NCBI GenBank assembly: GCA_000424365.1
Contig: AUJT01000024.1
Span: 1-64,000 of the forward strand
From: Lachnospiraceae bacterium NK4A144
GTDB lineage: Bacteria > Bacillota > Clostridia > Lachnospirales > Lachnospiraceae
Length of the DNA: 64,000 nucleotides
Reading direction: 5' to 3'
Both the position numbers and the translations under genes were made by a program. The notes beneath the pieces are model-generated. The model did no database searches. It had not been told where the DNA came from and worked only from the letters and a program-made list of their open reading frames with translations. Shown one piece after another: positions 1 through 64,000 of this stretch. Each line of letters starts with the position of its first letter. Within the stretch, counting starts at the first letter, position 1.

Positions 1-1
1 T

Positions 2-145
2 TACGATCTCAGCGCACCGGACAGCTGCGAATCAGATGAAGTTGAGTACGATGTATATACATCAAAGGATTGTCAGTTCAAGCTTACGATCGGCTTTGAT
101 GAAGGCACATTATCAACAATCGATTTCTCACTTGAAGAGATGTAA
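2..145 (+). CDS. 3' end of an unidentified gene (partial)
   Basis: An open frame runs in from the left edge and ends at TAA 143-145. The last 47 residues are acidic and end in TLSTIDFSLEEM. No family is recognised and the start lies outside the window. A dispersed repeat and a bidirectional terminator follow, so this is the end of its transcription unit. Confidence 0.55.
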   Translation, partial: YDLSAPDSCESDEVEYDVYTSKDCQFKLTIGFDEGTLSTIDFSLEEM

Positions 146-160
146 TAATTGAAAGTTAAA

Positions 161-309
161 ACGTAACAGTTCACACGTAAACGGAGCACTACGCTGCGGA
201 GTTTACGATCAATAACGATGAATAGCCACTGGATTTTGTCCATCGCCGAAGGCGATTTAATTGGCAAAATCCGTTACGTGAGCGAGCTGTAAGCGAGTGA
301 ACAGTAACG
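161..309 (+). repeat. Dispersed nested-palindrome repeat, copy 1
   Basis: This non-coding stretch is close to the reverse complement of 59632-59776. It contains nested dyads: CGTAACAGTTCAC near the left end against GTGAACAGTAACG at the right end, CGTAAACGGAGC against GCGGAGTTTACG, and a central ATCGCC-GAA-GGCGAT hairpin flanked by GGATTTTG and CAAAATCC. The architecture is that of a short palindromic intergenic repeat or a MITE core. No protein is encoded. Confidence 0.75.
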
Positions 310-315
310 TTAAAA

Positions 316-346
316 CCCCCGGCAGTGAAAACTGTCCGGGGGTTTG
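316..346. terminator. Bidirectional rho-independent terminator
   Basis: Stem CCCCCGG-CAGT / ACTG-TCCGGGGG with a GAAA loop, followed by TTT on the plus strand and by a T-run on the minus strand. It lies between two convergent genes (ends at 145 and 352). Confidence 0.8.
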
Positions 347-351
347 TGTTA

Positions 352-1086
352 TTATATGAGTGAGATGAAACGGAACATCAGTATATAGTGGCAGAGCGTA
401 CCGGCCATGATAAACAGATGAAAGATCGTATGTGAATTAAAGTAAAGGTGTTTTTCGTTAAAGCTCTTAAGCTTCATGGCATAGATAACGGCGCCGACAG
501 TATAGAGTATTCCGCCGGAAACAAGCCAGAAAAAGGCTTCGCGGGGAAGTAAAGTCCATAGCGGTGCGATAGTAAATACACAAAGCCATCCCATGAGGAG
601 ATATAGAGCAGACGAAAAAATATGAGGACAGCTTATCCAAAAGAGTTTGATCAGGATACCTGCGATGGCCATCGCCCAAATGGCTGTCAAAAGGATATAC
701 CCGCGCGTATCGGCAAGAACGGATAGGCAGACCGGAGTATAGGAACCGGCGATCATGACAGAGATCATACTGTGATCGATCTTTCGGAAAATGTTGGTCT
801 TATTTTTGTCCAAAACTACTGTGTGATAAGTAGTGCTTGCGGCATAGAGAAGGCAGCATGCCAAGAGAAAGATCACCATTGAAAAGAGGGTGATGGAAGA
901 ACCGAAAAGAGAGGCACGCATAGTGAGCGGTCCAAAACCTATCAGGAGCATCAGGAATGCGGCAAAATGAGAAAGTGCCGGTCCGGGTTCCCGGATAGAA
1001 AGTGAAATGGTCGAAGGAAGAATGCCTGACCTCGTTATATTTCTGTGAATGGTATGTTTTTTAGTAACAGGCTGCATGATTTCCAT
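352..1086 (-). CDS. Hemolysin III / PAQR-family membrane protein (TrhA-like)
   Basis: Predicted integral membrane protein of the hemolysin III (YqfA/TrhA, PAQR) family, about 244 residues with seven hydrophobic segments. The family signature is visible: a Ser/Tyr-His pair (STTYH) after the second segment, KIDHSMI in the middle, and the C-terminal H-x3-H-x-F pattern (HTIFHLF...LCHY), which together form the metal site in PAQR proteins. The start is placed at ATG 1086 because GGGGAGG sits about six bases upstream; the longer frame would use a TTG that overlaps this ribosome binding site. The physiological role in bacteria (membrane fluidity or stress) is not settled. It is monocistronic and convergent with the partial gene at the left edge. 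Confidence 0.88.
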   Translation of the reverse strand: MEIMQPVTKKHTIHRNITRSGILPSTISLSIREPGPALSHFAAFLMLLIGFGPLTMRASLFGSSITLFSMVIFLLACCLLYAASTTYHTVVLDKNKTNIFRKIDHSMISVMIAGSYTPVCLSVLADTRGYILLTAIWAMAIAGILIKLFWISCPHIFSSALYLLMGWLCVFTIAPLWTLLPREAFFWLVSGGILYTVGAVIYAMKLKSFNEKHLYFNSHTIFHLFIMAGTLCHYILMFRFISLI

Positions 1087-1266
1087 AATAAGCCTCCCCA
1101 ATTAAAAGCGCTGCATCAGCTCTGTTTGCAATCTCACAACGAAGATATGCACACACAAAACCATGACACGTGGTTTTCAAAACTACATGTGAGTGACATA
1201 AATATACAACAATGTCTATTAAAATGCAAGTGATAGGTAAACTAATATCTATTTATATCGTTGTTG

Positions 1267-1275
1267 TGTTATAAT
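1267..1275 (+). promoter_or_regulatory. Extended -10 promoter for the alarmone synthetase gene
   Basis: TG-n-TATAAT (TG at 1267-1268, TATAAT at 1270-1275) with no good -35 box, typical of an extended -10 sigma-A promoter. It lies 78 bases before the coding start and 48 bases before a mini-ORF. Confidence 0.55.
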
Positions 1276-1322
1276 ATTAACAATGATGTAAGGGTCAAAA
1301 GTAAATTAAGAAGGAACGGAGT

Positions 1323-1346
1323 ATGGTCCGCAAAATGCGGATCTAA
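1323..1346 (+). other. Seven-codon leader ORF overlapping a hairpin
   Basis: ATG at 1323 follows AAGGAACGGAG closely and reads M-V-R-K-M-R-I-stop. The same bases form the hairpin TCCGCA-AAA-TGCGGA, 7 bases before the synthetase start at 1353. It may be a translated leader or just a hairpin in the 5' UTR. Confidence 0.3.
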
Positions 1347-1352
1347 AATAAA

Positions 1353-2075
1353 ATGGGTAATACTACAGGAAATTACGAAGGGGTTGATAGCTGGGAAACT
1401 ATTATGCTCCTCTACAATTCTGCACTGAAGGAAATAGGAACCAAGCTGGAGATCTTAAATAATGAATTTCAGCATGTTCATCAGTATAATCCGATCGAGC
1501 ATATCAAATCGCGCGTAAAAACACCTGAAAGTATTGTTAAGAAATTGAAGCGTCGTGGATATGAATCAACGATTGAAAATATGGTAAAGTATGTAAATGA
1601 TATTGCGGGTATACGTGTAATCTGTTCATTTACGTCCGACATATACAGAGTTGCGGAGATACTTGCCAACCAAAGTGATATAAATGTCCTTTCTATCAAA
1701 GACTATATCAAGCATCCAAAGGAAAGTGGCTATAAGAGCTATCACATGATAGTAACTGTACCTATATTCCTGTCTGATGGTGTGGTCGATACAAAAGTTG
1801 AGATCCAGATCCGCACAGTAGCGATGGATTTCTGGGCAAGTCTTGAGCATAAGATTAAATATAAATATGAAGGCTATGCTCCGGAGCATATAAAAAGAGA
1901 ACTTTTTGAATGTGCGGAGATGGTATCCGATCTGGATGCAAAGATGATGTCTCTTAATGAAGAGATCCGTGGAGTTGCAGCAGAGCATGGTGCTGATGAC
2001 CGTGAAAGAGAAAAGCAGAAGCGTGAAGCTGAACGTACTCTCCTTAAAGAGCGGTTTTACGGTGAAGCGGAATAA
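1353..2075 (+). CDS. Small alarmone synthetase (RelQ/YjbM-like GTP pyrophosphokinase)
   Basis: 240-residue protein consisting of the RelA/SpoT synthetase domain alone: no HD hydrolase, TGS or ACT domain, which is the size and layout of small alarmone synthetases. Visible family features are the RVKTPESIVKKLKRRGY substrate-binding block, DIAGIRV, SGYKSYHMIV, and VEIQIRTVAMDFWASLEHKIKYK near residues 150-170. It is expected to transfer pyrophosphate from ATP to GDP/GTP to make (p)ppGpp in the cytoplasm. The C-terminal helix is strongly charged, as in RelQ/RelP tetramers. It has its own promoter and a terminator directly after the stop. Which small synthetase class it belongs to cannot be fixed by eye. 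Confidence 0.9.
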   Translation: MGNTTGNYEGVDSWETIMLLYNSALKEIGTKLEILNNEFQHVHQYNPIEHIKSRVKTPESIVKKLKRRGYESTIENMVKYVNDIAGIRVICSFTSDIYRVAEILANQSDINVLSIKDYIKHPKESGYKSYHMIVTVPIFLSDGVVDTKVEIQIRTVAMDFWASLEHKIKYKYEGYAPEHIKRELFECAEMVSDLDAKMMSLNEEIRGVAAEHGADDREREKQKREAERTLLKERFYGEAE

Positions 2076-2088
2076 AGGAATTGTTTTA

Positions 2089-2113
2089 GGGGTGCGCAAA
2101 AGCGCACCCCTTT
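2089..2113 (+). terminator. Rho-independent terminator
   Basis: Perfect 9-bp stem GGGGTGCGC / GCGCACCCC with an AAAA loop, then TTT, starting 13 bases after the alarmone synthetase stop. Confidence 0.85.
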
Positions 2114-2140
2114 GATGTGTACAAAAAGCCCTTTTATAAT
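2112..2140 (+). promoter_or_regulatory. Sigma-A-like promoter into a non-coding interval
   Basis: TTGATG (2112-2117), 17-base spacer, TATAAT (2135-2140). No long ORF starts within 300 bases downstream. The transcript would begin near 2147 and run through the hairpin at 2161-2186. Confidence 0.5.
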
Positions 2141-2160
2141 AGAGTCTTTAAAAGAGGAGT

Positions 2161-2550
2161 GCCCCGGAACCTTTCGGTCCCGAGGCTTATTATGAAAAAA
2201 TCATCTACATTTCTGTATGTCTTTCTTAAGACATTATTAATATAACAATAAGTTATGAACAAATTATGAATTGCTTGTAAATATATAGTAAATACGACTA
2301 AACTAACCAAATAAAAATGAAATCCATAGGTGAAAGTGCACATATAAAAATAGAATGGTTGATCAAAGAGTTAAGTAAAGCGACGATTTTAAAAAGAAAA
2401 TATCGGAGCGGCGGTAATGTCGGGTCCGGTACCGCCAACCAATATTGCAGGTAGCTATAAAAGGTGCTAGAATACGATAGAATTGCTGTTGCAGGGGTGT
2501 AATAATACGGTAATTAAATGACATATCGTTACTGTTCAGAGGGGGAAGGG
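2161..2550 (+). other. Gene-poor interval with hairpins and a 17-codon ORF
   Basis: About 400 bases without a convincing gene. It holds a hairpin at 2161-2186 (imperfect 11-bp stem, TTTC loop), a 17-residue hydrophobic ORF at 2192-2245 whose only Shine-Dalgarno (AAAGAGGAG, 2151-2159) is on the far side of that hairpin, a perfect 7-bp hairpin ATGTCTT-TCTT-AAGACAT at 2217-2234, and a GGCGGTA/TACCGCC stem at 2410-2436. A small RNA or a leader for the gene at 2551 is possible. Nothing else is evident. Confidence 0.35.
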
Positions 2551-3027
2551 ATGAACGCATTTTCAGATAGCCGTAATTCAGAGGATAGCACAAATAAAAG
2601 TGCATATCAAAAGAGTGAACTTGTATTGACAGAGAGCTCTGTAAATGATAAATTATCGAGCAGTCTGAATTTAATTCCGATCCGTTCTGAAAAGATGGAT
2701 GATGCTGGTATCGATGATACAGTTAATGAGTCTGTCTTGCAGCAGGAATCAGCAAAAATTACGGAAAATTGCATTAATACAGAAGTTCCGATAGATATGA
2801 ATGAAGAATTGGAACAGCTGAGAGCTGAACTGATAACTCATGTGCATCATGAGAATGTCCGTTGTTATCGCAATGTTCAGGCAGTAATTATTGACAATAC
2901 AGATAAGATCATGAAACAGGCAGAAAAGAATCAGAGGAGCCTAAAAGGGCTTATGACCGTAGTGTTGGTCTTCCTTATTCTGAATCTCGCGGCAGTAGCT
3001 GCACTGGCTGTTTTCATGTTACGTTAA
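2551..3027 (+). CDS. Predicted tail-anchored membrane protein of unknown function
   Basis: 158-residue protein with a polar, acidic N-terminal two thirds and one hydrophobic helix at the extreme C-terminus (VLVFLILNLAAVAALAVF), so it is probably C-terminally anchored with its bulk in the cytoplasm. The start at 2551 is chosen because AGGGGGAAGGG lies immediately upstream; the frame could extend to 2518 but without a ribosome binding site. A charged segment just before the membrane helix (EELEQLRAELITHV) could form a short coiled coil. No family recognised. It precedes a flavoprotein and murA by a few bases and may be co-transcribed with them. Confidence 0.6.
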   Translation: MNAFSDSRNSEDSTNKSAYQKSELVLTESSVNDKLSSSLNLIPIRSEKMDDAGIDDTVNESVLQQESAKITENCINTEVPIDMNEELEQLRAELITHVHHENVRCYRNVQAVIIDNTDKIMKQAEKNQRSLKGLMTVVLVFLILNLAAVAALAVFMLR

Positions 3028-3034
3028 GCAAAAT

Positions 3035-3610
3035 ATGAAACAATTCTGGAAACCCGGAAATATGCTTTTCCCTGTACCTGCGGTTATGCTTAGCTGCGGA
3101 CGGGAAAACGAAAAACCAAATATCATTACACTGGCATGGGCAGGCAATGTCTGTTCCGATCCGCCGATGGTATCCGTATCGATACGACGGTCGCGTTATT
3201 CTTATGACATAATTAAGGAAACAGGAGAATTTGTCCTGAATCTGACTACAGAGAGTCTTGCGCGAAAAGCAGATCTCTGCGGAGTTAAGAGTGGCAGGGA
3301 CATCGATAAATTTGAAACGGTTCACCTGACTCCTCAGCCGTCTAAAAAGATAAAGGCTCCGGGGATAATGGAGAGTCCGGTAAATATTGAATGTAAGGTC
3401 GAGCAGATCATACCGCTTGGTACGCATGACCTGTTTCTGGCAAAAGTGCTGGGAGTCAGTGTAGACGAGTCACTGCTTAATAAGAAGGGCTCACTTGACC
3501 TGAAAAGAGCAAATTTAGTGGCATGGAGCCATGGTGAATATATGGGTCTTGGAAAAAAGATCGGTAAATTCGGGTATTCTGTTCAGAAGAGGAAGACTGG
3601 AAAAAGATGA
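3035..3610 (+). CDS. Flavin reductase family protein (FMN-binding split barrel)
   Basis: 191-residue protein matching the flavin reductase-like / DIM6-NTAB family. It starts with the typical KPGNMLFPVPAVMLSCG segment, continues with ITLAWAGNVCSDPPMVSVSIR (the flavin-binding strand-turn), and has SYDIIKETGEFVLNL, the usual conserved region. It probably binds FMN as a cytoplasmic dimer; the electron acceptor is unknown. It starts 8 bases after the preceding gene and overlaps murA by four bases (ATGA), so translational coupling with murA is likely although no functional link is obvious. Confidence 0.85.
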   Translation: MKQFWKPGNMLFPVPAVMLSCGRENEKPNIITLAWAGNVCSDPPMVSVSIRRSRYSYDIIKETGEFVLNLTTESLARKADLCGVKSGRDIDKFETVHLTPQPSKKIKAPGIMESPVNIECKVEQIIPLGTHDLFLAKVLGVSVDESLLNKKGSLDLKRANLVAWSHGEYMGLGKKIGKFGYSVQKRKTGKR

Positions 3611-4926
3611 AATCGAAAGTAGTTTCTATGGATCATTATGTAATTCGCGGCGGAAATGTGCTTCGCGGTGAGGTTGAGATCGGCGGAGCAAAGAACGCAG
3701 CACTTGCGATTCTCGCTGCTGCCATTATGACAGATGAGACTGTAACGATAGAAAATATGCCGGATGTCAGGGACACAAACGTGCTTCTCGATGCAATGGC
3801 TGGTATCGGTGTACATATCGATCGCGTAGACCGTCATACTGTTAAAATAAATGGTTCGATGGTTCAGAACGTAAATATCGAATACGAACTGATCAAGAAG
3901 ATCCGTGCTTCCTACTATCTTATAGGAGCACTTCTCGGAAAATACCGTGAAGCAGAAGTTCCGCTTCCCGGTGGATGTAACATTGGAAGCCGTCCTATCG
4001 ATCAGCACCTTAAGGGATTCCGTGCTATTGGTGCAGATGTAAAGATCGATCATGGTTCGATCGTAGCTACTGCAGAAAAGCTTGTCGGTGCTCATATGTA
4101 CATGGATGTCGTTTCTGTCGGCGCTACTATAAATGTTATGATGGCTGCCAGCATGGCAGAGGGAAAGACCATCATTGAGAATGCAGCAAAGGAGCCGCAT
4201 GTCGTTGATGTAGCAAACTTCCTTAATTCCATGGGCGCAGATATAAAGGGCGCAGGTACAGACGTGATCCGTATCCGCGGCGTAGAAAAGCTTCACGGAG
4301 CTACTTATTCTATCATTCCGGATCAGATCGAGGCCGGAACATTTATGTTTGCTGCTGCTGTTACAAAGGGCGATATCCTTGTAAAAGACGTTATCCCGAA
4401 GCATTTGGAGTCTATCACTGCAAAGCTCCTTGAAATGGGATGCGAAGTAGAAGAGCTGGATGATGCTGTTCGTGTTAGATATACAGGCGAACTGCACAGT
4501 ACACAGATAAAGACTCTTCCTTATCCGGGATTCCCGACAGATATGCAGCCGCAGGCAGGTATCACACTTGCGCTTTCAGAAGGTGTGAGCACTATTACCG
4601 AGAGCATATTTGAGAACCGTTTCCGTTACGTAGACGAGATCATTCGCATGGGCGCGGATATAAAGGTTGAGGGAAATACTGCAATCATTACCGGTGTGAA
4701 AGGTCTGACAGGAGCGCATATATCTTCACCTGACTTAAGAGCGGGTGCAGCACTTGTACTTGCGGCTCTTTCTGCTGATGGAGTATCCGTAGTAGACGAT
4801 ATACATTTGATCGAGAGAGGTTATGAGGACTTTGATGTAAAGCTTCGTGCCCTCGGTGGACTCATCGAGAGAGTATCCGATGATGAAGAAATCCAGAAAT
4901 TCCGCCTTCGTACACAGGCGATCTAA
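3607..4926 (+). CDS. murA: UDP-N-acetylglucosamine 1-carboxyvinyltransferase
   Basis: First committed step of peptidoglycan synthesis: transfer of enolpyruvate from PEP to UDP-GlcNAc in the cytoplasm. Its length of 439 residues is normal for the family. Visible features are the N-terminal IRGGNVLRGEVEIGGAKNAAL, the catalytic cysteine in GGCNIGSRPIDQH (about residue 122; Cys form, so expected fosfomycin-sensitive), IPDQIEAGTFMFAAA, and the C-terminal DLRAGAALVLAAL. The start at 3607 overlaps the upstream stop; a second ATG at 3628 would also leave a complete protein. A strong terminator follows. Confidence 0.95.
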   Translation: MKSKVVSMDHYVIRGGNVLRGEVEIGGAKNAALAILAAAIMTDETVTIENMPDVRDTNVLLDAMAGIGVHIDRVDRHTVKINGSMVQNVNIEYELIKKIRASYYLIGALLGKYREAEVPLPGGCNIGSRPIDQHLKGFRAIGADVKIDHGSIVATAEKLVGAHMYMDVVSVGATINVMMAASMAEGKTIIENAAKEPHVVDVANFLNSMGADIKGAGTDVIRIRGVEKLHGATYSIIPDQIEAGTFMFAAAVTKGDILVKDVIPKHLESITAKLLEMGCEVEELDDAVRVRYTGELHSTQIKTLPYPGFPTDMQPQAGITLALSEGVSTITESIFENRFRYVDEIIRMGADIKVEGNTAIITGVKGLTGAHISSPDLRAGAALVLAALSADGVSVVDDIHLIERGYEDFDVKLRALGGLIERVSDDEEIQKFRLRTQAI

Positions 4927-4933
4927 TAAATAA

Positions 4934-4974
4934 CCCCTGCATGGAACTGTTGAAAGTTCCGTGCAGGGGTTTTT
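4934..4974 (+). terminator. Rho-independent terminator after murA
   Basis: Long stem CCCCTGCA..GGAACT / AGTTCC..TGCAGGGG followed by TTTTT. Confidence 0.88.
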
Positions 4975-4992
4975 CGACCTTTGTTCTTAGAA

Positions 4993-6072
4993 TTAAAGTA
5001 TTTCCTCAATATAAAGTCCGTGTTCGTGAGAAAGATCGATATAGTGGCTTCCGCAATGTACAACAGGGTGAGACAGATCAAACTTGTTGATCAGGATTAT
5101 CTCTCCGATCATTCCGTTAGACAGGCGGACGCGATTATTCATGTAAGTATTTACGATGTATTCCAGGAATACAAGGATAAACTCTGAATCGTACTTCTGC
5201 AGTCCTTCTGACTCAAAAATGCTGATAACCTGGAATGGGCAGAGCGGTCCACGGTAAACACGCGGACTTGTCATGGCATCGTACACGTCTGCAATAGAAA
5301 CTATACGTGCAAAACGGTCGATCCGCTCAGTACTGAGAGCCATGGGATAGCCGGTGCCGTCACAGCGTTCGTGGTGCATGAGGGCTGCATTCTTTATATG
5401 CTCACTGATAGGGAGATCCTTAAGGATATTAAAGCCTTCCATAGTGTGAGACTTTATTGTTGTATATTCCTCGTCGGTGAGTTTGGCAGGTTTACTGATG
5501 ATCTCGTTTGGAATCTTCAGCTTACCGATATCATGCAGGAGACCACAAAGAGTCAGTGTACTTACATCCTCATCGGACATACTGAGCCATTTTCCGAAAA
5601 CATGGCAGATAAGTGACACGTTCAGAGAATGAGCATAGGTTGGATCATCGTAGATCCTCATGTTATGAAGCATGTCGAAAATGTGTATTCCGGACGGCGT
5701 ATCACTTATGAGCTTCATGGGCTCTTCCAACAGTTTTTCTGTATCAACCACCTGTTTTGTGATTATGTCGTTAAGTGAGTCTCTTACTTCTCCGAGGGTT
5801 GATTCAAAGTTTTTTTTGAAGATCTTGTATGCCGCGCTGGACTTTATTTTCTCTGAGTAGGATAAAGACTCCGGAGAAATATCTGCAGAAACGGCAGCTT
5901 CCATTGATTCTTCTCTGACACGGACAGCGGTTATGGAGTAAAACTCCAGCTTTGCGATGGCTTTATCTGTAAGAGCCATGTCCTTTGGAAGAACCAGCTG
6001 ATTTTGAAATGAAATGACATCCTCGGATAATATCATTCCGGGGACCAGATCCTGAGTAAGAACTCTGGGCAT
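4993..6072 (-). CDS. HD-GYP domain protein (probable cyclic-di-GMP phosphodiesterase)
   Basis: 359-residue cytoplasmic protein. An N-terminal region of about 170 residues without a recognised domain precedes an HD-GYP domain. The hallmark residues are present: HSLNVSLICHVFG, LLHDIGKLKIP (HD pair, about residues 188-189), IKSHTMEGFNIL, and HHERCDGTGYP (HHE...GYP). HD-GYP proteins hydrolyse c-di-GMP; all metal ligands seen here suggest an active enzyme. The start is set at ATG 6072, preceded by AGAGGATT, rather than at 6099. It is convergent with murA. Two GGDEF proteins and one EAL protein later in the window belong to the same signalling chemistry. Confidence 0.88.
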   Translation of the reverse strand: MPRVLTQDLVPGMILSEDVISFQNQLVLPKDMALTDKAIAKLEFYSITAVRVREESMEAAVSADISPESLSYSEKIKSSAAYKIFKKNFESTLGEVRDSLNDIITKQVVDTEKLLEEPMKLISDTPSGIHIFDMLHNMRIYDDPTYAHSLNVSLICHVFGKWLSMSDEDVSTLTLCGLLHDIGKLKIPNEIISKPAKLTDEEYTTIKSHTMEGFNILKDLPISEHIKNAALMHHERCDGTGYPMALSTERIDRFARIVSIADVYDAMTSPRVYRGPLCPFQVISIFESEGLQKYDSEFILVFLEYIVNTYMNNRVRLSNGMIGEIILINKFDLSHPVVHCGSHYIDLSHEHGLYIEEIL

Positions 6073-6173
6073 AACTAATCCTCTATTGAAATAAAACATC
6101 TCGTCTTTAGGGTTTCAATTCAAAGTATATTGACTTTTTTATTTCAAGTCAACGGCGTGGATACAATTTGGGG

Positions 6174-6202
6174 TTGACGAGGCATAAAAAAAAGAGTATG
6201 TT
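6174..6202 (+). promoter_or_regulatory. Promoter of the metK transcript
   Basis: TTGACG (6174-6179), 17-base spacer, TATGTT (6197-6202), placing transcription start about 25 bases before the riboswitch P1 stem. Confidence 0.6.
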
Positions 6203-6232
6203 TATCCGGATAAGAAAATTCTATATTGTAAA

Positions 6233-6346
6233 CTTCTCTTATTAAGAGTGATGGAGATGCAAAGGATCTGTGAAGTCACGACAACCTCCGATAAAGCTGT
6301 CGGAAGGTGCCAACCTTGAGCGAGTTATGTTTCGAACAATGAGAGG
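6233..6346 (+). ncRNA. SAM-I (S-box) riboswitch
   Basis: The leader has the S-box layout. P1 arms CTCTTAT and ATGAGAG enclose AAGAGTGATGGAG, GCAAAGGATCTGTGAAGTC, CGACAACC, a P3 hairpin TCCG...CGGA and AGGTGCCAACC, the conserved SAM-binding core order. It is followed by an intrinsic terminator (6367-6396), then metK. SAM binding is expected to favour termination, so the gene is turned off when its product is plentiful. Confidence 0.9.
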
Positions 6347-6366
6347 ATTTGATTATCGATGTCGGT

Positions 6367-6396
6367 CCGCTTATTTTTCATAAGCGGTCTTTTTTT
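6367..6396 (+). terminator. Riboswitch-controlled terminator before metK
   Basis: Perfect 8-bp stem CCGCTTAT / ATAAGCGG with a short loop, followed by TCTTTTTTT; it is the expression platform of the S-box leader. Confidence 0.85.
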
Positions 6397-6448
6397 ACAA
6401 TTAAACTTAATTAAGAGGTGCGTTCGAAGCACCGAAAGAGAGGAAAGA

Positions 6449-7654
6449 ATGGAAAAAAGATTATTTACATCTGAGTCCGTTACAGAAGGACATCCCGACA
6501 AAGTCTGCGATGCTATCTCTGATGCAATCCTTGATGAGTGCATCAAACAGGATCCCATGAGCCGTGTTGCATGTGAGACAATGGCATGCACAGGTTTCGT
6601 AGTAGTTACAGGTGAGATCACAACAAAGGCTTACGTTGATATCCAGAAGACAGTACGTGACACTGTTCGTGAGATCGGTTATACAAAGTCTGAGTATGGC
6701 TTTGATGCTGATACATGTGCAGTATTCACCGCTATCGATGAGCAGTCTCCTGATATCGCACAGGGTGTTGATAACGCTCTTGAGACAAAGGCAGATCTGA
6801 AGGCTCTTGAGAAGAACATGTCTGATGAGGAGATCGGTGCTATCGGTGCCGGCGATCAGGGTATGATGTTCGGTTATGCTACAAACGAGACACCTGAGTA
6901 TCTTCCTTATCCTATCGACCTTGCTCACAAGCTTACACGTCAGCTTACAAAGGTAAGAAAAGACGGCACTCTCAGCTACCTTCGTCCGGACGGAAAGTCC
7001 CAGGTATCTGTTGAGTATGATGAGGAGGGCAAGCCTCTTCGTCTCGAGGCTGTAGTTATCTCTACTCAGCATGATGAGGATGTAACTCAGGAGCAGATCC
7101 ACAACGATATCAAGAAGTACGTATTTGATCCGGTTATCCCGGCTGGTCTTATCGATGACAAGACAAGAATCTACATCAACCCGACAGGCCGTTTCGTAAT
7201 CGGTGGACCTCACGGTGATGCAGGTCTTACAGGACGTAAGATCATCGTAGACACCTACGGCGGATACGCTCGTCACGGCGGCGGAGCATTCTCCGGTAAG
7301 GACTGCACAAAGGTTGACCGTTCCGGCGCATATGCAGCTCGTTACGTTGCAAAGAACCTTGTAGCAGCAGGACTTGCAGATCGTGCAGAGATCCAGCTTT
7401 CTTACGCTATCGGTGTTGCTGAGCCTACATCTATCATGGTTGACAGCTTTGGTACAGGTAAGGTTTCTGATGAGAAGCTTACAGAGATCGTTCGTGAGAA
7501 CTTTGATCTTCGTCCGGCTGGAATCATCAAGATGCTCGACCTTAGACGTCCGATCTACAAGCAGACAGCAGCATACGGACACTTCGGAAGAACAGATATC
7601 GATCTTCCTTGGGAGAAGCTTGATAAGGTTGATGACCTTAAGAAGTATCTCTAA
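6449..7654 (+). CDS. metK: S-adenosylmethionine synthetase
   Basis: Makes S-adenosylmethionine from methionine and ATP. 401 residues, normal for the family. Conserved segments are [28 protein letters not shown], and the [13 protein letters not shown] / [18 protein letters not shown] block that contributes to ATP and metal binding. The start at 6449 is supported by AGAGAGGAAAG; the frame is open back to 6359 but that part overlaps the terminator. Regulated by the SAM riboswitch just upstream. A terminator follows at 7682. Confidence 0.97.
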
Positions 7655-7681
7655 TCCGAGATAAATAGCAGTTTGCAAGAG

Positions 7682-7713
7682 CCGCATTCCGGTTAATACC
7701 GGGATGCGGTTTT
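7682..7713 (+). terminator. Rho-independent terminator after metK
   Basis: Stem CCGCATTCCGG / CCGGGATGCGG with a short loop, then TTTT. Confidence 0.82.
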
Positions 7714-7838
7714 GTCGTTGCGGTAGCGTTTGGTGATTTCATTACAAAACGGTTTCGTGTAAAATATGATGATGACAGTGTCAATTCACGTCATCATTCA
7801 GTATAAAAAGCAAGATAGAAGGATCAGAGGTTTACATA

Positions 7839-10800
7839 ATGTCATTTGTGCATCTTCATACGCATACAGAATATTCCTTATTGGATGGCTCAAATAAAAT
7901 AAAAGAGTACGTGGCAAGGGTAAAAGCCCTTGGAATGACTGCGGCTGCCATTACGGATCATGGCGTTATGTACGGTGCGATTGATTTCTATAAAGCCTGC
8001 AGAGAAGCAGGGATAAATCCGGTACTTGGATGCGAAGTATATGTAGCTCCGGGATCCCGCTTTGACAAAGAAGCAGGTGCCGGACTCAATGATGACCGCT
8101 ACTACCATCTGGTCCTTCTGGCAGAAAATAATCATGGCTACGAAAACCTGATGAAGATCGTATCTATCGGTTTTACTGAAGGTTACTATTACAAACCACG
8201 AGTGGATCTTGAGGTACTTGAGAAATATCATGAGGGTATCATCTGTCTATCAGCCTGCCTTGCGGGAGAAATTCCAAAGAATATAGTAAGAGGTTTTAGG
8301 GAAGAGGCAGAAAAAGCGGCGCTCAGATATCAGGAGATCTTTGGAAAGGGAAATTTCTTTCTGGAGCTTCAGGATCACGGCATAAGTGATCAGCAGCTGG
8401 TGGATCAGACTCTTATCGCGATGTCTAAAAAGCTTGATATCCCATTAGTTGCCACAAACGATATCCACTATACTTACAAGGAAGATGAAAAGCCGCATGA
8501 CATCCTGCTATGTTTGCAGACCGGTCGGAAACTCAGTGATGAAGACCGTATGCGTTATGTAGGTGGGCAGTATTATGTTAAAACAGAAGAAGAGATGAGG
8601 GCACTGTTTCCTTATGCGCCGGAGGCTCTTGATAATACACAGAAAATTGCCGATAGATGCCATGTGGAGATTGAATTCCATAATACAAAGCTGCCGCATT
8701 TTGAAATCCCTCGTGAATTTCGGGTGTCTCTCCATAATGGTGAGGGAGAAAACGTACTTTCAGAGCAGTCTACACCGGAGGAGTCGTGGCTGTATCTCAA
8801 TTATCTCTGCGATAAGGGATTTAAGGAAAGATATCCGGAAGATGATGGCAAGCTCTATGAGCAGATGCAGTATGAGCTTTCCATTATTAAAAAGATGGGA
8901 TATGTTGACTATTTCCTTATTGTGTGGGACTACATCAATTTTGCCAGAACCCATGGCATAGGTGTTGGACCGGGGCGTGGATCAGCTGCGGGTGCTATAG
9001 TGTCCTATGCGCTGAGGATAACAGACATCGATCCGGCTAAGTATGATCTTCTCTTTGAGCGATTCCTGAATCCCGAGCGAGTATCCATGCCCGATATTGA
9101 CGTGGACTTCGCTTATGAAAGACGACAGGAAGTCATCGACTACGTGGTTCACAGATATGGTCGGTCTAAATGCGTACAGATCGTGACCTTCGGTACACTC
9201 GCGGCAAAAGGTGTTATCCGTGATGTGGCGAGAGTAATGGATCTGCCATATTCATTTGGCGACAATCTGGCAAAGATGATCCCGAATGAACTGAATATGA
9301 CTCTGGAAAAAGCTCTGGAGAACAATAATGACCTGCGTAAACTCTATGAGACGGATGACACGGTTCATACTCTTATAGACATGTGCAAGCGTCTGGAAGG
9401 TCTTCCGAGGCACACATCCATGCATGCAGCCGGTGTTTTGATCACGCCAGAGGCCGCGGATAACTATGTTCCATTGTCACGTGGTTCAAATGGAGAGATC
9501 ACGACCCAGTTTACCATGACTACTTTGGAAGAACTGGGACTCTTAAAGATGGATTTTCTGGGACTCCGTACCCTGACTGTTATCCAGAATGCAGTAGACT
9601 TTGTAAATGAGAAATTCCATGTAGGTCCATGGGATACTGCGCGCTATCCGTGGAGCGAAGCACACGAAGATCCTGCGATAGCGGAGAACGACCCAAGCAA
9701 CAATCCGGGAAGAGATCCGTATGCTATGTGCGATCCGTCACTGGCAACAGGAAATCCGGAGGAAGTAGGAAAAGACGGGAAATATCTTTCTATAGAAAAG
9801 ATAGACTACGATGATCCGAAAGTCCTGGCGTATATAGGAACAGGAGAAACAGACGGTGTATTCCAGCTTGAGTCGGGCGGAATGCAGAGGTTCATGAAGG
9901 AGCTGCATCCGGAATCTCTTGAAGATGTCATAGCGGGAATCGCGCTTTACCGTCCGGGGCCGATGGATTTTATACCGAAGTACATCGCAGGAAAGAAAGA
10001 CAAGGCAAATGTAAAGTTTGATTGTCCGGAACTGGAGCCTATCCTGAAGCCGACACATGGCTGTATAGTTTACCAGGAGCAGGTAATGCAGATCGTTCAG
10101 CAGCTCGGAGGCTATACTCTCGGGCGTGCGGATCTGGTGCGCCGTGCCATGAGTAAGAAAAAACAGCATGTCATGGAAGAAGAGCAGGCGAACTTTGTAT
10201 ACGGAAACAAAGATCAGAATGTTCCGGGATGCGTATCAAAGGGAATTGCCGAGGACGTAGCAAAAAAGATCTATGGCGACATGATGGATTTTGCGAAGTA
10301 TGCGTTCAATAAATCCCATGCAGCCTGCTACGCATTTGTAACCATGCAGACAGCGTTTCTTAAGCGCTACTTCCCGGTGGAGTTCATGGCGAGTCTCATG
10401 ACCAGTGTGCTTGATAATCCGCCCAAAATGTCAGGATATATGCTTTCCTGTCGTTCTATGGGTATACAGCTTCTTCCGCCGGATGTTAATGAAGGTCACT
10501 CGGGATTTTCGCCTGCGGGAGATCATCAGATCCGTTATGGCCTGTCTGCCATCAAGGCAGTGGGTGTATCTGTTATCCATGCGTTGGAAGAAGAACGGGC
10601 TAATTACGGTAAATTCAAGGACTTCAGGGATTTCGTCGACAGAATGACAGGAAACGAAGTCAATAAGCGTACAGTAGAAGCTTTCATAAAGGCAGGAGCA
10701 TTGGATTCTCTGGGAGGCACCAGAAAGCAGTTTATGTCTGTCTATCAGCAGATGATGGATGCAGCTGCGGATGAAAAGAAAAATACCATGAGCGGTCAGA

Positions 10801-11516
10801 TGTCGATCTTTGACCTGATGGGAAGCAGTGCGGAAAAGTACAGAGCAACAAAACTTCCGGACGTGGGAGAATTTCCTAAGGAAGTCCGGCTTATGTTTGA
10901 AAAGGAAGTACTCGGTATATACCTTTCGGGACATCCGCTCGAAGAATACGAAAGTCTCATGGTAAAGCACAGTAACGTTAAATCTGTGGATTTTGCTCTA
11001 AACCCGGAGACGAACCGGATAGGCCTTTCGGTAGGACAGAGAGTGACCATAGGTGGACTCATAGCTGCAGTTCAGATAAAGCAGACAAAGAAGGGCGATA
11101 CCATGGCGATCCTTCTCGTGGAAGACCTCATAGGTTCTGTTGAGTGCATAGTATGGCCGCAGCAATACACGAAATACGCAAATGTCATCACTCAGGATAA
11201 CAAGGTATTTCTCAGCGGCAGAGTAAAGGCAGATGACGAGAAAGACGGTCAGCTCGTGGTCGATCAGGTGGAGACATTTGATGAGATCCCGCGGAAACTT
11301 TATATTCAGTTTGAAGATATGAAACAGTACGAGGAAAAATGGCAGGAACTTTTTGACACGCTGAAATACTCGGAAGGCAGGGACAATGTTGTCATCTATC
11401 TTAGGACTGAAAAAAAGAAACGTGTACTTCCCAGATCACAAAATGTCAATGCAGATCAGGGATTATTGGACAGACTAACGGCACTTTACGGTGAAAACAA
11501 TGTAAAGCTTGTATAA
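7839..11516 (+). CDS. dnaE: DNA polymerase III alpha subunit
   Basis: Replicative polymerase catalytic subunit of the DnaE type. The N-terminal PHP domain begins FVHLHTHTEYSLLDG and keeps the metal-binding histidines. The polymerase core has GVGPGRGSAAGAIVSY and the MPDIDVDF metal-binding motif, and further on GGMQRFMKELHPESLEDVIAGIALYRPGPM; an OB-fold region follows near residue 1050. Length is 1225 residues, longer than the usual about 1160, with an extra polar stretch of roughly 45 residues near residues 595-645 just before GVFQLES. The leader has an ATGATGAC/GTCATCAT dyad at 7769-7797. It appears monocistronic; pfkA has its own promoter. Confidence 0.95.
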   Translation: MSFVHLHTHTEYSLLDGSNKIKEYVARVKALGMTAAAITDHGVMYGAIDFYKACREAGINPVLGCEVYVAPGSRFDKEAGAGLNDDRYYHLVLLAENNHGYENLMKIVSIGFTEGYYYKPRVDLEVLEKYHEGIICLSACLAGEIPKNIVRGFREEAEKAALRYQEIFGKGNFFLELQDHGISDQQLVDQTLIAMSKKLDIPLVATNDIHYTYKEDEKPHDILLCLQTGRKLSDEDRMRYVGGQYYVKTEEEMRALFPYAPEALDNTQKIADRCHVEIEFHNTKLPHFEIPREFRVSLHNGEGENVLSEQSTPEESWLYLNYLCDKGFKERYPEDDGKLYEQMQYELSIIKKMGYVDYFLIVWDYINFARTHGIGVGPGRGSAAGAIVSYALRITDIDPAKYDLLFERFLNPERVSMPDIDVDFAYERRQEVIDYVVHRYGRSKCVQIVTFGTLAAKGVIRDVARVMDLPYSFGDNLAKMIPNELNMTLEKALENNNDLRKLYETDDTVHTLIDMCKRLEGLPRHTSMHAAGVLITPEAADNYVPLSRGSNGEITTQFTMTTLEELGLLKMDFLGLRTLTVIQNAVDFVNEKFHVGPWDTARYPWSEAHEDPAIAENDPSNNPGRDPYAMCDPSLATGNPEEVGKDGKYLSIEKIDYDDPKVLAYIGTGETDGVFQLESGGMQRFMKELHPESLEDVIAGIALYRPGPMDFIPKYIAGKKDKANVKFDCPELEPILKPTHGCIVYQEQVMQIVQQLGGYTLGRADLVRRAMSKKKQHVMEEEQANFVYGNKDQNVPGCVSKGIAEDVAKKIYGDMMDFAKYAFNKSHAACYAFVTMQTAFLKRYFPVEFMASLMTSVLDNPPKMSGYMLSCRSMGIQLLPPDVNEGHSGFSPAGDHQIRYGLSAIKAVGVSVIHALEEERANYGKFKDFRDFVDRMTGNEVNKRTVEAFIKAGALDSLGGTRKQFMSVYQQMMDAAADEKKNTMSGQMSIFDLMGSSAEKYRATKLPDVGEFPKEVRLMFEKEVLGIYLSGHPLEEYESLMVKHSNVKSVDFALNPETNRIGLSVGQRVTIGGLIAAVQIKQTKKGDTMAILLVEDLIGSVECIVWPQQYTKYANVITQDNKVFLSGRVKADDEKDGQLVVDQVETFDEIPRKLYIQFEDMKQYEEKWQELFDTLKYSEGRDNVVIYLRTEKKKRVLPRSQNVNADQGLLDRLTALYGENNVKLV

Positions 11517-11524
11517 GAGTTGTA

Positions 11525-11553
11525 TTGAAATCGCGAATTTTTTTTCGTATAAT
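11525..11553 (+). promoter_or_regulatory. Promoter of pfkA
   Basis: TTGAAA (11525-11530), exactly 17 bases, TATAAT (11548-11553): a near-consensus sigma-A promoter 93 bases before pfkA. Confidence 0.75.
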
Positions 11554-11645
11554 ATATCGACAAGTTTTTGACGAACGAAGTGATAAGTAAAAAACGGCGC
11601 TTCCATTATGGAACATAAGACCGGGTTCATGAAAGAGGTAGGAAA

Positions 11646-12632
11646 ATGGCAAAATCCGAAAAAGAGATCAAAACGATTGGTGTTCTGACAAGCGGCGGTG
11701 ACGCACCTGGTATGAATGCAGCAATCCGTGCCGTAACACGTAAGGCTATCAGAAACGGCCTTAAGGTTATGGGAATCGACAAGGGTTATCAGGGACTTCT
11801 TAATGAAGAGATCCGTCCCCTTACTGCTAAGGATGTTTCCAACTCCATTCAGAACGGTGGTACTATTTTGAGAACTGCACGTTCCGAGGAGTTCGGTACA
11901 GAAGAGGGTAAGATCAAGGGTGCAGAGATTCTCAAGAAGCACGGCATCGATGCTCTCGTAGTAATCGGCGGTGACGGTTCCTATAAGGGAGCTCTCGGAC
12001 TTTCACATCATGGAATCGGTGTTATCGGTCTTCCGGGTACGATCGATCTGGATATTGCCTGCACAGATTATACGATCGGTTTCGATACAGCTGTTAACAC
12101 AGCAATGGACGCTATTGACAAGGTAAGAGATACATCCAGCTCACATGAGAGATGTTCCATCATCGAGGTTATGGGACGTCGTGCAGGTTACATCGCTCTG
12201 TGGTGCGGTGTTGCCAGCGGTGCTGAGGAGATCCTTCTTCCTGAGGTTTATGATTACGATGAGCAGACTATCATCAACCACATCATCGAGGCAAGAAAGA
12301 TCGGAAAGACACACTTCCTTATCGTAAACGCTGAGGGTATTGGACATTCCGTATCAATGGCTCGCAGAATCGAAGCTGCTACAGGTATGGAGACACGTGC
12401 TACTATCCTCGGATACATGCAGCGTGGTGGTTCACCGACATGTAAGGATCGTTTCTATGCTTCCATCATGGGCGCAAAGGCAGCAGATCTTCTTGCAGAG
12501 GGTACTATCAACCGTGTAGTTTGTCATGCAAACGGTGAGTTCGTTGATTACGATATCGACGAGGCTCTTGCAATGACAAAGAAGGTTCCTGATTACTACG
12601 TAGAAGTAGCCAGAGCTCTGGCTCGCGGCTGA
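11646..12632 (+). CDS. pfkA: ATP-dependent 6-phosphofructokinase
   Basis: Phosphorylates fructose 6-phosphate to fructose 1,6-bisphosphate in glycolysis. 328 residues. The N-terminal IGVLTSGGDAPGMNAAIRAV nucleotide-binding loop is clear. GGDGSYKGA carries Gly where pyrophosphate-dependent enzymes have Asp, so ATP use is expected. The catalytic loop reads GTIDLDI, keeping both aspartates of the usual GTIDNDI but with Leu for Asn. GFDTAVNTAMDAIDKVRDT and EVMGRRAGYIAL follow the family pattern. Ribosome binding site AAGAGGTAGG. The rRNA methyltransferase begins 27 bases downstream and may be co-transcribed. Confidence 0.94.
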   Translation: MAKSEKEIKTIGVLTSGGDAPGMNAAIRAVTRKAIRNGLKVMGIDKGYQGLLNEEIRPLTAKDVSNSIQNGGTILRTARSEEFGTEEGKIKGAEILKKHGIDALVVIGGDGSYKGALGLSHHGIGVIGLPGTIDLDIACTDYTIGFDTAVNTAMDAIDKVRDTSSSHERCSIIEVMGRRAGYIALWCGVASGAEEILLPEVYDYDEQTIINHIIEARKIGKTHFLIVNAEGIGHSVSMARRIEAATGMETRATILGYMQRGGSPTCKDRFYASIMGAKAADLLAEGTINRVVCHANGEFVDYDIDEALAMTKKVPDYYVEVARALARG

Positions 12633-12659
12633 TAAAATATAGAGAAAGGAATGGTCGGA

Positions 12660-13433
12660 ATGAAGGGAAGCAATATTGAAGTGCTTTCTTCAATCTCGAA
12701 CCCGAAGCTTCGCCGTGTGCGTGAGCTTCTTGACCGTTCCCGTGCGCGTAAGAAAGAAGATGCATTTGTCGTAGAAGGAATCCGGATGTTCCGGGAAATT
12801 CCCGAAGACAGACTTATGGAGACATTCATATCTGAAAAGTTCCATGAGGAAAATCCTTCGATACGCGGCTCTGTAGTAAAGAATGAGGTATTTCAGAAAC
12901 TGAGTGATACAAGGACGCCACAGGGTGTTCTCACAGTAGTCCGGCAGCGTCATTATGCGCTACCGGATATTCTGCAGGGAAAAAACGGGCTTTGGCTCAT
13001 TCTGGAGGGAATCCAAGACCCGGGCAACCTTGGCACGATGATTCGGACCGGAGAAGGTGCCGGAATATCGGGCATCATTATGGATCGGAATACGGCGGAT
13101 TTCTATTCGCCGAAAACAGTCCGGTCGACAATGGGCGCGGTCTTCCGAGTACCTTTTTTCTATACAGAGGATCTGGCAGGAACAGTCAGAGAGATAAAGA
13201 AAACAGGAATAACTACATACGCAGCTCATCTTGACGGCAAGAAAATGTACCACGAGATCAACTATGCGGATCGCACGGCGTTCCTTATAGGAAATGAGGG
13301 CAACGGACTTAGCGACGAGCTCACATCTCTTGCGGACATTAAGCTCAGGATACCGATGCAGGGACAGGTAGAGTCACTGAATGCAGCGATATCGGCAGCT
13401 CTTTTGATGTACAGATATATGACAGGAAGATAG
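12660..13433 (+). CDS. TrmH/SpoU-family RNA 2'-O-methyltransferase
   Basis: SPOUT-class SAM-dependent RNA methyltransferase. An N-terminal substrate-binding part ([14 protein letters not shown]...VVEGIRMF, an L30e-like fold) is followed by the catalytic domain with the three SpoU motifs: [29 protein letters not shown], and [21 protein letters not shown], which builds the SAM-binding knot. It probably methylates rRNA, but the target nucleotide cannot be told. ATG 12660 is preferred, with AGAAAGGA nine bases upstream; ATG 12651 directly abuts that site. Confidence 0.88.
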
Positions 13434-13470
13434 ATTTTTTGGCGGCTTCAAAAATTGGAGGAGAGATACC

Positions 13471-14469
13471 ATGGCATCACTGAAGAACAGAAACTTTCTC
13501 ACGTTAAAGGATTTCACACCGGATGAGATACGTGAATTCCTTGATCTGGCAGCTTATTTCAAGGAATTGAAAAAGGCAGGAACACCTCATGACAAGCTCA
13601 GAGGAAAGAATGTTGCCCTGATCTTTGAAAAGACCAGCACCAGAACACGCTGTGCTTTTGAAGTGGGTGCACATGATCTCGGAATCCAGACGACATATCT
13701 TGATTCCACAGGTTCACAGATCGGAAAGAAAGAGAGTATCGCAGATACTGCATCTGTTCTGGGACGTATGTTTGATGGTATTGAGTACAGAGGATACGGC
13801 CAGGAACGTGTAGAAGCTTTGGCAAAGTATGCTGAGGTACCTACTTGGAATGGTCTCACAAACGAGTATCATCCGACTCAGATCCTCGCTGATATGCTGA
13901 CGATCCGTGAGCACCTCGGCACAGAGAAAGGTCAGAAATTCGTGTACATGGGTGATGCCCGTTATAATATGGGAAATTCTCTGATGATCGGATGTGCAAA
14001 GCTTGGTCTTCATTTCACAGCCTGCGCTCCGGAAAAGTACTGGCCGAATAGCGAGCTTGTGGAGCAGTGCAAAGAATGGGCAGCTGAGTCCGGCGGAAGC
14101 ATCACACTTTCTTCTGATCCGAAGGAAGCTGTAAAGGGCGCAAATGTCATTTATACTGATGTATGGGTATCTATGGGCGAACCTGATGAGGTATGGGCAG
14201 AGCGTATCGCAGATCTCACACCGTATAAGGTAACCATGGAGATTATGGATCTCGCAGCAGAAAATGCGATATTTATGCACTGTTTGCCGGCTTTCCATGA
14301 TCATGAAACAACAGTCGGAAAAGAAATGGGAGAAAAGTTCCACTTTGACGATATGGAAGTGACAGACGAAGTATTCCAAAAGTACAGAACGGTGCTCTTT
14401 GATGAAGCAGAGAACCGCATGCACACAATAAAGGCAGTAATGGCAGCTACACTCGGATATGAAAAATAA
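13471..14469 (+). CDS. argF: Ornithine carbamoyltransferase
   Basis: Makes citrulline from ornithine and carbamoyl phosphate. 332 residues. Key motifs are [13 protein letters not shown] (carbamoyl-phosphate loop STRTR), [34 protein letters not shown], and HCLPAFHD (catalytic Cys, HCLP). Ribosome binding site GGAGGAGAG. Anabolic and catabolic forms cannot be separated by sequence alone; no deiminase or carbamate kinase gene is adjacent. The next gene starts on the base after its stop codon. Confidence 0.93.
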
Positions 14470-14766
14470 ATGGACGAGGAGCAGAGAAAGCCGGGAAAGC
14501 GCCATCCGATGAGCCGGGAAAACAGGATAAGGCTCCAGATAGATCTGTGTAATCTGATCATGGGGCTTGTCGTGATAGTTTTATCGATAATAATCATGAG
14601 CACAGAGACAGATCTGACAAAAACGCTGTATCCTGTACTTTTTTTCCTCGGAGCAGCAATGATGGCTCTTAACAGTATCCGCTATATAAGGAGAAAGAAT
14701 CTGCTGTCGCTGTTATTTATAGTGATAGCGGCAGTCCTTGTGGCGGTCGGCATGTATGCGATGTGA
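14470..14766 (+). CDS. Small membrane protein of unknown function
   Basis: 98 residues: a basic, polar N-terminus of about 25 residues, then three closely spaced hydrophobic segments (LIMGLVVIVLSIIIM, LYPVLFFLGAAMMAL, LSLLFIVIAAVLVAVGMYAM). It starts immediately after argF with no clear Shine-Dalgarno, so translation may depend on termination of argF. A second ATG at 14515 is a possible start. It overlaps or abuts birA. It resembles small three-helix proteins common in Lachnospiraceae but no function is known. Confidence 0.65.
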   Translation: MDEEQRKPGKRHPMSRENRIRLQIDLCNLIMGLVVIVLSIIIMSTETDLTKTLYPVLFFLGAAMMALNSIRYIRRKNLLSLLFIVIAAVLVAVGMYAM

Positions 14767-14771
14767 ATATT

Positions 14772-15758
14772 ATGGCAGGAAGTTTATTAGATTTTTTATC
14801 GGGAAGAGAAGGATTTGTCTCTGGTCAGGAGATCGCTGACAGTCTTGGTATCTCTCGAAATGCTGTGTGGAAAGCAGTTCAGAAAGTTCGTAAAGAAGGC
14901 TATGATATAGAAGCTGTGCCTCATAAGGGCTATCGCATACGTAGTAATGCGGAAGCTTTTGGTGAGGGTTCTATCAGGGCTGAACTCAGCACAAAATGGC
15001 TGGGTGCGGGAGACAAGACGATCTTTCGTGAAGTAACAGGTTCTACAAATGATGACATAAAGCAGTGCGCGGAACAGGGAGCTCCGGAAGGGCTTGTGAT
15101 CGTAGCTGATACACAGACTGCCGGCAAGGGCAGGAGAGGTCGTGTATGGAATAACCCTACAGGCGTAAATATCGCTATGAGCTATCTGCTCCGACCGGAT
15201 TTTGTGCCGGATATCGCACCTATGATGACGCTTGTCATGGCACTCGCGGCAGCTGACGGCATAAATCGCGTGACAGGACTTGAAACCGGTATCAAATGGC
15301 CTAATGACATAGTTATAAATGGAAAAAAACTGGTTGGGATTTTAACAGAAATGTCAGTTGAACCCGATTTTATACATTATGTTGTTATAGGAACAGGTAT
15401 AAATGTAAATCAGGAAGAATTTCCTGATGATATAAGTGATAAGGCCACGTCTCTGTTATTGGAGACCGGACATAAAGTGTCACGTGCAGCAGTGACGGGG
15501 GCTGTGACCACATCATTTGAAAAATATTACGAGATGTTCCGTAAGACAAATGATCTGTCCGGGCTTGTAGAAGAGTACGATCGCTTGTGCGTAAATGTTA
15601 ATAATCAAGTACGTGTACTTGATCCGAAAGGTGAATGGAACGGTACAGCTCTTGGGATAAATGAAAAGGGTGAACTTCTTGTGAGACGTGAGGACGGAAC
15701 TGAAACGGCAGTATATGCGGGAGAGGTTTCCGTTCGCGGTGTCTACGGCTACGTATGA
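14772..15758 (+). CDS. birA: Bifunctional biotin-protein ligase / biotin operon repressor
   Basis: Class II BirA. An N-terminal winged helix (SGQEIADSLGISRNAVWKAV, residues about 15-35) precedes the ligase domain with the biotinyl-AMP loop AGKGRRGRVW, KWPNDIVINGKKLVGIL, and a small C-terminal SH3-like domain. It activates biotin with ATP and attaches it to carboxylase carrier lysines, and may also repress biotin genes through its HTH. Start ATG 14772 is chosen; a GTG at 14763 overlapping the upstream stop is possible. The next small gene follows within 27 bases. Confidence 0.9.
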   Translation: MAGSLLDFLSGREGFVSGQEIADSLGISRNAVWKAVQKVRKEGYDIEAVPHKGYRIRSNAEAFGEGSIRAELSTKWLGAGDKTIFREVTGSTNDDIKQCAEQGAPEGLVIVADTQTAGKGRRGRVWNNPTGVNIAMSYLLRPDFVPDIAPMMTLVMALAAADGINRVTGLETGIKWPNDIVINGKKLVGILTEMSVEPDFIHYVVIGTGINVNQEEFPDDISDKATSLLLETGHKVSRAAVTGAVTTSFEKYYEMFRKTNDLSGLVEEYDRLCVNVNNQVRVLDPKGEWNGTALGINEKGELLVRREDGTETAVYAGEVSVRGVYGYV

Positions 15759-15784
15759 AGAACAATTTAGGAAAGGACAGACAG

Positions 15785-16135
15785 ATGAGTGAAGTTAATG
15801 AGGTAGTGCTCTGCGCTGCCAATTCCTATGAGAGAAACTATTATCTGAATCCGGAATTCGGAAAGCTTCCGGATGCGGTAAAAGATGAGCTGAAGGCACT
15901 TAGCGCGCTTTTTGCTGAACAGGTCGGAGGTATCTTTGAGATACTCTTTGATGAAGAAGGCGAGATGATGATGCGTACCGATCATGAGCCGGGGGATTTC
16001 GGTTTCGATGAGATCGGTGCAGGACTTCTTATTAATAAAGTTAGAAGAGATCATGCGCAGTTATTTGAGGAATTAAGCCTCTTTTACCGGGTAGTATTTC
16101 TTGGAGAAAAGCTCGACCTGGATACAGAAAAGTAA
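15785..16135 (+). CDS. Small conserved protein, DUF6145-like
   Basis: 116-residue soluble acidic protein. The pattern VVLCAANSYERNYYLN ... LPDAVKDELKALSALFAEQVGGI ... GFDEIGAGLLINKVRRDHAQLFEELSLFYRVVFLG resembles the uncharacterised DUF6145 proteins found between birA and dusB in Lachnospiraceae; this assignment is from memory of the pattern. The start at 15785 has AGGAAAGGACAGACAG upstream, while the frame extends to 15755 without a site. No catalytic motif is evident. Confidence 0.7.
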   Translation: MSEVNEVVLCAANSYERNYYLNPEFGKLPDAVKDELKALSALFAEQVGGIFEILFDEEGEMMMRTDHEPGDFGFDEIGAGLLINKVRRDHAQLFEELSLFYRVVFLGEKLDLDTEK

Positions 16136-16207
16136 GAAAGAATGTAACTATTAAGGTCAGTCCGAAGCACTTGCTGCTGAGGACGCAAGAATATGATATG
16201 GGAGTGA

Positions 16208-16277
16208 GCATGCCCTTTGCCGAAGGCAAATTTACATGGGCATGTGAATTGTATCTGTGAAGGTACTGAACAGATAC
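16208..16277 (+). repeat. Nested dyads in the dusB leader
   Basis: GCATGCCC / GGGCATGT enclosing the hairpin TTTGCC-GAA-GGCAAA, followed by GTATCTGT / ACAGATAC. The central hairpin has the same GAA-capped design as the one inside the repeat at 161-309. It may be a diverged member of that repeat family or a leader structure of dusB. Confidence 0.4.
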
Positions 16278-16289
16278 GAAAGAATTTTT

Positions 16290-17234
16290 ATGCAAATAGG
16301 TAATATAAAGCTTGACAGTAACTTCATACTGGCACCGATGGCAGGGGTTTCTGACCTGCCATTTCGTCTTATATGCAGAGAAATGGGAGCCGGAATGGTA
16401 TGCACGGAGATGATAAGCGCAAAAGCTCTTCATTATAAAAATGTCGCTACCAAACAGCTCATGGCTACTCATCCGGGAGAACATCCCGTATCTCTTCAGA
16501 TATTTGGATCAGAACCCGATATCATGGCAGAGCAGGCAGCTGCGATAGAGGATCAGCCGTTTGAGATATTGGATATAAACATGGGATGCCCCATGCCGAA
16601 GATCGTAAATAACGGTGATGGTTCAGCACTTATGAAAGATCCAAAGCTCATCGGAGAGATTGTGAGCGCGGTGTCAAAAGCTACAAAGAAACCTGTAACT
16701 ATAAAGATCCGTCGCGGATTTGACGATGAACATATCAATGCAGTAGAGATCGCAAAGATCGCAGAGGCGTCAGGGGCAGCGGCAGTGCAGGTTCACGGTC
16801 GGACCAGAGAACAATATTATGAAGGAAAAGCTGACTGGGATATAATCCGTCAGGTAAAAGAAGCAGTAAAGATACCGGTCATCGGAAACGGAGATGTTAC
16901 GGGAATCGAGAGCGCCCGAAAGATGATGGAAGAAACCGGATGTGACGGCATATCGATAGGACGTGCAGCAAGAGGAAATCCGTGGATCTTTAAGGAGCTT
17001 GTGTCCGGAGAAAAATATCACCCGACTCTTGAAGAAAAGAAAGAGATCATGAAACGTCATGTTGCTCTTGAAGTTGAGTGGAAGGGCGAATATACGGCGG
17101 TTCGTGAGATGAGAAAACATGTTGCATGGTATACGGCAGGCATACCGCATTCGGCTCGTCTCCGTACACAATGTTGTTCAGTTGAGACCGCTGAAAGTTT
17201 ATACTCTCTCATCGATCTGTTCGGGACAGATTAA
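16290..17234 (+). CDS. dusB: tRNA-dihydrouridine synthase
   Basis: FMN-dependent reduction of uridine to dihydrouridine in the tRNA D-loop. 314 residues in a TIM-barrel. Markers are LAPMAGVSDLPFRLICREMGAG, the catalytic cysteine in NMGCPMPKI (about residue 98), VQVHGRTREQYYEGKADW, and GNGDVTG...GISIGRAARGNPWIF (phosphate-binding). The C-terminal helical part is present. ATG 16290 fits the usual N-terminus (MQIGNIKL); the frame runs back to GTG 16257 inside a palindrome. The dusB-greA-lysS order is common in this family of bacteria. Confidence 0.92.
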   Translation: MQIGNIKLDSNFILAPMAGVSDLPFRLICREMGAGMVCTEMISAKALHYKNVATKQLMATHPGEHPVSLQIFGSEPDIMAEQAAAIEDQPFEILDINMGCPMPKIVNNGDGSALMKDPKLIGEIVSAVSKATKKPVTIKIRRGFDDEHINAVEIAKIAEASGAAAVQVHGRTREQYYEGKADWDIIRQVKEAVKIPVIGNGDVTGIESARKMMEETGCDGISIGRAARGNPWIFKELVSGEKYHPTLEEKKEIMKRHVALEVEWKGEYTAVREMRKHVAWYTAGIPHSARLRTQCCSVETAESLYSLIDLFGTD

Positions 17235-17270
17235 GGAAAAAGTGATATGTCAGAGTTTCCCTAAAAAAAC

Positions 17271-17299
17271 TTGACATCCCCATACCGTACCACTATAAT
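17271..17299 (+). promoter_or_regulatory. Perfect consensus sigma-A promoter for greA
   Basis: TTGACA (17271-17276), 17-base spacer, TATAAT (17294-17299): both hexamers and the spacing match consensus. The 140-base leader contains GTGGAC/GTCCAC and GAGAC/GTCTC dyads. Confidence 0.9.
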
Positions 17300-17442
17300 T
17301 ACGAACGTTACGGTGGACTTAGTGTCGTTTTAGAAGGGTAAAAACTAACTCCGGCGCTTCATATTAAATGTCCACATAAGAAAGATTTGAGACAAAGGGG
17401 TCTCAGGTTACGATTTGAATTTATACAAGAGGTTGAAGAGAA

Positions 17443-17931
17443 ATGGCAGATGAGCATATCCCGGTAAAGAAAACTATACTGACAAGAGAAGGTCTTCAGA
17501 AGCTTCAGGATGAGCTTGACGATCTGAAGATCAATAAGCGTAAGGAAGTATCCATCGAGCTTAAGGAAGCAAGAGCTCAGGGTGACCTTTCCGAGAACGC
17601 TGAGTACGATGCAGCTAAGGCAGCAAAGCAGCAGATCGAGGACAGAATTACTGAGATCGAGACACTTCTCAAGCATGTTGAGGTAGTTGACGCCAGTGAA
17701 AATGCCAATGGTAAGATTGGTATCGGCAGCAAGGTAAAGATCCTTGATATCGAGTTTGATGAAGAGATGGATTTCACTATCACAGGTTCTACTGAGGCTA
17801 ATTCCCTTAAGGGAAAGATCAGTAACGAGTCTCCGGTTGGAAGAGCACTGCTCGGACATAAGGAAGGCGACACTGTTAAGGTTGAGACTCAGGCCGGTGA
17901 GCTTAAGTACAAGATCATCTCAGTTGCGTAA
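17443..17931 (+). CDS. greA: Transcription elongation factor GreA
   Basis: Rescues arrested RNA polymerase by stimulating transcript cleavage. 162 residues. The N-terminal coiled coil includes LTREGLQKLQDELDDLK and the acidic tip region GDLSENAEYDAAKAAKQ; the C-terminal globular domain ends with ISNESPVGRALLGHKEGDTVKVET. Full length. Driven by a consensus promoter and separated from lysS by a terminator, so lysS probably receives read-through transcription. Confidence 0.95.
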   Translation: MADEHIPVKKTILTREGLQKLQDELDDLKINKRKEVSIELKEARAQGDLSENAEYDAAKAAKQQIEDRITEIETLLKHVEVVDASENANGKIGIGSKVKILDIEFDEEMDFTITGSTEANSLKGKISNESPVGRALLGHKEGDTVKVETQAGELKYKIISVA

Positions 17932-17954
17932 TAGTTAATAGGTAACAAAGAGGA

Positions 17955-18003
17955 GCCGGGTTCTGTTCCATATACAGGAACGGGATCCGGCAGGTTTTTA
18001 TTT
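17955..18003 (+). terminator. Terminator between greA and lysS
   Basis: Long interrupted stem GCCGG..GTTCC / GGAAC..CCGGC, then TTTTTATTTT. It lies directly before the lysS ribosome binding site and probably lowers lysS transcription relative to greA. Confidence 0.8.
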
Positions 18004-18021
18004 TACAGAAAGAGGTCCAGG

Positions 18022-19950
18022 ATGCCACAGGAAGACATACTACAGGTAAAAAGAGACAAGCTGAAGACTCTGCAGAGTGAGGGTCGCGATCCGTTCCAGA
18101 TCGTGAAGTTTGATGTAACACATCACTCCCAGGAAATCCGTGATAAATTTGAGGAGCTGGAAGGCAAAGAAGTAAAGGTTGCCGGCAGAATGATGTTTAA
18201 GCGTGTCATGGGTAAGGCATCTTTCTGTAATGTAATGGACCTTCAGGGAAAGATCCAGGTTTACGCAGCAAAGGACAATCTCGGTGATGATGACTATCAG
18301 GACTTTAAGAAGCTGATGGATGTCGGAGATATCATTGGTGTAGAGGGAACAGCTTTCCGCACAAAGACAGGCGAGATTTCCATCTCTGCAACAAAGATCA
18401 CTATCCTTTCAAAGGCACTTGCTCCGCTTCCGGAGAAGTTCCACGGACTCACAGATACAGACGTACGTTATCGTGAGAGATATCTTGATCTCATCATGAA
18501 TGAGGATGTAAAGACTACATTCATCAAGAGATCAAAGATCGTAAGCGCTATCCGTCATTTCCTTGATGATCAGGGATTTATGGAAGTTGAGACACCTATG
18601 CTCGTAGAGAATGCCGGTGGTGCAGCAGCTCGTCCGTTCATTACTCATTACAATGCACTTGGTGAAGATCGTAAGCTTCGTATCTCTCTTGAGCTTTATC
18701 TGAAGCGCCTTATCATCGGCGGTATGGAAAAGGTTTACGAGATTGGCCGAGTATTCCGTAACGAAGGTGTTGATACAAAGCACAATCCGGAGTTCACTCT
18801 GATGGAGCTCTATCAGGCGTACACAGACTACAACGGAATGATGGATCTCACAGAGAATATGTTCCGTCACCTCGCTGAGAAGGTTTGCGGCACAACAAAG
18901 ATCTACTACGGTGACAAGGAAGCCGGCACAGGTGTAGAGATCGACCTTGGCAAGCCTTTCCGTCGTCTTACTATGGTAGACGCTATCAAGGAAAATACAG
19001 GCATCGATTTTGATCAGGTTACATCTGACGAAGAAGCAAAGAAGATCGCTGATGAGAAGAAGGTTGCATACGAGGCACACCACAAGAAGGGTGATATCGT
19101 TAACCTCTTCTTTGATGAGTTCTGCGAAGATAAGATGATCCAGCCTACATTTATCATGGATCACCCGATCGAGATCAGTCCGCTTACAAAGAAGAAGCCC
19201 AGCGATCCGAGCAAGGTTGAGCGTTTCGAGCTCTACATCAATGGATGGGAAATGTGTAACGCATATTCCGAGCTGAATGATCCTATCGATCAGAGAGAAA
19301 GATTTGCAGCTCAGGATGCACTCGCAGCAGGCGGTGATGAGGAAGCTCAGCACACAGATGAGGACTTCCTGCATGCGATGGAGATCGGTATGCCTCCGAC
19401 GGGTGGTATCGGTTATGGTATCGATCGTCTCTGCATGCTCCTCACAAACGCACCCAGCATCCGTGATGTACTGCTCTTCCCGACACTCAAGTCGATAAGC
19501 AAGTCCAGCACAGAAGGACATGCTGCCGCTGAGGACAATACAGGTTTCTTCACACCGAATGCAAAGATCGATTTCAGTAACGTTAAGATCGAGCCTCTTT
19601 TCGAGGAAGCTGTTGATTTCGAGACCTTCAGCAAGTCTGATTTCAGAGCTGTAAAGGTTAAAGACTGTGTAGCCGTACCGAAGTCCAAGAAACTTCTTCA
19701 GTTCACTCTTGATGATGGAACAGGCAAGGATCGTACTATTTTAAGCGGAATTCACGCTTTCTACGAGCCTGAAGAATTGATCGGAAAGACATTAATTGCA
19801 ATCACCAACCTTCCGCCTAGAGCAATGATGGGCATTGAGTCCTGCGGTATGCTGCTTAGTGCAGTAAACAATCTTAAGGATTCAGAGGATGAGGAACTTC
19901 ACCTTCTTATGGTTGATAACCACATCCCGGCTGGTGCAAAGTTGTACTAA
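18022..19950 (+). CDS. lysS: Lysyl-tRNA synthetase (class II) with C-terminal tRNA-binding domain
   Basis: Charges tRNA-Lys. The N-terminal anticodon-binding OB fold (about residues 40-150; KVAGRMMFKRVMGKASF) is followed by the class II catalytic core: motif 2 at YEIGRVFRNEGVDTKHNPEFTL and motif 3 at GIGYGIDRLCMLLT. At 642 residues it is about 140 longer than a plain LysRS. The extra C-terminus (about 517-642; FRAVKVKDCVAVPKSKKLL ... GIESCGMLLSA) is a Trbp111/EMAPII-type tRNA-binding OB fold like that of MetRS. A diverged second copy of this domain lies at 24489-24881, and the DNA between is an inserted element, so the present 3' end of the gene is an element boundary. Confidence 0.94.
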   Translation: MPQEDILQVKRDKLKTLQSEGRDPFQIVKFDVTHHSQEIRDKFEELEGKEVKVAGRMMFKRVMGKASFCNVMDLQGKIQVYAAKDNLGDDDYQDFKKLMDVGDIIGVEGTAFRTKTGEISISATKITILSKALAPLPEKFHGLTDTDVRYRERYLDLIMNEDVKTTFIKRSKIVSAIRHFLDDQGFMEVETPMLVENAGGAAARPFITHYNALGEDRKLRISLELYLKRLIIGGMEKVYEIGRVFRNEGVDTKHNPEFTLMELYQAYTDYNGMMDLTENMFRHLAEKVCGTTKIYYGDKEAGTGVEIDLGKPFRRLTMVDAIKENTGIDFDQVTSDEEAKKIADEKKVAYEAHHKKGDIVNLFFDEFCEDKMIQPTFIMDHPIEISPLTKKKPSDPSKVERFELYINGWEMCNAYSELNDPIDQRERFAAQDALAAGGDEEAQHTDEDFLHAMEIGMPPTGGIGYGIDRLCMLLTNAPSIRDVLLFPTLKSISKSSTEGHAAAEDNTGFFTPNAKIDFSNVKIEPLFEEAVDFETFSKSDFRAVKVKDCVAVPKSKKLLQFTLDDGTGKDRTILSGIHAFYEPEELIGKTLIAITNLPPRAMMGIESCGMLLSAVNNLKDSEDEELHLLMVDNHIPAGAKLY

Positions 19951-19966
19951 TCGACCACGAAATTTC

Positions 19967-20040
19967 TGTAACAAAATTGATTGGAAAAGGGTGTTACAAA
20001 TACCATTTTGTAACAAATGGACAACAAAAGCCTTTCCAAA
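19967..20040 (+). promoter_or_regulatory. Iterated TGTAACAAA motifs in the element 1 left end
   Basis: TGTAACAAA at 19967 and 20009, TGTTACAAA at 19992 and GACAACAAA at 20020, with the perfect dyad GTTACAAA / TTTGTAAC and flanking TTGGAAAAGG / CCTTTCCAA. The left end of element 2 (24890-24965) has analogous ACAACAAATTGCA / ACAACAAATCTGC / GCAACAAATTTG repeats. Position at the integration boundary suggests recombinase or excisionase binding sites. Confidence 0.5.
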
Positions 20041-20106
20041 CACACTTTGTGACACTTCGTGATAGCTTTGTTATAGAGAATATAATAGTCATAAGACTAC
20101 TCCAAA

Positions 20107-20155
20107 AGGAGTCGCTTTTCTTAAAAGTAATTTTAAGAGGTGCGGCTCCTTTTTT
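20107..20155 (+). terminator. Terminator in element 1 leader
   Basis: AGGAGTCGC / GCGGCTCCT arms with a second inner AT-rich stem, then TTTTT GCG. It ends with the same TTTTTTGCGTT as the terminator at 25027 in element 2. Confidence 0.7.
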
Positions 20156-20216
20156 GCGTTCAGTTAGATATTTTTTGACCATATTAATAATCCAATTAAT
20201 CAAAGGAGGAAGTTCT

Positions 20217-20504
20217 ATGGGATTGGAGAACGACAACTATTACAGCGTGGCAAGACGAAAGGAAGTGCGGGAGGAATCACGGAAACTCAGAAAGAAGTTT
20301 CTGCGATACAAGGAAGCAGAAATCGTGTATAGCATTCAGCATAAGAAGCTGTTGGAACTGGCAGATGCTGCTGGAGCTCTGTACCGGATCGATGGATATG
20401 TATTGATCAATCGTGAAATATTTGATGAGTATCTGGAGCAATTTCATCAGCCACCGAAGACAAAGGCTAAGGCTGCACCGAAGGTCAGCAGGTGGAAGAA
20501 ATGA
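20217..20504 (+). CDS. Excisionase-like HTH protein 1 (DUF6462-type)
   Basis: 95 residues. The pattern RYKEAEIVYSIQHKKLLELADAAGALYRIDGYVLINREIFDEYLEQF is that of the small helix-turn-helix / excisionase-like DNA-binding proteins of Lachnospiraceae mobile elements: a short wHTH in which a residue run ending in IDGYVLIN forms the wing. Start ATG 20217 is supported by AAAGGAGGAAG; the frame is open further upstream but without a site. The next gene overlaps by four bases. Its closest relative here is the product at 25148-25471. Confidence 0.72.
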   Translation: MGLENDNYYSVARRKEVREESRKLRKKFLRYKEAEIVYSIQHKKLLELADAAGALYRIDGYVLINREIFDEYLEQFHQPPKTKAKAAPKVSRWKK

Positions 20505-20806
20505 GCGGAACTATATGGATGTATTCGGATCTGATGGATGACTGGGACATCATGTTTGCACAGAAATCTTTCATAACTTATAGGGAAGGCTGTGATTATT
20601 ACGATTTGACAGAGAAAGTGATGACCAAGCTAGCTCAGGAGGCTGGGGCAGTTTATAAGATAGGAACTCGTTTTATCCGGATCAGAAGAGATATTTTTGA
20701 AGAATATTTACGTGATCAATATAGGAAGGAGCTCTCAGATGAAAGCAAGGATCAATTATCAGGATGTGATGATGTATATCCAGGAGCAGGAAAAGGAGAA
20801 TCGTAG
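20501..20806 (+). CDS. Excisionase-like HTH protein 2
   Basis: 101 residues, ATGA-overlapping the previous gene. It begins GTIWMYSDLMDDWDIMFAQKSF and has the same core (YYDLTEKVMTKLAQEAGAVYKIGTRFIRIRRDIFEEYLRDQ) as its neighbours, a short HTH with wing. Counterpart in element 2: 25461-25724. Its 3' end overlaps the third gene by 68 bases in another frame. It is probably a DNA-binding accessory factor of element excision or copy control. Confidence 0.68.
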   Translation: MSGTIWMYSDLMDDWDIMFAQKSFITYREGCDYYDLTEKVMTKLAQEAGAVYKIGTRFIRIRRDIFEEYLRDQYRKELSDESKDQLSGCDDVYPGAGKGES

Positions 20807-21047
20807 ATTATCGAGAACTCGGGAAAAGAATATTGAGGCTTCAGATAGGGTTAAGCAGGTAAAAGCAACGAAAGCAAAACAGAGTAAATATATGCGTTAC
20901 AGAGAAGCAAAGGTTTATTACTGCTTGGGAATGAACACGATACAGCGCCTTGCCAAAGAAGCGGGAGCCACGATTCGAATTGGACGCTGTGTTCTGATTG
21001 ATACTGAAATCTTTGAAAAATATATTGATTCGTTTCGGGTTAAGTAA
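20739..21047 (+). CDS. Excisionase-like HTH protein 3 (DUF6462)
   Basis: 102 residues. The core [49 protein letters not shown] fits DUF6462 closely. The start ATG 20739 has GGAAGGAG seven bases upstream, inside the preceding gene; the longer frame from 20697 has no such site. The N-terminal 35 residues are charged and probably helical. Element 2 lacks a counterpart. parA follows 14 bases later. Confidence 0.7.
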
Positions 21048-21061
21048 AGGGAGGACAGGAC

Positions 21062-21340
21062 ATGAGTAAAGTTATAGCCGTAGCAAATCAGAAAGGTGGA
21101 GTTGGTAAGACTACTTCGGTGATGAATCTTGGAGCAGGACTTGCTTCTGCAGGGAAGAAGGTTCTTATGGTGGATCTCGATCCACAGGCATCATTAACAC
21201 TGAGTTTTGGGTATCGTGAACCGGATCAATTAGAGATATCTGTTGCGGATATTATTTCAGGTATCGTAAATGATGCTGATATACCGGATGACCTTGGGGC
21301 AATCCATATTTCCGAGAATATGGATTTATTGTCATGTTGA
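21062..21340 (+). pseudogene. Truncated ParA ATPase (element 1)
   Basis: ParA/Soj-type partition ATPase N-terminus: deviant Walker [15 protein letters not shown] (about residues 11-24) and [10 protein letters not shown]. The frame ends after 92 residues at MDLLSC; the paralogue at 25709 continues with LLPSSIDLSATEVSL, so sequence loss occurred here. A full ParA is about 255 residues, and the Walker B region is missing. The following DNA is much richer in A/T, consistent with an insertion or deletion joint at about 21335-21340. Confidence 0.75.
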
Positions 21341-21638
21341 AGCAAATAATATATTCATGTATACTGTACTATGAATTTTATAAGGGGTGTCTGCAACAAG
21401 GAATGCTTATCGATCATTTAGTTTAATAACATGAAATATATTAAAACATCAATGCCGTGGGAAAGACTGTGTTGATGTTTTGTTAATTAGTGCTTATATG
21501 TTAGTGATATTACTTCTTTCGAAGTTACAGGCTGATTTTGAAATAATAAGGGGCATTATTATTAAACATCTGAGGGGATGAGCCTTGCCAATATAAGACA
21601 TATGACTAAATTAAAAAACGGTATGGAGGATTATAGAT
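21341..21638 (+). other. A/T-rich spacer with terminator-like hairpin
   Basis: No gene is visible. AAAACATCAA / TTGATGTTTT (21443-21481) can form a terminator-like hairpin ending the parA remnant transcript. The last 20 bases hold the ribosome binding site (ATGGAGGAT) of the following gene. Confidence 0.4.
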
Positions 21639-22268
21639 ATGAATAAGGAAGAGATTCTATTGAAGAATTTTACATTATTATCTAAGGACGCGAAAAAAAA
21701 TAAGGATGCTTTAAAATCCGCAATAAATCAATTGATAGAAATAAATCCTAAATTAGGGATTAGATGCTGGGAAGAGTGTATTAATGATAATTTGAGTGAA
21801 ATCGAAGAAGAGTTTGGAAAAGATGAATTTAGTTATAATAATCTGGGATACTATCTTATCAAGGATTTCGAAATGGATTTTTGTGAAAAGGAATATTTTA
21901 AGGGTGCGCTTGATGAATTTGCAAAAAATAAATCTTTATTAGACATAATTTACACAAAATCTCCGATTTACAACTATTTTGGGGCAAGATATGCTATCAG
22001 TTTTCTGATAAGGGCAGATAGACTGCAGGAGGCTGATAATATTTTGTCAGCTATTTATAAGAATAAGACATTTTCTGACTATTCATATATGTGGGATAGT
22101 ATAATAGATATGTTTAAATATGAAGATGAATATAATCCGGGAGCATATTTTTCAAACTCTCTTACGCAGCCTGACCACATAAGAGATTTTTGTATTGGAT
22201 GGATTGAAAGAATAAAGGACGAGGAAGAGCAGGCAAGTGCGATGACATTTGCAATGCAAATGTTTTAA
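21639..22268 (+). CDS. Unknown protein, first gene of the GHKL-ATPase module
   Basis: 209 residues, no recognised domain, mostly helical and acidic, with repeated Tyr/Phe-rich helices reminiscent of TPR-like or immunity-type folds (LGYYLIKDFEMDF, GARYAISFLIRADRLQEADNIL). No signal peptide or membrane segment. Base composition is visibly A/T-rich compared with lysS or greA, suggesting acquisition. Its stop codon abuts the ATG of the 684-residue ATPase gene, so the two are translationally linked and probably work together. Confidence 0.7.
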   Translation: MNKEEILLKNFTLLSKDAKKNKDALKSAINQLIEINPKLGIRCWEECINDNLSEIEEEFGKDEFSYNNLGYYLIKDFEMDFCEKEYFKGALDEFAKNKSLLDIIYTKSPIYNYFGARYAISFLIRADRLQEADNILSAIYKNKTFSDYSYMWDSIIDMFKYEDEYNPGAYFSNSLTQPDHIRDFCIGWIERIKDEEEQASAMTFAMQMF

Positions 22269-24323
22269 ATGAAATCATTTAAGGATATAGTAAAGGAAGT
22301 TAGTGATAACTTTTATAATGAAGCAAAGCAATCTCCTCAGCTAATTGCTGATATGGCTAAAATGGAATATTATATGGCAGAAAGCTATAGTGGGAGATTA
22401 TTTGTTGAACTTCTTCAAAATGCTGATGATGCAAGATCAACAAGAATTATTTCTTTTTACAATAATGGCAACCTATATTTTGCTAATAACGGGAAGCCTT
22501 TTGATGAACAAGATTTAAATGCTATTTCTAGATCCGGCGCATCGGGAAAACAAAGAGGAAAAACTATTGGCTATAGAGGTATAGGCTTTAAAAGTGCATC
22601 AGCTGTATCTAATGACATAATTATATATTCAGCCAACACCTTTTTTACATTTTCAAAAGAAGAAAGTTCTAAACTTTTAAATATGAAAATTGATGAAGTG
22701 CCTACTATAAGAATTCCGATATTTGTAGAAACGGTTGAAGCAAATATTTCGGATGATATCGAGCTTTTGAAGGATAATGGGTATTCAACCATATTTGTGT
22801 TTAGAAATGCTGATATAAACATATTTAAAGAAGAAGTAAAAGAGATAAATGATGGCTATTTTCTTTTTTTGAATAATGTTTATGAATGCAAAATAGATAT
22901 TGAAGATATTCAGGAAAAATATGAAATTAATAGGTTCCCTGATATGAGCAATGAGCATGTTGAGATATCGTGTTCAGATGCAAAAAGAGAATGGATGGTG
23001 TGCAAAAACAGAAATGCAGCAATAGCTTTATCAATTAAAAATGGATGTATAGTTCCTTGCGATGATTTAGAGGCAGTATATCACTGTTATTTACCAACTT
23101 TAGAAAAATCCATTATTAAATGTAAAATCAATGCAGATTTTTCCACCGATCCATCAAGAAAGCATATTACTTTAGATGATAAAACAAAAGAGTCTTTGAC
23201 AAAGATTGGTGAATTGTTTGGGGATCTTCTTTCTGTGGCGTTTAAGGAGGCAGATTCAGGAAAATATAAGAATTTACTTAATATGTATTTGAAAAAGACA
23301 ACGACATCTAAATTAAACTTTTATTTGAATGAAGTTGTTGAGAATGTTATTAAGGGTCACGAATGGCTAAAACTTGAAAATGGAGAAACTATTTCACCAG
23401 TAGAATATAAAGTGTTGCCATCTTCTTTTGATGTGGAAAATCCTGCGCTGATTCGTACTGTGCCAGGAGAGATTTCGGAGGTTTCTCTTCCAGAAGCTAT
23501 TTATAAAAACATAGATGATGTTGAAGAATTCATGGGACAATTTAGTACGAAGAAGTTGGAAATGAAAACTATATCCCATGACTTATCTAATCCACAGTAT
23601 GTAAAAGAGTTGAACGTGGAAACACACACACAGTTATTGACGAGTGCTATAAGGGAGTTAAAAGTTGAGGAAATATTACACCCAGAATCTGCATCAAAGG
23701 TTCAATCATATGTTGTGAAAACCGATGATGAAGGATACGATACATTAGAAAATTTGGTAGCAGCAGGAAAAAATATAGATTCTGTTTTGAAAGAAGAATT
23801 GAATGAAAGACTTGCTGGATCTGAGATTGGTTGGGTTCAAGAGCAGATTGGATCGGATGATTTAATCCGAACTTCACCTCAAAAAGAAGAGCAAATAATT
23901 TTTCCAGAGAAAAAGCATATAACTAAGGAAGCACATAATACCGTTCACATTGCAAAATGGAGGGATGCGGAGGTTAAATGTGTTTTGATAGAAGAGTCTT
24001 TAGGAAATACGGCCGTAGATGTAAGTCTTAAAAATTATGGATATGATGTTGAAAGCACCACGCCGGATGGAGAAAAAAGGTATATTGAAGTAAAGTCAGT
24101 AAAGAAGGACTTGGCTTTTTCAATGACTAATAATGAGTATACTGCAGCGCACCAATATGGTGAAGACTATTATATTTGTTTGCTTGTAGAGGATGATGAT
24201 AAGTTAGAAGTACATTATATTAAGAATCCATTAGAAAACGCTAAATTTGAGAAAAGAATTAGACAATGGGAATGGATATGTTTAGAGTGCGCTTCTGACC
24301 TAATGACATTCGATCTTGAGTGA
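22269..24323 (+). CDS. Sacsin/Hsp90-like GHKL ATPase with C-terminal DUF3883
   Basis: 684 residues. An N-terminal GHKL ATPase domain (about 20-200) shows the N-box ELLQNADDA, the G1 loop YFANNGKPFDEQDL and GYRGIGFKSASAVS, the sacsin/Hsp90-like arrangement. A middle region of about 350 residues has no assigned fold. The C-terminus (about 570-665) matches DUF3883: NYGYDVESTTPDGEKRYIEVKSV, with the E-V-K reminiscent of PD-(D/E)XK nucleases, followed by LAFSMTNNEYTAAHQYGEDYYICLL. Proteins of this build occur in restriction-like and phage-defence islands. With the adjacent 209-residue gene it forms a candidate two-gene defence system. A/T-rich; own terminator at 24371. Confidence 0.82.
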   Translation: MKSFKDIVKEVSDNFYNEAKQSPQLIADMAKMEYYMAESYSGRLFVELLQNADDARSTRIISFYNNGNLYFANNGKPFDEQDLNAISRSGASGKQRGKTIGYRGIGFKSASAVSNDIIIYSANTFFTFSKEESSKLLNMKIDEVPTIRIPIFVETVEANISDDIELLKDNGYSTIFVFRNADINIFKEEVKEINDGYFLFLNNVYECKIDIEDIQEKYEINRFPDMSNEHVEISCSDAKREWMVCKNRNAAIALSIKNGCIVPCDDLEAVYHCYLPTLEKSIIKCKINADFSTDPSRKHITLDDKTKESLTKIGELFGDLLSVAFKEADSGKYKNLLNMYLKKTTTSKLNFYLNEVVENVIKGHEWLKLENGETISPVEYKVLPSSFDVENPALIRTVPGEISEVSLPEAIYKNIDDVEEFMGQFSTKKLEMKTISHDLSNPQYVKELNVETHTQLLTSAIRELKVEEILHPESASKVQSYVVKTDDEGYDTLENLVAAGKNIDSVLKEELNERLAGSEIGWVQEQIGSDDLIRTSPQKEEQIIFPEKKHITKEAHNTVHIAKWRDAEVKCVLIEESLGNTAVDVSLKNYGYDVESTTPDGEKRYIEVKSVKKDLAFSMTNNEYTAAHQYGEDYYICLLVEDDDKLEVHYIKNPLENAKFEKRIRQWEWICLECASDLMTFDLE

Positions 24324-24370
24324 TGATTAAGCGGGAATCGATATTCGTGAGGGTTTCCCAAAGTTAATGA

Positions 24371-24400
24371 GGGTCAGTCCTGAGGGGCTGGCTCTTTTTT
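24371..24400 (+). terminator. Terminator after the ATPase module
   Basis: GGTCAGTCC / GGGGCTGGC stem with wobble pairs, then TCTTTTTT. Confidence 0.65.
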
Positions 24401-24488
24401 GTGGAGTTTATGAGGGAGTGAAGTTATATCTTTTTTTGGAAAAGTCGTGTAAGCTGCCGAATTATTGATATAATAGTTAAGAGAATGC

Positions 24489-24881
24489 GTGATGCATTAC
24501 TATTTCAGCAACGTAAAGATCGAGCCTCTTTTCGAGGAGACAGTTGATTTCGAGACATTCTCTAAGTCAGATTTCAGAGCCGTAAAGGTAAAGGCATGTG
24601 AGGTAGTTCTGAAGAGCAAGAAACTCCTTCAGTTCACACTGGATGACGGAACCGGTACAGACAGAACAATCCTTTCAGGTATTCATGCTTTCTATGAGCC
24701 GGAAGAACTTGTAGGAAAGACACTGATCGCTATCACAAACCTTCCGCCCAGAGCAATGATGGGCATCGAGTCCTGCGGTATGCTGCTTTCAGCAGTAAAC
24801 AACAAGAAGGACAGCGATGAGGAAGAGCTTCATCTCCTCATGGTAGATAACCATATCCCGGCTGGTGCAAAGCTCTACTAA
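24489..24881 (+). pseudogene. Second copy of the lysS 3' domain (tRNA-binding OB fold)
   Basis: From about 24502 the translation matches the last about 125 residues of LysRS with only around a dozen substitutions, ending identically in IPAGAKLY-stop, while the DNA differs at many third positions. The copy therefore evolved under selection in a different lysS before arriving here; it is not a fresh duplication. The frame is intact (130 codons) and could encode a free-standing Trbp111-like protein, but no good ribosome binding site is seen, only TATAAT at 24469-24474. Best read as the original lysS end displaced by element 1, or the element 2-borne replacement end. Confidence 0.8.
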
Positions 24882-25026
24882 TGTCAGATTTTACTACAAC
24901 AAATTGCAGTGCTAGATAAAGTCTTGGACGTTGTACTACAACAAATCTGCAACAAATTTGTAAATTTTTATAAAGGCAGATAAATCCAGACATGTTGCAA
25001 GGCATTTTCATATGATAAAGCCGTAA

Positions 25027-25068
25027 GGCACCCTTTTAGAATTGAATTTCTAAGAGGGTGCCTTTTTT
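25027..25068 (+). terminator. Terminator in element 2 leader
   Basis: GGCACCC..TTTTAGAA / TTTCTAA..GGGTGCC with TTTTTT GCGTT. The loop AATTGAATTT is also found in the hairpin at 33121-33165. Confidence 0.8.
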
Positions 25069-25147
25069 GCGTTATATCAAAAACCTGTAAACGGATTGGA
25101 TTCGTGAGCTCAAGATATCATGTGTTGATTGATGAAAGGAGAAGGAG

Positions 25148-25471
25148 ATGAATGAAACAAGGATTGGTGAAGAACTAATGTCAGATGAGTATTACGATCT
25201 GGAACGAAGAACGGAGATTAAAGCCTCTTCAAATCGTCTTAAAAAGAAGTTTCTGACATGGAGAGAATGCGAAATTGTTTATAGCTTGCAGCACCGTAAA
25301 ATAATGAAGCTAGCTGATGATGCTGGTGCAATATATCGTTTTGATGGCTCGGTATTAATTAATCGGGAAATCTTTGATCTGTATTTGGAAAGATATAGAC
25401 AGAAACCGCATACGCAGAGTAGTGTGCGCAAAGTGAAGAATAGGTGGGAGCAAATAAAAGATGAAGGGTAA
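25148..25471 (+). CDS. Excisionase-like HTH protein 1 of element 2 (DUF6462-type)
   Basis: 107 residues, homologous throughout to the product at 20217-20504: KKKFLTWRECEIVYSLQHRKIMKLADDAGAIYRFDGSVLINREIFDLYLER. Small HTH with wing, probable element regulator or directionality factor. Ribosome binding site AAAGGAGAAGGAG just before ATG 25148. It overlaps the next gene by 11 bases. Confidence 0.72.
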   Translation: MNETRIGEELMSDEYYDLERRTEIKASSNRLKKKFLTWRECEIVYSLQHRKIMKLADDAGAIYRFDGSVLINREIFDLYLERYRQKPHTQSSVRKVKNRWEQIKDEG

Positions 25472-25724
25472 TCTATGGAAAGTCTCAGATTTATTGGATG
25501 AAACAGATATTCGCTTTGCTCAGAAGGACTTCTTTGATCTTAGATCCGGATATGAATATTACGGATTGACGGAGAAAGTAATTAAAAGAATGGCTGGTGA
25601 AGCAGGAGCTCTTTATAAAATCGGAACAATATATAGAGTTCGAAGAGATGCATTTGATCAGTATTTAAGGGAAAAATGCCGGAAAGAAAACGAAAAGGAG
25701 GAAATGTCATGGGTAAGATCATAG
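25461..25724 (+). CDS. Excisionase-like HTH protein 2 of element 2
   Basis: 87 residues, matching the product at 20501-20806 (LWKVSDLLDETDIRFAQKDFFDLRSGYEYYGLTEKVIKRMAGEAGALYKIG). The third HTH gene of element 1 is absent here and parA follows directly; the 3' end overlaps parA by 16 bases. Confidence 0.68.
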   Translation: MKGNLWKVSDLLDETDIRFAQKDFFDLRSGYEYYGLTEKVIKRMAGEAGALYKIGTIYRVRRDAFDQYLREKCRKENEKEEMSWVRS

Positions 25725-26239
25725 CAATTGCAAATCAAAAAGGTGGAGTCGGGAAAACAACATCAGCAGTAAATCTGGGGGCTGGACTTGCCAGCAAAGG
25801 AAAAAAGGTTTTGCTGATCGATCTTGATCCACAGGCTTCATTAACTCTCTGTATGGGATATCGGGAGCCGGATAAATTAGAACATTGTGTGACAGATGTG
25901 ATAAGCCGGATAGTGAATGATGAAGCAATAACGGATGGATTTGGAATTATCCATATTCATGATAATTTAGATCTTTTGCCATCAAGTATCGATTTATCAG
26001 CAACAGAAGTTTCACTCGTAAATGCAATGAGCAGAGAAATGATTTTGAAGACTTACTTGGAAGGAGTACGTAATAAGTATGATTACATTTTGATAGACTG
26101 CATGCCTTCTCTTGGAATACTTACAGTAAATGCTTTGGCATGTGCAAATAGTGTTTTGATTCCGGTTCAGGCAGCATACCTTCCGGTTAAAGGTCTTCAG
26201 CAACTCATTAAGACTATTGGAAAGAGGTTCCATTCATAA
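25709..26239 (+). pseudogene. C-terminally truncated ParA ATPase (element 2)
   Basis: 176 residues of a ParA/Soj ATPase. Walker [27 protein letters not shown], the Walker B region YDYILIDCMPSLGILTVNAL, and ANSVLIPVQAAYLPVKGLQQLIKTI are present. The frame then leaves the family at GKRFHS-stop, about 80 residues short. Start ATG 25709 with AAGGAGG; a partition role is lost or altered. No parB is seen, so it was probably an accessory ATPase of an integrative element. Confidence 0.78.
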
Positions 26240-26304
26240 AAATCTTCAAGATAAGAGTTCTATTATTTTGGCTACAAGATGACAATCAGGATTCGATAAT
26301 GACA

Positions 26305-26330
26305 AAGGGGCGGTTCTGCCACCCCTTGTT
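26305..26330. terminator. Bidirectional terminator-like hairpin
   Basis: AAGGGGcGG / CCaCCCCTT with a 5-base loop, between convergent gene remnants. Confidence 0.6.
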
Positions 26331-26351
26331 ATTTCCATTATTCCATATCAA

Positions 26352-26648
26352 TCACAGGCTATTCAATATTCTACGAATTTTATCTACATTATCAAGAAAC
26401 TCTACATTTAACTTATCCCTCAATTCATCATCCTCTTCATTTATAATGAAGTTTCCGAGTCCCCCCCGATATCCAAATATCTCACTATAACTTTCCTTTA
26501 GATACTCCTTTTTTAGGGTATAATCTTCATCACTATCAATACATTTGATCTGACTCATTATCGTCTTTAAGATTCCAGTATATCCATCATAATCATATTT
26601 TTGTACTTTTTTACCAATCTCAATATATAATCTTCTCAATTCGTCCAT
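26352..26648 (-). CDS. Putative immunity protein
   Basis: 98-residue acidic soluble protein (MDELRRLYIEIGKKVQKYDY...) directly after a toxin-like C-terminal domain on the same strand. Its ribosome binding site (GAGGTGA) overlaps the toxin stop. That order, size and charge are typical of immunity genes of polymorphic toxins. The longer frame to 26672 has no site. No immunity family is recognised by eye. Confidence 0.6.
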   Translation of the reverse strand: MDELRRLYIEIGKKVQKYDYDGYTGILKTIMSQIKCIDSDEDYTLKKEYLKESYSEIFGYRGGLGNFIINEEDDELRDKLNVEFLDNVDKIRRILNSL

Positions 26649-26656
26649 AATTATTA

Positions 26657-27403
26657 TCACCTCAAGTTCCAACTTCCAACAACCTTAAATTTCCATGGCT
26701 CATGAATATATATCTGCTCGATATCACATCCGCCTAAATAAACTCCTCCCTGACTTCCTACCGGACCCTTGTATATAGTCGTTCCCTTCGGAACTTTAAT
26801 CGCATATACCTTGCTCAACGGAGATGTTCCCTCACATACTCCTGTCTTCGGATTTACCCAATAAGGTTTTACTGCTGTATCAATTCTTACTTTTGCAACT
26901 GATTCCGGTGGATTGCTTGCAAACCATCTTCCATACGGATTAGAACCATTACCTGCTCGGAATAATATTCTGTCCTCCTGCAAAACCTCTACGTTATATC
27001 GACCTCCGTAGAAGTTTTTTATTGGTAAACCATCAATTTCAGCCAACGGCCCCGGATTCTCTACAAGATTATACGTGTAGTTTGCAATATCATCCGTACC
27101 ATAAATGATCTCTGTCGTCTTTCCCAGATCCGATGCTTCTGCTATTTCCCCAACTTCAGCTATCTTTTCAGCATCAGCAAGTTCTCCGACTTCCGCAATT
27201 TTACCCGCTTCAGTAGCTTCCTCTACTTCAACGAGCTTCTCTGCCTCTGAGAACTTTTCAACTTCTGCAACCTTTTCTGCATCAGCAGCTTTTTCAACTT
27301 CCGCAATCTTTCCTGCATCCCCGGCTTTGGAACCTTCGGATAATTCTCCGCCGATAACGAAGGATAGGATACTCCTGTTGATTGGGTTATTACATCCGGC
27401 CAA
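26657..27403 (-). pseudogene. Remnant of a polymorphic toxin, C-terminal toxin domain
   Basis: 248 codons. Residues about 25-95 are a low-complexity run of AE/K/V units (VEKAADAEKVAEVEK...), then a compact domain: FYGGRYNVEV, ILFRAGNGSNPYGRWFASNPPES, KVRIDTAVKPYW, YAIKVPKGTTIYKGPVG, GGVYLGGCDIEQIYIHEPW. This resembles the small secreted toxin domains at the end of polymorphic toxins; an ADP-ribosyltransferase-like fold is possible (RAG, S, Q/E) but uncertain. There is no ribosome binding site or export domain, and upstream sequence in another frame (DVITQSTGVSYPSLSAENYP) looks protein-like, so the 5' part is missing and probably frameshifted near 27320. Confidence 0.6.
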
Positions 27404-27820
27404 AGATGCAACTCAACCTTACAGGAAGATCCTTTTTTATGCAACTGTCAATGTACTATGCCGCCGGGTCAGCGGCTGAGCTATCACATAGAAAAAATGA
27501 TTGACCCATTATTTTCATTAATCGGTTTACATAATTGTGCTTGTAGAGGAAATGTAGAGATAATGTAGAGGAAATGTAGAGGCTGTGTAGATGGAAAGTT
27601 CTTTTTAACTCTGTTATTATTATCATGGACAAGCAAGACGCAAGACACAATAACGGTGTTGAGCAACTTGCTTGTTTTTCTTTTGCAGAAGAATTAAATA
27701 TGGACATTATGGAGAGCGTCAGCTCGTGATTTAAGTTCACGGGTCTGGCGCTTTCTTTTTGCCCAAAATTCGGATGACGATCCGGAGTAGTCAAAAAATG
27801 AGCACAAAGGAGAAGAGTCT
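27404..27820 (+). other. Non-coding interval with repeat array and terminator
   Basis: About 415 bases without a supported gene. It contains the end of a frameshifted toxin remnant, five 11-bp repeats (27542-27596), a long hairpin GCGTCAG..CTCGTGA / TCACGGG..CTGGCGC with TTTCTTTTT (27714-27760), and a ribosome binding site AAAGGAGAAG at 27806-27815. Confidence 0.45.
27542..27596 (+). repeat. Five direct repeats of TGTAGAGGAAA at exact 11-bp spacing
   Basis: TGTAG begins at 27542, 27553, 27564, 27575 and 27586. Units read TGTAGAGGAAA, TGTAGAGATAA, TGTAGAGGAAA, TGTAGAGGCTG, TGTAGATGGAA. The spacing of one helical turn puts all units on one DNA face, as in partition or replication iterons and cooperative operator arrays. 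Confidence 0.75.
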
Positions 27821-28166
27821 ATGATTTATGAAGAATTCAAAGAGAACGAGCTTTGGGATTATGAATATGGATCCGAAAAGTAATGTAAGATATGACGATT
27901 ATGAACCGGAAAAATATGGCTGCATTTCCGTACCCGATGATTATATTTTGCCATTATTAGAGCGTTTATCATGCATGGATTGCTTTTGGCATACATTAGA
28001 TAATCCTAAGAAGAATCTTGCATATTGGGGAGTAACTCTTATCCCGCCGGATTCATTACAGCAATTTATAGAATCTCTTGCAGGAATGGATGGAACTGAT
28101 GAGTTAAAAGGGCTTTTAGTAAAAGCAAAAGCTGAGAATAAGTTTGTTATTCACTTCGGTATATAA
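27821..28166 (+). pseudogene. Small acidic immunity-like protein, probably frameshifted
   Basis: ATG 27821 has a well-spaced site (AAAGGAGAAG) and reads MIYEEFKENELWDYEYGSEK then stops; the +1 frame continues NVRYDDYEPEKYGCISVPDDYILPLL ... YWGVTLIPPDSLQQFIESL to 28166. The simplest view is one 115-residue protein with a one-base frameshift near CCGAAAAG at about 27876. Alternatively translation starts at 27828 or 27861 in the second frame with a poor site. Unknown family; acidic, like immunity proteins. Confidence 0.5.
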
Positions 28167-28294
28167 ATGTCTGTTTGAAGAGGAGAGTTAATACAGTATG
28201 AGATACAGCATTTTAGCAGAGATTTTATATAAATGGTTGGATGAGTAAGCATACGTTCAGATTATTATGATTAAGATAGATTGGAGAGAGGAAA

Positions 28295-28833
28295 ATGAGC
28301 AAGCTGATCAAGGTTGATAAAGATTATAAAGAATGGATTGTTGAAATATCAAATAAATTTAGGCAAAATCAGCTAAAAGCCGCATTTAAGGCTAACGATT
28401 TAATGTTGAGGTTTTACTGGTCAGTTGGCAGGGATATTTCAGCAATGAGTTAAAAAATGGATATGGATCGGGATTTTACAAAACTATAAGTGCTGATCTG
28501 AAGGATATTTTTCCTGAAGTCAAATCGTTTTCACCCACTAATCTTAAATATATGCGTTATTTTTTTGAAATGTATCCGACAGTACAGAATCGTCAACAGT
28601 CTGTTGACGATTTGGGAAAGTTAGAGAATCATCAACAAGTTGTTGACGATTCGGATATGGATGCGATCTTTCATATCCCATGGGGACATCATGTACAGAT
28701 ACTTGGAAAATGTAAGAATAATCCGGATAAGGAATTGTTCTATGTGAAAAAGACACTTGAAAACTGTTGGTCAAGAGCGGTGCTTCTCAATTTTTTAGAT
28801 ATCTCACCATTATCTTACATTAAAAACATATAA
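28295..28833 (+). pseudogene. Broken YhcG/DUF1016-type PDDEXK nuclease gene
   Basis: N-terminal domain of the YhcG/DUF1016 family: YKEWIVEISNKFRQNQLKAA, LMLRFYWSVGRDIS, then after a one-base frameshift at about 28445 NGYGSGFYKTISADLKDIFPEVKSFSPTNLKYMRYFFEMY and later PWGHHVQILGKC, CWSRAVLLNFL. The frame ends at 28833 without the C-terminal PD-(D/E)XK catalytic domain. Two palindromes lie inside the coding sequence at 28588-28612 and 28627-28651, encoding NRQQSVDD and NHQQVVDD. Confidence 0.75.
28588..28651 (+). repeat. Two 25-bp palindromes in tandem inside the nuclease pseudogene
   Basis: 28588-28612 is a perfect palindrome with 12-bp arms (AATCGTCAACAG / CTGTTGACGATT) around one base; 28627-28651 is the same motif with one mismatch. 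They translate in frame to repeated (N-x-QQ-x-VDD) units. Confidence 0.75.
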
Positions 28834-28935
28834 AAATGCATTAAAACCTTTAAAAACCATTAAAATACATTAAAATCCATTAAATATACAATAAAGTCAT
28901 TAAAGGCCTTTAAAAGTGATATAATACCATTAACA
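28818..28935 (+). repeat. Helically phased CATTAAAA repeat array before the AAA ATPase gene
   Basis: CATTAAAA or one-mismatch variants occur at 28818, 28839, 28848 (CTTTAAAA), 28858, 28868, 28878, 28889 (CAATAAAG), 28898, 28908 (CTTTAAAA) and 28928, that is every 9-11 bases. The A-tracts are phased with the helix, which predicts intrinsic curvature or a cooperative binding array. The ribosome binding site (CAGGAGG) lies at the end of the array. Confidence 0.75.
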
Positions 28936-28950
28936 GGAGGTATCACTTTC

Positions 28951-30117
28951 ATGAACAAATCATCTGAAATTTTTAAGCCAGGGGCATTACCTGTGACTAC
29001 TTATATTTCCAGAGAAGCTGCGCTAGGTTTTACTTATGAGGAGAGACTTGAGCAGGCGTTAAATATGTCTGGGTATATAACACTAATTTCCGGTCCATCC
29101 AAAATAGGAAAAACGGTACTGTGTGAAAGAGTTGTGGGAATCGACAACCTTGTAGAAGTATTGGGTTCAGACTTTTTGAATAAAGAAAATGTATGGAAGA
29201 CAATCGGCGCAAAGGCAGGGATGCCTTTATCGGGAATGGTTACTACAGGAAATACTGATAATTCTATATCTGAGGAGTACATTGTAACACGAGAAAATGT
29301 TATAGCTTATTATCAGGAGCATGAACTTGTGCTGCTTATTGATGATTTTCATTACGCATGCGAAGAAATACAGCGATTTTTATCGCAACAGCTGAAAGAT
29401 GCTATCAGGAAGGGACTAAGGGTAATAATATCTTCGCTTCCTCACAGATGTGACGATGCAATCAGAACCAATCCTGATCTTCAGGGACGTATAAGTATAA
29501 TCGATATTAAGCCCTGGTCTAAGGATGAACTGAGACAGATTCCAAGAAAAGGATTTGAGCAGCTTGGAATATATGTTGATGATAAGTATATTGAAAGCTT
29601 AGTCGGCGAGAGCCTTGCATCACCTCAATTGATGCAATTGTTATGCCTGAATCTGTGTATGCTTATAAAGGCAGATTCTGGTAATGCAGTTGATGTTAGC
29701 GAAGAGATTATAAAAAAAGCTTATAAGTTTTCAACTCTGAACCTGGACTTTAAAAATGTCACTGCTGTTATCAGTAATGGAAAGACAAAACGTGGTAGAG
29801 AACGAAAAAAATATTGTACAAGCAAGGGAGAGTTGGATTTATATTCGCTTATACTTGAAGCTATTGCTCAGGATCCGCCAATAGAGGAGATTGGGTTCGA
29901 TGACCTGTTGACGAGAATCAATAAAACAATTGTTGGAGATGATAAGGTTACACCTAAATCATTAAAAGAATATCTGGGCAACATACAGGAAGTCCTAAAC
30001 GATAAAAACAGAACTTTTGAGGTTCTTGAGTGGAGAGATAACGTACTGTATGTTATAGAAGCATTATTCTTATTCTATTTACGTTGGGGGCGCAATGAAC
30101 AGGGAACAGAGTATTGA
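28951..30117 (+). CDS. AAA-type ATPase of an accessory element
   Basis: 388 residues. Walker A GPSKIGKTVLC (about 48-58) and Walker B ELVLLIDDFHYA (about 124-135) are clear, with HRC..AIRTNPDLQGRI and IDIKPWSKDELRQI in the sensor region, a STAND/TniB-like AAA layout. The C-terminal 150 residues include a probable winged helix (LILEAIAQDPPIEEIGFDDLL). No nuclease, transposase or TIR domain is fused. The start has CAGGAGG nearby, directly after the phased repeat array, suggesting autoregulation or that the repeats are its DNA target. Function unknown; a defence or transposition accessory role is possible. Confidence 0.75.
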   Translation: MNKSSEIFKPGALPVTTYISREAALGFTYEERLEQALNMSGYITLISGPSKIGKTVLCERVVGIDNLVEVLGSDFLNKENVWKTIGAKAGMPLSGMVTTGNTDNSISEEYIVTRENVIAYYQEHELVLLIDDFHYACEEIQRFLSQQLKDAIRKGLRVIISSLPHRCDDAIRTNPDLQGRISIIDIKPWSKDELRQIPRKGFEQLGIYVDDKYIESLVGESLASPQLMQLLCLNLCMLIKADSGNAVDVSEEIIKKAYKFSTLNLDFKNVTAVISNGKTKRGRERKKYCTSKGELDLYSLILEAIAQDPPIEEIGFDDLLTRINKTIVGDDKVTPKSLKEYLGNIQEVLNDKNRTFEVLEWRDNVLYVIEALFLFYLRWGRNEQGTEY

Positions 30118-30177
30118 GTTTATTCAGGCTATAGAAGACACTAAAGCGTTAAAACTGCAATAAAAATGAAACTTTCT

Positions 30178-30209
30178 CCTCTTCTGAATTGTTTTATATA
30201 TAGAAGAGG
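30178..30209 (+). promoter_or_regulatory. Probable operator of the XRE regulator gene
   Basis: Perfect 8-bp inverted repeat CCTCTTCT / AGAAGAGG, 16 bases apart, surrounding TTGTTTTATATATAG, immediately before the gene at 30218; consistent with autorepression. Confidence 0.5.
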
Positions 30210-30217
30210 TAAATTCT

Positions 30218-30607
30218 ATGCCAAAAGAAGTTGATAAGACAACAGTGGGCGGAAGGATACAGTACCTCAGAACAAAGGCAGGATTAACACAGGATGAGTT
30301 AGCGAAATTGCTGCATATAGCGGATCGGTCGAGTATTTCATTTTATGAAACAAATAGCAGAACCGTACCTATGGAGACCGCGAATAAGATAGCGAAAATG
30401 TTCGATAGCAGCATAAATTTTATATTGGAGGGCGAGGAACCGGAAGATCCACTGTTGGATAAATTAATGCAGCTGTGGAAATCTGTAGAATCGGAAGATG
30501 TTAAGAATATGATTCTTGCACAGGTTGAAAAGGCTGTGGAACTGGATCAGAAAATGAGAAAAGAGAAAGATGAAGAAAATCAATATGATTCTTCATGTAA
30601 TTCGTGA
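30218..30607 (+). CDS. XRE-family transcriptional regulator
   Basis: 129 residues. N-terminal HTH_3 domain (about 10-65): VGGRIQYLRTKAGLTQDELAKLLHIADRSSISFYETNSRTVPMETANKIAKMF. The C-terminus is a charged helix (LDQKMRKEKDEEN). Such regulators commonly control their own gene and neighbouring element or toxin genes. It is followed by a terminator that is part of a direct repeat also found after the AbiE pair. Confidence 0.85.
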   Translation: MPKEVDKTTVGGRIQYLRTKAGLTQDELAKLLHIADRSSISFYETNSRTVPMETANKIAKMFDSSINFILEGEEPEDPLLDKLMQLWKSVESEDVKNMILAQVEKAVELDQKMRKEKDEENQYDSSCNS

Positions 30608-30665
30608 GCGGTAAAATGAAATGTTTATTGTGTACAAATATAAATACAACTCAAATAAGATGTTT

Positions 30666-30730
30666 TAACTCCACTGGCATAGTGCTGGTGGAGTTTTTTA
30701 CGCTTAAAATTGATCTAACGACTTCCTGAA
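30666..30730 (+). repeat. Direct repeat DR1 containing a terminator
   Basis: CTCCACTGGCA...GCTGGTGGAG stem, TTTTTTACGCTTAAA, then TTGATCTAACGACTTCCTGAA. The same series of motifs recurs at 32387-32440 after the AbiE genes, so the AbiE pair is bracketed by about 55-65 bp direct repeats. Confidence 0.7.
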
Positions 30731-30769
30731 AAGAGGTAATGGAGCTTAAGTGAACTCATCCCCCTGAAA

Positions 30770-30819
30770 TTGACAAAGCGTTGTGAGAATAGTATTATAA
30801 AAGTGAAATATGTTATTTC
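30770..30819 (+). promoter_or_regulatory. AbiE promoter and inverted-repeat operator
   Basis: TTGACA (30770-30775), 17 bases, TATTAT (30793-30798), then the perfect inverted repeat GAAATA-TGT-TATTTC (30805-30819) at the expected transcription start. AbiEi antitoxins repress their own promoter by binding inverted repeats, so this is the likely operator. Confidence 0.65.
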
Positions 30820-30839
30820 GTATTTGTGAGGCGAGCGAA

Positions 30840-31457
30840 ATGGTATATGAATATATAGTTGAAAATTACAAAAATGGAGAGCCGATATTTTTAAGCGAAC
30901 TCCCGGGGGAATCCAAAGATTATCTTCGTCAGGAGATGAAAAAGCTGGTTGACGAAGGAAAACTTGAGCGCTTATATAATGGCGTCTATTTTCTTTCGTA
31001 TTTAACGATTCTTGGAACAAAGGGAAAGATATCGGTAGATAAATATATCGAAAAGAAATACTTGGTGGCTGATGGAAAAGCATGTGGATATATAACAGGT
31101 CTTCAGTTAGCCAATAAATACGGCTTTACAACACAGAACCCTGCCTGCTATGAAGTGTGTAGTAATGAAGCAAGTACAAAGCAGAGAAAACAGAAAATCG
31201 ATGGAAATACCATTGTTGTATATAAGCCTGTTGCTGATGTTACAGAGGAAAACAAGACTGCTTTGCAGTTTTTGGATCTAATGTCCATGTTGGATAAATA
31301 CAGTGAAATTAGGGGTGCTGAACTTGTGAACAAACTTAAAAAGTATGTGGATATGGTTTCACTTGATTTTTCGGTGGTTAAGAGATATCTGCCATTATAC
31401 CCGGATCGTGTTTACAGAAATATTTACGAAGGAGGCTTGATGGGTGAGCTGGTATAA
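30840..31457 (+). CDS. AbiEi-type antitoxin (DUF6088-like)
   Basis: 205 residues. The N-terminal winged helix (EPIFLSELPGESKDYLRQEMKKLVDEGKLERLYNGVYF) precedes the AbiEi C-terminal region (YITGLQLANKYGFTTQNP, FLDLMSML). In type IV systems it represses the operon and counteracts the nucleotidyltransferase toxin without direct binding. Start ATG 30840 with TGAGGCGAG upstream; the frame to 30810 lacks a site and would overlap the operator. The downstream toxin gene overlaps by 14 bases. Confidence 0.85.
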   Translation: MVYEYIVENYKNGEPIFLSELPGESKDYLRQEMKKLVDEGKLERLYNGVYFLSYLTILGTKGKISVDKYIEKKYLVADGKACGYITGLQLANKYGFTTQNPACYEVCSNEASTKQRKQKIDGNTIVVYKPVADVTEENKTALQFLDLMSMLDKYSEIRGAELVNKLKKYVDMVSLDFSVVKRYLPLYPDRVYRNIYEGGLMGELV

Positions 31458-32352
31458 AGAATATAAGGATCAATGGAAAGAAATAATAGAAACTGTCGCA
31501 GCAGAAGAACATCGGACGACACAAATGGTAGAAAAAGACGCAATTCAGTCTATGATACTCTTGGGACTTTCAAATAGTGAACTGCCATTTGTATTTAAAG
31601 GTGGGACATCATTATCCAAGGCGTATGGATTGATAGACAGATTTTCTGAAGACATTGACCTCTCTATGAATCGTAAGCCCACAGAATCCGAGAAGAAGAA
31701 AACAAAATTACTTATCTGTGGTATAGCTGATGATCTGGGATTTGTGTTGTCAAATCCTGATGATATTCAGTCGAGACACAGCTACAACAAGTATATTTTT
31801 GAATATGAATCGTTATTCAGCGATATTCCACTTGAACTGATCGTTGAAACCAGTTTTTACCAGGAGGTATATCCGGTAGAAATTTGCGATGTGAACAGCT
31901 TTGTTGGAAGATTTTGCATAAAGCGGGGAATCAAACTTCCGATTCCTTTTGAAGCTTCAACGGTAAAGATGCAGGTTCAGTCATTGGAGCGCACGTTTAT
32001 TGATAAGGTATTTGCCGTATGTGATTATCGGCTGCAGAATATGCAGGACAGGGATTCGAGGCATCTGTATGATATAGCAAAGTTATTGCCGGAAATTAAA
32101 ATAACGTCTGAGCTGGATGCTCTTATTGATGATGTACGCGAAGACAGAATGCTGTCTAAAAATAATCCTGCGGCGCAGCCGGAACATGATATTCCGGATA
32201 TGCTTAGGGAAATCATCGATAGTCGTTTTTATGAGGCTGATTATAATAACATTACTAAGAAACTGCTTTATGAGGATGTTAGTTATGAGGAGGCTGTTTC
32301 CAATGGCATTGAGATTGTAGCAGGTATGGATATTTTCAAATATAAGAAATAA
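31444..32352 (+). CDS. AbiEii/AbiGii-type nucleotidyltransferase toxin
   Basis: 302 residues, GTG start at 31444 with GAAGGAGG eight bases upstream. The nucleotidyltransferase signature FVFKGGTSLSKAYGLIDRFSEDIDLSMN (about 47-75) carries the GG-S and D-x-D residues. SLERTFIDKVFAVCDYRL and RDSRHLYDIAKLL complete the AbiEii pattern. Homologues transfer nucleotides to tRNA or other targets and cause abortive infection when unchecked. Placed between direct repeats DR1 and DR2 as a mobile cassette. Confidence 0.88.
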   Translation: MSWYKEYKDQWKEIIETVAAEEHRTTQMVEKDAIQSMILLGLSNSELPFVFKGGTSLSKAYGLIDRFSEDIDLSMNRKPTESEKKKTKLLICGIADDLGFVLSNPDDIQSRHSYNKYIFEYESLFSDIPLELIVETSFYQEVYPVEICDVNSFVGRFCIKRGIKLPIPFEASTVKMQVQSLERTFIDKVFAVCDYRLQNMQDRDSRHLYDIAKLLPEIKITSELDALIDDVREDRMLSKNNPAAQPEHDIPDMLREIIDSRFYEADYNNITKKLLYEDVSYEEAVSNGIEIVAGMDIFKYKK

Positions 32353-32386
32353 CTGTTGGTCAAAATATATTGTCTGAAATCCACTG

Positions 32387-32440
32387 GCACATTGAGCTGG
32401 TGGATTTTTTACGCTTAAACTTGGTCCAGCGACTTCTTAA
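32387..32440 (+). repeat. Direct repeat DR2 containing a terminator
   Basis: ATCCACTGGCA...GCTGGTGGAT stem, TTTTTTACGCTTAAA, TTGGTCCAGCGACTTCTTAA: second copy of DR1 at the far end of the AbiE cassette. Confidence 0.7.
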
Positions 32441-32445
32441 TAAAT

Positions 32446-32695
32446 ATGAACTGCATACTGTATGAAGGATTAACTGGAATGGGACATGGATTGAATGTTA
32501 GAGGATATTCAAAGATAGATCTTATACACTATCCTGACATTATGAATATTACAGATGCTATACAGGGAATCTTTGATTATATATAACTAAGCAAAGTAAA
32601 TGAGCATCAGAAACGTATCGGGCAGTATAACCGAACAGTTGGGGGAGATGATGAAATGACAGGAATCCTATGCAAGATGATCAACTGCTTCTGTA
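32446..32695 (+). other. Degenerate sequence with a 46-codon open frame
   Basis: ATG 32446 to TAA 32586 reads NCILYEGLTGMGHGLNVRGYSK... without a ribosome binding site; the remainder has no open frame. It looks like decayed coding DNA of unknown origin. Confidence 0.3.
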
Positions 32696-32770
32696 TGTAA
32701 TATAAACTACCATGTGGTGTGGTCTGTTAAGTACAGAAGGAAAAAATTATCCTCAGAAGTTGAAGTTTAA
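32696..32770 (+). pseudogene. IS200/IS605 TnpA N-terminal fragment
   Basis: The frame reads CNINYHVVWSVKYRRKKLSS, the characteristic start of Y1 HUH transposases of the IS200/IS605 family, and stops after 24 codons. The catalytic HUH and tyrosine regions are missing. Confidence 0.6.
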
Positions 32771-33099
32771 TCTACAATGAACTAATCTATCGTGGATACA
32801 ATGTTGATGTTGGTGTTGTAGAAATCAGGGTTGATGAGGACGGAAAAAGAACTAAGAAACAATTAGAAGTAGATTTTGTGGTTAACCAGGGAAGCAAACG
32901 ATATTATATACAGTCTGCATTTGCTTTGCCCGATAAAGAAAAGATGGATCAGGAACAGGCTTCGCTCATAAAAATATCTGATTCTTTCAAGAAGATAATC
33001 ATTGTATCTGGGAATACAAAGATTTGGAGAAATGAGAGGGGAATCACAATTATGAGCTTATTCGAATTCCTGTTAAATGAGGACAGCCTGGATTATTAG
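32764..33099 (+). pseudogene. C-terminal fragment of a DUF4143-type AAA ATPase
   Basis: About 111 codons in one frame: IYRGYNVDVGVVEIRV, QLEVDFVVNQGSKRYYIQSAFALPD, FKKIIIVSGNTKIWRNERGITIMSLFEFLL, which matches the nuclease-like C-terminus of AAA/DUF4143 proteins. The ATPase part is gone and the left joint is against the IS200 fragment. Confidence 0.65.
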
Positions 33100-33120
33100 A
33101 ATAAATATAAATGTAAAAGC

Positions 33121-33165
33121 CGAAAGGCCCCCTTCTAGAATTGAATTTCCAGAAGGGGGCTTTCG
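33121..33165. terminator. Long hairpin at the right end of the island
   Basis: CGAAAGGCCCCCTTCT / AGAAGGGGGCTTTCG with an AATTGAATTT loop, homologous to the terminator at 25027-25068. It may mark an element boundary. Confidence 0.6.
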
Positions 33166-33192
33166 TGCTTAAAAAAACATTATGAGCGGATT

Positions 33193-33226
33193 CCATGATT
33201 TTGTAATGAAGTCATGGGGTTTTTTA
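33193..33226 (+). terminator. Terminator-like hairpin
   Basis: CCATGA / TCATGG stem followed by GGTTTTTT. Confidence 0.5.
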
Positions 33227-33274
33227 TGTTTTCAGAGTTTACTTATTTTTTATAATTTTGAATATAAAACCTTA

Positions 33275-33305
33275 TTGACCTGGAGTTAACTCCAAGGTGT
33301 AAGAT
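33275..33305 (+). promoter_or_regulatory. MerR-type promoter with 19-bp spacer and dyad operator
   Basis: TTGACC (33275-33280) and TAAGAT (33300-33305) are separated by 19 bases that contain the near-perfect dyad CCTGGAGTTAACTCCAAGG. An over-long spacer with a centred dyad is the signature of MerR-family activation by promoter twisting. It drives the DUF3737-merR pair. Confidence 0.85.
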
Positions 33306-33370
33306 GACCATATCGAGCCCGAGAGAAAGATGAAACTACATATGATTTTATTAGAGAATGAGGTGCTTTG

Positions 33371-34231
33371 ATGAACGATATGGTTATTAAGAATAAGATT
33401 TTTGATGAAGAAAGAGCTCTTTATGGGAGTAAAGATATTACGGTGACAGACTGCAGATTTGATGGTCCGGCAGACGGCGAGAGTGCTTTCAAAGAGTGCA
33501 GAAATGTGGTAGTGAAGGATAGTTTTTTTAACTTAAGGTATCCGTTCTGGCATGACGATAAGCTGGAGCTTGATAACATCGAAATGACTGAGAACTGCAG
33601 GGCTGCGCTGTGGTATACGAACGATGCAGCAATAAAGAATTCCGGAATGCACGGCATAAAGGCATTGCGCGAGTGCTCAAACATAAAAATTGAGAACTGC
33701 GACATAGTCTCACCTGAGTTTGGATGGTCGGTAAAAGACATTACGATGAAAGATGCTACTGTTCAGGGCGAATACTTTATGATGAGGTCAGATAGACTTC
33801 ATTTTGAGAATGTCGAACTAAAGGGCAAATATTCTTTTCAGTACATCACAGATTCAGTTTTTGAAGACTGCAACTTTGATACGAAGGATGCTTTTTGGCA
33901 TGCCCAAAATGTGGTTGTGCGAAACTGCGTTGTGAAGGGCGAGTACCTTGCATGGTATTGTGAGAATGTAACATTCGAAAACTGCACAATAATCGGAACC
34001 CAGCCGCTTTGTTACTGCAAGGGTCTGAAGCTCATTAACTGCAAGATGGTTGATGCAGATCTTGCTTTTGAAAAGTCTGAGGTTGAGGCAACCATAACAA
34101 CTCCTGTTATCAGTATAAAGAATCCTCTTTCTGGTGTGATCTCAGTCCCTGAGGTTTCGGAGATCATTATGGATGACGAGAATGCGGCAGGAAAGATCAT
34201 TGTCAATGGAATCGAAAAATGCGCCGGATAA
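33371..34231 (+). CDS. DUF3737 family beta-helix protein
   Basis: 286 residues matching DUF3737. Repeated short strand units with N/C/F ladders (ITVTDCRFDG, VVVKDSFFN, IKIENCDIV, VFEDCNFD, VTFENCTIIG) make a right-handed parallel beta-helix. Conserved segments are ERALYGSKDI, GPADGESAFKECRN, RAALWY, and IGTQPLCYCKGLKLINCKMVDADLAFEKS. No signal peptide, so cytoplasmic. Start ATG 33371 (not the TTG at 33368) with GAGGTG upstream. It is followed 32 bases later by a MerR regulator, its frequent neighbour; biochemical function unknown. Confidence 0.88.
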   Translation: MNDMVIKNKIFDEERALYGSKDITVTDCRFDGPADGESAFKECRNVVVKDSFFNLRYPFWHDDKLELDNIEMTENCRAALWYTNDAAIKNSGMHGIKALRECSNIKIENCDIVSPEFGWSVKDITMKDATVQGEYFMMRSDRLHFENVELKGKYSFQYITDSVFEDCNFDTKDAFWHAQNVVVRNCVVKGEYLAWYCENVTFENCTIIGTQPLCYCKGLKLINCKMVDADLAFEKSEVEATITTPVISIKNPLSGVISVPEVSEIIMDDENAAGKIIVNGIEKCAG

Positions 34232-34263
34232 GATTGCGGCGTGAGAGATAGGAGATAAATGCC

Positions 34264-34638
34264 ATGACAATCAAAGAGGTTTGTGAGAAGTACAATCTGA
34301 CGCCTGATACCCTGCGTTACTATGAACGTGTTGGTGTCATTCCTGAGGTCACAAGAACTGCCGGAGGCATAAGAGATTATCAGGAAGAAGATATTGGATG
34401 GGTAGAAAACGCAGTATGTATGCGAGATGCTGGAGTTCCCGTGGAAATGCTGATTGAGTATGTAAGGTTATTTCAGCTCGGTGATGACACAATTGAGGCT
34501 AGAGCAAATCTTTTGAAAGAAGCTAGAGAGCAGATTTTAGCGGCTAAGAAGAAATACGATGTTGCTCTGGAAAAACTTAATTATAAGATTGGGCGTTATG
34601 AGATAGCGCAGAAGACTGGTGTGCTCACATGGGAATGA
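34264..34638 (+). CDS. MerR family transcriptional regulator
   Basis: 124 residues. The N-terminal winged HTH reads TIKEVCEKYNLTPDTLRYYERVGVIPEVTRTAGGIRDYQEEDI; the dimerisation helix (about 75-115) is long and charged. The short C-terminus lacks the metal-binding cysteines of MerR/ZntR, so it probably senses an organic compound or redox signal. Site TAGGAGA. The 19-bp-spacer promoter upstream of the DUF3737 gene is its expected target. Confidence 0.9.
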   Translation: MTIKEVCEKYNLTPDTLRYYERVGVIPEVTRTAGGIRDYQEEDIGWVENAVCMRDAGVPVEMLIEYVRLFQLGDDTIEARANLLKEAREQILAAKKKYDVALEKLNYKIGRYEIAQKTGVLTWE

Positions 34639-34837
34639 CAGGAGAATGATAGCAGCGTGTCGGAAGAAGATTATGCTAATGCGGTAAGAGGAAGATCCTA
34701 TGGCTCTCGCGATTGCGCGGAGAAGCCGATAGTGTTGGAGTCTTTGCTATAATTATTAGCTGCTTTTTACCGATACAAAGAAAGGAGAAAGAGACAACTA
34801 TGCAGTGATCATCCTGAGGGAATGGAGGCTGGGAAAA

Positions 34838-35626
34838 ATGAAAAAGAGAGTATTAAGCATAATGCTGGCTTTTACAGTTGTAATAGGTCTATCTGCCTGT
34901 GGTGAAAAAGCCGCTGAGCCTGTCACGGAACCTGCTGAGGCGACTGAGGAAGTCGTTGAGTCGACCACGGAAGAGAGCGGGGCAACTGTGAAAGAGGAGA
35001 ATTCTACGGAGGAAAGCCTTGCAGAGACTGAAGCGGAGGAAACTGAGAATAGTTCATATGCAAAACTTTATTTGGATGAAATAGAAGAACTGTATACCGC
35101 AGGAGAGGCTGACCTGTTTCTGCTGATCAATGTTGATGGAGATGAAGTACCTGAATTAGCAGCGTTAAATTCAGAGGGACCAAGTGAAGAAAATTTGTTT
35201 TTATATACGGTGTATGACGGTGACATTACATTGCTGGAAAGTGTTTCAGCAGGTTTTGACGGACATGGAATAGAATTTGCAGAAGGAAAAAATGTGATCA
35301 AGCTGGGTTCTTCTATGGGAGGATATAATACCTACGAATATAAAAAGATCTCGAATGGCAAACTGGAAGAAGTAATTACGTTCCTGGAAGTCGGTATTGA
35401 TGACACAGAGGAATATCATATAAATGATGAAGAAGTATCAAGTGAGGAATTCTATAAACAGGAGTGGGATTTTATTTCGGAATATAACCCTTTTATAGAC
35501 TTAAGCTGCAATCCGTTGAATGAATGCACTTACAGCTTCGACGGGAACTACCTTGATAAACAGTCTAAAGAAACAATGACATATAAAACCTATGAAGAGA
35601 TAAAGGAAGAACTGGAAAAAGTATAG
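34838..35626 (+). CDS. Predicted lipoprotein
   Basis: 262 residues. An N-terminal lipoprotein signal (KKRVLSIMLAFTVVIGLSAC) has the lipobox L-S-A-C, so Cys at about residue 21 is expected to be lipidated and the protein anchored outside the membrane. A Glu/Thr/Ser-rich linker (about 22-75) precedes a globular domain with LLINVDGDEVPELAAL. Start ATG 34838 with GGAGGCTGGG upstream. Unknown function; no operon partner. Confidence 0.75.
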   Translation: MKKRVLSIMLAFTVVIGLSACGEKAAEPVTEPAEATEEVVESTTEESGATVKEENSTEESLAETEAEETENSSYAKLYLDEIEELYTAGEADLFLLINVDGDEVPELAALNSEGPSEENLFLYTVYDGDITLLESVSAGFDGHGIEFAEGKNVIKLGSSMGGYNTYEYKKISNGKLEEVITFLEVGIDDTEEYHINDEEVSSEEFYKQEWDFISEYNPFIDLSCNPLNECTYSFDGNYLDKQSKETMTYKTYEEIKEELEKV

Positions 35627-35655
35627 TTATTAGCCATATCCCCTTATGTGTTATT

Positions 35656-35676
35656 ATGATGACAGGGCAAAAGTAA
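35656..35676 (+). repeat. Short dispersed motif, copy 2
   Basis: ATGATGACAGGG-CAAAAGTAA; copies with T inserted at 56224-56245 and a close variant at 1282-1304. Each lies in an intergenic region. Here it is followed by an AAATCC/GGATTT hairpin. Confidence 0.5.
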
Positions 35677-35749
35677 AAAATCCGATTAAGCTTGCTTAAA
35701 AAGGATTTATTATTTGGGACCGGATTCTATTTTTTGAGGGAAAAATGCT

Positions 35750-37165
35750 ATGGATTATCAATCATGGATTGAGGGGATAAATGGTAAGGCAAGTCTGTAT
35801 TCTTTTGATATCTTGCCTGATGGACAATATAGTGAGATCCGTCTGATGGCTGTGAATCGTGAGAGCGAGGGAATGGTCAAAATGAACCCTGATGCGCCGG
35901 AATTTTATCCCGGAATACCGTACAGGACTTACTGGATGGATTTGAATTTTGAAGATTTTGTATATAAATGTGCAGAAACTCTGGAACCATTATATTCCTA
36001 CGTAAATGCTCGGGGTATATGGCTTAAGGGCTTTTATATTCCGATCGCTGATATTTGGGACGAAGAGACTAAAGAACAGAAACCGGAGGGGACACGTACG
36101 TTTTTTTGCCTGTATGTAGTTCATTTTGATGAACAGGCAAAGGCGGATTCGATGAACCAGAGATCTATCGAGGTGAGCAATGCAGTCTTGGATATTGGTA
36201 TCAAACTGCATGAGTCAAAAGACTTCTTCCGGTCAATGGGAGATGTGGTCGCAAGTATCAAGGACTTTTGCGGTGCGGAAATGTGCACGATCTATACAGT
36301 AGATAAAGCTAGTCAGGAGTGCATTTTTATTAACAGTGACGGAGTTCAGGACCAGATGATTGCGACTCTGTCATCAGAAATGGGACGTACTCCGATTGAA
36401 ATTGCCGAAGCATGGGAGAAAGATCTGGCGCTTTCGGATTGTCTGATTCTGGATGATCTCAGTGTGATAGAGGAACGAGATCCGGTGTGGTATCGGTCGA
36501 TGAAACGACATGGGATTCAGAATATCGTGCTCTTTGCGATTCGGTACAATCAGATGTTGGTAGGTTTTATCTGGTGTGCAAATTTTGATGTAAAACGTAG
36601 AGAACGGATAAAGGAAACGCTGGAATTAACAACATTCCTGCTTGCTGCCGGCATCGCAAATCATCAGCTTCTCTCAAAGCTTGAAATAAAGAGTACAATA
36701 GATTCTCTAACGCAGCTCGGTAATCGCAATGCGATGGCTGAGTATATGTTGGAATTAGAGAAGGGAAATAAGGAGCGTCTTAATAATTTGGGCGTTGTTT
36801 TTGTTGACCTGAACGGATTAAAAAGGATCAATGATGCAGAAGGACACAGTGCCGGCGATAAATTTCTGATCCGTGCTTCATCAATCATAAAAGCTGTATA
36901 TAGCGATGATCATATCTTTCGTGCCGGTGGAGATGAATTTGTTATATTTTGTCAGAATACAACAGAAGAGGAAGTGGCAGAGAAAGTAACCCAGCTAAAA
37001 AAGATGGCAGATGCTACATCTGATGTGAGCTTTGCTGTTGGAAGTGTGTACAGTAACGGAGAATATGATATAAACTATATCGTAAAAACCGCTGATGATC
37101 GCATGTATTATGACAAAAAGGCGTTTTACAGCAGCAATCCCGGAAAAAACAGAAGCAGCCGCTGA
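35750..37165 (+). CDS. GGDEF diguanylate cyclase with N-terminal sensor region
   Basis: 471 residues, soluble. An N-terminal PAS-like region (about 1-130) and a GAF-like region (about 150-310; FFRSMGDVVASIKDFCGAEMCTIY) precede a GGDEF domain (about 320-465) with LGNRNAMAEY, VVFVDLNGLKRINDAEGHSAGDKFL and the intact active site RAGGDEFVIF. It is expected to make cyclic-di-GMP from two GTP. No RxxD inhibitory site is seen just before GGDEF. Ribosome binding site GAGGG. Terminator-like hairpin after the stop. Confidence 0.9.
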   Translation: MDYQSWIEGINGKASLYSFDILPDGQYSEIRLMAVNRESEGMVKMNPDAPEFYPGIPYRTYWMDLNFEDFVYKCAETLEPLYSYVNARGIWLKGFYIPIADIWDEETKEQKPEGTRTFFCLYVVHFDEQAKADSMNQRSIEVSNAVLDIGIKLHESKDFFRSMGDVVASIKDFCGAEMCTIYTVDKASQECIFINSDGVQDQMIATLSSEMGRTPIEIAEAWEKDLALSDCLILDDLSVIEERDPVWYRSMKRHGIQNIVLFAIRYNQMLVGFIWCANFDVKRRERIKETLELTTFLLAAGIANHQLLSKLEIKSTIDSLTQLGNRNAMAEYMLELEKGNKERLNNLGVVFVDLNGLKRINDAEGHSAGDKFLIRASSIIKAVYSDDHIFRAGGDEFVIFCQNTTEEEVAEKVTQLKKMADATSDVSFAVGSVYSNGEYDINYIVKTADDRMYYDKKAFYSSNPGKNRSSR

Positions 37166-37180
37166 GACTGCTTCATCTTT
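37152..37180 (+). terminator. Terminator overlapping the GGDEF gene end
   Basis: GAAGCAG / CTGCTTC stem followed by ATCTTT; the stem begins within the last codons. Confidence 0.5.
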
Positions 37181-37223
37181 ATAAAAGGGTGGTATATGGA
37201 ATTTCCGTAGTGGTTAGTTGTAA

Positions 37224-37415
37224 TCATTTTTTGATACGAGGTCTTCTGTGGAATATCAGCATCTGCTGCACAGGAGCTTCGAATGCTGCTTCGATACTGC
37301 TTGGAGTTAAATTCTTGGAATTCGCATAAGTCGGAAGAGCTGCTGCGAAAGACATAATTGTTAATGCTGCCATGGTTCCTGCGATTATTTTTACTAAATT
37401 CTCTTTTATCCTCAT
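37224..37415 (-). CDS. Small secreted peptide
   Basis: 63 codons. A clear signal peptide (KENLVKIIAGTMAALTIMSFAAALPTYA, cleavage likely after TYA at about residue 31) is followed by a mature part of about 30 residues ending in a basic tail (HRRPRIKK). AAGGGAGATAAA site in front of ATG 37415. No family recognised; a signalling peptide, bacteriocin-like peptide or the remnant of a larger secreted protein are all possible. Confidence 0.55.
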   Translation of the reverse strand: MRIKENLVKIIAGTMAALTIMSFAAALPTYANSKNLTPSSIEAAFEAPVQQMLIFHRRPRIKK

Positions 37416-37531
37416 AAGCTTTATCTCCCTTTATATTTTACAGATACCAGTTAGTTGTTAGCTGGTTGTTTTCTTTTTGTTGAGCTTATATTATCACAGT
37501 AAATATCACAGAACTGTCACAGAGAAATAAT

Positions 37532-38479
37532 TTATTCTGCGAGTCGTGTATATAACTCTTCCGCATACATTTCATAGCCTTCTTCTGTGGGATGGATATC
37601 TACGGTTTTATTGTCAGGGTCGTCGATTTCCATTTGGTCACCGTTAATAAAGGAAAAATCATTTTCCTTTGCGATGCGCGCGATAGCCTGTCTGTATGGG
37701 TATAGACGGCTGTCTTCATTTGCCTCCTCCTCAAAGTACCAGTTTGGAGGAGGTGTGATAAATATAACGTCCGTACCGGTGAAATGAGCTTTCAGGTATT
37801 GGCAGAGATCAGTTAGCGCGGATTCCATACTTTCTGTAGTGTGGAAATTTCCAAGGTCATTTGCACCTCCTGCAATGATCAGGTAATCGTAGGAAGAAAG
37901 ATCTGTGTCTTTTATAGTCTGCACGATGCTTGCAGGTTCATTTCCGCCGCCGGTAAAGCTTGACCCTGCTTTTGCCAGATTGTCATACTCTGCATCGACT
38001 TTCTCGCAGAAAAGTTTGGGGTAAGTTTCTTTTGTATAACCTCCGTTTGCCGTAGCTCCGTAGGTAATGGAGTCTCCGAAAAATGCGATCTTTTTTCCTT
38101 CAAAGTCATAGGATTTCAGCAAGAGATCGCCGTATTCATTTTCTTCTCTCGTGGAATCATTGACCAAAGTTTCTTCTGTAGGAGCTTCGTAGGTTGATTC
38201 TTCGTCATCGCCCGTAGGCAGTAAAATGCCGCCCTCTCTTACATTTGTCTGTATATCGTCATCTGTTCCTTCAACTGCTTCGACAGCGATGTTATCTTCA
38301 TTTTCAACATCCTCAGAACCCTCAGTATCAGATAAATATTCTTCTGACGTACTATCTTCCTCTGCAGCATGTGATTCGGTTTTATCCGGATATATAAGTT
38401 TTTTATCTGCTTCCGCCTGATAAAAACACATAACCATGATCATCAAGAGCGATAAAGCGAGCATGATCTTGAACTTCAT
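37532..38479 (-). CDS. Secreted SGNH/GDSL-type hydrolase
   Basis: 315 residues. An N-terminal signal/anchor helix (MLALSLLMIMVMCFY) is followed by an acidic linker of about 90 residues and an SGNH domain: IAFFGDSITYG (nucleophile Ser in GDS), AKAGSSF, GGANDLG (Asn), and the catalytic D-x-x-H in VDIHPTEEGYEMY. Probably an extracellular esterase or deacetylase of polysaccharide or peptidoglycan. Divergent from the GGDEF gene at 38661. Site GAGGAAG. Confidence 0.85.
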   Translation of the reverse strand: MKFKIMLALSLLMIMVMCFYQAEADKKLIYPDKTESHAAEEDSTSEEYLSDTEGSEDVENEDNIAVEAVEGTDDDIQTNVREGGILLPTGDDEESTYEAPTEETLVNDSTREENEYGDLLLKSYDFEGKKIAFFGDSITYGATANGGYTKETYPKLFCEKVDAEYDNLAKAGSSFTGGGNEPASIVQTIKDTDLSSYDYLIIAGGANDLGNFHTTESMESALTDLCQYLKAHFTGTDVIFITPPPNWYFEEEANEDSRLYPYRQAIARIAKENDFSFINGDQMEIDDPDNKTVDIHPTEEGYEMYAEELYTRLAE

Positions 38480-38660
38480 TTTGGTACTTCCTCGTTACTG
38501 ATTTACATTGAACCCTATTATCATAAATCATTTTCGGCAAAATAGATCAGCCGCTGCAGAAGATTAAACAATTCTTAAATATTTTCGTTGTAACATATTA
38601 AAACAAGTGGCAGAATAGAAAGGAGACACTTAAACGATTTAGGTGCTGTGAGGCGGGAAT

Positions 38661-39938
38661 ATGCAATATACATTAAATGACATCTTTTTGAAAATGGGTG
38701 AATCTGTAGATGTTGTCTATCTGATCGATACTGAAGATAATACCTATGTTGCTCTTAAAAATACTGAACTGTTTCGTTCGTACTACGGTGATTCCGGAGA
38801 TTATCTTGAGTTAATGGACAGTTTTTTTAAGAATTCGGTGGATGAGAGAGTATCACATGATACGCCTTATGGGGTCTTCTCAGAGAAAAAAATTATGTTT
38901 ACTGACGAAGTGACAAAGTGTTCATGTCTTCGCTTTGACACAAAAAAAGTATATGTAAATATAAAAAAGCAGCTCATGGACAGTAGATTTTTTGCCCTGA
39001 TTATATCACTGGAATCCAGAGAGAAATTTCAGGAAGAAGTTCATTTGAATCAGGGCATGAATGTTATTAAATCGGCATATCTTTTTACAATGATCGTGGA
39101 TCTTAATACAGACAAGTGCGGTACAATGAGTATGTCTGAAATAGACGTGACACCGGTTAATGTGCCGGATTTTAGCTATTCAGAGTGGAGGAAGATAATA
39201 GTCAACATGTTCCTCCCGGAGGATCAGGATCTTTTTAATAGAATATCAGACCCGGAGTATTTAAAAAAGACACTTAGTTATGAAAGGTCAAATACCGTAG
39301 ATTTTAATATGATGAACCTTGATGGAAAATATATATGGGTTAAGCTTATTTTCCATCGTATAAATACCGGGAATGATGATGATTTCAAATTCTTTTATAT
39401 GGTCGAGGATATACATGATAGTCATATGAGGCTTATGGATACCATAAAACAGTTGGAAGATTTGGCTCAGCGTGATTCCTTGACCGGCCTTCTAAATAGA
39501 AGCGGTATCGATGCGGCGATTTCTCAAAAGATCAAAGAGGAAAATGGAAAACCAATTTCTCTTTTGATGCTCGATATAGATCATTTCAAACAGATAAATG
39601 ATACATTTGGACATGCAGAGGGTGATGAAGTATTGAAGAGCGTCGCAAGTCTTGTAAGCGAGCGTATGGAAGAGTGGGATGGCATATTTGGAAGATGGGG
39701 TGGAGAAGAATTTATCGGTGTGATCGGAGATACAAGCATCGAGGCCATGGAAAAAATTTCCGAGGAAATACGCAGTAGTATAGAGGAGCATGATTTTGGT
39801 AAGTCTGGTAAAGTAACGGTAAGTATGGGAATAATTGAACTTAATCTTACTGACACGGCGAAAACAGCATTTGACAGGCTTGATGAGGCACTTTATAAAG
39901 CAAAAGAAAGCGGACGAAACAGAGTAGTTCGTGGATAA
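38661..39938 (+). CDS. GGDEF diguanylate cyclase with PAS-like N-terminus
   Basis: 425 residues. The N-terminal about 250 residues contain two PAS-like folds (NDIFLKMGESVDVVYLIDTEDNTYVALK; ...NTVDFNMMNLDGKYIWVKLIFHRI) without membrane segments. The GGDEF domain (about 265-425) shows DSLTGLLNRSGID, LLMLDIDHFKQINDTFGHAEGDEVL and the GGEEF form of the active site (RWGGEEFIGV). It is expected to be an active cyclic-di-GMP synthase. Ribosome binding site GAGGCGGG. Confidence 0.9.
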   Translation: MQYTLNDIFLKMGESVDVVYLIDTEDNTYVALKNTELFRSYYGDSGDYLELMDSFFKNSVDERVSHDTPYGVFSEKKIMFTDEVTKCSCLRFDTKKVYVNIKKQLMDSRFFALIISLESREKFQEEVHLNQGMNVIKSAYLFTMIVDLNTDKCGTMSMSEIDVTPVNVPDFSYSEWRKIIVNMFLPEDQDLFNRISDPEYLKKTLSYERSNTVDFNMMNLDGKYIWVKLIFHRINTGNDDDFKFFYMVEDIHDSHMRLMDTIKQLEDLAQRDSLTGLLNRSGIDAAISQKIKEENGKPISLLMLDIDHFKQINDTFGHAEGDEVLKSVASLVSERMEEWDGIFGRWGGEEFIGVIGDTSIEAMEKISEEIRSSIEEHDFGKSGKVTVSMGIIELNLTDTAKTAFDRLDEALYKAKESGRNRVVRG

Positions 39939-39967
39939 TAAAGTAGGTACGATAGTGTACGAAAAAA

Positions 39968-39995
39968 GAATCCGACAGCAGCGGATTCTTTTTTT
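39968..39995. terminator. Bidirectional terminator
   Basis: GAATCCG / CGGATTC, seven T after and six A before; it serves the convergent GGDEF and EAL genes. Confidence 0.85.
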
Positions 39996-40008
39996 CGTAT
40001 TATAGGTT

Positions 40009-41937
40009 TTATTTTTTCTCGGTCATAAACTTTACAAATTCTTCCGGTGGCAGCGGGCGCGCAAAATAGTATCCCTGTTCATATTCGCAACCCATTTCTG
40101 CGATCTTTTCCTTCATTTCTTTGGTTTCGATTCCTTCAGCGACTATGCGCAGATCAGAATTCTTAAATAGTCGTACCAGATCCGGAAGGAAATCGGCTTT
40201 TCCGTTAAAATATGAGTGAACGAAGTTCATATCGATCTTAACAGCATGGATAGACAGATGCATCAGGCTCGATATATTGGAGGCACCTGTTCCAAAGTCA
40301 TCAAGAGCAAGCCTTGCACCTGTTTCCTGAAGACCTGAAATCTGCTTTTTTATCAGGTCATAGTCTTCGATCATGGACTCGGTTACTTCAAAATCAAAAG
40401 TATTCATCGGAATACCATGTTTTTCTGCTATCTCGGTAAATTCCGAGACAAGGTGGTTATTAAGGCATTGGGCCGGTGACAGATTGATATTTATAAATTG
40501 TATTCCGAGCTCTTTTGCGTCTATATGTTCAAGGAAAACGCAGATATTTTCAAAGATCTGGCGCCCGATCTCCATGATATCGCCGTTTTTCTCCGCAGCC
40601 TGTATGAAATCAGGCGGAGGGATAAAGCCTATTTCAGGATCGTTAAGCCGGGCAAGTGCTTCCGCGCCTACAACCTTATTATCACGGTTTGAAAAGATAG
40701 GTTGGAAATAAACTTCGAACCTGCGGGTTTTTATCGCTTTTTTAACGGCAGTCTCTATAGCTTTCTGTTTTTTCATTCCCTCGATCATTTCATCTGAGAA
40801 AATGAAATTACCCTTGTGATTTTCGGAATACGCATTATTAAGGGCATATCTGGCGAGGGTGCTTGCCAGATTATAATTAGCTTTTATCACCGATTCAGGA
40901 AGAAGCATTACAGAGGCTTTTATAGGAACGATACCCATGTCTTTTTTCTGCAGATCGTCATATCGGTTTTTCCACTTTTCCATGAATTTATCGGTGTTGT
41001 GAATGCTGTGTCCACGTATCAGAAGTAGAAAGCAACCGTCACGAATATAGAAAGCAAAGTATTGCGGGTAATTTTTTCTAAGCCAGCAAGCGATAGATTT
41101 CAGGTTTTTATTAACCTGCTGGATACCATAAATTGATTTTGATGATTCATAATTTTCTATCCTTAGCAGGAGCAGATTAAAAGGAATCTTCTTTTCCCAA
41201 TAATCACGACCTATCATATCAAGGGCATTTCTGTTTAGCAGTCGTGTCCTGCCGTCTCTGTACAGATCGGGATTCTCAGATGTAAGAAAGATTATAATTA
41301 TGGAAAGTATGCTGAAATAGCTGGTTACCAGCATATGATAAAACTGTTTCCTGATAAGTATTCCAAATAAGAGCAGCAGATTAAATGACAGAAGACCTGC
41401 CTGCATACGTACGCGGAGTTTGTGCCAGTTAAGAATGACCATCAATATTGATACGATTATGTAAAAATAGGTGCTGAAATAGATGATGGGATACAGGGAA
41501 CAATTGTGGTATCCGTCCTCTGCGATGGTATATATGGCAGAAGTCCAGGGGGTAGATACGATCAAAACAAGGGCTGTAAAAGCCGGAAGATCTGTTATGA
41601 CCCTAAAGAGGATATTGCTGCTCTTATAGGCATGAGTAGATTCTGCGGTATAAGCAAAAAGACTCCAGCCTCTTATGATAAAAGCCATAAAATAGGCATG
41701 GTTTATGGCATACATTACCCAGAGAGGAAATTCTGTCCATATCTCGTTCATTTCGCAGGAAATAATATCGGCTGAGGTCATGACCAGATTAGCAGCCATG
41801 ACTAGCCAAAAGCAGAAACTTTGCCTTATTGGAAGGTTTCGTCTGAAACCATAGAATACCAGCAGTATGATCTGTATCGGAATTGCAGCGATAGCAAAAT
41901 CATAGTTAAACGGACTTATCCAGTTGATCATGTACAT
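40009..41937 (-). CDS. Membrane GGDEF-EAL protein (probable c-di-GMP phosphodiesterase)
   Basis: 642 residues. About seven N-terminal hydrophobic segments (to about residue 225) form a membrane sensor, followed by a degenerate GGDEF domain (GGDEF replaced, FAFYIRDGCFLLLIRG) and an EAL domain (about 390-640). The EAL active residues are intact: GAEALARLND, NLSPAQCL, VTESMIEDY, LALDDFGTGASN, KIDMNFV, and GIETKEMKEK...YEQGYYFARP. It is expected to hydrolyse c-di-GMP. ATG 41937 is preferred because GGAAAGGAC lies upstream. Opposes the cyclases nearby. Confidence 0.9.
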   Translation of the reverse strand: MYMINWISPFNYDFAIAAIPIQIILLVFYGFRRNLPIRQSFCFWLVMAANLVMTSADIISCEMNEIWTEFPLWVMYAINHAYFMAFIIRGWSLFAYTAESTHAYKSSNILFRVITDLPAFTALVLIVSTPWTSAIYTIAEDGYHNCSLYPIIYFSTYFYIIVSILMVILNWHKLRVRMQAGLLSFNLLLLFGILIRKQFYHMLVTSYFSILSIIIIFLTSENPDLYRDGRTRLLNRNALDMIGRDYWEKKIPFNLLLLRIENYESSKSIYGIQQVNKNLKSIACWLRKNYPQYFAFYIRDGCFLLLIRGHSIHNTDKFMEKWKNRYDDLQKKDMGIVPIKASVMLLPESVIKANYNLASTLARYALNNAYSENHKGNFIFSDEMIEGMKKQKAIETAVKKAIKTRRFEVYFQPIFSNRDNKVVGAEALARLNDPEIGFIPPPDFIQAAEKNGDIMEIGRQIFENICVFLEHIDAKELGIQFININLSPAQCLNNHLVSEFTEIAEKHGIPMNTFDFEVTESMIEDYDLIKKQISGLQETGARLALDDFGTGASNISSLMHLSIHAVKIDMNFVHSYFNGKADFLPDLVRLFKNSDLRIVAEGIETKEMKEKIAEMGCEYEQGYYFARPLPPEEFVKFMTEKK

Positions 41938-42044
41938 GTGTAATAGTCCTTTCCATCCAGTCAGGTAAGGGATTAAAAAATCCTGCAATCCCATCATATA
42001 TATCGGTAGAACCGTTATATTGGAATAGAGACAGATAGCTTTGT

Positions 42045-42302
42045 TTGACGATGGTATGGGACAATGTTAGTATTGATTTAAATACATGGGGAAGGGGACA
42101 CAAACGGGGGATGTTTGATATAGCCATGCCGGATTTTGATGGATTAAATCTCGGTATGTTGCTCTGTGAAAATTGCCCGGAAACCTATTTGATCTACGTT
42201 TCCAGCAGGAATGAGCTAGTGTACAGGACGTTTAAGACACGTCCTTTTTCTTTTCTTAGAAAGAGTCATCTGGAAAGGTTCTTCCGGACAGAAGGGAACT
42301 GA
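42045..42302 (+). pseudogene. Response-regulator receiver remnant
   Basis: Residues about 24-80 read FDIAMPDFDGLNLGML..YLIYVSSRNELVYRTFKTRPFSFLRKSHLERFF, the second half of a LytTR-type receiver domain (phospho-Asp loop, switch Ser, conserved Lys). The N-terminal half and the DNA-binding domain are missing. Confidence 0.65.
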
Positions 42303-42447
42303 GAAGTATGAATATACTATCCTTCCTGCATCGGCAGATGATATCGTGGTAGAAAGTATCAAGCCGGTTAAGCTCGGAAAGAAGAAAGCAGCACAGCTGA
42401 CACTTAAGGTTAAGTTTGGCAGGACAAAGCTTAAGATCACAAAGTAA
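42303..42447 (+). pseudogene. C-terminal fragment of an unidentified repeat-type protein
   Basis: An open stretch ends in AAQLTLKVKFGRTKLKITK-stop at 42447, resembling the beta-strand ends of secreted cell-surface proteins. No start. Confidence 0.4.
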
Positions 42448-42484
42448 TTTATTCACAGAACCCCTCAAGTGAGTTAACTAGAAG

Positions 42485-42517
42485 CGGCCTCTGAATCTCT
42501 CCCGGAGGCCGTTTTTT
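42485..42517 (+). terminator. Terminator
   Basis: CGGCCTC / GAGGCCG with TTTTTT on the plus strand. Confidence 0.75.
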
Positions 42518-42521
42518 CTGC

Positions 42522-43508
42522 TCATCTGCTGTATTCACGCAGACCATAATAATAAAATTTTCTTAGCTTGTTCTTTAAGGATTTGGGTTCAAGTACTACT
42601 GCATCGCGTCCGAAACGCCGAAAGTATTCTTCCAACTGCATCTCGGGCCAGTCAAAGTAGTAGAGATCACCTTCGATCTTTGATACAACGGGACGGTTTT
42701 TGGTTACCAGCTTAAATTTTTTCTGACCAAAATTGTTTAGCCTGACTACTGCATGTACATATAAAGACACGGAATGAGGACTAAGGACAGCTTTTTTCTG
42801 CAGTTCTTTTTGCAGTTCCGGATCGGGCTCAAATGTTTCTGATGTAACAAATGCGCTCCTTATGCGGGAGATCCGGTAGGTGTGCGGTTTTTGCATCCGG
42901 GTATCTCTGCACAGGAGATAATTGCACTGTTCTTCCTTGGACGCAGCGATCATGTATGGTTCAACACGGAAAAAATAGGCTACGGTTGATGAAGTTGTAC
43001 TGAAGGTCAAGATCTTATTCTCTTCGATAGCTCGTGTGATATCCTCGTAGGTGTCCTTAAAGATGATCGCTTCCCTGCTGCTTCTTGGGATTGAGAGGTA
43101 TGAGTTAAACATATCTTTTAGGTACTGGGACAGGGAGGTGTCCTTAAGCATGTTGTTTTCAATGATAGTTATTATTTCATATGATGAACCGCTTACGGTC
43201 AGTGTCAGAGCCTGGTTTTTCCCGCTTTGATACTGATCATTTTTTATGTAGTTATGAATGATCTTATCTGCAAGAGTTGATGCTTCTGTTTCTGAAATTG
43301 TCGTAATATCCGTGAGATCATTAATGATATTGCATAGCAGCTTTTCGCTGTCATGGCGGTACTGCTCAAAATAATTGACTATGAGGGTTTTTAAAAAGGC
43401 ATTCAGGTTCACGGAGCCGTCTTTCTTGGTAAATTCAAAAAGCTCCGCATCATTTAAGAGTCGTGATCTCGTATCTTCCGAAAGATAAATCTTATACTTT
43501 TCTGTCAT
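42522..43508 (-). CDS. WYL-domain transcriptional regulator of the RNA-repair locus
   Basis: 328 residues. The N-terminal part (about 1-60) looks like a ribbon-helix/HTH-type DNA-binding segment (YKIYLSEDTRSRLLNDAELFEF). The C-terminal half has the WYL pattern: RVEPYMIAASKEEQCNYLLCRDTRMQKPHTYRISRIRS, a beta-rich ligand-binding fold that in other regulators senses nucleic-acid or nucleotide ligands. It is divergent from the RNA modules, the Ro60-like and the RtcB genes, so it is the obvious candidate regulator of that operon, perhaps by sensing RNA fragments. Site AAGAGGC before ATG 43508. Confidence 0.8.
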   Translation of the reverse strand: MTEKYKIYLSEDTRSRLLNDAELFEFTKKDGSVNLNAFLKTLIVNYFEQYRHDSEKLLCNIINDLTDITTISETEASTLADKIIHNYIKNDQYQSGKNQALTLTVSGSSYEIITIIENNMLKDTSLSQYLKDMFNSYLSIPRSSREAIIFKDTYEDITRAIEENKILTFSTTSSTVAYFFRVEPYMIAASKEEQCNYLLCRDTRMQKPHTYRISRIRSAFVTSETFEPDPELQKELQKKAVLSPHSVSLYVHAVVRLNNFGQKKFKLVTKNRPVVSKIEGDLYYFDWPEMQLEEYFRRFGRDAVVLEPKSLKNKLRKFYYYGLREYSR

Positions 43509-43661
43509 ATGTGCCTCTTATTAGGGGTTGTAAAAAATATATAAAATAACGAAAAAATGCTATATATAGAATTATATTGGGGTCGTATTTAAACGTCAAT
43601 CTGCATCTTTTTATCTCCAACACTGCGAGGTAATATTTAATCACAACAAAGCAAAAGACAA

Positions 43662-43747
43662 AAGACACTTGCAGCAATCATTTTGGCAGCGAAACATCTG
43701 AGGAAACTTAATGTTTTGTGGGTTCGATTCCCATTTTTATGTGTCTT
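43662..43747 (+). ncRNA. tRNA-like / Y-RNA-like RNA module A
   Basis: Closing stem AAGACAC (43662-43668) / GTGTCTT (43741-43747). Inside are CAGCAATC, a stem AAACAT/ATGTTT, and a canonical T-arm at 43718-43734 with 5-bp stem GTGGG/CCCAT and the 7-base loop TTCGATT, the exact T-loop consensus. No CCA end and no 7-bp acceptor joined to the T-arm, so not a normal tRNA. Confidence 0.7.
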
Positions 43748-43764
43748 GTGCAGTGAGTTGAATA

Positions 43765-43866
43765 AAGATACATCCAGCAATCTACTTGGGACCTGTTGGA
43801 GAGTCGTGGTGGTAATACTCAGACATTGCAGGGTAAGAGCCTGCGGCAGGTTAAAAAATGTATCTT
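43765..43866 (+). ncRNA. tRNA-like / Y-RNA-like RNA module B
   Basis: Perfect 9-bp closing stem AAGATACAT (43765-43773) / ATGTATCTT (43858-43866). The interior opens CCAGCAATC as in module A, has ACCTG (43791-43795) / CAGGT (43847-43851), a GAGT/ACTC stem and a T-arm-like GCAGG-GTAAGAG-CCTGC (43828-43844). A GAGCTGAC/GTCAGCTC hairpin follows directly. Confidence 0.7.
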
Positions 43867-43924
43867 GGAGCTGACTGAAACCACTCATAGGTCAGCTCAT
43901 ATAACAAATTTATGTTTCAGAAAA

Positions 43925-44058
43925 AAATCGCTTAGATACTAACAGCACTTAATCTATTTTACAGCAAGTAGGCTGCATTAAGCAGCACCTGGCTCATAAC
44001 CAGGCTTTCGAGGGTGAAAATCCCTCACTTGAAAAGGATGTATCTAGAACAGCGATTT
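43925..44058 (+). ncRNA. tRNA(CAU)-like / Y-RNA-like RNA module C
   Basis: Outer stem AAATCGCT/AGCGATTT plus TAGATAC/GTATCTA. Inside, 43965-44031 forms a 67-base cloverleaf: 5-bp acceptor CAAGT/ACTTG, two bases, D-arm GCTGC/GCAGC, one base, anticodon arm CCTGG-CTCATAA-CCAGG with a CAT anticodon, a 5-base variable loop, T-arm GAGGG-TGAAAAT-CCCTC. The acceptor is short and the T-loop lacks TTC, so it is a mimic rather than a functional tRNA. Confidence 0.75.
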
Positions 44059-44090
44059 AAGCAGAAGGTTTAAGAAAGAGGGGAATATAA

Positions 44091-45563
44091 ATGTTAGAGT
44101 TCTTAAAAAAGACATTAAATAAAACATTAACAGAAAACGGAGCAGCAGCTTACCATTCAAGCGGATCTGAGTGCCTGGACCTCTTTGCTACGATCGGCGC
44201 ACTCAGAAATAATTCGGATGAGGAGATCATACAGCGTTTTATCAAGGCATATGCTGATGATCCTGATCTTGCAATGAAGATCCTTTTCTTTGCAAGAGAT
44301 ATCAGAGGAGGGTTAGGCGAGAGACGTGTTTTCAGAGTGATCCTTAAGTTCCTTGCAGAAAATGAGCCTGATTCGGCAGAAAAGAATATAGAGTATGTGG
44401 CAGAATACGGTAGATTTGATGATCTGCTGGAGCTTTTAGATACACCGCTTGAGAAAAAGGTTGTTTCATATATTGAAGATCGCCTTAAGAAAGATATTGA
44501 AGAACTCAATGGTTCCGGGAATATCTCACTTCTCGCAAAGTGGCTACCTTCCATTAACACAAGTGATAAAACAGTAGTTAGGAAAGCAAGGAAAATAGCG
44601 AAAGCTATTGGCATGAGCGAGAAAGATTATAGAAAGACATTGTCCGCGCTCAGAGCTGAGATAAAGATCATTGAAAATAACCTTAGAGAAAAGAATTACA
44701 CATTTGATTACGAAAAACAGCCTTCAAAGGCACTTTATAAATACAGAAAGGCATTTATCAGAAACGATTCGGAGAGATACAATTCTTTCATGGAAAAGGC
44801 TGCAGGAAATCCAAATGTGATCCATACAGGAACGCTTACACCATATGACATCATCGCGCCTATAGCGAAATGGTTTGATAATACCGGAAGTCTTAGTGCA
44901 GAGGAGCGCAGGGCAATGGATGTTACATGGAATTCTCTTGAAAACTATGCAGGCTCAGATAATTCTCTTGTAGTAGTGGATGGATCAGGATCGATGTATA
45001 TGCAGAATCATCCAAGTCCGGCAGCAGTAGCGCAGTCCCTTGGTATATACTTTGCAGAACGAAATACAGGAGCTTTTAGTAATCATTTTATTACTTTTTC
45101 ATCTAATCCCAGACTGGTAGAAGTTAAGGGCAGGGATATCGTTGAAAAAGTCCGGTACTGCATGAGCTTTAATGAATGCAGTAACACAAATCTTGAGAAA
45201 ACCTTCAATCTGATCCTTAAGACGGCATTGATGAACAGGCTGAAAAAATCCGATCTTCCGAAGAGGCTCATCATTATTTCGGATATGGAATTTGATTGCG
45301 GTACAGTGAATTCGGATAAAACGATTTTTGAAAGTGCAAGGAAACGGTTTAAAATGTGCGGATACAAACTGCCGCAGGTTGTTTTCTGGAATGTTAACAG
45401 CCGAAACCGTCAGCAGCCTGTCAGGGTAAATGACCAGGGAGTGATCCTCGTTTCGGGATGTTCGCCTCAGATCTTTTCGATGTTAAAAGAGGGCGATTTT
45501 GAACCCTACAAGTTTATGATGAAAGTTCTGTCATCCGAAAGATACGAAAAAATATCGGCGTAA
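44091..45563 (+). CDS. Ro60-like TROVE/DUF2828 protein with vWA domain
   Basis: 490 residues. The N-terminal two thirds are helical repeats of the TROVE/DUF2828 type (ECLDLFATIGALRN, MKILFFARDIRGGLGERRVFR, LLAKWLPSINT). The C-terminal third is a vWA domain with an intact MIDAS start (VVVDGSGSM) and LIIISDMEFDC. Ro60/Rsr rings bind Y RNAs and misfolded RNA ends and work with nucleases or repair enzymes. The gene follows three tRNA-like RNA modules and precedes rtcB in one operon. Site AAGAGGGG. Whether it is a true TROVE or the DUF2828 sister group needs a profile search. Confidence 0.82.
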   Translation: MLEFLKKTLNKTLTENGAAAYHSSGSECLDLFATIGALRNNSDEEIIQRFIKAYADDPDLAMKILFFARDIRGGLGERRVFRVILKFLAENEPDSAEKNIEYVAEYGRFDDLLELLDTPLEKKVVSYIEDRLKKDIEELNGSGNISLLAKWLPSINTSDKTVVRKARKIAKAIGMSEKDYRKTLSALRAEIKIIENNLREKNYTFDYEKQPSKALYKYRKAFIRNDSERYNSFMEKAAGNPNVIHTGTLTPYDIIAPIAKWFDNTGSLSAEERRAMDVTWNSLENYAGSDNSLVVVDGSGSMYMQNHPSPAAVAQSLGIYFAERNTGAFSNHFITFSSNPRLVEVKGRDIVEKVRYCMSFNECSNTNLEKTFNLILKTALMNRLKKSDLPKRLIIISDMEFDCGTVNSDKTIFESARKRFKMCGYKLPQVVFWNVNSRNRQQPVRVNDQGVILVSGCSPQIFSMLKEGDFEPYKFMMKVLSSERYEKISA

Positions 45564-45583
45564 TGACAGATATGTGGAGAAAA

Positions 45584-46801
45584 ATGAATACGATTGAAAT
45601 AAAGGGAAAAGTAAATACAGCCCTCTGCTACGCAAAGGTAGTTGAGGATGAGGCAATAGAGCAGATCCGACGGATGTGTGATTATCCAATGACAGCCGGT
45701 TCAAAGATAAGGATAATGCCGGATGTCCATGCAGGAAAAGGATGTACCATCGGAACTACCATGACTATTACGGATAAAGCCGTTCCAAATGTGGTAGGGG
45801 TTGATATCGGATGCGGTATGTACACGGTAAATCTTGGCAAGAAAGATATTGACCTTGAGAAACTAGATATGGCAGCTTTTTATATTCCGTCAGGAATGAA
45901 TGTATGGGAAGGGAGATCTGAAAGATTTGATCTTGAGTCTCTTCGCTGTTACAGGGATCTGAAACAGACAAAGAGACTTGAGAGATCCCTTGGAACACTT
46001 GGAGGCGGCAATCATTTCATCGAAGTTGACAGGTCTTCAGACGGAACGCAGTATCTCGTAATTCATTCAGGGTCGAGAAATCTTGGTAAACAGGTGGCTG
46101 AAATATATCAGGCTCTTGCTGTAGATCTTGATAAAGGAATCGGTGATTATCTCGAAGCCCGTGATGAACTTATAAAGACCTATAAGGCACAGGGACGGCG
46201 TAAAGAAATCCAAAATGCGTTAAAGGAACTTTATAAGAAAAAGTTCAATGACGGCCCGGCAACGATGCCCGCTGATCTATGTTACTTATCAGGAAAATAT
46301 CTCGAAGATTATCTTCATGACGTAGAAATATGTCAAAAATTTGCACGCCGGAACCGTGAAAAGATGGCAGAGATCCTTATAGAAAAAGCAGATTTAAACG
46401 CAGGAGAGGCGTTTCACACTATCCATAATTATATTGATACGGATGAAATGATACTTCGAAAAGGCTCAATTGCTGCACACGAGGGAGAAAAAGTCCTGAT
46501 TCCAATTAATATGCGGGACGGATCTGTGTTGGCTGTAGGGAAGGGTAATCCCGATTGGAATTATTCGGCACCTCACGGAGCAGGAAGGATAATGTCACGT
46601 ACATCTGCCAAGAATACTCTATCTATGGATGAATACAAGGAATCTATGAAGGGCATTTATACATCATCCGTATGCGAAGATACTCTTGATGAGGCACCGA
46701 TGGCATACAAATCCTTAGATGACATTATTGATGTGATAAAAGAATCCGTAGAAATAATCGATGTAATGAAACCGATATACAATTTCAAGGCAACATCGTA
46801 A
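45584..46801 (+). CDS. rtcB: RNA ligase RtcB
   Basis: 405 residues, somewhat shorter than the about 480 of E. coli RtcB. GTP- and Mn-dependent ligase joining 2',3'-cyclic phosphate (or 3'-phosphate) to 5'-OH RNA ends. Visible are IMPDVHAGKGCTIGTT, GVDIGCGM (Mn-binding Cys), LGGGNHFIEV, HSGSRNLGK, and SAPHGAGRIMSR with the histidine guanylylated in catalysis. Start ATG 45584 matches the family N-terminus (NTIEIKG); ATG 45563 overlapping the upstream stop is also possible. No archease or RtcA gene is adjacent. Confidence 0.92.
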   Translation: MNTIEIKGKVNTALCYAKVVEDEAIEQIRRMCDYPMTAGSKIRIMPDVHAGKGCTIGTTMTITDKAVPNVVGVDIGCGMYTVNLGKKDIDLEKLDMAAFYIPSGMNVWEGRSERFDLESLRCYRDLKQTKRLERSLGTLGGGNHFIEVDRSSDGTQYLVIHSGSRNLGKQVAEIYQALAVDLDKGIGDYLEARDELIKTYKAQGRRKEIQNALKELYKKKFNDGPATMPADLCYLSGKYLEDYLHDVEICQKFARRNREKMAEILIEKADLNAGEAFHTIHNYIDTDEMILRKGSIAAHEGEKVLIPINMRDGSVLAVGKGNPDWNYSAPHGAGRIMSRTSAKNTLSMDEYKESMKGIYTSSVCEDTLDEAPMAYKSLDDIIDVIKESVEIIDVMKPIYNFKATS

Positions 46802-46840
46802 CATTTTATTTTTATAAGTTACATAGTAAAGACAAAGTCT

Positions 46841-47041
46841 ATGACAAATGTCGTATTTTTCATTGAAAAGAAATATAAAAAGTGGCCATGGTTTCATTAT
46901 ACAAATGATCCGATAAATATATTACATCCACTTCGACCACGCATGGAGTTTGGGAGATTAGAGATGGACTGGGATTTATTTGTAAAAATTGGCGGAGATG
47001 GTCATTCTGCTGAGAGGATAGTAGATATATTGCAGTTGTGA
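46841..47041 (+). CDS. Possible small protein of unknown function
   Basis: 66 codons ending in WDLFVKIGGDGHSAERIVDILQL. No convincing ribosome binding site and no family. The first bases contain TGACAAATGTC, close to the operator motif seen before the PTS operon. It could be a small gene or a decayed end of one. Confidence 0.3.
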   Translation: MTNVVFFIEKKYKKWPWFHYTNDPINILHPLRPRMEFGRLEMDWDLFVKIGGDGHSAERIVDILQL

Positions 47042-47050
47042 TAAAATCAG

Positions 47051-47094
47051 ATGGTGTCAGGTTCAGGAGAATCTTGAATCTGGCATCATTTTAT
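47051..47094 (+). terminator. Terminator
   Basis: ATGGTGTCAGGTTCAGG / TCTTGAATCTGGCATCAT stem, then TTTATTTT. Confidence 0.75.
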
Positions 47095-47119
47095 TTTGTC
47101 AAAGGACATATTTTGTGTG

Positions 47120-48019
47120 ATGGAAAAAAGAAATTATAAAGGCGCACTTCTCACATTATCAGGTGCATCGTGCTGGGGAATATCAGGATCGGTAGGTCAA
47201 TATTTATTTACGGTTCAAAATATGGACAGCAGATGGCTTGTCCCTATAAGATTAGGCTTAGCAGGAGTGATCCTTCTTATCTATTCAGCGATCAAAAATC
47301 GCGAAGAAGTAATGCTCCCGTGGAAAACATGGAAACGGGCAGTATATATGCTGATATACGGTTTACTGGGAGTCAGCTGCTGTCAGTTTTTTTATTTTTT
47401 AACGATAGAATTATCATCGGCAGCCATAGGAACGATATTGCAGGATCTGGCACCGATCTTTATCTTGTTGTTTACATGTGTGATATCTAAGAGATTTCCG
47501 AAGATCATGGAGATATGCTCGATAGTAATGGCACTTTTCGGAGTATTTTTGCTTACCACCCATGGTGACATCTCATCTATGAATATACCTGTGGGAGCGC
47601 TTATCACAGGCGTAATAAGCGGAATATGTGTCGCAGTCTACAATATACTCGCGCCAAAAATGAGTTATGTTCCGGTGATCATAGTGCAGGGCTGGTCATT
47701 TTTTCTTGGCGGTATCGTAGGCACTTTCTTATTCAGGATCTGGGAATTTGATTATGTTCCAAATATATATGGGATAATGGGGATCGCGTTTGTGATTCTT
47801 GTAGGGAATGTACTTGCGTTCACACTGTACATAAGCGGCACGCAGATCATAGGCCCCGGAAAAGCTATCCTGTACAGCTTTGCGGAACCGATCACTGCAG
47901 CGATCATCTCAACCGTTGTACTGGGATCGGCATTTACTATATATGATGCGGCAGGCTTCCTTATGATATTTGCGATGTTATTCTTGATATCAATGGACAG
48001 TAGAAAAGAATCAGTTTGA
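47120..48019 (+). CDS. EamA/DMT-family transporter
   Basis: 299 residues with ten predicted membrane helices in two EamA repeats. LTLSGASCWGISGSVGQYLF opens the first; GVISGICVAVYNILAPKM opens the second; SFAEPITAAIISTVVLG is the typical end motif. Metabolite exporter of the drug/metabolite superfamily, substrate unknown. Start ATG 47120, site AAAGGA about 13 bases upstream. Terminator at 48059. Confidence 0.88.
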   Translation: MEKRNYKGALLTLSGASCWGISGSVGQYLFTVQNMDSRWLVPIRLGLAGVILLIYSAIKNREEVMLPWKTWKRAVYMLIYGLLGVSCCQFFYFLTIELSSAAIGTILQDLAPIFILLFTCVISKRFPKIMEICSIVMALFGVFLLTTHGDISSMNIPVGALITGVISGICVAVYNILAPKMSYVPVIIVQGWSFFLGGIVGTFLFRIWEFDYVPNIYGIMGIAFVILVGNVLAFTLYISGTQIIGPGKAILYSFAEPITAAIISTVVLGSAFTIYDAAGFLMIFAMLFLISMDSRKESV

Positions 48020-48058
48020 CGCATCTATCTCGTCGGGGTATGATAAAAAAGTCGTAGC

Positions 48059-48095
48059 GTAGCAGGCAGTAATGAGACTGCCTGCTACATTTGTG
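48059..48095 (+). terminator. Terminator after the DMT transporter
   Basis: Perfect 11-bp stem GTAGCAGGCAG / CTGCCTGCTAC with an 8-base loop, then ATTTGTG. Confidence 0.7.
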
Positions 48096-48125
48096 TAGAA
48101 CAGATAAAGTGTGAGGAGATCTGAT

Positions 48126-50033
48126 TTGAAAAAGAAGCTGTTCCGCATAGCGGGAGCCCTATTTTTTATATTTTTGCTTGTCTTTTTTATTATCGCGGCA
48201 AATATATTTATGACTCCGTATTGGAGATATTCAAATGATCCCGATGATGCCGGAGAAAGTTCACGATATGAGAATTTTTACGAGATGCCTGATAATACCT
48301 TGGACTATCTCGTGATCGGACCGAGTAATTCTTATCACAGTCTGGAACCCATGCAGGTATATGCGTATTCTGGAATAACAGGTTTTGATCTCGGCGGTCC
48401 CAGTCAGCCTATGTACTGCAGCTACTACTGGCTTAAGGAAGCGCTGAAGACCCAGTTGCCTAAGCTTGTTTTTGTCGATGCAGGTTCATTTGTGCGAGAA
48501 AATCCAAGCAATGAAAGAATATTAAAATCGATCCTGCCGATGAAGCCATCTCTCAATAAATTGCAGGCTATCAGAGACTGCTGCAGTTATGATGATGAGC
48601 TCCTGTATACTGCGCTCTTTCCGCTATATCAGTTTCACTCCAGATGGGAAGAATTTAGTAAAAAGGATGTAGTCAGGAGAAACGGTGAGCCGTATCTGTC
48701 AAAAGGTGCGACTATCCGCTTTGTGTCCATGAATGAGATCGACGCATCAGAAGTTAACCTTAGGGAAGAAAAGCATGTCGTAGTATCCGGGGATGGATCT
48801 GCAACGGCGGTACTCGATGAAATGCCGTTAAATGAAAACAGTGCATACTGGCTCGGAAAAATGAAAGAGCTTTGTGATGAGAACGGTATTGAATTAGTTC
48901 CGATCAAATTCCCGACAAAAAACTGGAATAGTCGCTGGAGTGCAGAGGTGCAGGGCTTTCTCGATGAGATGGGGCTTGAGCTTGTAGATCTCACCGGAGA
49001 GAAAAATCCGACAGGGATCAACTGGTCAAAGGACAGCTTTGATAACGGAAAGCACCTTAATTACTATGGAATGGTAAAGACTTCACGGTACTTTGCAGAT
49101 TATCTAAAAGAGAACTGGTCATTTACATCGCACAAGGGAGAGTCAGCCTATACGATATGGGATAAAGATCTTGAGTCTTACAGATCGTGGGAGACAAAAG
49201 AGATCACAGAACTTTTGCAATCAAACAGAGAAAAGATCGATTACTTTAATGAAATAGCGGCTGACAATGCGGATTATCTGATACTTATGTCTGTAAAGAC
49301 GGATGTGTCCACCTATTGGCCGAAGAGCCTTGATGGCGCGATAAAGCAGTTAGGTATCAAAACAGATCTGTCATCCATACGTCAGCAGTCGTTTATCGCT
49401 GTGTCTGACGCCGGAAAGACCGTCATGGAGATTTCAGATCCGGATATACTGAATTATGACTTCAAATGGACGGACGAAAACGGATCTGAGCACATGATCC
49501 ACATAAAGAGCGGCGGTGCAGGCAGCGACTCGGATATAGAGGTTGATGGAAGTCTTTTTGGTCTCGGTAATTCCGGATTAAATGTTGTTGTGATCGATAA
49601 AAAGGATGGAAGTCCGGTATCTGCGGCGTCACTTGGAAGTTATTCTTCTGATAATGTTTTTGATCAGAAAAATGCAAAAGAAGCGGAAGCGCCGGCTATC
49701 CTTAATGATGGTAAATATAAACTTTCAGATGGTGACTCTGAGATTTCTGTGGAGATCAAGAGAAGTGCCGATAATACTTATCTAATAGCAGACTCTGAGA
49801 CAGGGAAGTACCTGTCGGCAGCGGGACAAAATAAGCCCGGGGATAAAGTTCTGTCAGAAGATGATCGTGGTCTGGCGACCACGAAATGGAAGATCTACTA
49901 TGCGGAAGATGGTAAATACTGGCTCTACTCGGTATTTAACGGTATGGTCGTATCAATGCAGAACGGTGAACTTATCATGGAAGAACTTGATGAGAGATCA
50001 GAAGTACCTTCATTTGTATTAAAAAGTATTTAA
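48126..50033 (+). CDS. Membrane-anchored SGNH-like protein with C-terminal beta-trefoil-like domain
   Basis: 635 residues with an unusual TTG start at 48126: GAGGAG lies seven bases before it, while the GTG at 48111 overlaps that site. One N-terminal membrane helix (ALFFIFLLVFFIIAANIFM) is followed by an extracellular domain with YLVIGPSNSYHSLEPMQVY (GxS in the position of the SGNH nucleophile) and a DltD/AlgX-like order of elements, then about residues 530-635 a ricin-type or fascin-like repeat (YLIADSETGKYLSAAGQ, KWKIYYAEDGKYWLYSVFNG). A role in cell-surface polysaccharide modification is likely but inferred. Confidence 0.65.
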   Translation: MKKKLFRIAGALFFIFLLVFFIIAANIFMTPYWRYSNDPDDAGESSRYENFYEMPDNTLDYLVIGPSNSYHSLEPMQVYAYSGITGFDLGGPSQPMYCSYYWLKEALKTQLPKLVFVDAGSFVRENPSNERILKSILPMKPSLNKLQAIRDCCSYDDELLYTALFPLYQFHSRWEEFSKKDVVRRNGEPYLSKGATIRFVSMNEIDASEVNLREEKHVVVSGDGSATAVLDEMPLNENSAYWLGKMKELCDENGIELVPIKFPTKNWNSRWSAEVQGFLDEMGLELVDLTGEKNPTGINWSKDSFDNGKHLNYYGMVKTSRYFADYLKENWSFTSHKGESAYTIWDKDLESYRSWETKEITELLQSNREKIDYFNEIAADNADYLILMSVKTDVSTYWPKSLDGAIKQLGIKTDLSSIRQQSFIAVSDAGKTVMEISDPDILNYDFKWTDENGSEHMIHIKSGGAGSDSDIEVDGSLFGLGNSGLNVVVIDKKDGSPVSAASLGSYSSDNVFDQKNAKEAEAPAILNDGKYKLSDGDSEISVEIKRSADNTYLIADSETGKYLSAAGQNKPGDKVLSEDDRGLATTKWKIYYAEDGKYWLYSVFNGMVVSMQNGELIMEELDERSEVPSFVLKSI

Positions 50034-50040
50034 AACAAAG

Positions 50041-50076
50041 AAAGCGTAAGCTGCATTGGCGGCCTACGCTTTTCTC
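50041..50076 (+). terminator. Terminator
   Basis: AAAGCGTA / TACGCTTT stem with inner GC pairs, followed by TTTCTC. Confidence 0.7.
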
Positions 50077-50100
50077 GATCAAAATCATGCTTATGACATG

Positions 50101-50135
50101 AAAAAAACCTGAAAGCATTCACTTTCAGGTTTTTT
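50101..50135. terminator. Terminator of the tRNA pair (minus strand), bidirectional
   Basis: CCTGAAAG / CTTTCAGG with an A-run before and a T-run after. Confidence 0.8.
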
Positions 50136-50137
50136 AG

Positions 50138-50208
50138 AGGCGACAACCAGAATCGAACTGGTGATACGGGTGTTGCAGACCCTTGCCTTACCGCTTGGCT
50201 ATGTCGCC
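50138..50208 (-). tRNA. tRNA-Cys (GCA)
   Basis: On the minus strand a 71-base cloverleaf: acceptor GGCGACA, anticodon loop CTGCAAC (anticodon GCA), T-arm with GTTCGATTC, discriminator U as usual for Cys. No encoded CCA. Confidence 0.93.
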
Positions 50209-50252
50209 ATATAAACGACCAGCAATAAATGCTGGTCGAAATTTCATATTAA

Positions 50253-50324
50253 CTCCCCGAGCGGGGCTCGAACCTGCAACAACTCGGTTAACAGCCGAGT
50301 GCTCTACCATTGAGCTATCGAGGA
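50253..50324 (-). tRNA. tRNA-Asn (GUU)
   Basis: Minus-strand 72-base cloverleaf: acceptor TCCTCGA / TCGGGGA, D-arm AGCTCAATGGTAGAGC, anticodon loop CTGTTAA (anticodon GTT), T-arm GGTTCGAGCC, discriminator G, no encoded CCA. Transcribed together with tRNA-Cys. Confidence 0.93.
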
Positions 50325-50400
50325 AAGTCAACATGTGTATTATATCGCGTACATATAAAAAGGTAAAGTGGTTTTTTGAAAAAGAATTATGAAAATTTCC

Positions 50401-50431
50401 CCCGGTCGTGATCAAGATCACGATCGGGGAA
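50401..50431 (-). terminator. Strong hairpin after the 50446-51003 gene
   Basis: 14-bp stem CCCCGGTCGTGATC / GATCACGATCGGGG with a 2-base loop (minimal), followed on the minus strand by GAAATTTTC. Probably the terminator of the minus-strand gene. Confidence 0.6.
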
Positions 50432-50445
50432 TGAGCGTCTATAAG

Positions 50446-51003
50446 CTATTTCGGAGAAAGTATCATTCTGAACCCTTCTGAATCAAGAGCATAATTATAT
50501 TCATCAAGTTTTTGTGTACTCCAGTCCATATATGAGCAGATAACCTGCAGACGGAGATCCATGTGCAGATGTATCGCTCCGGGTAATAGTGAAAGAGCAA
50601 AGAGCCTGTCGCGAAGTATCAAGAAAGAATCTTTATCATAATTTATCACAGGGCAGCGCTCTATCGTTCCGGTTGACAGTTTCTTTTCGAAGCATAAACG
50701 TCCGTACTCCAATTGAGAGATGGTATTCACCAGACTCTCATACAGCTCAGGAAGGAGCTTGGCAAATGAAGCCTGAAACTGCAAAAGTAACTGACAGGCT
50801 TCCAGTATCGTCGCTCTGTCATCACCGGCAGCATCATTTTCCTTAAGAACCAGATTAGAAATCACTTCAGAGATAAAAGTGTGCATGGTACTGAGCTCAC
50901 TAAGGATCACAGTTAAAGACTCTTCCATGTGTTTGTCACTGTTCAGAATACACTTTTCTCCGCTCAGTGTGTAATAGACCAATTCTGAATCAATTTTTTT
51001 CAT
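50446..51003 (-). CDS. Unknown helical cytoplasmic protein
   Basis: 185 residues, mostly alpha-helical by eye (LTVILSELSTMHTFISEVISNLVLKEND, ACQLLLQFQASFAKLLPELYESLVNTI), acidic, no signal or membrane segment. GGAGG seven bases before ATG 51003 fixes the start. No family recognised and no operon partner. Confidence 0.6.
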   Translation of the reverse strand: MKKIDSELVYYTLSGEKCILNSDKHMEESLTVILSELSTMHTFISEVISNLVLKENDAAGDDRATILEACQLLLQFQASFAKLLPELYESLVNTISQLEYGRLCFEKKLSTGTIERCPVINYDKDSFLILRDRLFALSLLPGAIHLHMDLRLQVICSYMDWSTQKLDEYNYALDSEGFRMILSPK

Positions 51004-51126
51004 AGAACTACCTCCGACCTTCCCTGGTTCGGTAAGGGTGTAACTTTTCACCTTATATATCGAACAGAGTCAGGCTAGGAGATTACCGGAATATGCGTGT
51101 ATACTGCGTTTTTTAAGAAACAGTGC

Positions 51127-51166
51127 TAAAAAAAATACAAGTCCCCGGACATGTATCCGAGGACTT
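51127..51166 (-). terminator. Terminator after the 50446-51003 locus / ECF gene
   Basis: AAGTCCCCGGA / TCCGAGGACTT stem with a T-run on the minus strand, immediately after the ECF S-component stop (51171). Confidence 0.8.
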
Positions 51167-51170
51167 GATA

Positions 51171-51716
51171 TCAATTATTTCTGACGGTTAAATTAAATAA
51201 TCTGTGAATACCGCATCTCCAACAGAGGATCATTCCAAATACTGCGCCGACCAAAGCCTGAGCGATCTCATATGGGAGCTTTATCATAGCGTACTCAAAT
51301 GTGCTGTAAACATATATCTTTCCGAGTGTATAACCGACAACCATTATGACTGCACCGATAGCAACGCCGATACCGGAAGCAATCTTTGGATGATTTTTTA
51401 ATACTTTGTGTGAGAAAAATGAAATAACAACAGCCTGAATACCATGAGTTACAAGGGATACAAACATAGGAGCCGGATAGAAGATCATGTCTCCGAGGAA
51501 AGAACCTATACCGCCTGCCACAAATGCCTCAAAAGGATTAAGGAGGATAGAGGCGAGACAAATAACTATATCACAGAGATAGAGATGTCCGCCGGGAACA
51601 GGAACGCCGAAAGAACTAAGCGCTATGTTCATTGCCATGAGAACAGCAGTTGTCGTAAGTCTGACAGTTGCTATGCGTGCGGTGGGATAGTGATTCAGTG
51701 CAGTTGTCTTGTTCAT
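51171..51716 (-). CDS. ECF transporter S component
   Basis: 181 residues with about six hydrophobic helices. LTTTAVLMAMNIALSSFGVPVPGGHLYLCDIVICLASILLNPFEAFVAGGIGSFLGDMI is the typical start of substrate-specific (S) components of energy-coupling factor vitamin/metal transporters. The substrate cannot be told; no ATPase or T-component genes are adjacent, so it probably shares a common ECF module. AAAGGAG site before ATG 51716; the frame further upstream is not coding. Confidence 0.85.
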   Translation of the reverse strand: MNKTTALNHYPTARIATVRLTTTAVLMAMNIALSSFGVPVPGGHLYLCDIVICLASILLNPFEAFVAGGIGSFLGDMIFYPAPMFVSLVTHGIQAVVISFFSHKVLKNHPKIASGIGVAIGAVIMVVGYTLGKIYVYSTFEYAMIKLPYEIAQALVGAVFGMILCWRCGIHRLFNLTVRNN

Positions 51717-51843
51717 AGTTGGTCTCCTTTGTTTTTTGATATCGAGGTCTATACTCTTTAGTTGGATAAAGGATAAACTTAATTTGGTGATAAAAAAATG
51801 ACCAATTTGAAAGTTTTTGATATGGTCAGATTTGATAAAACCG

Positions 51844-51855
51844 TGACATTTGTCA
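51844..51855 (+). promoter_or_regulatory. Candidate response-regulator operator, sensor operon
   Basis: TGACA-TT-TGTCA, a 5-2-5 inverted repeat 82 bases before the sugar-binding protein gene, followed by CTGTCAGCAAAAG. The same inverted repeat and the TGTCAGCAAAAG tail occur before the PTS operon (56294-56305, 56338-56356). Confidence 0.55.
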
Positions 51856-51936
51856 CTGTCAGCAAAAGAGCTGCATATGATATTATTTTTAATGGCAGGA
51901 TACAAGTTTTTATCGGATGTTATAAGGAAGTGTCTA

Positions 51937-52911
51937 GTGGATTCGACAGAACGAAAAGTAAAGATATGGCAGTGGATCACAAATATGCTTGTGATCGCAT
52001 TTATTGCCGTGGCGCTGTTGGCATTTAGTCAGGATCATTCAAAGAGTCATAAAGAAAAGTCCAGACTCATAGGCTGCAGCTATATGACAATGAATAATGA
52101 ATTTTATCAGATATTAAATGAGCAGGTGAGTCATAGGGTTGAGGCGGAAAGAGACCGTTTGATGCTGAGAGATCCTGCGCTTGATGTAAATCGGCAGATA
52201 GAGCAGATAAATTCGATGATCGATGAGGGAGTAGATGCGCTTGTGGTGACTCCGGTTGATTCGTCGAGTCTTTCTAAAGTATTACGAAGGGCGAGAAAAC
52301 ATGGGATAAAGATAATTGTCGTCGATTCAGAAATAGATGAACCTGACCTCGCTGACTGTACAATTGTGTCAGATAACTATAATGCAGGAAGTATCATAGG
52401 AAAATATTATCTTAAAGATCATGAAGAGGGACATGTAGTCATACTTACACATGAAAGCACAGCATCCGGAAGAGAACGGGTGCGTGGATTTAAGGATACC
52501 ATCTCTGTAAACTCGAAAATCAGGATAATGGCAGAGCTTGATTGTCAGGGACAGGTAGAAATAGCGATGCCTGTACTTAGGGATTACCTTGAGCAGGGAA
52601 AAAAATTTGACAGTGTTTTTTGTCTGAATGATCTGGCAGCCATGGGAGCGGCATCAGCACTGGAAGAAGCAGGTATACTCAACGAAACGGATGTATATGG
52701 CGTGGATGGTTCGCCTGATGTAAAGGCATTGATCGCAGAAGGAAAGGTAAGAGCAACAGCGCAGCAGTTTCCTACAAGACTCGGGTTTCAGGCAGGAGAA
52801 GCATTGTACAAACTCTTACAGGGCGAGAAAACAGAAAAGAATATCATCGTACCGGTTGAGCTCTTAAACAGTAATAACGTGGAGGATAATTATGTGGACC
52901 GCTGGCAGTGA
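51937..52911 (+). CDS. Membrane-anchored sugar-binding protein (RbsB/LacI-type)
   Basis: 324 residues, GTG start at 51937 with AAGGAAG eight bases upstream. The N-terminal helix (WITNMLVIAFIAVALLAF) anchors a type I periplasmic-binding domain: YMTMNNEFYQILNEQV, INSMIDEGVDALVVTPVDSSSL, SDNYNAGSIIGKYYL, GRERVRGFKDTI, CLNDLAAMGAASALEEAG, VYGVDGSPDVKAL. Not followed by ABC transporter genes but overlapping a histidine kinase, so it is likely the extracellular sugar receptor of the two-component system. Confidence 0.85.
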   Translation: MDSTERKVKIWQWITNMLVIAFIAVALLAFSQDHSKSHKEKSRLIGCSYMTMNNEFYQILNEQVSHRVEAERDRLMLRDPALDVNRQIEQINSMIDEGVDALVVTPVDSSSLSKVLRRARKHGIKIIVVDSEIDEPDLADCTIVSDNYNAGSIIGKYYLKDHEEGHVVILTHESTASGRERVRGFKDTISVNSKIRIMAELDCQGQVEIAMPVLRDYLEQGKKFDSVFCLNDLAAMGAASALEEAGILNETDVYGVDGSPDVKALIAEGKVRATAQQFPTRLGFQAGEALYKLLQGEKTEKNIIVPVELLNSNNVEDNYVDRWQ

Positions 52912-54229
52912 TGTGGGCTCACCTGACAATCAGATATTAAAACGTATGCCGGACTTTTTGCTTAGAGTCCTCCTTGTGCTGAATTTTTTGATCATAATCA
53001 CGATGGCGGGATTTATGGCGAGGAGTATCATTGGTACAGTACATGCAGGAGAAGCTACTGCATTTTTGGAAGCCGCAGGACGTATGCCGGTGGAAGCCGG
53101 AAAGATACCTATGGTAGTAATGGTTTTATATCTGACTCTCATGGTACTCACTACAGTTATATGTAATAATCATTGGGAACTATTGGCAAAATCCATCGGA
53201 GAATGTATCATTGTCGCGCTTATCAGTATCATGCTGGGAATGGGATACACAGGAGCGATGTTTCTTGTGATAGCGGATGTCATACGATACAAGATCGACT
53301 GGAAAGAGAGAGCATTGTATATCGTATCTGTATCAATGTTCTATATAATCCTAAATTCGCAGATGGCGATGAAGCTATTGAATATCATTCCGGTCGATGT
53401 ATATTGGACATATTACAGTGTTCATTTCCGTGAAGGGCTGACCGCCGGTTTCTCGACAATGAAGCTCGTAAATATTTTTATATTTATATTTTATGTTGTG
53501 ATCATCGCATTGGCACAGATGAGTGAGGCTGACAGGATATATTCACTAAACCTGAAGCTGCAGGCGGCAAATGAGCAGCTTGAGAAATATGCAAAAGAAT
53601 CAGCACACAATGCAGAGATACAGGAAAGAAACAGGCTTGCCCGCGAGATCCATGATACTATCGGGCACTCGCTAACAGGCATCGTTACCGGAATAGAAGC
53701 CAGCATCATGCTTATGGATGTATCGCCTGATGCGGCAAAGCAGCAGATGAAAGCAATAGAAGAAGTTGCCAGAGCCGGTATAACGGACGTTAGACAGTCG
53801 GTAAGAGCGCTCCGCCCGGACATTTTGGAAAATAACGATCTGGAAAATGCTGTGATGAAAATGATCGATGACATGCGTAAATCCACAGGTGTAACGATCA
53901 TATATGAAAATTCTGTCCATATTGAAGGAATGAGTGAAGATGAAGAAGATACGATCTACAGAATATTTCAGGAAAGTATAACAAATTCCATACGCCACGG
54001 TAAGGCATCCAGAATAGAATGTTATATGAGAAAAGAAGAAAACTTCCTGCATATAACGATCTCGGATAATGGAATAGGTTGTAAAGATGTAAAGCAGGGA
54101 TTTGGCCTGCATCATATGCAGGAAAGATTGAACCTCCTGCAGGGCGAATTAAAGTATTCAGGAACAGAAGGATTTACAGTGGATGTAAAGATACCTATCC
54201 GCTGGGGAAAGGAAAAATGGGATGATTAA
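52892..54229 (+). CDS. NarL-type sensor histidine kinase
   Basis: 445 residues. Six or so membrane helices (about 20-210) precede a short coiled coil, a HisKA_3 domain with the phospho-acceptor His in REIHDTIGHSLTGIVTGIEA (about residue 255) and a HATPase domain with TITDNGIGC-like IGCKDVKQGFGLHHMQERL. GGAGG precedes ATG 52892, which overlaps the binding-protein gene. It overlaps the regulator gene by 8 bases: one operon of receptor, kinase, regulator and solute-binding protein. Confidence 0.92.
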   Translation: MWTAGSDVGSPDNQILKRMPDFLLRVLLVLNFLIIITMAGFMARSIIGTVHAGEATAFLEAAGRMPVEAGKIPMVVMVLYLTLMVLTTVICNNHWELLAKSIGECIIVALISIMLGMGYTGAMFLVIADVIRYKIDWKERALYIVSVSMFYIILNSQMAMKLLNIIPVDVYWTYYSVHFREGLTAGFSTMKLVNIFIFIFYVVIIALAQMSEADRIYSLNLKLQAANEQLEKYAKESAHNAEIQERNRLAREIHDTIGHSLTGIVTGIEASIMLMDVSPDAAKQQMKAIEEVARAGITDVRQSVRALRPDILENNDLENAVMKMIDDMRKSTGVTIIYENSVHIEGMSEDEEDTIYRIFQESITNSIRHGKASRIECYMRKEENFLHITISDNGIGCKDVKQGFGLHHMQERLNLLQGELKYSGTEGFTVDVKIPIRWGKEKWDD

Positions 54230-54881
54230 GATCCTGATAGCAGATGACCAGGAACTGATGAGACAGAGCCTTACGGTCATTTTGAATAGTGTTCATGATT
54301 TTGAAGTGACGGAAAGTGTAGAAGACGGCCGTGAAGCTGTGCGGTCAGTAAGATCAAATAAGCCTGACGTGATCCTCATGGATATCCGTATGCCCAATAT
54401 GGATGGTGTAGTGGCAACTCAGATAATTAAAGAAAATTATCCGGATGTAAAGATAATAATCCTGACTACCTTTGATGATGACGAATATGTTTTTAATGCG
54501 TTGAAGTTTGGGGCGAGCGGATATCTTTTAAAGGGAATTTCCGTACAGGGACTGGAAAAAGCGATACGAAAAGTATATGCGGGTTCTGCCATGATCAACG
54601 AAGATATAGCGTCTCAGGTAGTAAGACTTTTCTCAAAGATGGCTCAATCCAACATGACTATTCAGGTTGATGATAAGCAGACGGAATCGATAAAAGAGAG
54701 TGAGTGGCAGGTGATCAGGCTCGTAGGATGCGGACTTCCGAATAAGGAGATAGCGGCAAAGCTAAACCTGTCAGAAGGAACGGTTCGTAATACATTGTCC
54801 GGAGTGCTTTCAAAGCTTGGACTTAGAGACAGGACGCAGCTTGCTATTTGGGCGGTTCAGACCGGAGCGGTCAACCATTGA
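54222..54881 (+). CDS. NarL/LuxR-family response regulator
   Basis: 219 residues. The receiver domain (1-120) has the acidic pair DD at residues 8-9, phospho-acceptor Asp in VILMDIRMP (about 54), Thr in ILTTFDD, and Lys in GYLLKG. The C-terminal LuxR HTH reads EWQVIRLVGCGLPNKEIAAKLNLSEGTVRNTLSGVLSKLGLRDRTQLAIWA. Predicted to bind the TGACA-TT-TGTCA sites before its own operon and the PTS operon. Confidence 0.93.
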   Translation: MIKILIADDQELMRQSLTVILNSVHDFEVTESVEDGREAVRSVRSNKPDVILMDIRMPNMDGVVATQIIKENYPDVKIIILTTFDDDEYVFNALKFGASGYLLKGISVQGLEKAIRKVYAGSAMINEDIASQVVRLFSKMAQSNMTIQVDDKQTESIKESEWQVIRLVGCGLPNKEIAAKLNLSEGTVRNTLSGVLSKLGLRDRTQLAIWAVQTGAVNH

Positions 54882-54901
54882 GAGTTATAGTGAGTGACAT
54901 A

Positions 54902-56224
54902 ATGAAAACTAAAGAAGTAAATCGCGGATTAAAAGTATCACTTTGCATAATTTTATTTATTCTCTCAATCTTGATAATGCAGCTGGGTGATGGCAGTTTC
55001 AGACGAACAAGGAGCAACCTGACGATCGGTGTTTTTTCCGGAAGTTACTGGGATGTTCAGAACGGAAATACCTATCGGATACTTGATGATGCTATAGAGA
55101 AATACGAAAAGAAGTATCCGGGAATACACGTTACGTATGAAACCGGGATCGTCAAATCAGATTATACAGAGTGGCTTAATGAGAAGATAATGAGCGGATC
55201 CATGCCGGATGTGGTTTTTATACTGGGGATTGATTTTAGCTCTCTGGCAGAGATCGGAGCTCTAAAAAATCTTGCAGCATTGTCCGGCTCAGACAAAAAT
55301 TTTACTAAAGAAGACTACTTTTCATCTGCATGGGAGTCGGGGAAGTACGCTGGAAAGCAGTATGCGCTTCCCTTTGAATGTGCGCCACAGCTTATGTTTG
55401 TAAATAAAACGATCCTGAACAGGGAAAAGATAGCACTTCCGGATGCTGATTGGACGTGGGATGAATTTTACAGCATTTGCAAAAAGGTAGCGCATAGCTC
55501 GGAGGAAGGTAATAATCAGTACGGTGTAACGGGGTACGACTGGACTTGTGCCTTTAATGCAGATGGCGTGGATTTTTTCAGTAACGGTAGCGGAAAGGTT
55601 GATTTTACGGTTCCTGCGATAACGGATTCATTGAATCTACTGGAAAAGCTAAATGAGCTGAATGACGGATATCAGGTTTCGGGAGCTGATTTTTCAGACG
55701 GTAATGTGGCATTTCAGCCAATGCCGTTTTCGCAGTACAGAGCATACAAGTCGCAGGAACTCAGGATAAAGAAGTATTCCGGTTTTGAGTGGAGCTGCCT
55801 TACAATGCCTGCAGGACCTGACGGGGATAATGTGTCGGAACTGGATACACTTTGTATCGGCATGAGTTCTTCGACAAATATGGAAAAAGAAGCCTGGAAC
55901 TTTATGAAACTTTTGTCAGCGGATCCGGAGATTCAGAGAGAGATACTGTTGTATTCGGATGGACTGCCGGTAATGAGAAATGTCACGCTCTCGGATGAAG
56001 CACAGGAACTTATAGAGGGTGATCACGAGAACTCACTGAATATGGAAATGCTTGAGCAGGCTATCGATCATTCGGTAGTTACCCCCAGATTTAGAGGTTA
56101 CAGCGGAGCTAAGGAACAGGTGGATCTGGCGGTAAGGTCGATACTTGACGGTGTATCAAATATAGAAACGGAACAGATACTTTGGAACAGAGAGATAAAT
56201 AATTATCTCCAGACGATTAATTAA
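54902..56224 (+). CDS. Extracellular solute-binding protein (family 1)
   Basis: About 440 residues. An N-terminal anchor/signal helix (SLCIILFILSILIMQL) is followed by an SBP_bac_1-type domain: LTIGVFSGSYWDVQNGNTYRILDDAIEKYEKKYPGI, MPDVVFILGIDFSSLAEIGALKNL, GKQYALPFECAPQLMFVNK, and WTWDEFYSICKKV. No lipobox Cys. Start set at ATG 54902; upstream frame overlaps the regulator gene. Co-encoded with the two-component system and without permease genes, so it may be a second sugar sensor rather than a transporter part. Confidence 0.8.
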   Translation: MKTKEVNRGLKVSLCIILFILSILIMQLGDGSFRRTRSNLTIGVFSGSYWDVQNGNTYRILDDAIEKYEKKYPGIHVTYETGIVKSDYTEWLNEKIMSGSMPDVVFILGIDFSSLAEIGALKNLAALSGSDKNFTKEDYFSSAWESGKYAGKQYALPFECAPQLMFVNKTILNREKIALPDADWTWDEFYSICKKVAHSSEEGNNQYGVTGYDWTCAFNADGVDFFSNGSGKVDFTVPAITDSLNLLEKLNELNDGYQVSGADFSDGNVAFQPMPFSQYRAYKSQELRIKKYSGFEWSCLTMPAGPDGDNVSELDTLCIGMSSSTNMEKEAWNFMKLLSADPEIQREILLYSDGLPVMRNVTLSDEAQELIEGDHENSLNMEMLEQAIDHSVVTPRFRGYSGAKEQVDLAVRSILDGVSNIETEQILWNREINNYLQTIN

Positions 56225-56245
56225 TGATGACAGGGTCAAAAGTAA
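56224..56245 (+). repeat. Short dispersed motif, copy 3
   Basis: ATGATGACAGGGTCAAAAG followed by TAA, matching 35656-35676 and 1282-1304; immediately followed by the terminator at 56246. Confidence 0.5.
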
Positions 56246-56275
56246 GGGTTCGGAGCACGCTCCGGACCCTTTTTC
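56246..56275 (+). terminator. Terminator of the sensor operon
   Basis: GGGTTCGGAGC / GCTCCGGACCC stem, then TTTTTCTG. Confidence 0.85.
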
Positions 56276-56293
56276 TGCATACGTACAAAAATA

Positions 56294-56401
56294 TGACATT
56301 TGTCATGAGGGAGAGTGACACAGGTAATACAACTTTATGATATTTGTCAGCAAAAGCCATGACAAACGTTAGGTGTTGAAAAAACGCATATTTTCTATAA
56401 T
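56294..56401 (+). promoter_or_regulatory. PTS operon control region with two operator-like repeats
   Basis: TGACATTTGTCA (56294-56305), the variant TGATATTTGTCA (56338-56349) followed by GCAAAAG and ATGACAAACG (56359), then TGTTGA (56374-56379) and TATAAT (56396-56401) with 16-base spacing. The same inverted repeat is in front of the sensor operon, so activation by the response regulator is likely. Confidence 0.6.
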
Positions 56402-56469
56402 TTAACCATAGCAGAATGATGATGAGAAATGATTGAACGCAAGTTTGTGATTTGGAAAGGAGAAAAGCA

Positions 56470-56880
56470 GTGAGACATGTTTTGCTGGTAAGTCATGGTG
56501 AGTTTGCACCGGGACTTCATAAGGCACTTGAGATGCTTGCCGGCGAAAGAGAAGATCTGATGTCCGTAAGCCTTAAGAACGGGATGGGACAGGATGAATT
56601 TGCAGATGAGGTAAGGAATCTTCTGAAAAAAGTAAAGGCAGATGACGAACTTATAGTATTCGCAGATATCATCGGTGGTTCTCCGCTTACAACGACAGCA
56701 GATGTTGCTTCTGAACTGGGTATTTTAGGAAACACAAGGATGATCGGTGGAATGAATCTGCCGCTGGTACTCACAACGCTCGTTGAAGATGAGGGCGTAA
56801 ATGATGAAATAATCGAAAATGCCAGAGAGCAGATCAAAGAGTTTCGCATCGAAGCATCGGTTGATGACGACGAGATTTAA
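56470..56880 (+). CDS. PTS mannose-family EIIA component
   Basis: 136 residues, GTG start at 56470 with AAAGGAG seven bases upstream. EIIA-Man fold with the phospho-acceptor histidine in LLVSHGEFAPGLHKAL and FADIIGGSPLTTTADV. It takes phosphate from HPr and passes it to EIIB. First gene of the IIA-IIB-IIC-IID operon. The carbohydrate is unknown; the neighbouring sugar-sensing system suggests the operon is induced by an extracellular sugar. Confidence 0.93.
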   Translation: MRHVLLVSHGEFAPGLHKALEMLAGEREDLMSVSLKNGMGQDEFADEVRNLLKKVKADDELIVFADIIGGSPLTTTADVASELGILGNTRMIGGMNLPLVLTTLVEDEGVNDEIIENAREQIKEFRIEASVDDDEI

Positions 56881-56940
56881 GGAATATACGGTGTAACTGT
56901 TTGAGCAGGCATTACGTAAAGCAATTTTTGGAGGTATGAA

Positions 56941-57438
56941 ATGTCAATATCATTTGTAAGAGTAGACGACCGTATGATTCATGGTCAGACCGTAACCCGC
57001 TGGTCACTGGAGTATCCTTGTGACGGACTTATCGCAGTAAATGATGCAGCAGCAAATAACACAGTATTAAAGGCTGCATACAAGGGCGCCAGCGACAAGA
57101 AGACTTTCGTATGGACAATGGAGCATTTCAAAGAGAAGTGCCAGAAGGTAATTGAGTCTGATACAAGGTATTTCCTTATCACAAAGAATCCGGTGGATAT
57201 GGCAAAGATCCTTGTTGATCAGGGCTTTAAGCCGTCTGATGTAAAGACTGTTATCATTGGTCCCTGCAACGATCGTCCGGGTGCAACAAAGCTCGGAAAT
57301 AACCAGTCTATCACTCAGGAAGAGGCTGAGGCACTGGAGAAGATCATGCAGGCAGGCTATGAAGTAGAGTTTGCACTGGTTAAGGAAGAAGCAATCGGTA
57401 ACTGGAAGAAGTTCCGTGGACAGTTTGGATTTAACTAA
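56941..57438 (+). CDS. PTS mannose/fructose/sorbose-family EIIB component
   Basis: 165 residues. FVRVDDRMIHGQTVTRWS contains the phospho-acceptor histidine of EIIB-Man/Sor proteins (usually RIDDRLIHGQ). VIIGPCNDRPGATKLGNNQSIT and the acidic C-terminal part are normal. Soluble cytoplasmic protein that phosphorylates the incoming sugar bound by IIC/IID. GGAGG site before ATG 56941. Confidence 0.93.
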   Translation: MSISFVRVDDRMIHGQTVTRWSLEYPCDGLIAVNDAAANNTVLKAAYKGASDKKTFVWTMEHFKEKCQKVIESDTRYFLITKNPVDMAKILVDQGFKPSDVKTVIIGPCNDRPGATKLGNNQSITQEEAEALEKIMQAGYEVEFALVKEEAIGNWKKFRGQFGFN

Positions 57439-57469
57439 GTTGAGATTAAACTAAACAGGAGAGAAAAAA

Positions 57470-58330
57470 ATGACTATTAGTTGGTTACAGGCAATTATCC
57501 TTGGTCTTTTTGCCTGCCTGTCCAGTATGCCTGGACTCGGAGGCACATCATTTGGTAACTACACACTTGGTAGACCGCTTATCGGTGGTCTGGTCTGCGG
57601 TATCGTACTTGGAGATATACCTACAGGTATCATGGTAGGTACAGCGATGCAGATTGTTTATATCGCACTTGTAACACCGGGTGGAACAGTTTCTGCCGAC
57701 GTTCGTGCAGTATCTTACATCGGTATCCCGCTTGCAATGCTCGCTCTTAAGAGCTACGGTCTTGAGGCTGGTTCTGCAGATGGTATCGCACTTGCAACAT
57801 CTTTCGGTACAATGGTTGGTACTGTCGGAACAGTTCTTTTCTACGGTACAGCTACAATGAACCTTGTATGGCAGCATCTTGGATGGAAGTTTGTTGATAA
57901 CAGAGAGTACGACAAGCTTTATCTCGTAGACATGGTTTTCCCTTGGGTTTCTCATATTGTATTCTCCATGCTTCCCACAGTTATAATGTGTAAGCTCGGA
58001 GCACCTGTTGTAGAAGCTATCAAGAATTACCTCCCGATGGATGGTATCCCGATGAAGACTCTCTTCACAGTAGGAGCACTCCTTCCCTGTGTAGGAATTG
58101 CGATCCTCTTAAAGCAGATCGTAAGAAGCGTACTCGACTTCGTTCCGTATCTTATGGGCTTCACTCTTGCAGCATCACTTGGACTTAACCTGGTTGCTTC
58201 AACTGTAGTAGCAGCAATGTTCGCTATAGTGATCTTCCAGCTCAAGATGCTGAGACTTCAGCAGGCAAAAGTAGCTTCGGCAGGACCGGCAGCGGTCAGC
58301 GCAGATGATGACGACGAGGAGGATATCTGA
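57470..58330 (+). CDS. PTS mannose-family EIIC component
   Basis: 286 residues, integral membrane with about eight hydrophobic segments. TISWLQAIILGLFACLSSMPGLGGTSFGNYTLGRPLIGGLVCGIVLGD is the EIIC-Man/ManY start, with QIVYIALVTPGGTVSADVRAV; acidic C-terminal tail (DDDDEEDI). With IID it forms the sugar translocating unit. Site AGGAGAG. Confidence 0.93.
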   Translation: MTISWLQAIILGLFACLSSMPGLGGTSFGNYTLGRPLIGGLVCGIVLGDIPTGIMVGTAMQIVYIALVTPGGTVSADVRAVSYIGIPLAMLALKSYGLEAGSADGIALATSFGTMVGTVGTVLFYGTATMNLVWQHLGWKFVDNREYDKLYLVDMVFPWVSHIVFSMLPTVIMCKLGAPVVEAIKNYLPMDGIPMKTLFTVGALLPCVGIAILLKQIVRSVLDFVPYLMGFTLAASLGLNLVASTVVAAMFAIVIFQLKMLRLQQAKVASAGPAAVSADDDDEEDI

Positions 58331-58332
58331 CA

Positions 58333-59175
58333 ATGGCACAGGAAAAAAAGATTTCAAAGCAGGCATTAAGTAAATCCTTCCATAACTGGTTCTATGGAAA
58401 TCTGACCTGTTTCTCACAGGAGCACATGCAGACATTCGGTTATCTCTGCTCCATGCTCCCTATCACAAAGGAACTTTACAAAGATGATCCGGACAAGATG
58501 GCAGAAGCAATGGACACATACCGTGCATTCTTCAACACAGAGCCTCAGCTCGGTGCAGTCATCGTCGGTGTAACAGCCGGTCTTGAGGAAGCTCGTGCAA
58601 ACGGACAGGAAGACGTAGATGCAGAGACTATCAACGGTCTTCGTGCAGGTCTTATGGGACCTATCGCCGGAATCGGTGATTCCCTCGTAGTAGGTACTGT
58701 TATCCCGATCCTTCTCGGTATCGCACTTGGTATGTCAACAGGCGGAAGCCCGCTTGGAGCTATCTTCTACATCATCGCATGGAACCTCTTCGCATACTTC
58801 GGAATGAAGTTCCTTTACTTCAAGGGCTACGAGATGGGAACTAAGGCAGTTGAAATCCTTGTAGGTGAAGTTGGTGATGCTATCCGTACATCAGTTACGA
58901 CCCTTGGCGGTATAGTCATAGGTGCGGTAACGGCTTCCTGGGTAAGCGTAAAGACAAGCTTCCAGCTCCTTAACAGTGCAGGCGAGCCGTACATGGTCCT
59001 TCAGGAGAAACTTGATTCCGTATTCCCAGGACTTCTGACAGTTATTTTTGTAATCTTCTGCTGGTATATGATGGCAAAGAAGAAGGTTACACCGATCAAG
59101 GTAATGCTGCTGCTCGTAGTTATCGCATTTGTAGGTGTACTGATCGGATTCTTCAATCCGGGTCTGTCTTACTAA
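58333..59175 (+). CDS. PTS mannose-family EIID component
   Basis: 280 residues, starts three bases after the IIC stop. FHNWFYGNLTCFSQEHMQTFGYLCSMLPITKELY and FFNTEPQLGAVIVGVTAGLEEARANGQ are hallmarks of EIID-Man (ManZ), followed by LRAGLMGPIAGIGDSLVVGTVIPILLGIALGMS. Membrane partner of IIC. Confidence 0.93.
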   Translation: MAQEKKISKQALSKSFHNWFYGNLTCFSQEHMQTFGYLCSMLPITKELYKDDPDKMAEAMDTYRAFFNTEPQLGAVIVGVTAGLEEARANGQEDVDAETINGLRAGLMGPIAGIGDSLVVGTVIPILLGIALGMSTGGSPLGAIFYIIAWNLFAYFGMKFLYFKGYEMGTKAVEILVGEVGDAIRTSVTTLGGIVIGAVTASWVSVKTSFQLLNSAGEPYMVLQEKLDSVFPGLLTVIFVIFCWYMMAKKKVTPIKVMLLLVVIAFVGVLIGFFNPGLSY

Positions 59176-59178
59176 AAA

Positions 59179-59463
59179 ATGGAAATGACAAAAAGATCAG
59201 TATTGCTCGATGAAGCATCAAAACAAATGAAAGCGCTGAAGACAATAGGTCACTGGCGTAGTATCGCAGTGATGATATCAACGATCAGCATTGCACTCAC
59301 CTATACAGGATTTGCCTCCCGTCCGGTGAATGTCATAGCCGCAGTGTCAGGCATCATGCTTCTGATCATTTCAGCTCTTTCAGCTATGGTAATGACCATC
59401 GGTATCCGCTCCGGCCGCATGAATGTTGAAAAGATTCTGGCCGCCGCGGAGGTTCAAAAATAA
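59179..59463 (+). CDS. Small membrane protein at the end of the PTS operon
   Basis: 94 residues, starting four bases after the IID stop. A polar N-terminus of about 25 residues is followed by two hydrophobic helices (SIAVMISTISIALTYTGFAS and VIAAVSGIMLLIISALSAMVMTIGI) and a short basic tail. Co-transcribed with the PTS genes, so an accessory or regulatory subunit is plausible, but no family such as DUF956 is matched. Confidence 0.6.
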   Translation: MEMTKRSVLLDEASKQMKALKTIGHWRSIAVMISTISIALTYTGFASRPVNVIAAVSGIMLLIISALSAMVMTIGIRSGRMNVEKILAAAEVQK

Positions 59464-59484
59464 TCATATAAATACCTCTTTCAA

Positions 59485-59519
59485 GAGAGTCATCACAGTT
59501 CGCTGTGGTGGCTCTTTTT
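59485..59519 (+). terminator. Terminator of the PTS operon
   Basis: AGAGTCATCACAG-TTCG-CTGTGGTGGCTCT stem-loop, then TTTT. Confidence 0.85.
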
Positions 59520-59541
59520 ACGTTTCTTGGTGATAAGTGAC

Positions 59542-59915
59542 GGACGAGCGCAGGAGCAGTATCATACACGCGAACACATCGCCTCGTTGTCAGCGCTCCG
59601 CCGCTTATTCTCAGGTGCTTCGGCAACTCGGGTTATTGTTCACTCGCTTTCAGCTCGTTCACGTAACGGATTTTGTCAATTAAATCGCCTGCGGCGATGG
59701 ACAAAATCCAATGACTATTCAACTTTCTTGGTCGTAAACTCCGCAGTAAATGCTCCGTTTACGTATGAATGGTAACCTCTAGTCCTTTGTTTTCATGCGC
59801 TCCGCGCGGAGCACAAAGTCCCCTCAAACAGTGCCTCTCGCACCTGAGTTATGCTCGCGCTTCCTGCCTCGGCTCGAATCGTTCGCTTAGTATGATACTG
59901 CTCCTGCGCTCGTCC
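59542..59915. mobile_element. 374-bp MITE-like element with perfect 26-bp terminal inverted repeats
   Basis: Bases 59542-59567 (starting GGACGAGCGCAGGAGC) are the exact reverse complement of 59890-59915. Beyond the 26 bp the arms keep partial complementarity (ACGCGAAC against TAAGCGAAC). No ORF of note inside. The centre includes a copy of the repeat seen at 161-309. No target-site duplication could be recognised by eye. Confidence 0.8.
59632..59776 (-). repeat. Dispersed nested-palindrome repeat, copy 2 (inverted)
   Basis: The reverse complement matches 161-309 along its length, including the GGATTTTGTCCATCGCCG core and the GTGAACGAGCTGAAAGCGAG tail; it lies within the 374-bp element. Confidence 0.75.
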
Positions 59916-60059
59916 TGATGGAAGTAGCACTGTAAAACGATTCATCATTTCTGACGAAAAGGGACATAAAAAATTGTAGAAAATCTTGAGGGTAATAAAA
60001 AATTATTACTGATTAAATAGGAGTTTAACTAGCTATTGTACTGAAAATTGACCAATATA

Positions 60060-60089
60060 TTGATGAACCTTTATTACAGATGATATAAT
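60060..60089 (+). promoter_or_regulatory. Promoter of the large secreted protein gene
   Basis: TTGATG (60060-60065), 18 bases, TATAAT (60084-60089) with an extended TGA just before it. About 84 bases upstream of the coding start. Confidence 0.65.
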
Positions 60090-60172
60090 ATGCGTGATTA
60101 AACGTTTACTCAATATTAAAGCTGAATTTACAGTGATGTTTACGTTTTGATGAGAGAAAGGGAAGGGTATGT

Positions 60173-63100
60173 ATGAGGAGAAGGAATAAGAAGGCGATCC
60201 ACCTGACGGCAGGGCTTATGGCTGCTGCAATGGTGAGCACATCCGTAGTTCCGTATGCCGGAGTGAATGCGTATGGTGCTGTTAAAGAGGATGGAGTTTC
60301 TGTAACTGAGGACACAGAGGAAAAAGTTGTCAAGGATGCCAAGGCAGAGGGAAAAAATGATCAGGGTGATAATAACGCAGAGATCACGGCAGAAGTGGAT
60401 TCGACAGCGGAAGCAGAACTGAAAAACGAAAACTTTAACGTAAAGATTGGAAAGCACGGAGAAATTTCTTCACTGAAGATAAACGACGGATTTGATACTG
60501 ACTATGTGATGAACGCGCAAAATGCAAAAGCGCAGAATACAAGCGGCCATGAGTGGATGGGTGAGCTCATGTTTGCTACAAAGAAAGCCGGAGACAGCAA
60601 GTGGAGAGATGAGAGAACGGCAAATTCCGAGAGTATAAGAACCATAAAAAAGAGTGAAGACGGAAATAAAGTCACTGTAGAGTATAAAGCTGACAGCAGC
60701 AATACCGCCGACAAAGTCATAAATGACATGAATGTCACGGAAGAATATGCGCTGGAAGATGATCAGCTCACCTGGAATATAACTCTTGAAAATGCAAGTG
60801 ATGATGAGCTCACAGTTGGAGACCTTGGTCTTCCCATGCCATTTAATGAATTTTGGACTGCAGGAGATCAGATTTACGAGACCAGAACAGTAGATCACAG
60901 CTTTGTAGCGCAGAACAGTTCTTATATCTATGCCCAGAGACCCAGCGGAGAAGGAAAATTTCTACTTTTTACTCCGGATACAGAGACAGGAGCGGGCCTT
61001 GAGTATCAGGATCACTGGAGGACGCAGGAGAGAGAACCCTATGAAACTGCATGGTGTCAGGATCAGTCCGGCTGGCAGAATGGTCTGAACGTATTTTATG
61101 TTTATTCGGATCAGATAAAAAAGACTGCGAGAGGATATCTCCCTCATACATCCTTAAAACTTAAAAAGGGAGAAAAGAAGACTCTGACTTTCCGTTTCCA
61201 GACTGTTGAAAACGAGAAAGATATGAAGTCAAAACTCTACGAGAACGGACTCATAGATGCAGTTGCTGTGCCGGGCATGACTTTCTCAAAAAATATGCCG
61301 GCAAAGATGTATCTCCATACAAAGTATGATAAAGACGACATCAGCATCGACATCAAGTGCCCGCATGACCTTAATCTCTATGGTGAGCAGGATAAAGCTC
61401 AGGCGACTGTCACGGAGATGGAGCACACAGCGTCTGCACTCAATACCTACGCTACTTTTGATAAAAAGGTCGAGATCGACGGGGAACAGTACCTTGTGTA
61501 TGACCTGAAATTTGATGAACTTGGTCAGCACAATGCAGTGATCACCTATGACAATGGGAAAAAGAAGACTACGCTCCAGTTTTATATCATGGACAGCGTA
61601 GACGGAGCACTCGAGACTCACTCAGATTTCATGGTTGAAAAGACTCAGCTGGATCTGCCCGGAGAAGTTGGTGATAAGGTATTTGATGACTGGATGATGG
61701 ACAAAAAGACCACCAGAAACAATACCGAGAATGACTACTTTGGAATGAGCTACTGGGGCTGGGGTGATGACTGGGGTCTGACACACGGAACCTATCTCGC
61801 TGCAAAGAATGTTTATCAGCCGGTTTCAAAGCAGATCCAGGCAGTTGATAATTACCTCGATACAGCCATCTGGAACGGACTCATGCAGGAGCATCATAAT
61901 GATTACCTGATCCATGATTTCCTTGTTCGTGAGCCAAATCCGTCCCCGATCTACAGAGGATATGCTTATCCGCATATTTACAACACATACTTCATGATGT
62001 ATGAGATCGAGTCACGTTATCCTGAGATGATCAAGTATAAGGAAACAGCTGACACGTATCTCTTACGCGCATACAACATTTTGAAAGCATACTATGGTGA
62101 TCAGGTAGCATATAACTGGGGAACCGGTACGATGGGTGAGTTCACTACACCGGCGATCATTTCCGCACTTCGTAAAGAAGGTTATGATACAGAGGCAGAA
62201 AATGTTGTAAACATCATGTCTCGTAAGTATCAGAGCTTTAAGGATCAGAAGTATCCTTACGGTTCGGAGTATTCCTATGACAATACAGGTGAAGAAGCAG
62301 TTTATACGCTTGCAAAGATGCAGAAGGCAGCGGGAATTGATGAAGAAAATGCAGAGCGCATGATGAGAGCCATCAATACAAAGACCCGTGCATGCCGTGG
62401 TACTCAGCCTGTATGGTATGAGTATTCCGTACCTGTAACAAACTGCGGTGAGAACTGGTGGCAGTTCCAGTACTCCATGGCGCTTATCGGCGGATGCATG
62501 GATGACTGGCTGAGAAATCAGGACAACGGCTATGATGCTGTATCAAAAGCAGAAGCAGAGCGCATGAATTATGCATCAAAGCTTGGAAATCTGACCTGCA
62601 TAAACAGCGGACAGATCGATTCTCAGGAGGAAAATATCGGTGCCGTTGCGTGGACATATCAGGCTGAGCTCGGAAACCTCGGCGGACAGGGCACAGGCGG
62701 CGGAACGCTGCATAACGGCTGGAGACAGATGAGCGGTGAGTCTGATCTTGGACTTTTCGGAGCGCTGGAAATTCTTTCTTCCGATGTATCAGAGGATCCG
62801 GTATTCGGTCTCTTTGGATATGGCTGTAATGTAACAGAAAAAGACGGTGTATATACAGTTAAGCCTCTTGATGGACTTTATACCAGACTTAATTTCATCA
62901 ACACAGGTCTGTCGATAGAGCTCCAGAGAGATCAGTACACAAAGGCTGAATATGATAAAAACAGCGCATCACTTAAGCTCTCAATGAAGAACCTTGAAAA
63001 GACTGCACATACTTCAGATATCGAGCTTAACGGTCTTGATAAGGGAAGCTATGCCCTTTATGTAAATAACAAGAGACAGGGCGGCTTTACAGTTGACAGC

Positions 63101-64000
63101 CACAGCATACTTGTACCGGTAAAGCTTCCGGCTGAGGCTTCGGCAGAGGTTGAGATAAAGAAAGAGAGCGCACAGGACGGAGAGGTAACTCTGGATGCAG
63201 GAAAAGATATGACAGTTGCGCTTTCTGACAGCTGGAAACTCTCAGGAACTGCAGAAAATACAGAGAAGCTCGGAACAACACCGGATGTAACATGGGAATG
63301 TACAGGAAAGCCTGAGGGTGCGGAAGTTTCTATCGTAACACCTGACAACCTTAGGTCTTATGTAAACCTCAATAAAACAGGCACATATGAGTTTACGCTT
63401 TCAAGCGGTGACGTTTCTGACACAGTAAAGGTAACTGTCACAGAAGATAAAGAACTTCCGGAGAAGATCGCAGGCTATACCTTTGATAAGCTGAACAGCG
63501 GAAAGACAATTGCAGAAAATGAAGTTGAAGACGGCGCAGGCGCAAGACTCGTCGGAAGTCTGGTTATCGGAGAGGGTAAAGAAACAGCTGATGGAACTGC
63601 ATCTAATGGTATCGAGATCAAGGGTTCAAATACCAATGGATATGTACGTCTCCCTGAAACTCTGACAAAGAGAGTATCAAAGGCTACTATCGCAGCAGAT
63701 GTTAAACTCAACGGTTCACAGCCGGATGGAGCATCACTTTTCACATTTGCAGACGGTAAGAACACTATCGCTGTTCGTTTCCGTGATGGATATGAGCTTA
63801 CGCTCGTAAACGGAAAGGATGAAAAGAGAACAGGAATCTCTCTTGCAGAGGGTTATTGGAAAAATATCGCTGTTTCACTTGATGGACAGGATATGATCCT
63901 TTACATTGATGGATTGAAGAAATTTACATGGAGTGGAGCTTCCGTAGTTCCGGCAGACCTTTCTGCTGCCAGTCGTTCCGATTATCTTGGACGCGGCAGA
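60173..64000 (+). CDS. Very large secreted DUF5695/LamG-type carbohydrate-active protein (partial)
   Basis: 1276 codons to the window edge without a stop. A signal peptide (KKAIHLTAGLMAAAMVSTSVVPYAGVNA) is followed by an acidic linker, a beta-sandwich region (about 80-360), and a large alpha-helical region (about 500-850; YFGMSYWGWGDDWGLTHG, LIHDFLVREPNPSPIYRG, AYNWGTGTMGEFTTPA, NCGENWWQFQYSMALIGG) resembling an (alpha/alpha)6 barrel, as in DUF5695 proteins. From about residue 1100 a LamG-like concanavalin fold begins (IAGYTFDKLNSGKTIAEN, WKNIAVSLDGQDMILYIDGLKKFTW). Probably a cell-surface or secreted glycoside-active enzyme; substrate unknown. ATG 60173 with GGGAAGGG; it lies downstream of the 374-bp element. 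Confidence 0.8.
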   Translation, partial: MRRRNKKAIHLTAGLMAAAMVSTSVVPYAGVNAYGAVKEDGVSVTEDTEEKVVKDAKAEGKNDQGDNNAEITAEVDSTAEAELKNENFNVKIGKHGEISSLKINDGFDTDYVMNAQNAKAQNTSGHEWMGELMFATKKAGDSKWRDERTANSESIRTIKKSEDGNKVTVEYKADSSNTADKVINDMNVTEEYALEDDQLTWNITLENASDDELTVGDLGLPMPFNEFWTAGDQIYETRTVDHSFVAQNSSYIYAQRPSGEGKFLLFTPDTETGAGLEYQDHWRTQEREPYETAWCQDQSGWQNGLNVFYVYSDQIKKTARGYLPHTSLKLKKGEKKTLTFRFQTVENEKDMKSKLYENGLIDAVAVPGMTFSKNMPAKMYLHTKYDKDDISIDIKCPHDLNLYGEQDKAQATVTEMEHTASALNTYATFDKKVEIDGEQYLVYDLKFDELGQHNAVITYDNGKKKTTLQFYIMDSVDGALETHSDFMVEKTQLDLPGEVGDKVFDDWMMDKKTTRNNTENDYFGMSYWGWGDDWGLTHGTYLAAKNVYQPVSKQIQAVDNYLDTAIWNGLMQEHHNDYLIHDFLVREPNPSPIYRGYAYPHIYNTYFMMYEIESRYPEMIKYKETADTYLLRAYNILKAYYGDQVAYNWGTGTMGEFTTPAIISALRKEGYDTEAENVVNIMSRKYQSFKDQKYPYGSEYSYDNTGEEAVYTLAKMQKAAGIDEENAERMMRAINTKTRACRGTQPVWYEYSVPVTNCGENWWQFQYSMALIGGCMDDWLRNQDNGYDAVSKAEAERMNYASKLGNLTCINSGQIDSQEENIGAVAWTYQAELGNLGGQGTGGGTLHNGWRQMSGESDLGLFGALEILSSDVSEDPVFGLFGYGCNVTEKDGVYTVKPLDGLYTRLNFINTGLSIELQRDQYTKAEYDKNSASLKLSMKNLEKTAHTSDIELNGLDKGSYALYVNNKRQGGFTVDSHSILVPVKLPAEASAEVEIKKESAQDGEVTLDAGKDMTVALSDSWKLSGTAENTEKLGTTPDVTWECTGKPEGAEVSIVTPDNLRSYVNLNKTGTYEFTLSSGDVSDTVKVTVTEDKELPEKIAGYTFDKLNSGKTIAENEVEDGAGARLVGSLVIGEGKETADGTASNGIEIKGSNTNGYVRLPETLTKRVSKATIAADVKLNGSQPDGASLFTFADGKNTIAVRFRDGYELTLVNGKDEKRTGISLAEGYWKNIAVSLDGQDMILYIDGLKKFTWSGASVVPADLSAASRSDYLGRGR

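What the first reader, a model, noticed from the sequence alone, without database searches (positions are those of the whole stretch)
43662..44058. Three paralogous tRNA-like RNA modules in front of a Ro60-like / RtcB operon
Between the WYL regulator and the TROVE/DUF2828-vWA gene lie three RNA modules with the same plan. Each opens with (A/T)AGA(T/C)AC, three bases later CAGCA, and closes with the complementary GT(A/G)TCT(T/A). Interiors differ: A has a canonical T-arm (TTCGATT loop), B a GTAAGAG 7-base loop on a 5-bp stem, C a miniature cloverleaf with an anticodon-like arm CCTGG-CTCATAA-CCAGG. Bacterial Y RNAs bind Ro60/Rsr through a terminal stem and carry tRNA-like domains, and RtcB operons are linked to RNA repair. 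Three tandem copies with a shared closing stem would be an unusual layout; I do not know a described example.
Basis: partly seen in the sequence, partly recalled or inferred. Interest (0 to 1): 0.9.

Follow-up and report, generated by a model that had tools for sequence, protein, structure and literature searches.

The report
tRNA-mimic Y-like RNAs beside Ro60
In front of a bacterial gene for a Ro60-like RNA-binding protein and an RNA-repair ligase lie three small RNA genes that belong to a family seen in bacteria and phages; they share one probable protein-docking stem and carry pieces that imitate transfer RNAs, in some cases the very loop that tRNA-cutting enzymes attack.

Summary
Three modules (43662-43747, 43765-43866, 43933-44046) share a 7-bp closing stem, three bases, then CAGCA. 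The rule holds upstream of DUF2828 genes in 39 of 41 bacterial loci; CAGCA has the stem in 74 of 105 occurrences, other pentamers in 397 of 27,864. The protein folds like Ro60: the 13 PDB matches with E below 0.001 are all Ro60/TROVE. Modules with other, complementary stems accompany DUF2828 in phages, beside the gene or among tRNA genes elsewhere, which argues against an mRNA leader. Nine canonical TROVE loci show no convincing module; six have YrlA-like RNA. YrlA is a circularly permuted tRNA with its Ro stem at the anticodon end; six of nine long phage modules match that. The bacterial modules do not: where a tRNA shape is recognisable it is unpermuted, Ro stem on the acceptor side, anticodon arm exposed (window C: CUCAUAA). 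Anticodon-arm-like hairpins are enriched (17 of 74; shuffles 0.5). Best reading: Y-like RNAs of a DUF2828/RtcB repair system, possibly anticodon-nuclease baits. Binding and expression are untested.

The parts
42522..43508 (-). WYL-domain regulator gene, divergent
   Evidence: Pfam WYL 5.9e-5; homologue in 37 of 40 related loci
43524..43530 (+). first GGGGTYG box (probable regulator site)
   Evidence: two boxes 55-56 bp apart in 24 of 41 loci; function inferred
43579..43585 (+). second GGGGTYG box
43662..43747 (+). module A: stem AAGACAC/GTGTCTT, CAGCA, hairpin, T-arm
   Evidence: found by phage-built model R1 at E 9e-5
43718..43734 (+). T-arm of module A, loop TTCGATT
43765..43866 (+). module B: 9-bp stem AAGATACAT/ATGTATCTT, CAGCA, stem with loop GTAAGAG
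   Evidence: the GTAAGAG stem also in the B modules of L009 and L017
43868..43898 (+). hairpin GAGCTGAC...GTCAGCTC after module B (possible terminator or processing site)
   Evidence: read from sequence; similar hairpins after module B in L009 and L017 by eye; not listed by the terminator scan
43933..44046 (+). module C: stem TAGATAC/GTATCTA, CAGCA, unpermuted mini-cloverleaf
   Evidence: RNAalifold on 6 homologues, 7 of 23 pairs with change on both sides
43965..44031 (+). tRNA-like domain of module C, anticodon-like loop CTCATAA (CAU) at 43993-43999
   Evidence: Rfam tRNA 29.7 bits, linear order
44091..45563 (+). DUF2828/DUF7788 gene, Ro60-like protein with vWA domain
   Evidence: Pfam; AlphaFold2 plus Foldseek and VIA-align to Ro60
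45563..46801 (+). RtcB RNA ligase gene
   Evidence: Pfam 3.8e-56; found in 30 of 40 related loci

Best explanation
The three modules are genes for Y-like noncoding RNAs of a DUF2828-type Ro60 particle. Each RNA docks on the Ro60-like protein through its end-to-end stem plus the CAGCA next to it, and carries a different tRNA-like part on the other side: A a T-arm, B a T-arm-like stem, C a mini-cloverleaf with an intact anticodon arm. The particle works with the RtcB ligase of the same operon on tRNAs cut in the anticodon loop. It either holds broken tRNAs for resealing, or offers bait loops that divert and report anticodon nucleases; the bait can itself be resealed. A WYL regulator switches the set on. 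Shown here: conserved RNA structure, covariation, linkage to the DUF2828 gene in bacteria and phages, predicted Ro60 fold of the protein, tRNA mimicry. Inferred: that the RNAs are made and processed, that they bind the protein, the regulation, and the repair or bait role.
Against: No expression or binding data. Most modules lack a T-loop (42 of 74) and most lack an anticodon-like hairpin (57 of 74); of the 17 that have one, L023_3899 is a T-loop look-alike and some anticodons are singletons. In the window only C has such an arm. One bacterial locus (L036) and one phage (Lak-B4, best model hit 0.165) have no module. RtcB was not found in 10 of 40 bacterial loci, some of them short contigs, and among 25 phage and plasmid loci only in L059, L060, L070 and L073. 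The AlphaFold2 model is moderate (pLDDT 77.9, pTM 0.57); by sequence alone the protein hits neither PF05731 nor any PDB chain at E 0.01. The TROVE control is not spotless: L086 has one perfect-stem CAGCA match on each strand. The phage-built model misses window B and C and finds 6 of 12 other DUF2828 loci at E below 0.01. In Listeria phage CKA15 the very abundant RNAs that its authors suggested might be Y RNAs do not contain the module.
Confidence: 0.77

Rival explanations
1. The modules are cis-acting leader elements (a riboswitch-like or attenuator device) of the DUF2828-rtcB mRNA.
For: In the bacterial loci they lie between the divergent WYL gene and the operon, on the coding strand.
Against: In mycobacteriophage, Felixounavirus and staphylococcal phages they lie downstream of the gene. 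In Vibrio nt-1, Aeromonas PX29, Erwinia SNUABM_19 and Salmonella PHA46 phages they lie away from it, among or beside tRNA genes. With reversed gene order they precede rtcB (L060, L070) or lie between rtcB and DUF2828 (L035).
Confidence: 0.1
2. They are Y RNAs acting as in Deinococcus: they tether the Ro60-like protein to PNPase for RNA degradation, and RtcB is only a neighbour.
For: That is the mechanism known for bacterial Y RNA (PMC8394870 and PMC7790460, passages read). The Ro fold is shared.
Against: RtcB beside the gene in 30 of 40 loci; different conserved motif and topology from YrlA. PNPase binding could not be tested.
Confidence: 0.25
3. They are decayed tRNA genes or chance inverted repeats.
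For: Rfam and ARAGORN score only some of them as tRNA.
Against: Stem plus CAGCA conserved across bacteria and phages with compensatory change; the interior changes while the ends stay.
Confidence: 0.02
4. They are repeats or ends of a mobile element acting at DNA level.
For: Inverted repeats of 7 bp; degraded and fused copies in L001-L003.
Against: Asymmetric CAGCA on one side only, paired changes, tRNA-like interiors, strand bias (58 on the gene's strand against 10 on the other in phage and plasmid loci).
Confidence: 0.02

Closest known systems
YrlA bacterial Y RNA (Rfam RF02553)
   Same: Ends form a stem beside a Ro60-family gene, in some bacteria within an rtcB operon (PMC7790460, PMC8394870, passages read); tRNA-like part.
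   Different: Rfam YrlA order is T-arm, closed acceptor, D-arm, and 6 of 6 sub-threshold YrlA hits read as permuted tRNA. Of 41 bacterial modules of at least 85 nt, 0 read as permuted and 3 as linear tRNA. The shown YrlA consensus has no CAGCA, and the window modules have no Rfam YrlA match.
Salmonella rsr-yrlBA-rtcBA RNA repair operon
   Same: Ro60-like protein, Y RNAs and RtcB together (PMC7790460, passages read).
   Different: DUF2828 instead of TROVE, a divergent WYL gene where Salmonella has RtcR, RNAs at the front of the operon. RtcA was not searched for here.
Phage Ro-like RNA binding proteins (mycobacteriophages and others)
   Same: Same DUF2828 family; several records name it Ro-like RNA binding protein.
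   Different: The feature tables viewed mark no RNA partner at the modules (some records carry no annotation). Phage YrlA RNAs have been reported (PMC12282133 and PMC7765460, passages, citing papers not held).
ROT/TROVE plus tRNA-like partner as RNA-repair platform
   Same: Concept stated in PMC7824862 (passages read), after Burroughs and Aravind 2016 (recalled, not held).

Membership tests
Bacterial Y RNA (general) | 5' and 3' ends pair into a Ro60-docking stem | tested here: met
   pairing shown; docking not shown
Bacterial Y RNA (general) | encoded with a Ro60-family protein | tested here: met
   (fold by prediction)
Bacterial Y RNA (general) | binds the Ro60-family protein | not testable with these tools
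   needs co-purification
YrlA (RF02553) | match to the family model | tested here: not met
   no hit in the window at gathering score, none at E<=1 in 43505-44095, none at E<=0.1 in 7 related loci
YrlA (RF02553) | permuted order T-arm, closed acceptor, D-arm | tested here: not met
   bacterial modules of at least 85 nt: 0 of 41 permuted, 3 linear; window C linear by Rfam. Phage modules of at least 110 nt: 6 of 9 permuted
Ro60/TROVE protein | helical-repeat domain plus vWA fold | tested here: met
   fold by prediction at pLDDT 77.9
Ro60/TROVE protein | MIDAS DxSxS in the vWA domain (motif recalled) | tested here: met
   D297, S299, S301, D398 invariant in 17 sequences
Ro60/TROVE protein | Pfam TROVE PF05731 | tested here: not met
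   not among hits listed at E<=10 for the window protein and five phage homologues; 0 hits in own genome
tRNA gene | complete cloverleaf called by ARAGORN | tested here: not met
   no call in 43662-44046; Rfam 29.7 bits for C only
RtcB ligase | Pfam PF01139 | tested here: met

The most novel reading that the evidence does not exclude
The RNAs are baits: Ro60-docked tRNA mimics that present anticodon stem-loops chosen for what anticodon nucleases cut, together with the ligase that reseals them. In D-type modules the loop C-U-G-U-N-A-A/C, present in 12 of 25, keeps U33-G34-U35 while position 36 varies (U 5, C 5, A 2). That is what an enzyme reading UGU, not a codon, would select. Phage modules favour UUU/CUU and CAU among others. 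The system exists in three topologies of one design: a permuted tRNA with the Ro stem at the anticodon (phages); a complete linear tRNA with the Ro stem as a closed hairpin inside the anticodon loop (four phages, one bacterium), as if the ends of the first form had been joined; and the unpermuted acceptor-end form of this window. RtcB may interconvert such forms by ligation.
Probability: 0.33. Interest if true: 0.93.

Novelty: new variant of a known kind. Interest (0 to 1): 0.83.

Why it matters
It gives the DUF2828 branch of Ro60-like proteins, matched in 682 of 50,697 phage records and present in gut and rumen bacteria, a candidate RNA partner with a simple rule (7-bp stem, about 3 nt, CAGCA). 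That makes an open question directly testable: what Y RNAs do in RNA-repair operons. Anticodon loops displayed on Ro60-docked RNAs beside an RNA ligase suggest a concrete answer, tRNA repair or decoy defence. It also means that some phage tRNA annotations of undetermined type carry a Ro-type stem.

Tried and rejected
DUF2828 search in viral contigs by peptide patterns confirmed none, although the phages collection has 682 records; the pattern seeds were probably too strict. phmmer of the protein against PDB: nothing. fold_alignment on A-type and D-type alignments recovered little beyond the terminal stem and, for A, the T-arm, because MAFFT misplaces the variable interiors. Alignments A5 and A6 misplaced some 3' strands. 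A6 was given 30 of the 36 short phage modules with a 3-nt spacer listed, and four rows were dropped for A7 (26 rows). The idea that the abundant CKA15 RNAs (PMC12282133) are these modules was checked and rejected. The second RNA of G311 (L055 from 1208) was not confirmed as a tRNA with insert (5 of 6 candidates were). Of the two YrlA-like sub-threshold hits in the own genome one (L071) lies in a tRNA array; the other was not followed. Of 79 bacterial candidates, 5 with scores under 7.5 were dropped before the counts on 74; those of L005 and L016 are probably real but shifted by one base. L031 (no upstream) and L042 (fragment) were left out of the 42 loci. L069 and L073 were left out of the phage and plasmid counts as near copies of L058 and L059. 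L018 was left out of the protein alignment. In Vibrio D484 the best model hit (E 0.007) is a CTGCA variant and in PX29 the best one (3.6e-7) has six pairs and a 4-nt spacer, so my strict scanner missed both. PF05731 loci and genome-search loci hold only about 1.5 kb on each side of the match. Part of a negative control is weak: no shuffle test was run for ARAGORN's linear mode with insert, but four of the five such tRNAs are also Rfam tRNA hits of 50-54 bits.

Full report
What is there. Between a divergent WYL regulator (42522-43508, minus) and a DUF2828/DUF7788 gene (44091-45563) followed by rtcB (45563-46801) lie three modules on the plus strand. Each starts with a 7-base strand, then three bases, then CAGCA, and ends with the exact complement of the first strand. 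A is 43662-43747, B 43765-43866 (its stem is 9 bp and runs into the three bases), C 43933-44046. Single folds beat shuffles at z -2.0, -2.2 and -3.4. Rfam sees a tRNA-like domain in C only (29.7 bits) and no Y RNA family.

Conservation. The DUF2828 protein led to 42 loci, most of them titled Lachnospiraceae, Butyrivibrio, Oribacterium, Ruminococcaceae, Saccharofermentans or other Clostridia. Forty of them have usable upstream sequence; with the window that makes 41. In an unbiased test that records every pentamer found three bases after a perfect 7-bp stem, CAGCA comes first in 39 of 41 loci; no unrelated pentamer exceeds 7. Turned round, 74 of 105 CAGCA in these regions have the stem, against 397 of 27,864 other pentamers. 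The stems fall into types: A AAGACAC (34), D AAGGTGC or TAGGTGC (25), C TAGATAC (5), B AAGATAC (4), others (6), 74 modules in 39 loci after five weaker candidates were dropped. Allowing CTGCA, CAGCG and CAGCC, loci hold 0 (1), 1 (7), 2 (28) or 3 (5) modules; the window, L011, L017 and L037 are the clear cases of three, L026 a doubtful one. Within a type the stem is nearly fixed; between types it changes in step on both sides. RtcB is present in 30 of 40 loci and the WYL regulator in 37 of 40.

Specificity. In 398 genomes of the window's phylum DUF2828 occurs in 7. Of the six other than our own, five (three of one genus) have a stem-nnn-CAGCA module upstream and the sixth (G092) has CAGCC variants by eye. 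The A pattern occurs in 2 of the same 398 genomes, both with DUF2828. The canonical TROVE family PF05731 occurs in 9 of 398. None of those 9 loci, each held to about 1.5 kb on either side, has a convincing module; L086 has one perfect-stem CAGCA match on each strand, the one on the gene's strand being downstream of the gene. Six of the 9 have YrlA matches below Rfam's threshold (E 1.2e-5 to 2.9e-3). So the motif goes with the DUF2828 branch.

Phages. DUF2828 is matched in 682 of 50,697 phage records and 4 of 72,556 plasmids. I scanned 23 phage and plasmid neighbourhoods, after leaving out two near copies. Modules lie within 3 kb of the gene, upstream or downstream, in 17, one of them (L061) only as a CAGCC variant with a G-U pair. 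In the unbiased test CAGCA is again first, in 15 of 23, the next unrelated pentamer in 9. Modules on the gene's strand number 58 against 10 on the other. For the six others I built a covariance model (R1) from 26 short phage modules and searched the whole records: Vibrio nt-1 (1.7e-8), Aeromonas PX29 (3.6e-7), Erwinia SNUABM_19 (6.6e-7 and four more), Salmonella PHA46 (1.8e-5) and Vibrio D484 (0.007) have hits about 7 to 200 kb from the gene; Lak-B4 has none under 0.1. The fetched regions hold tRNA genes, and the modules lie among or beside them on the tRNAs' strand. A leader role does not explain that. The same model finds window module A (9e-5) but not B or C. Of 12 other DUF2828 loci tried it finds 6 at E below 0.01, and it finds none of three YrlA loci.

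Topology. Rfam's YrlA consensus runs Ro stem, T-arm, closed acceptor, D-arm, Ro stem. ARAGORN with circular topology and an anticodon-loop insert reads 6 of 6 YrlA candidates as permuted tRNA. It reads 6 of 9 phage modules of at least 110 nt the same way, with 0 of 900 shuffles, and two more in the Erwinia phage. Of 41 bacterial modules of at least 85 nt none is permuted and three are linear tRNAs (L009 CAU, L024 UCG, L039 CAU), with 0 of 1,230 shuffles. Among 15 bacterial loci searched, Rfam also finds linear tRNA domains inside modules of L001, L004, L005, L007, L024, L037 and L039 and inside the fused module of L002. So in the window's group, wherever the shape can be recognised, the Ro stem is on the acceptor side and an anticodon arm is displayed. 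A third form is a complete linear tRNA whose anticodon loop holds the stem as a closed hairpin: phages L062:4851, L081:2707, L079:4675, L075:367 and bacterium G311 (L055:1316); the four phage ones are also Rfam tRNA hits, and in L062 and L079 the motif reads CTGCA. The hairpin joins a CTTGT-like 3' end to an AAAG-like 5' start, clearest in G311 and L081, as if the ends of the permuted form had been ligated.

Anticodon display. I counted hairpins of at least 4 Watson-Crick pairs with a loop Y-U-NNN-A-H, T-loops of the form TTCRA excluded. Bacterial modules: 17 of 74 (100 shuffle sets: mean 0.49, maximum 3; mirrored loop 0). Phage and plasmid modules: 14 of 56 (mean 1.05, maximum 6; mirrored 1). 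YrlA near TROVE: 3 of 6 (0.06). Bacterial anticodons are mainly CAU (4), GUU (4), GUC (4) and GUA (2); phage ones UUU (4), GGU (3, two doubtful), CAU (2), CUU, GCU, UCU and others once each. D-type modules carry CTGTNA[AC] in 12 of 25 (2.3% in shuffles), with N = U 5, C 5, A 2. PMC10264068 (passages read) has PrrC cutting tRNA-Lys(UUU), VapC-LT2 with tRNA-fMet as target, and colicin E5; that E5 and queuosine transglycosylase read UGU in GUN anticodons is from memory. The same paper says that phages avoid encoding tRNAs cut in the anticodon itself, with exceptions. The fit to nuclease targets is suggestive, not tested; most modules do not show such a hairpin, and shared descent inflates the counts.

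Literature. PMC7790460, PMC8394870, PMC7824862, PMC12282133, PMC7765460, PMC11208441, PMC9569102 and PMC10264068 were read as passages only. They describe Rsr, YrlA, the PNPase tether, the rtcBA operon and a proposed Ro/tRNA-like repair platform. PMC12282133 also reports the CKA15 DUF2828 protein in purified virions. None of the passages gives the stem-CAGCA rule or the unpermuted form. Searches were. The key papers on YrlA and RNA-repair systems (Chen 2014, Sim and Wolin 2018, Wang 2018, Sim 2020, Burroughs and Aravind 2016) are not held, so prior description of some members, for instance mycobacteriophage Y RNAs, is likely; prior description of the rule or of the window's topology cannot be excluded.

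Verdict. The finding is real and larger than stated: a family of Y-like RNAs that goes with DUF2828 Ro60-like proteins in bacteria and phages, in the window's group with a topology that the YrlA model does not have. It looks built like a Y RNA; it is not a member of YrlA. Binding, processing and function remain to be shown.

Noticed in passing
window 43524-43530 and 43579-43585: Two GGGGTYG boxes 55 bp apart; a pair recurs at 55-56 bp in 24 of 41 loci, probably sites of the WYL regulator.
   Followed up: partly
L055:1316-1428 (G311): A complete tRNA with a GTCTT-GTAA-AAGAC hairpin and CAGCA inside the anticodon loop, between rtcB-like sequence and DUF2828.
   Followed up: partly
L062:4851-4960, L081:2707-2821, L079:4675-4788, L075:367-483: Phage tRNAs of 110-117 nt with the same kind of insert; two are annotated, as tRNA-Undet and as a suppressor tRNA.
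   Followed up: partly
L001, L002, L003 upstream regions: Decayed or recombined modules: a truncated D type, an A-C fusion, a C type with its interior deleted.
   Followed up: no
window 43868-43898: Hairpin right after module B, also in L009 and L017 by eye; possible terminator or processing signal.
   Followed up: no
window 43599-43571, minus strand: TTGACG-17-TATAAT promoter-like site for the WYL gene, overlapping the second GGGGTYG box (one such site, 1.6 expected in shuffles).
   Followed up: no
L073:2018-2328 (Listeria phage CKA15): The extremely abundant putative ncRNAs of PMC12282133 lack the module; what they are stays open.
   Followed up: partly
L075 and L084 neighbourhoods: SPFH/band-7 protein genes next to the phage DUF2828 gene.
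   Followed up: no
window 6236-6345 +: SAM riboswitch (59.4 bits).
   Followed up: no
L087, L089, L092: YrlA-like RNAs of TROVE loci carry a separate hairpin with loop CTGTTAA, an Asn anticodon arm look-alike.
   Followed up: partly
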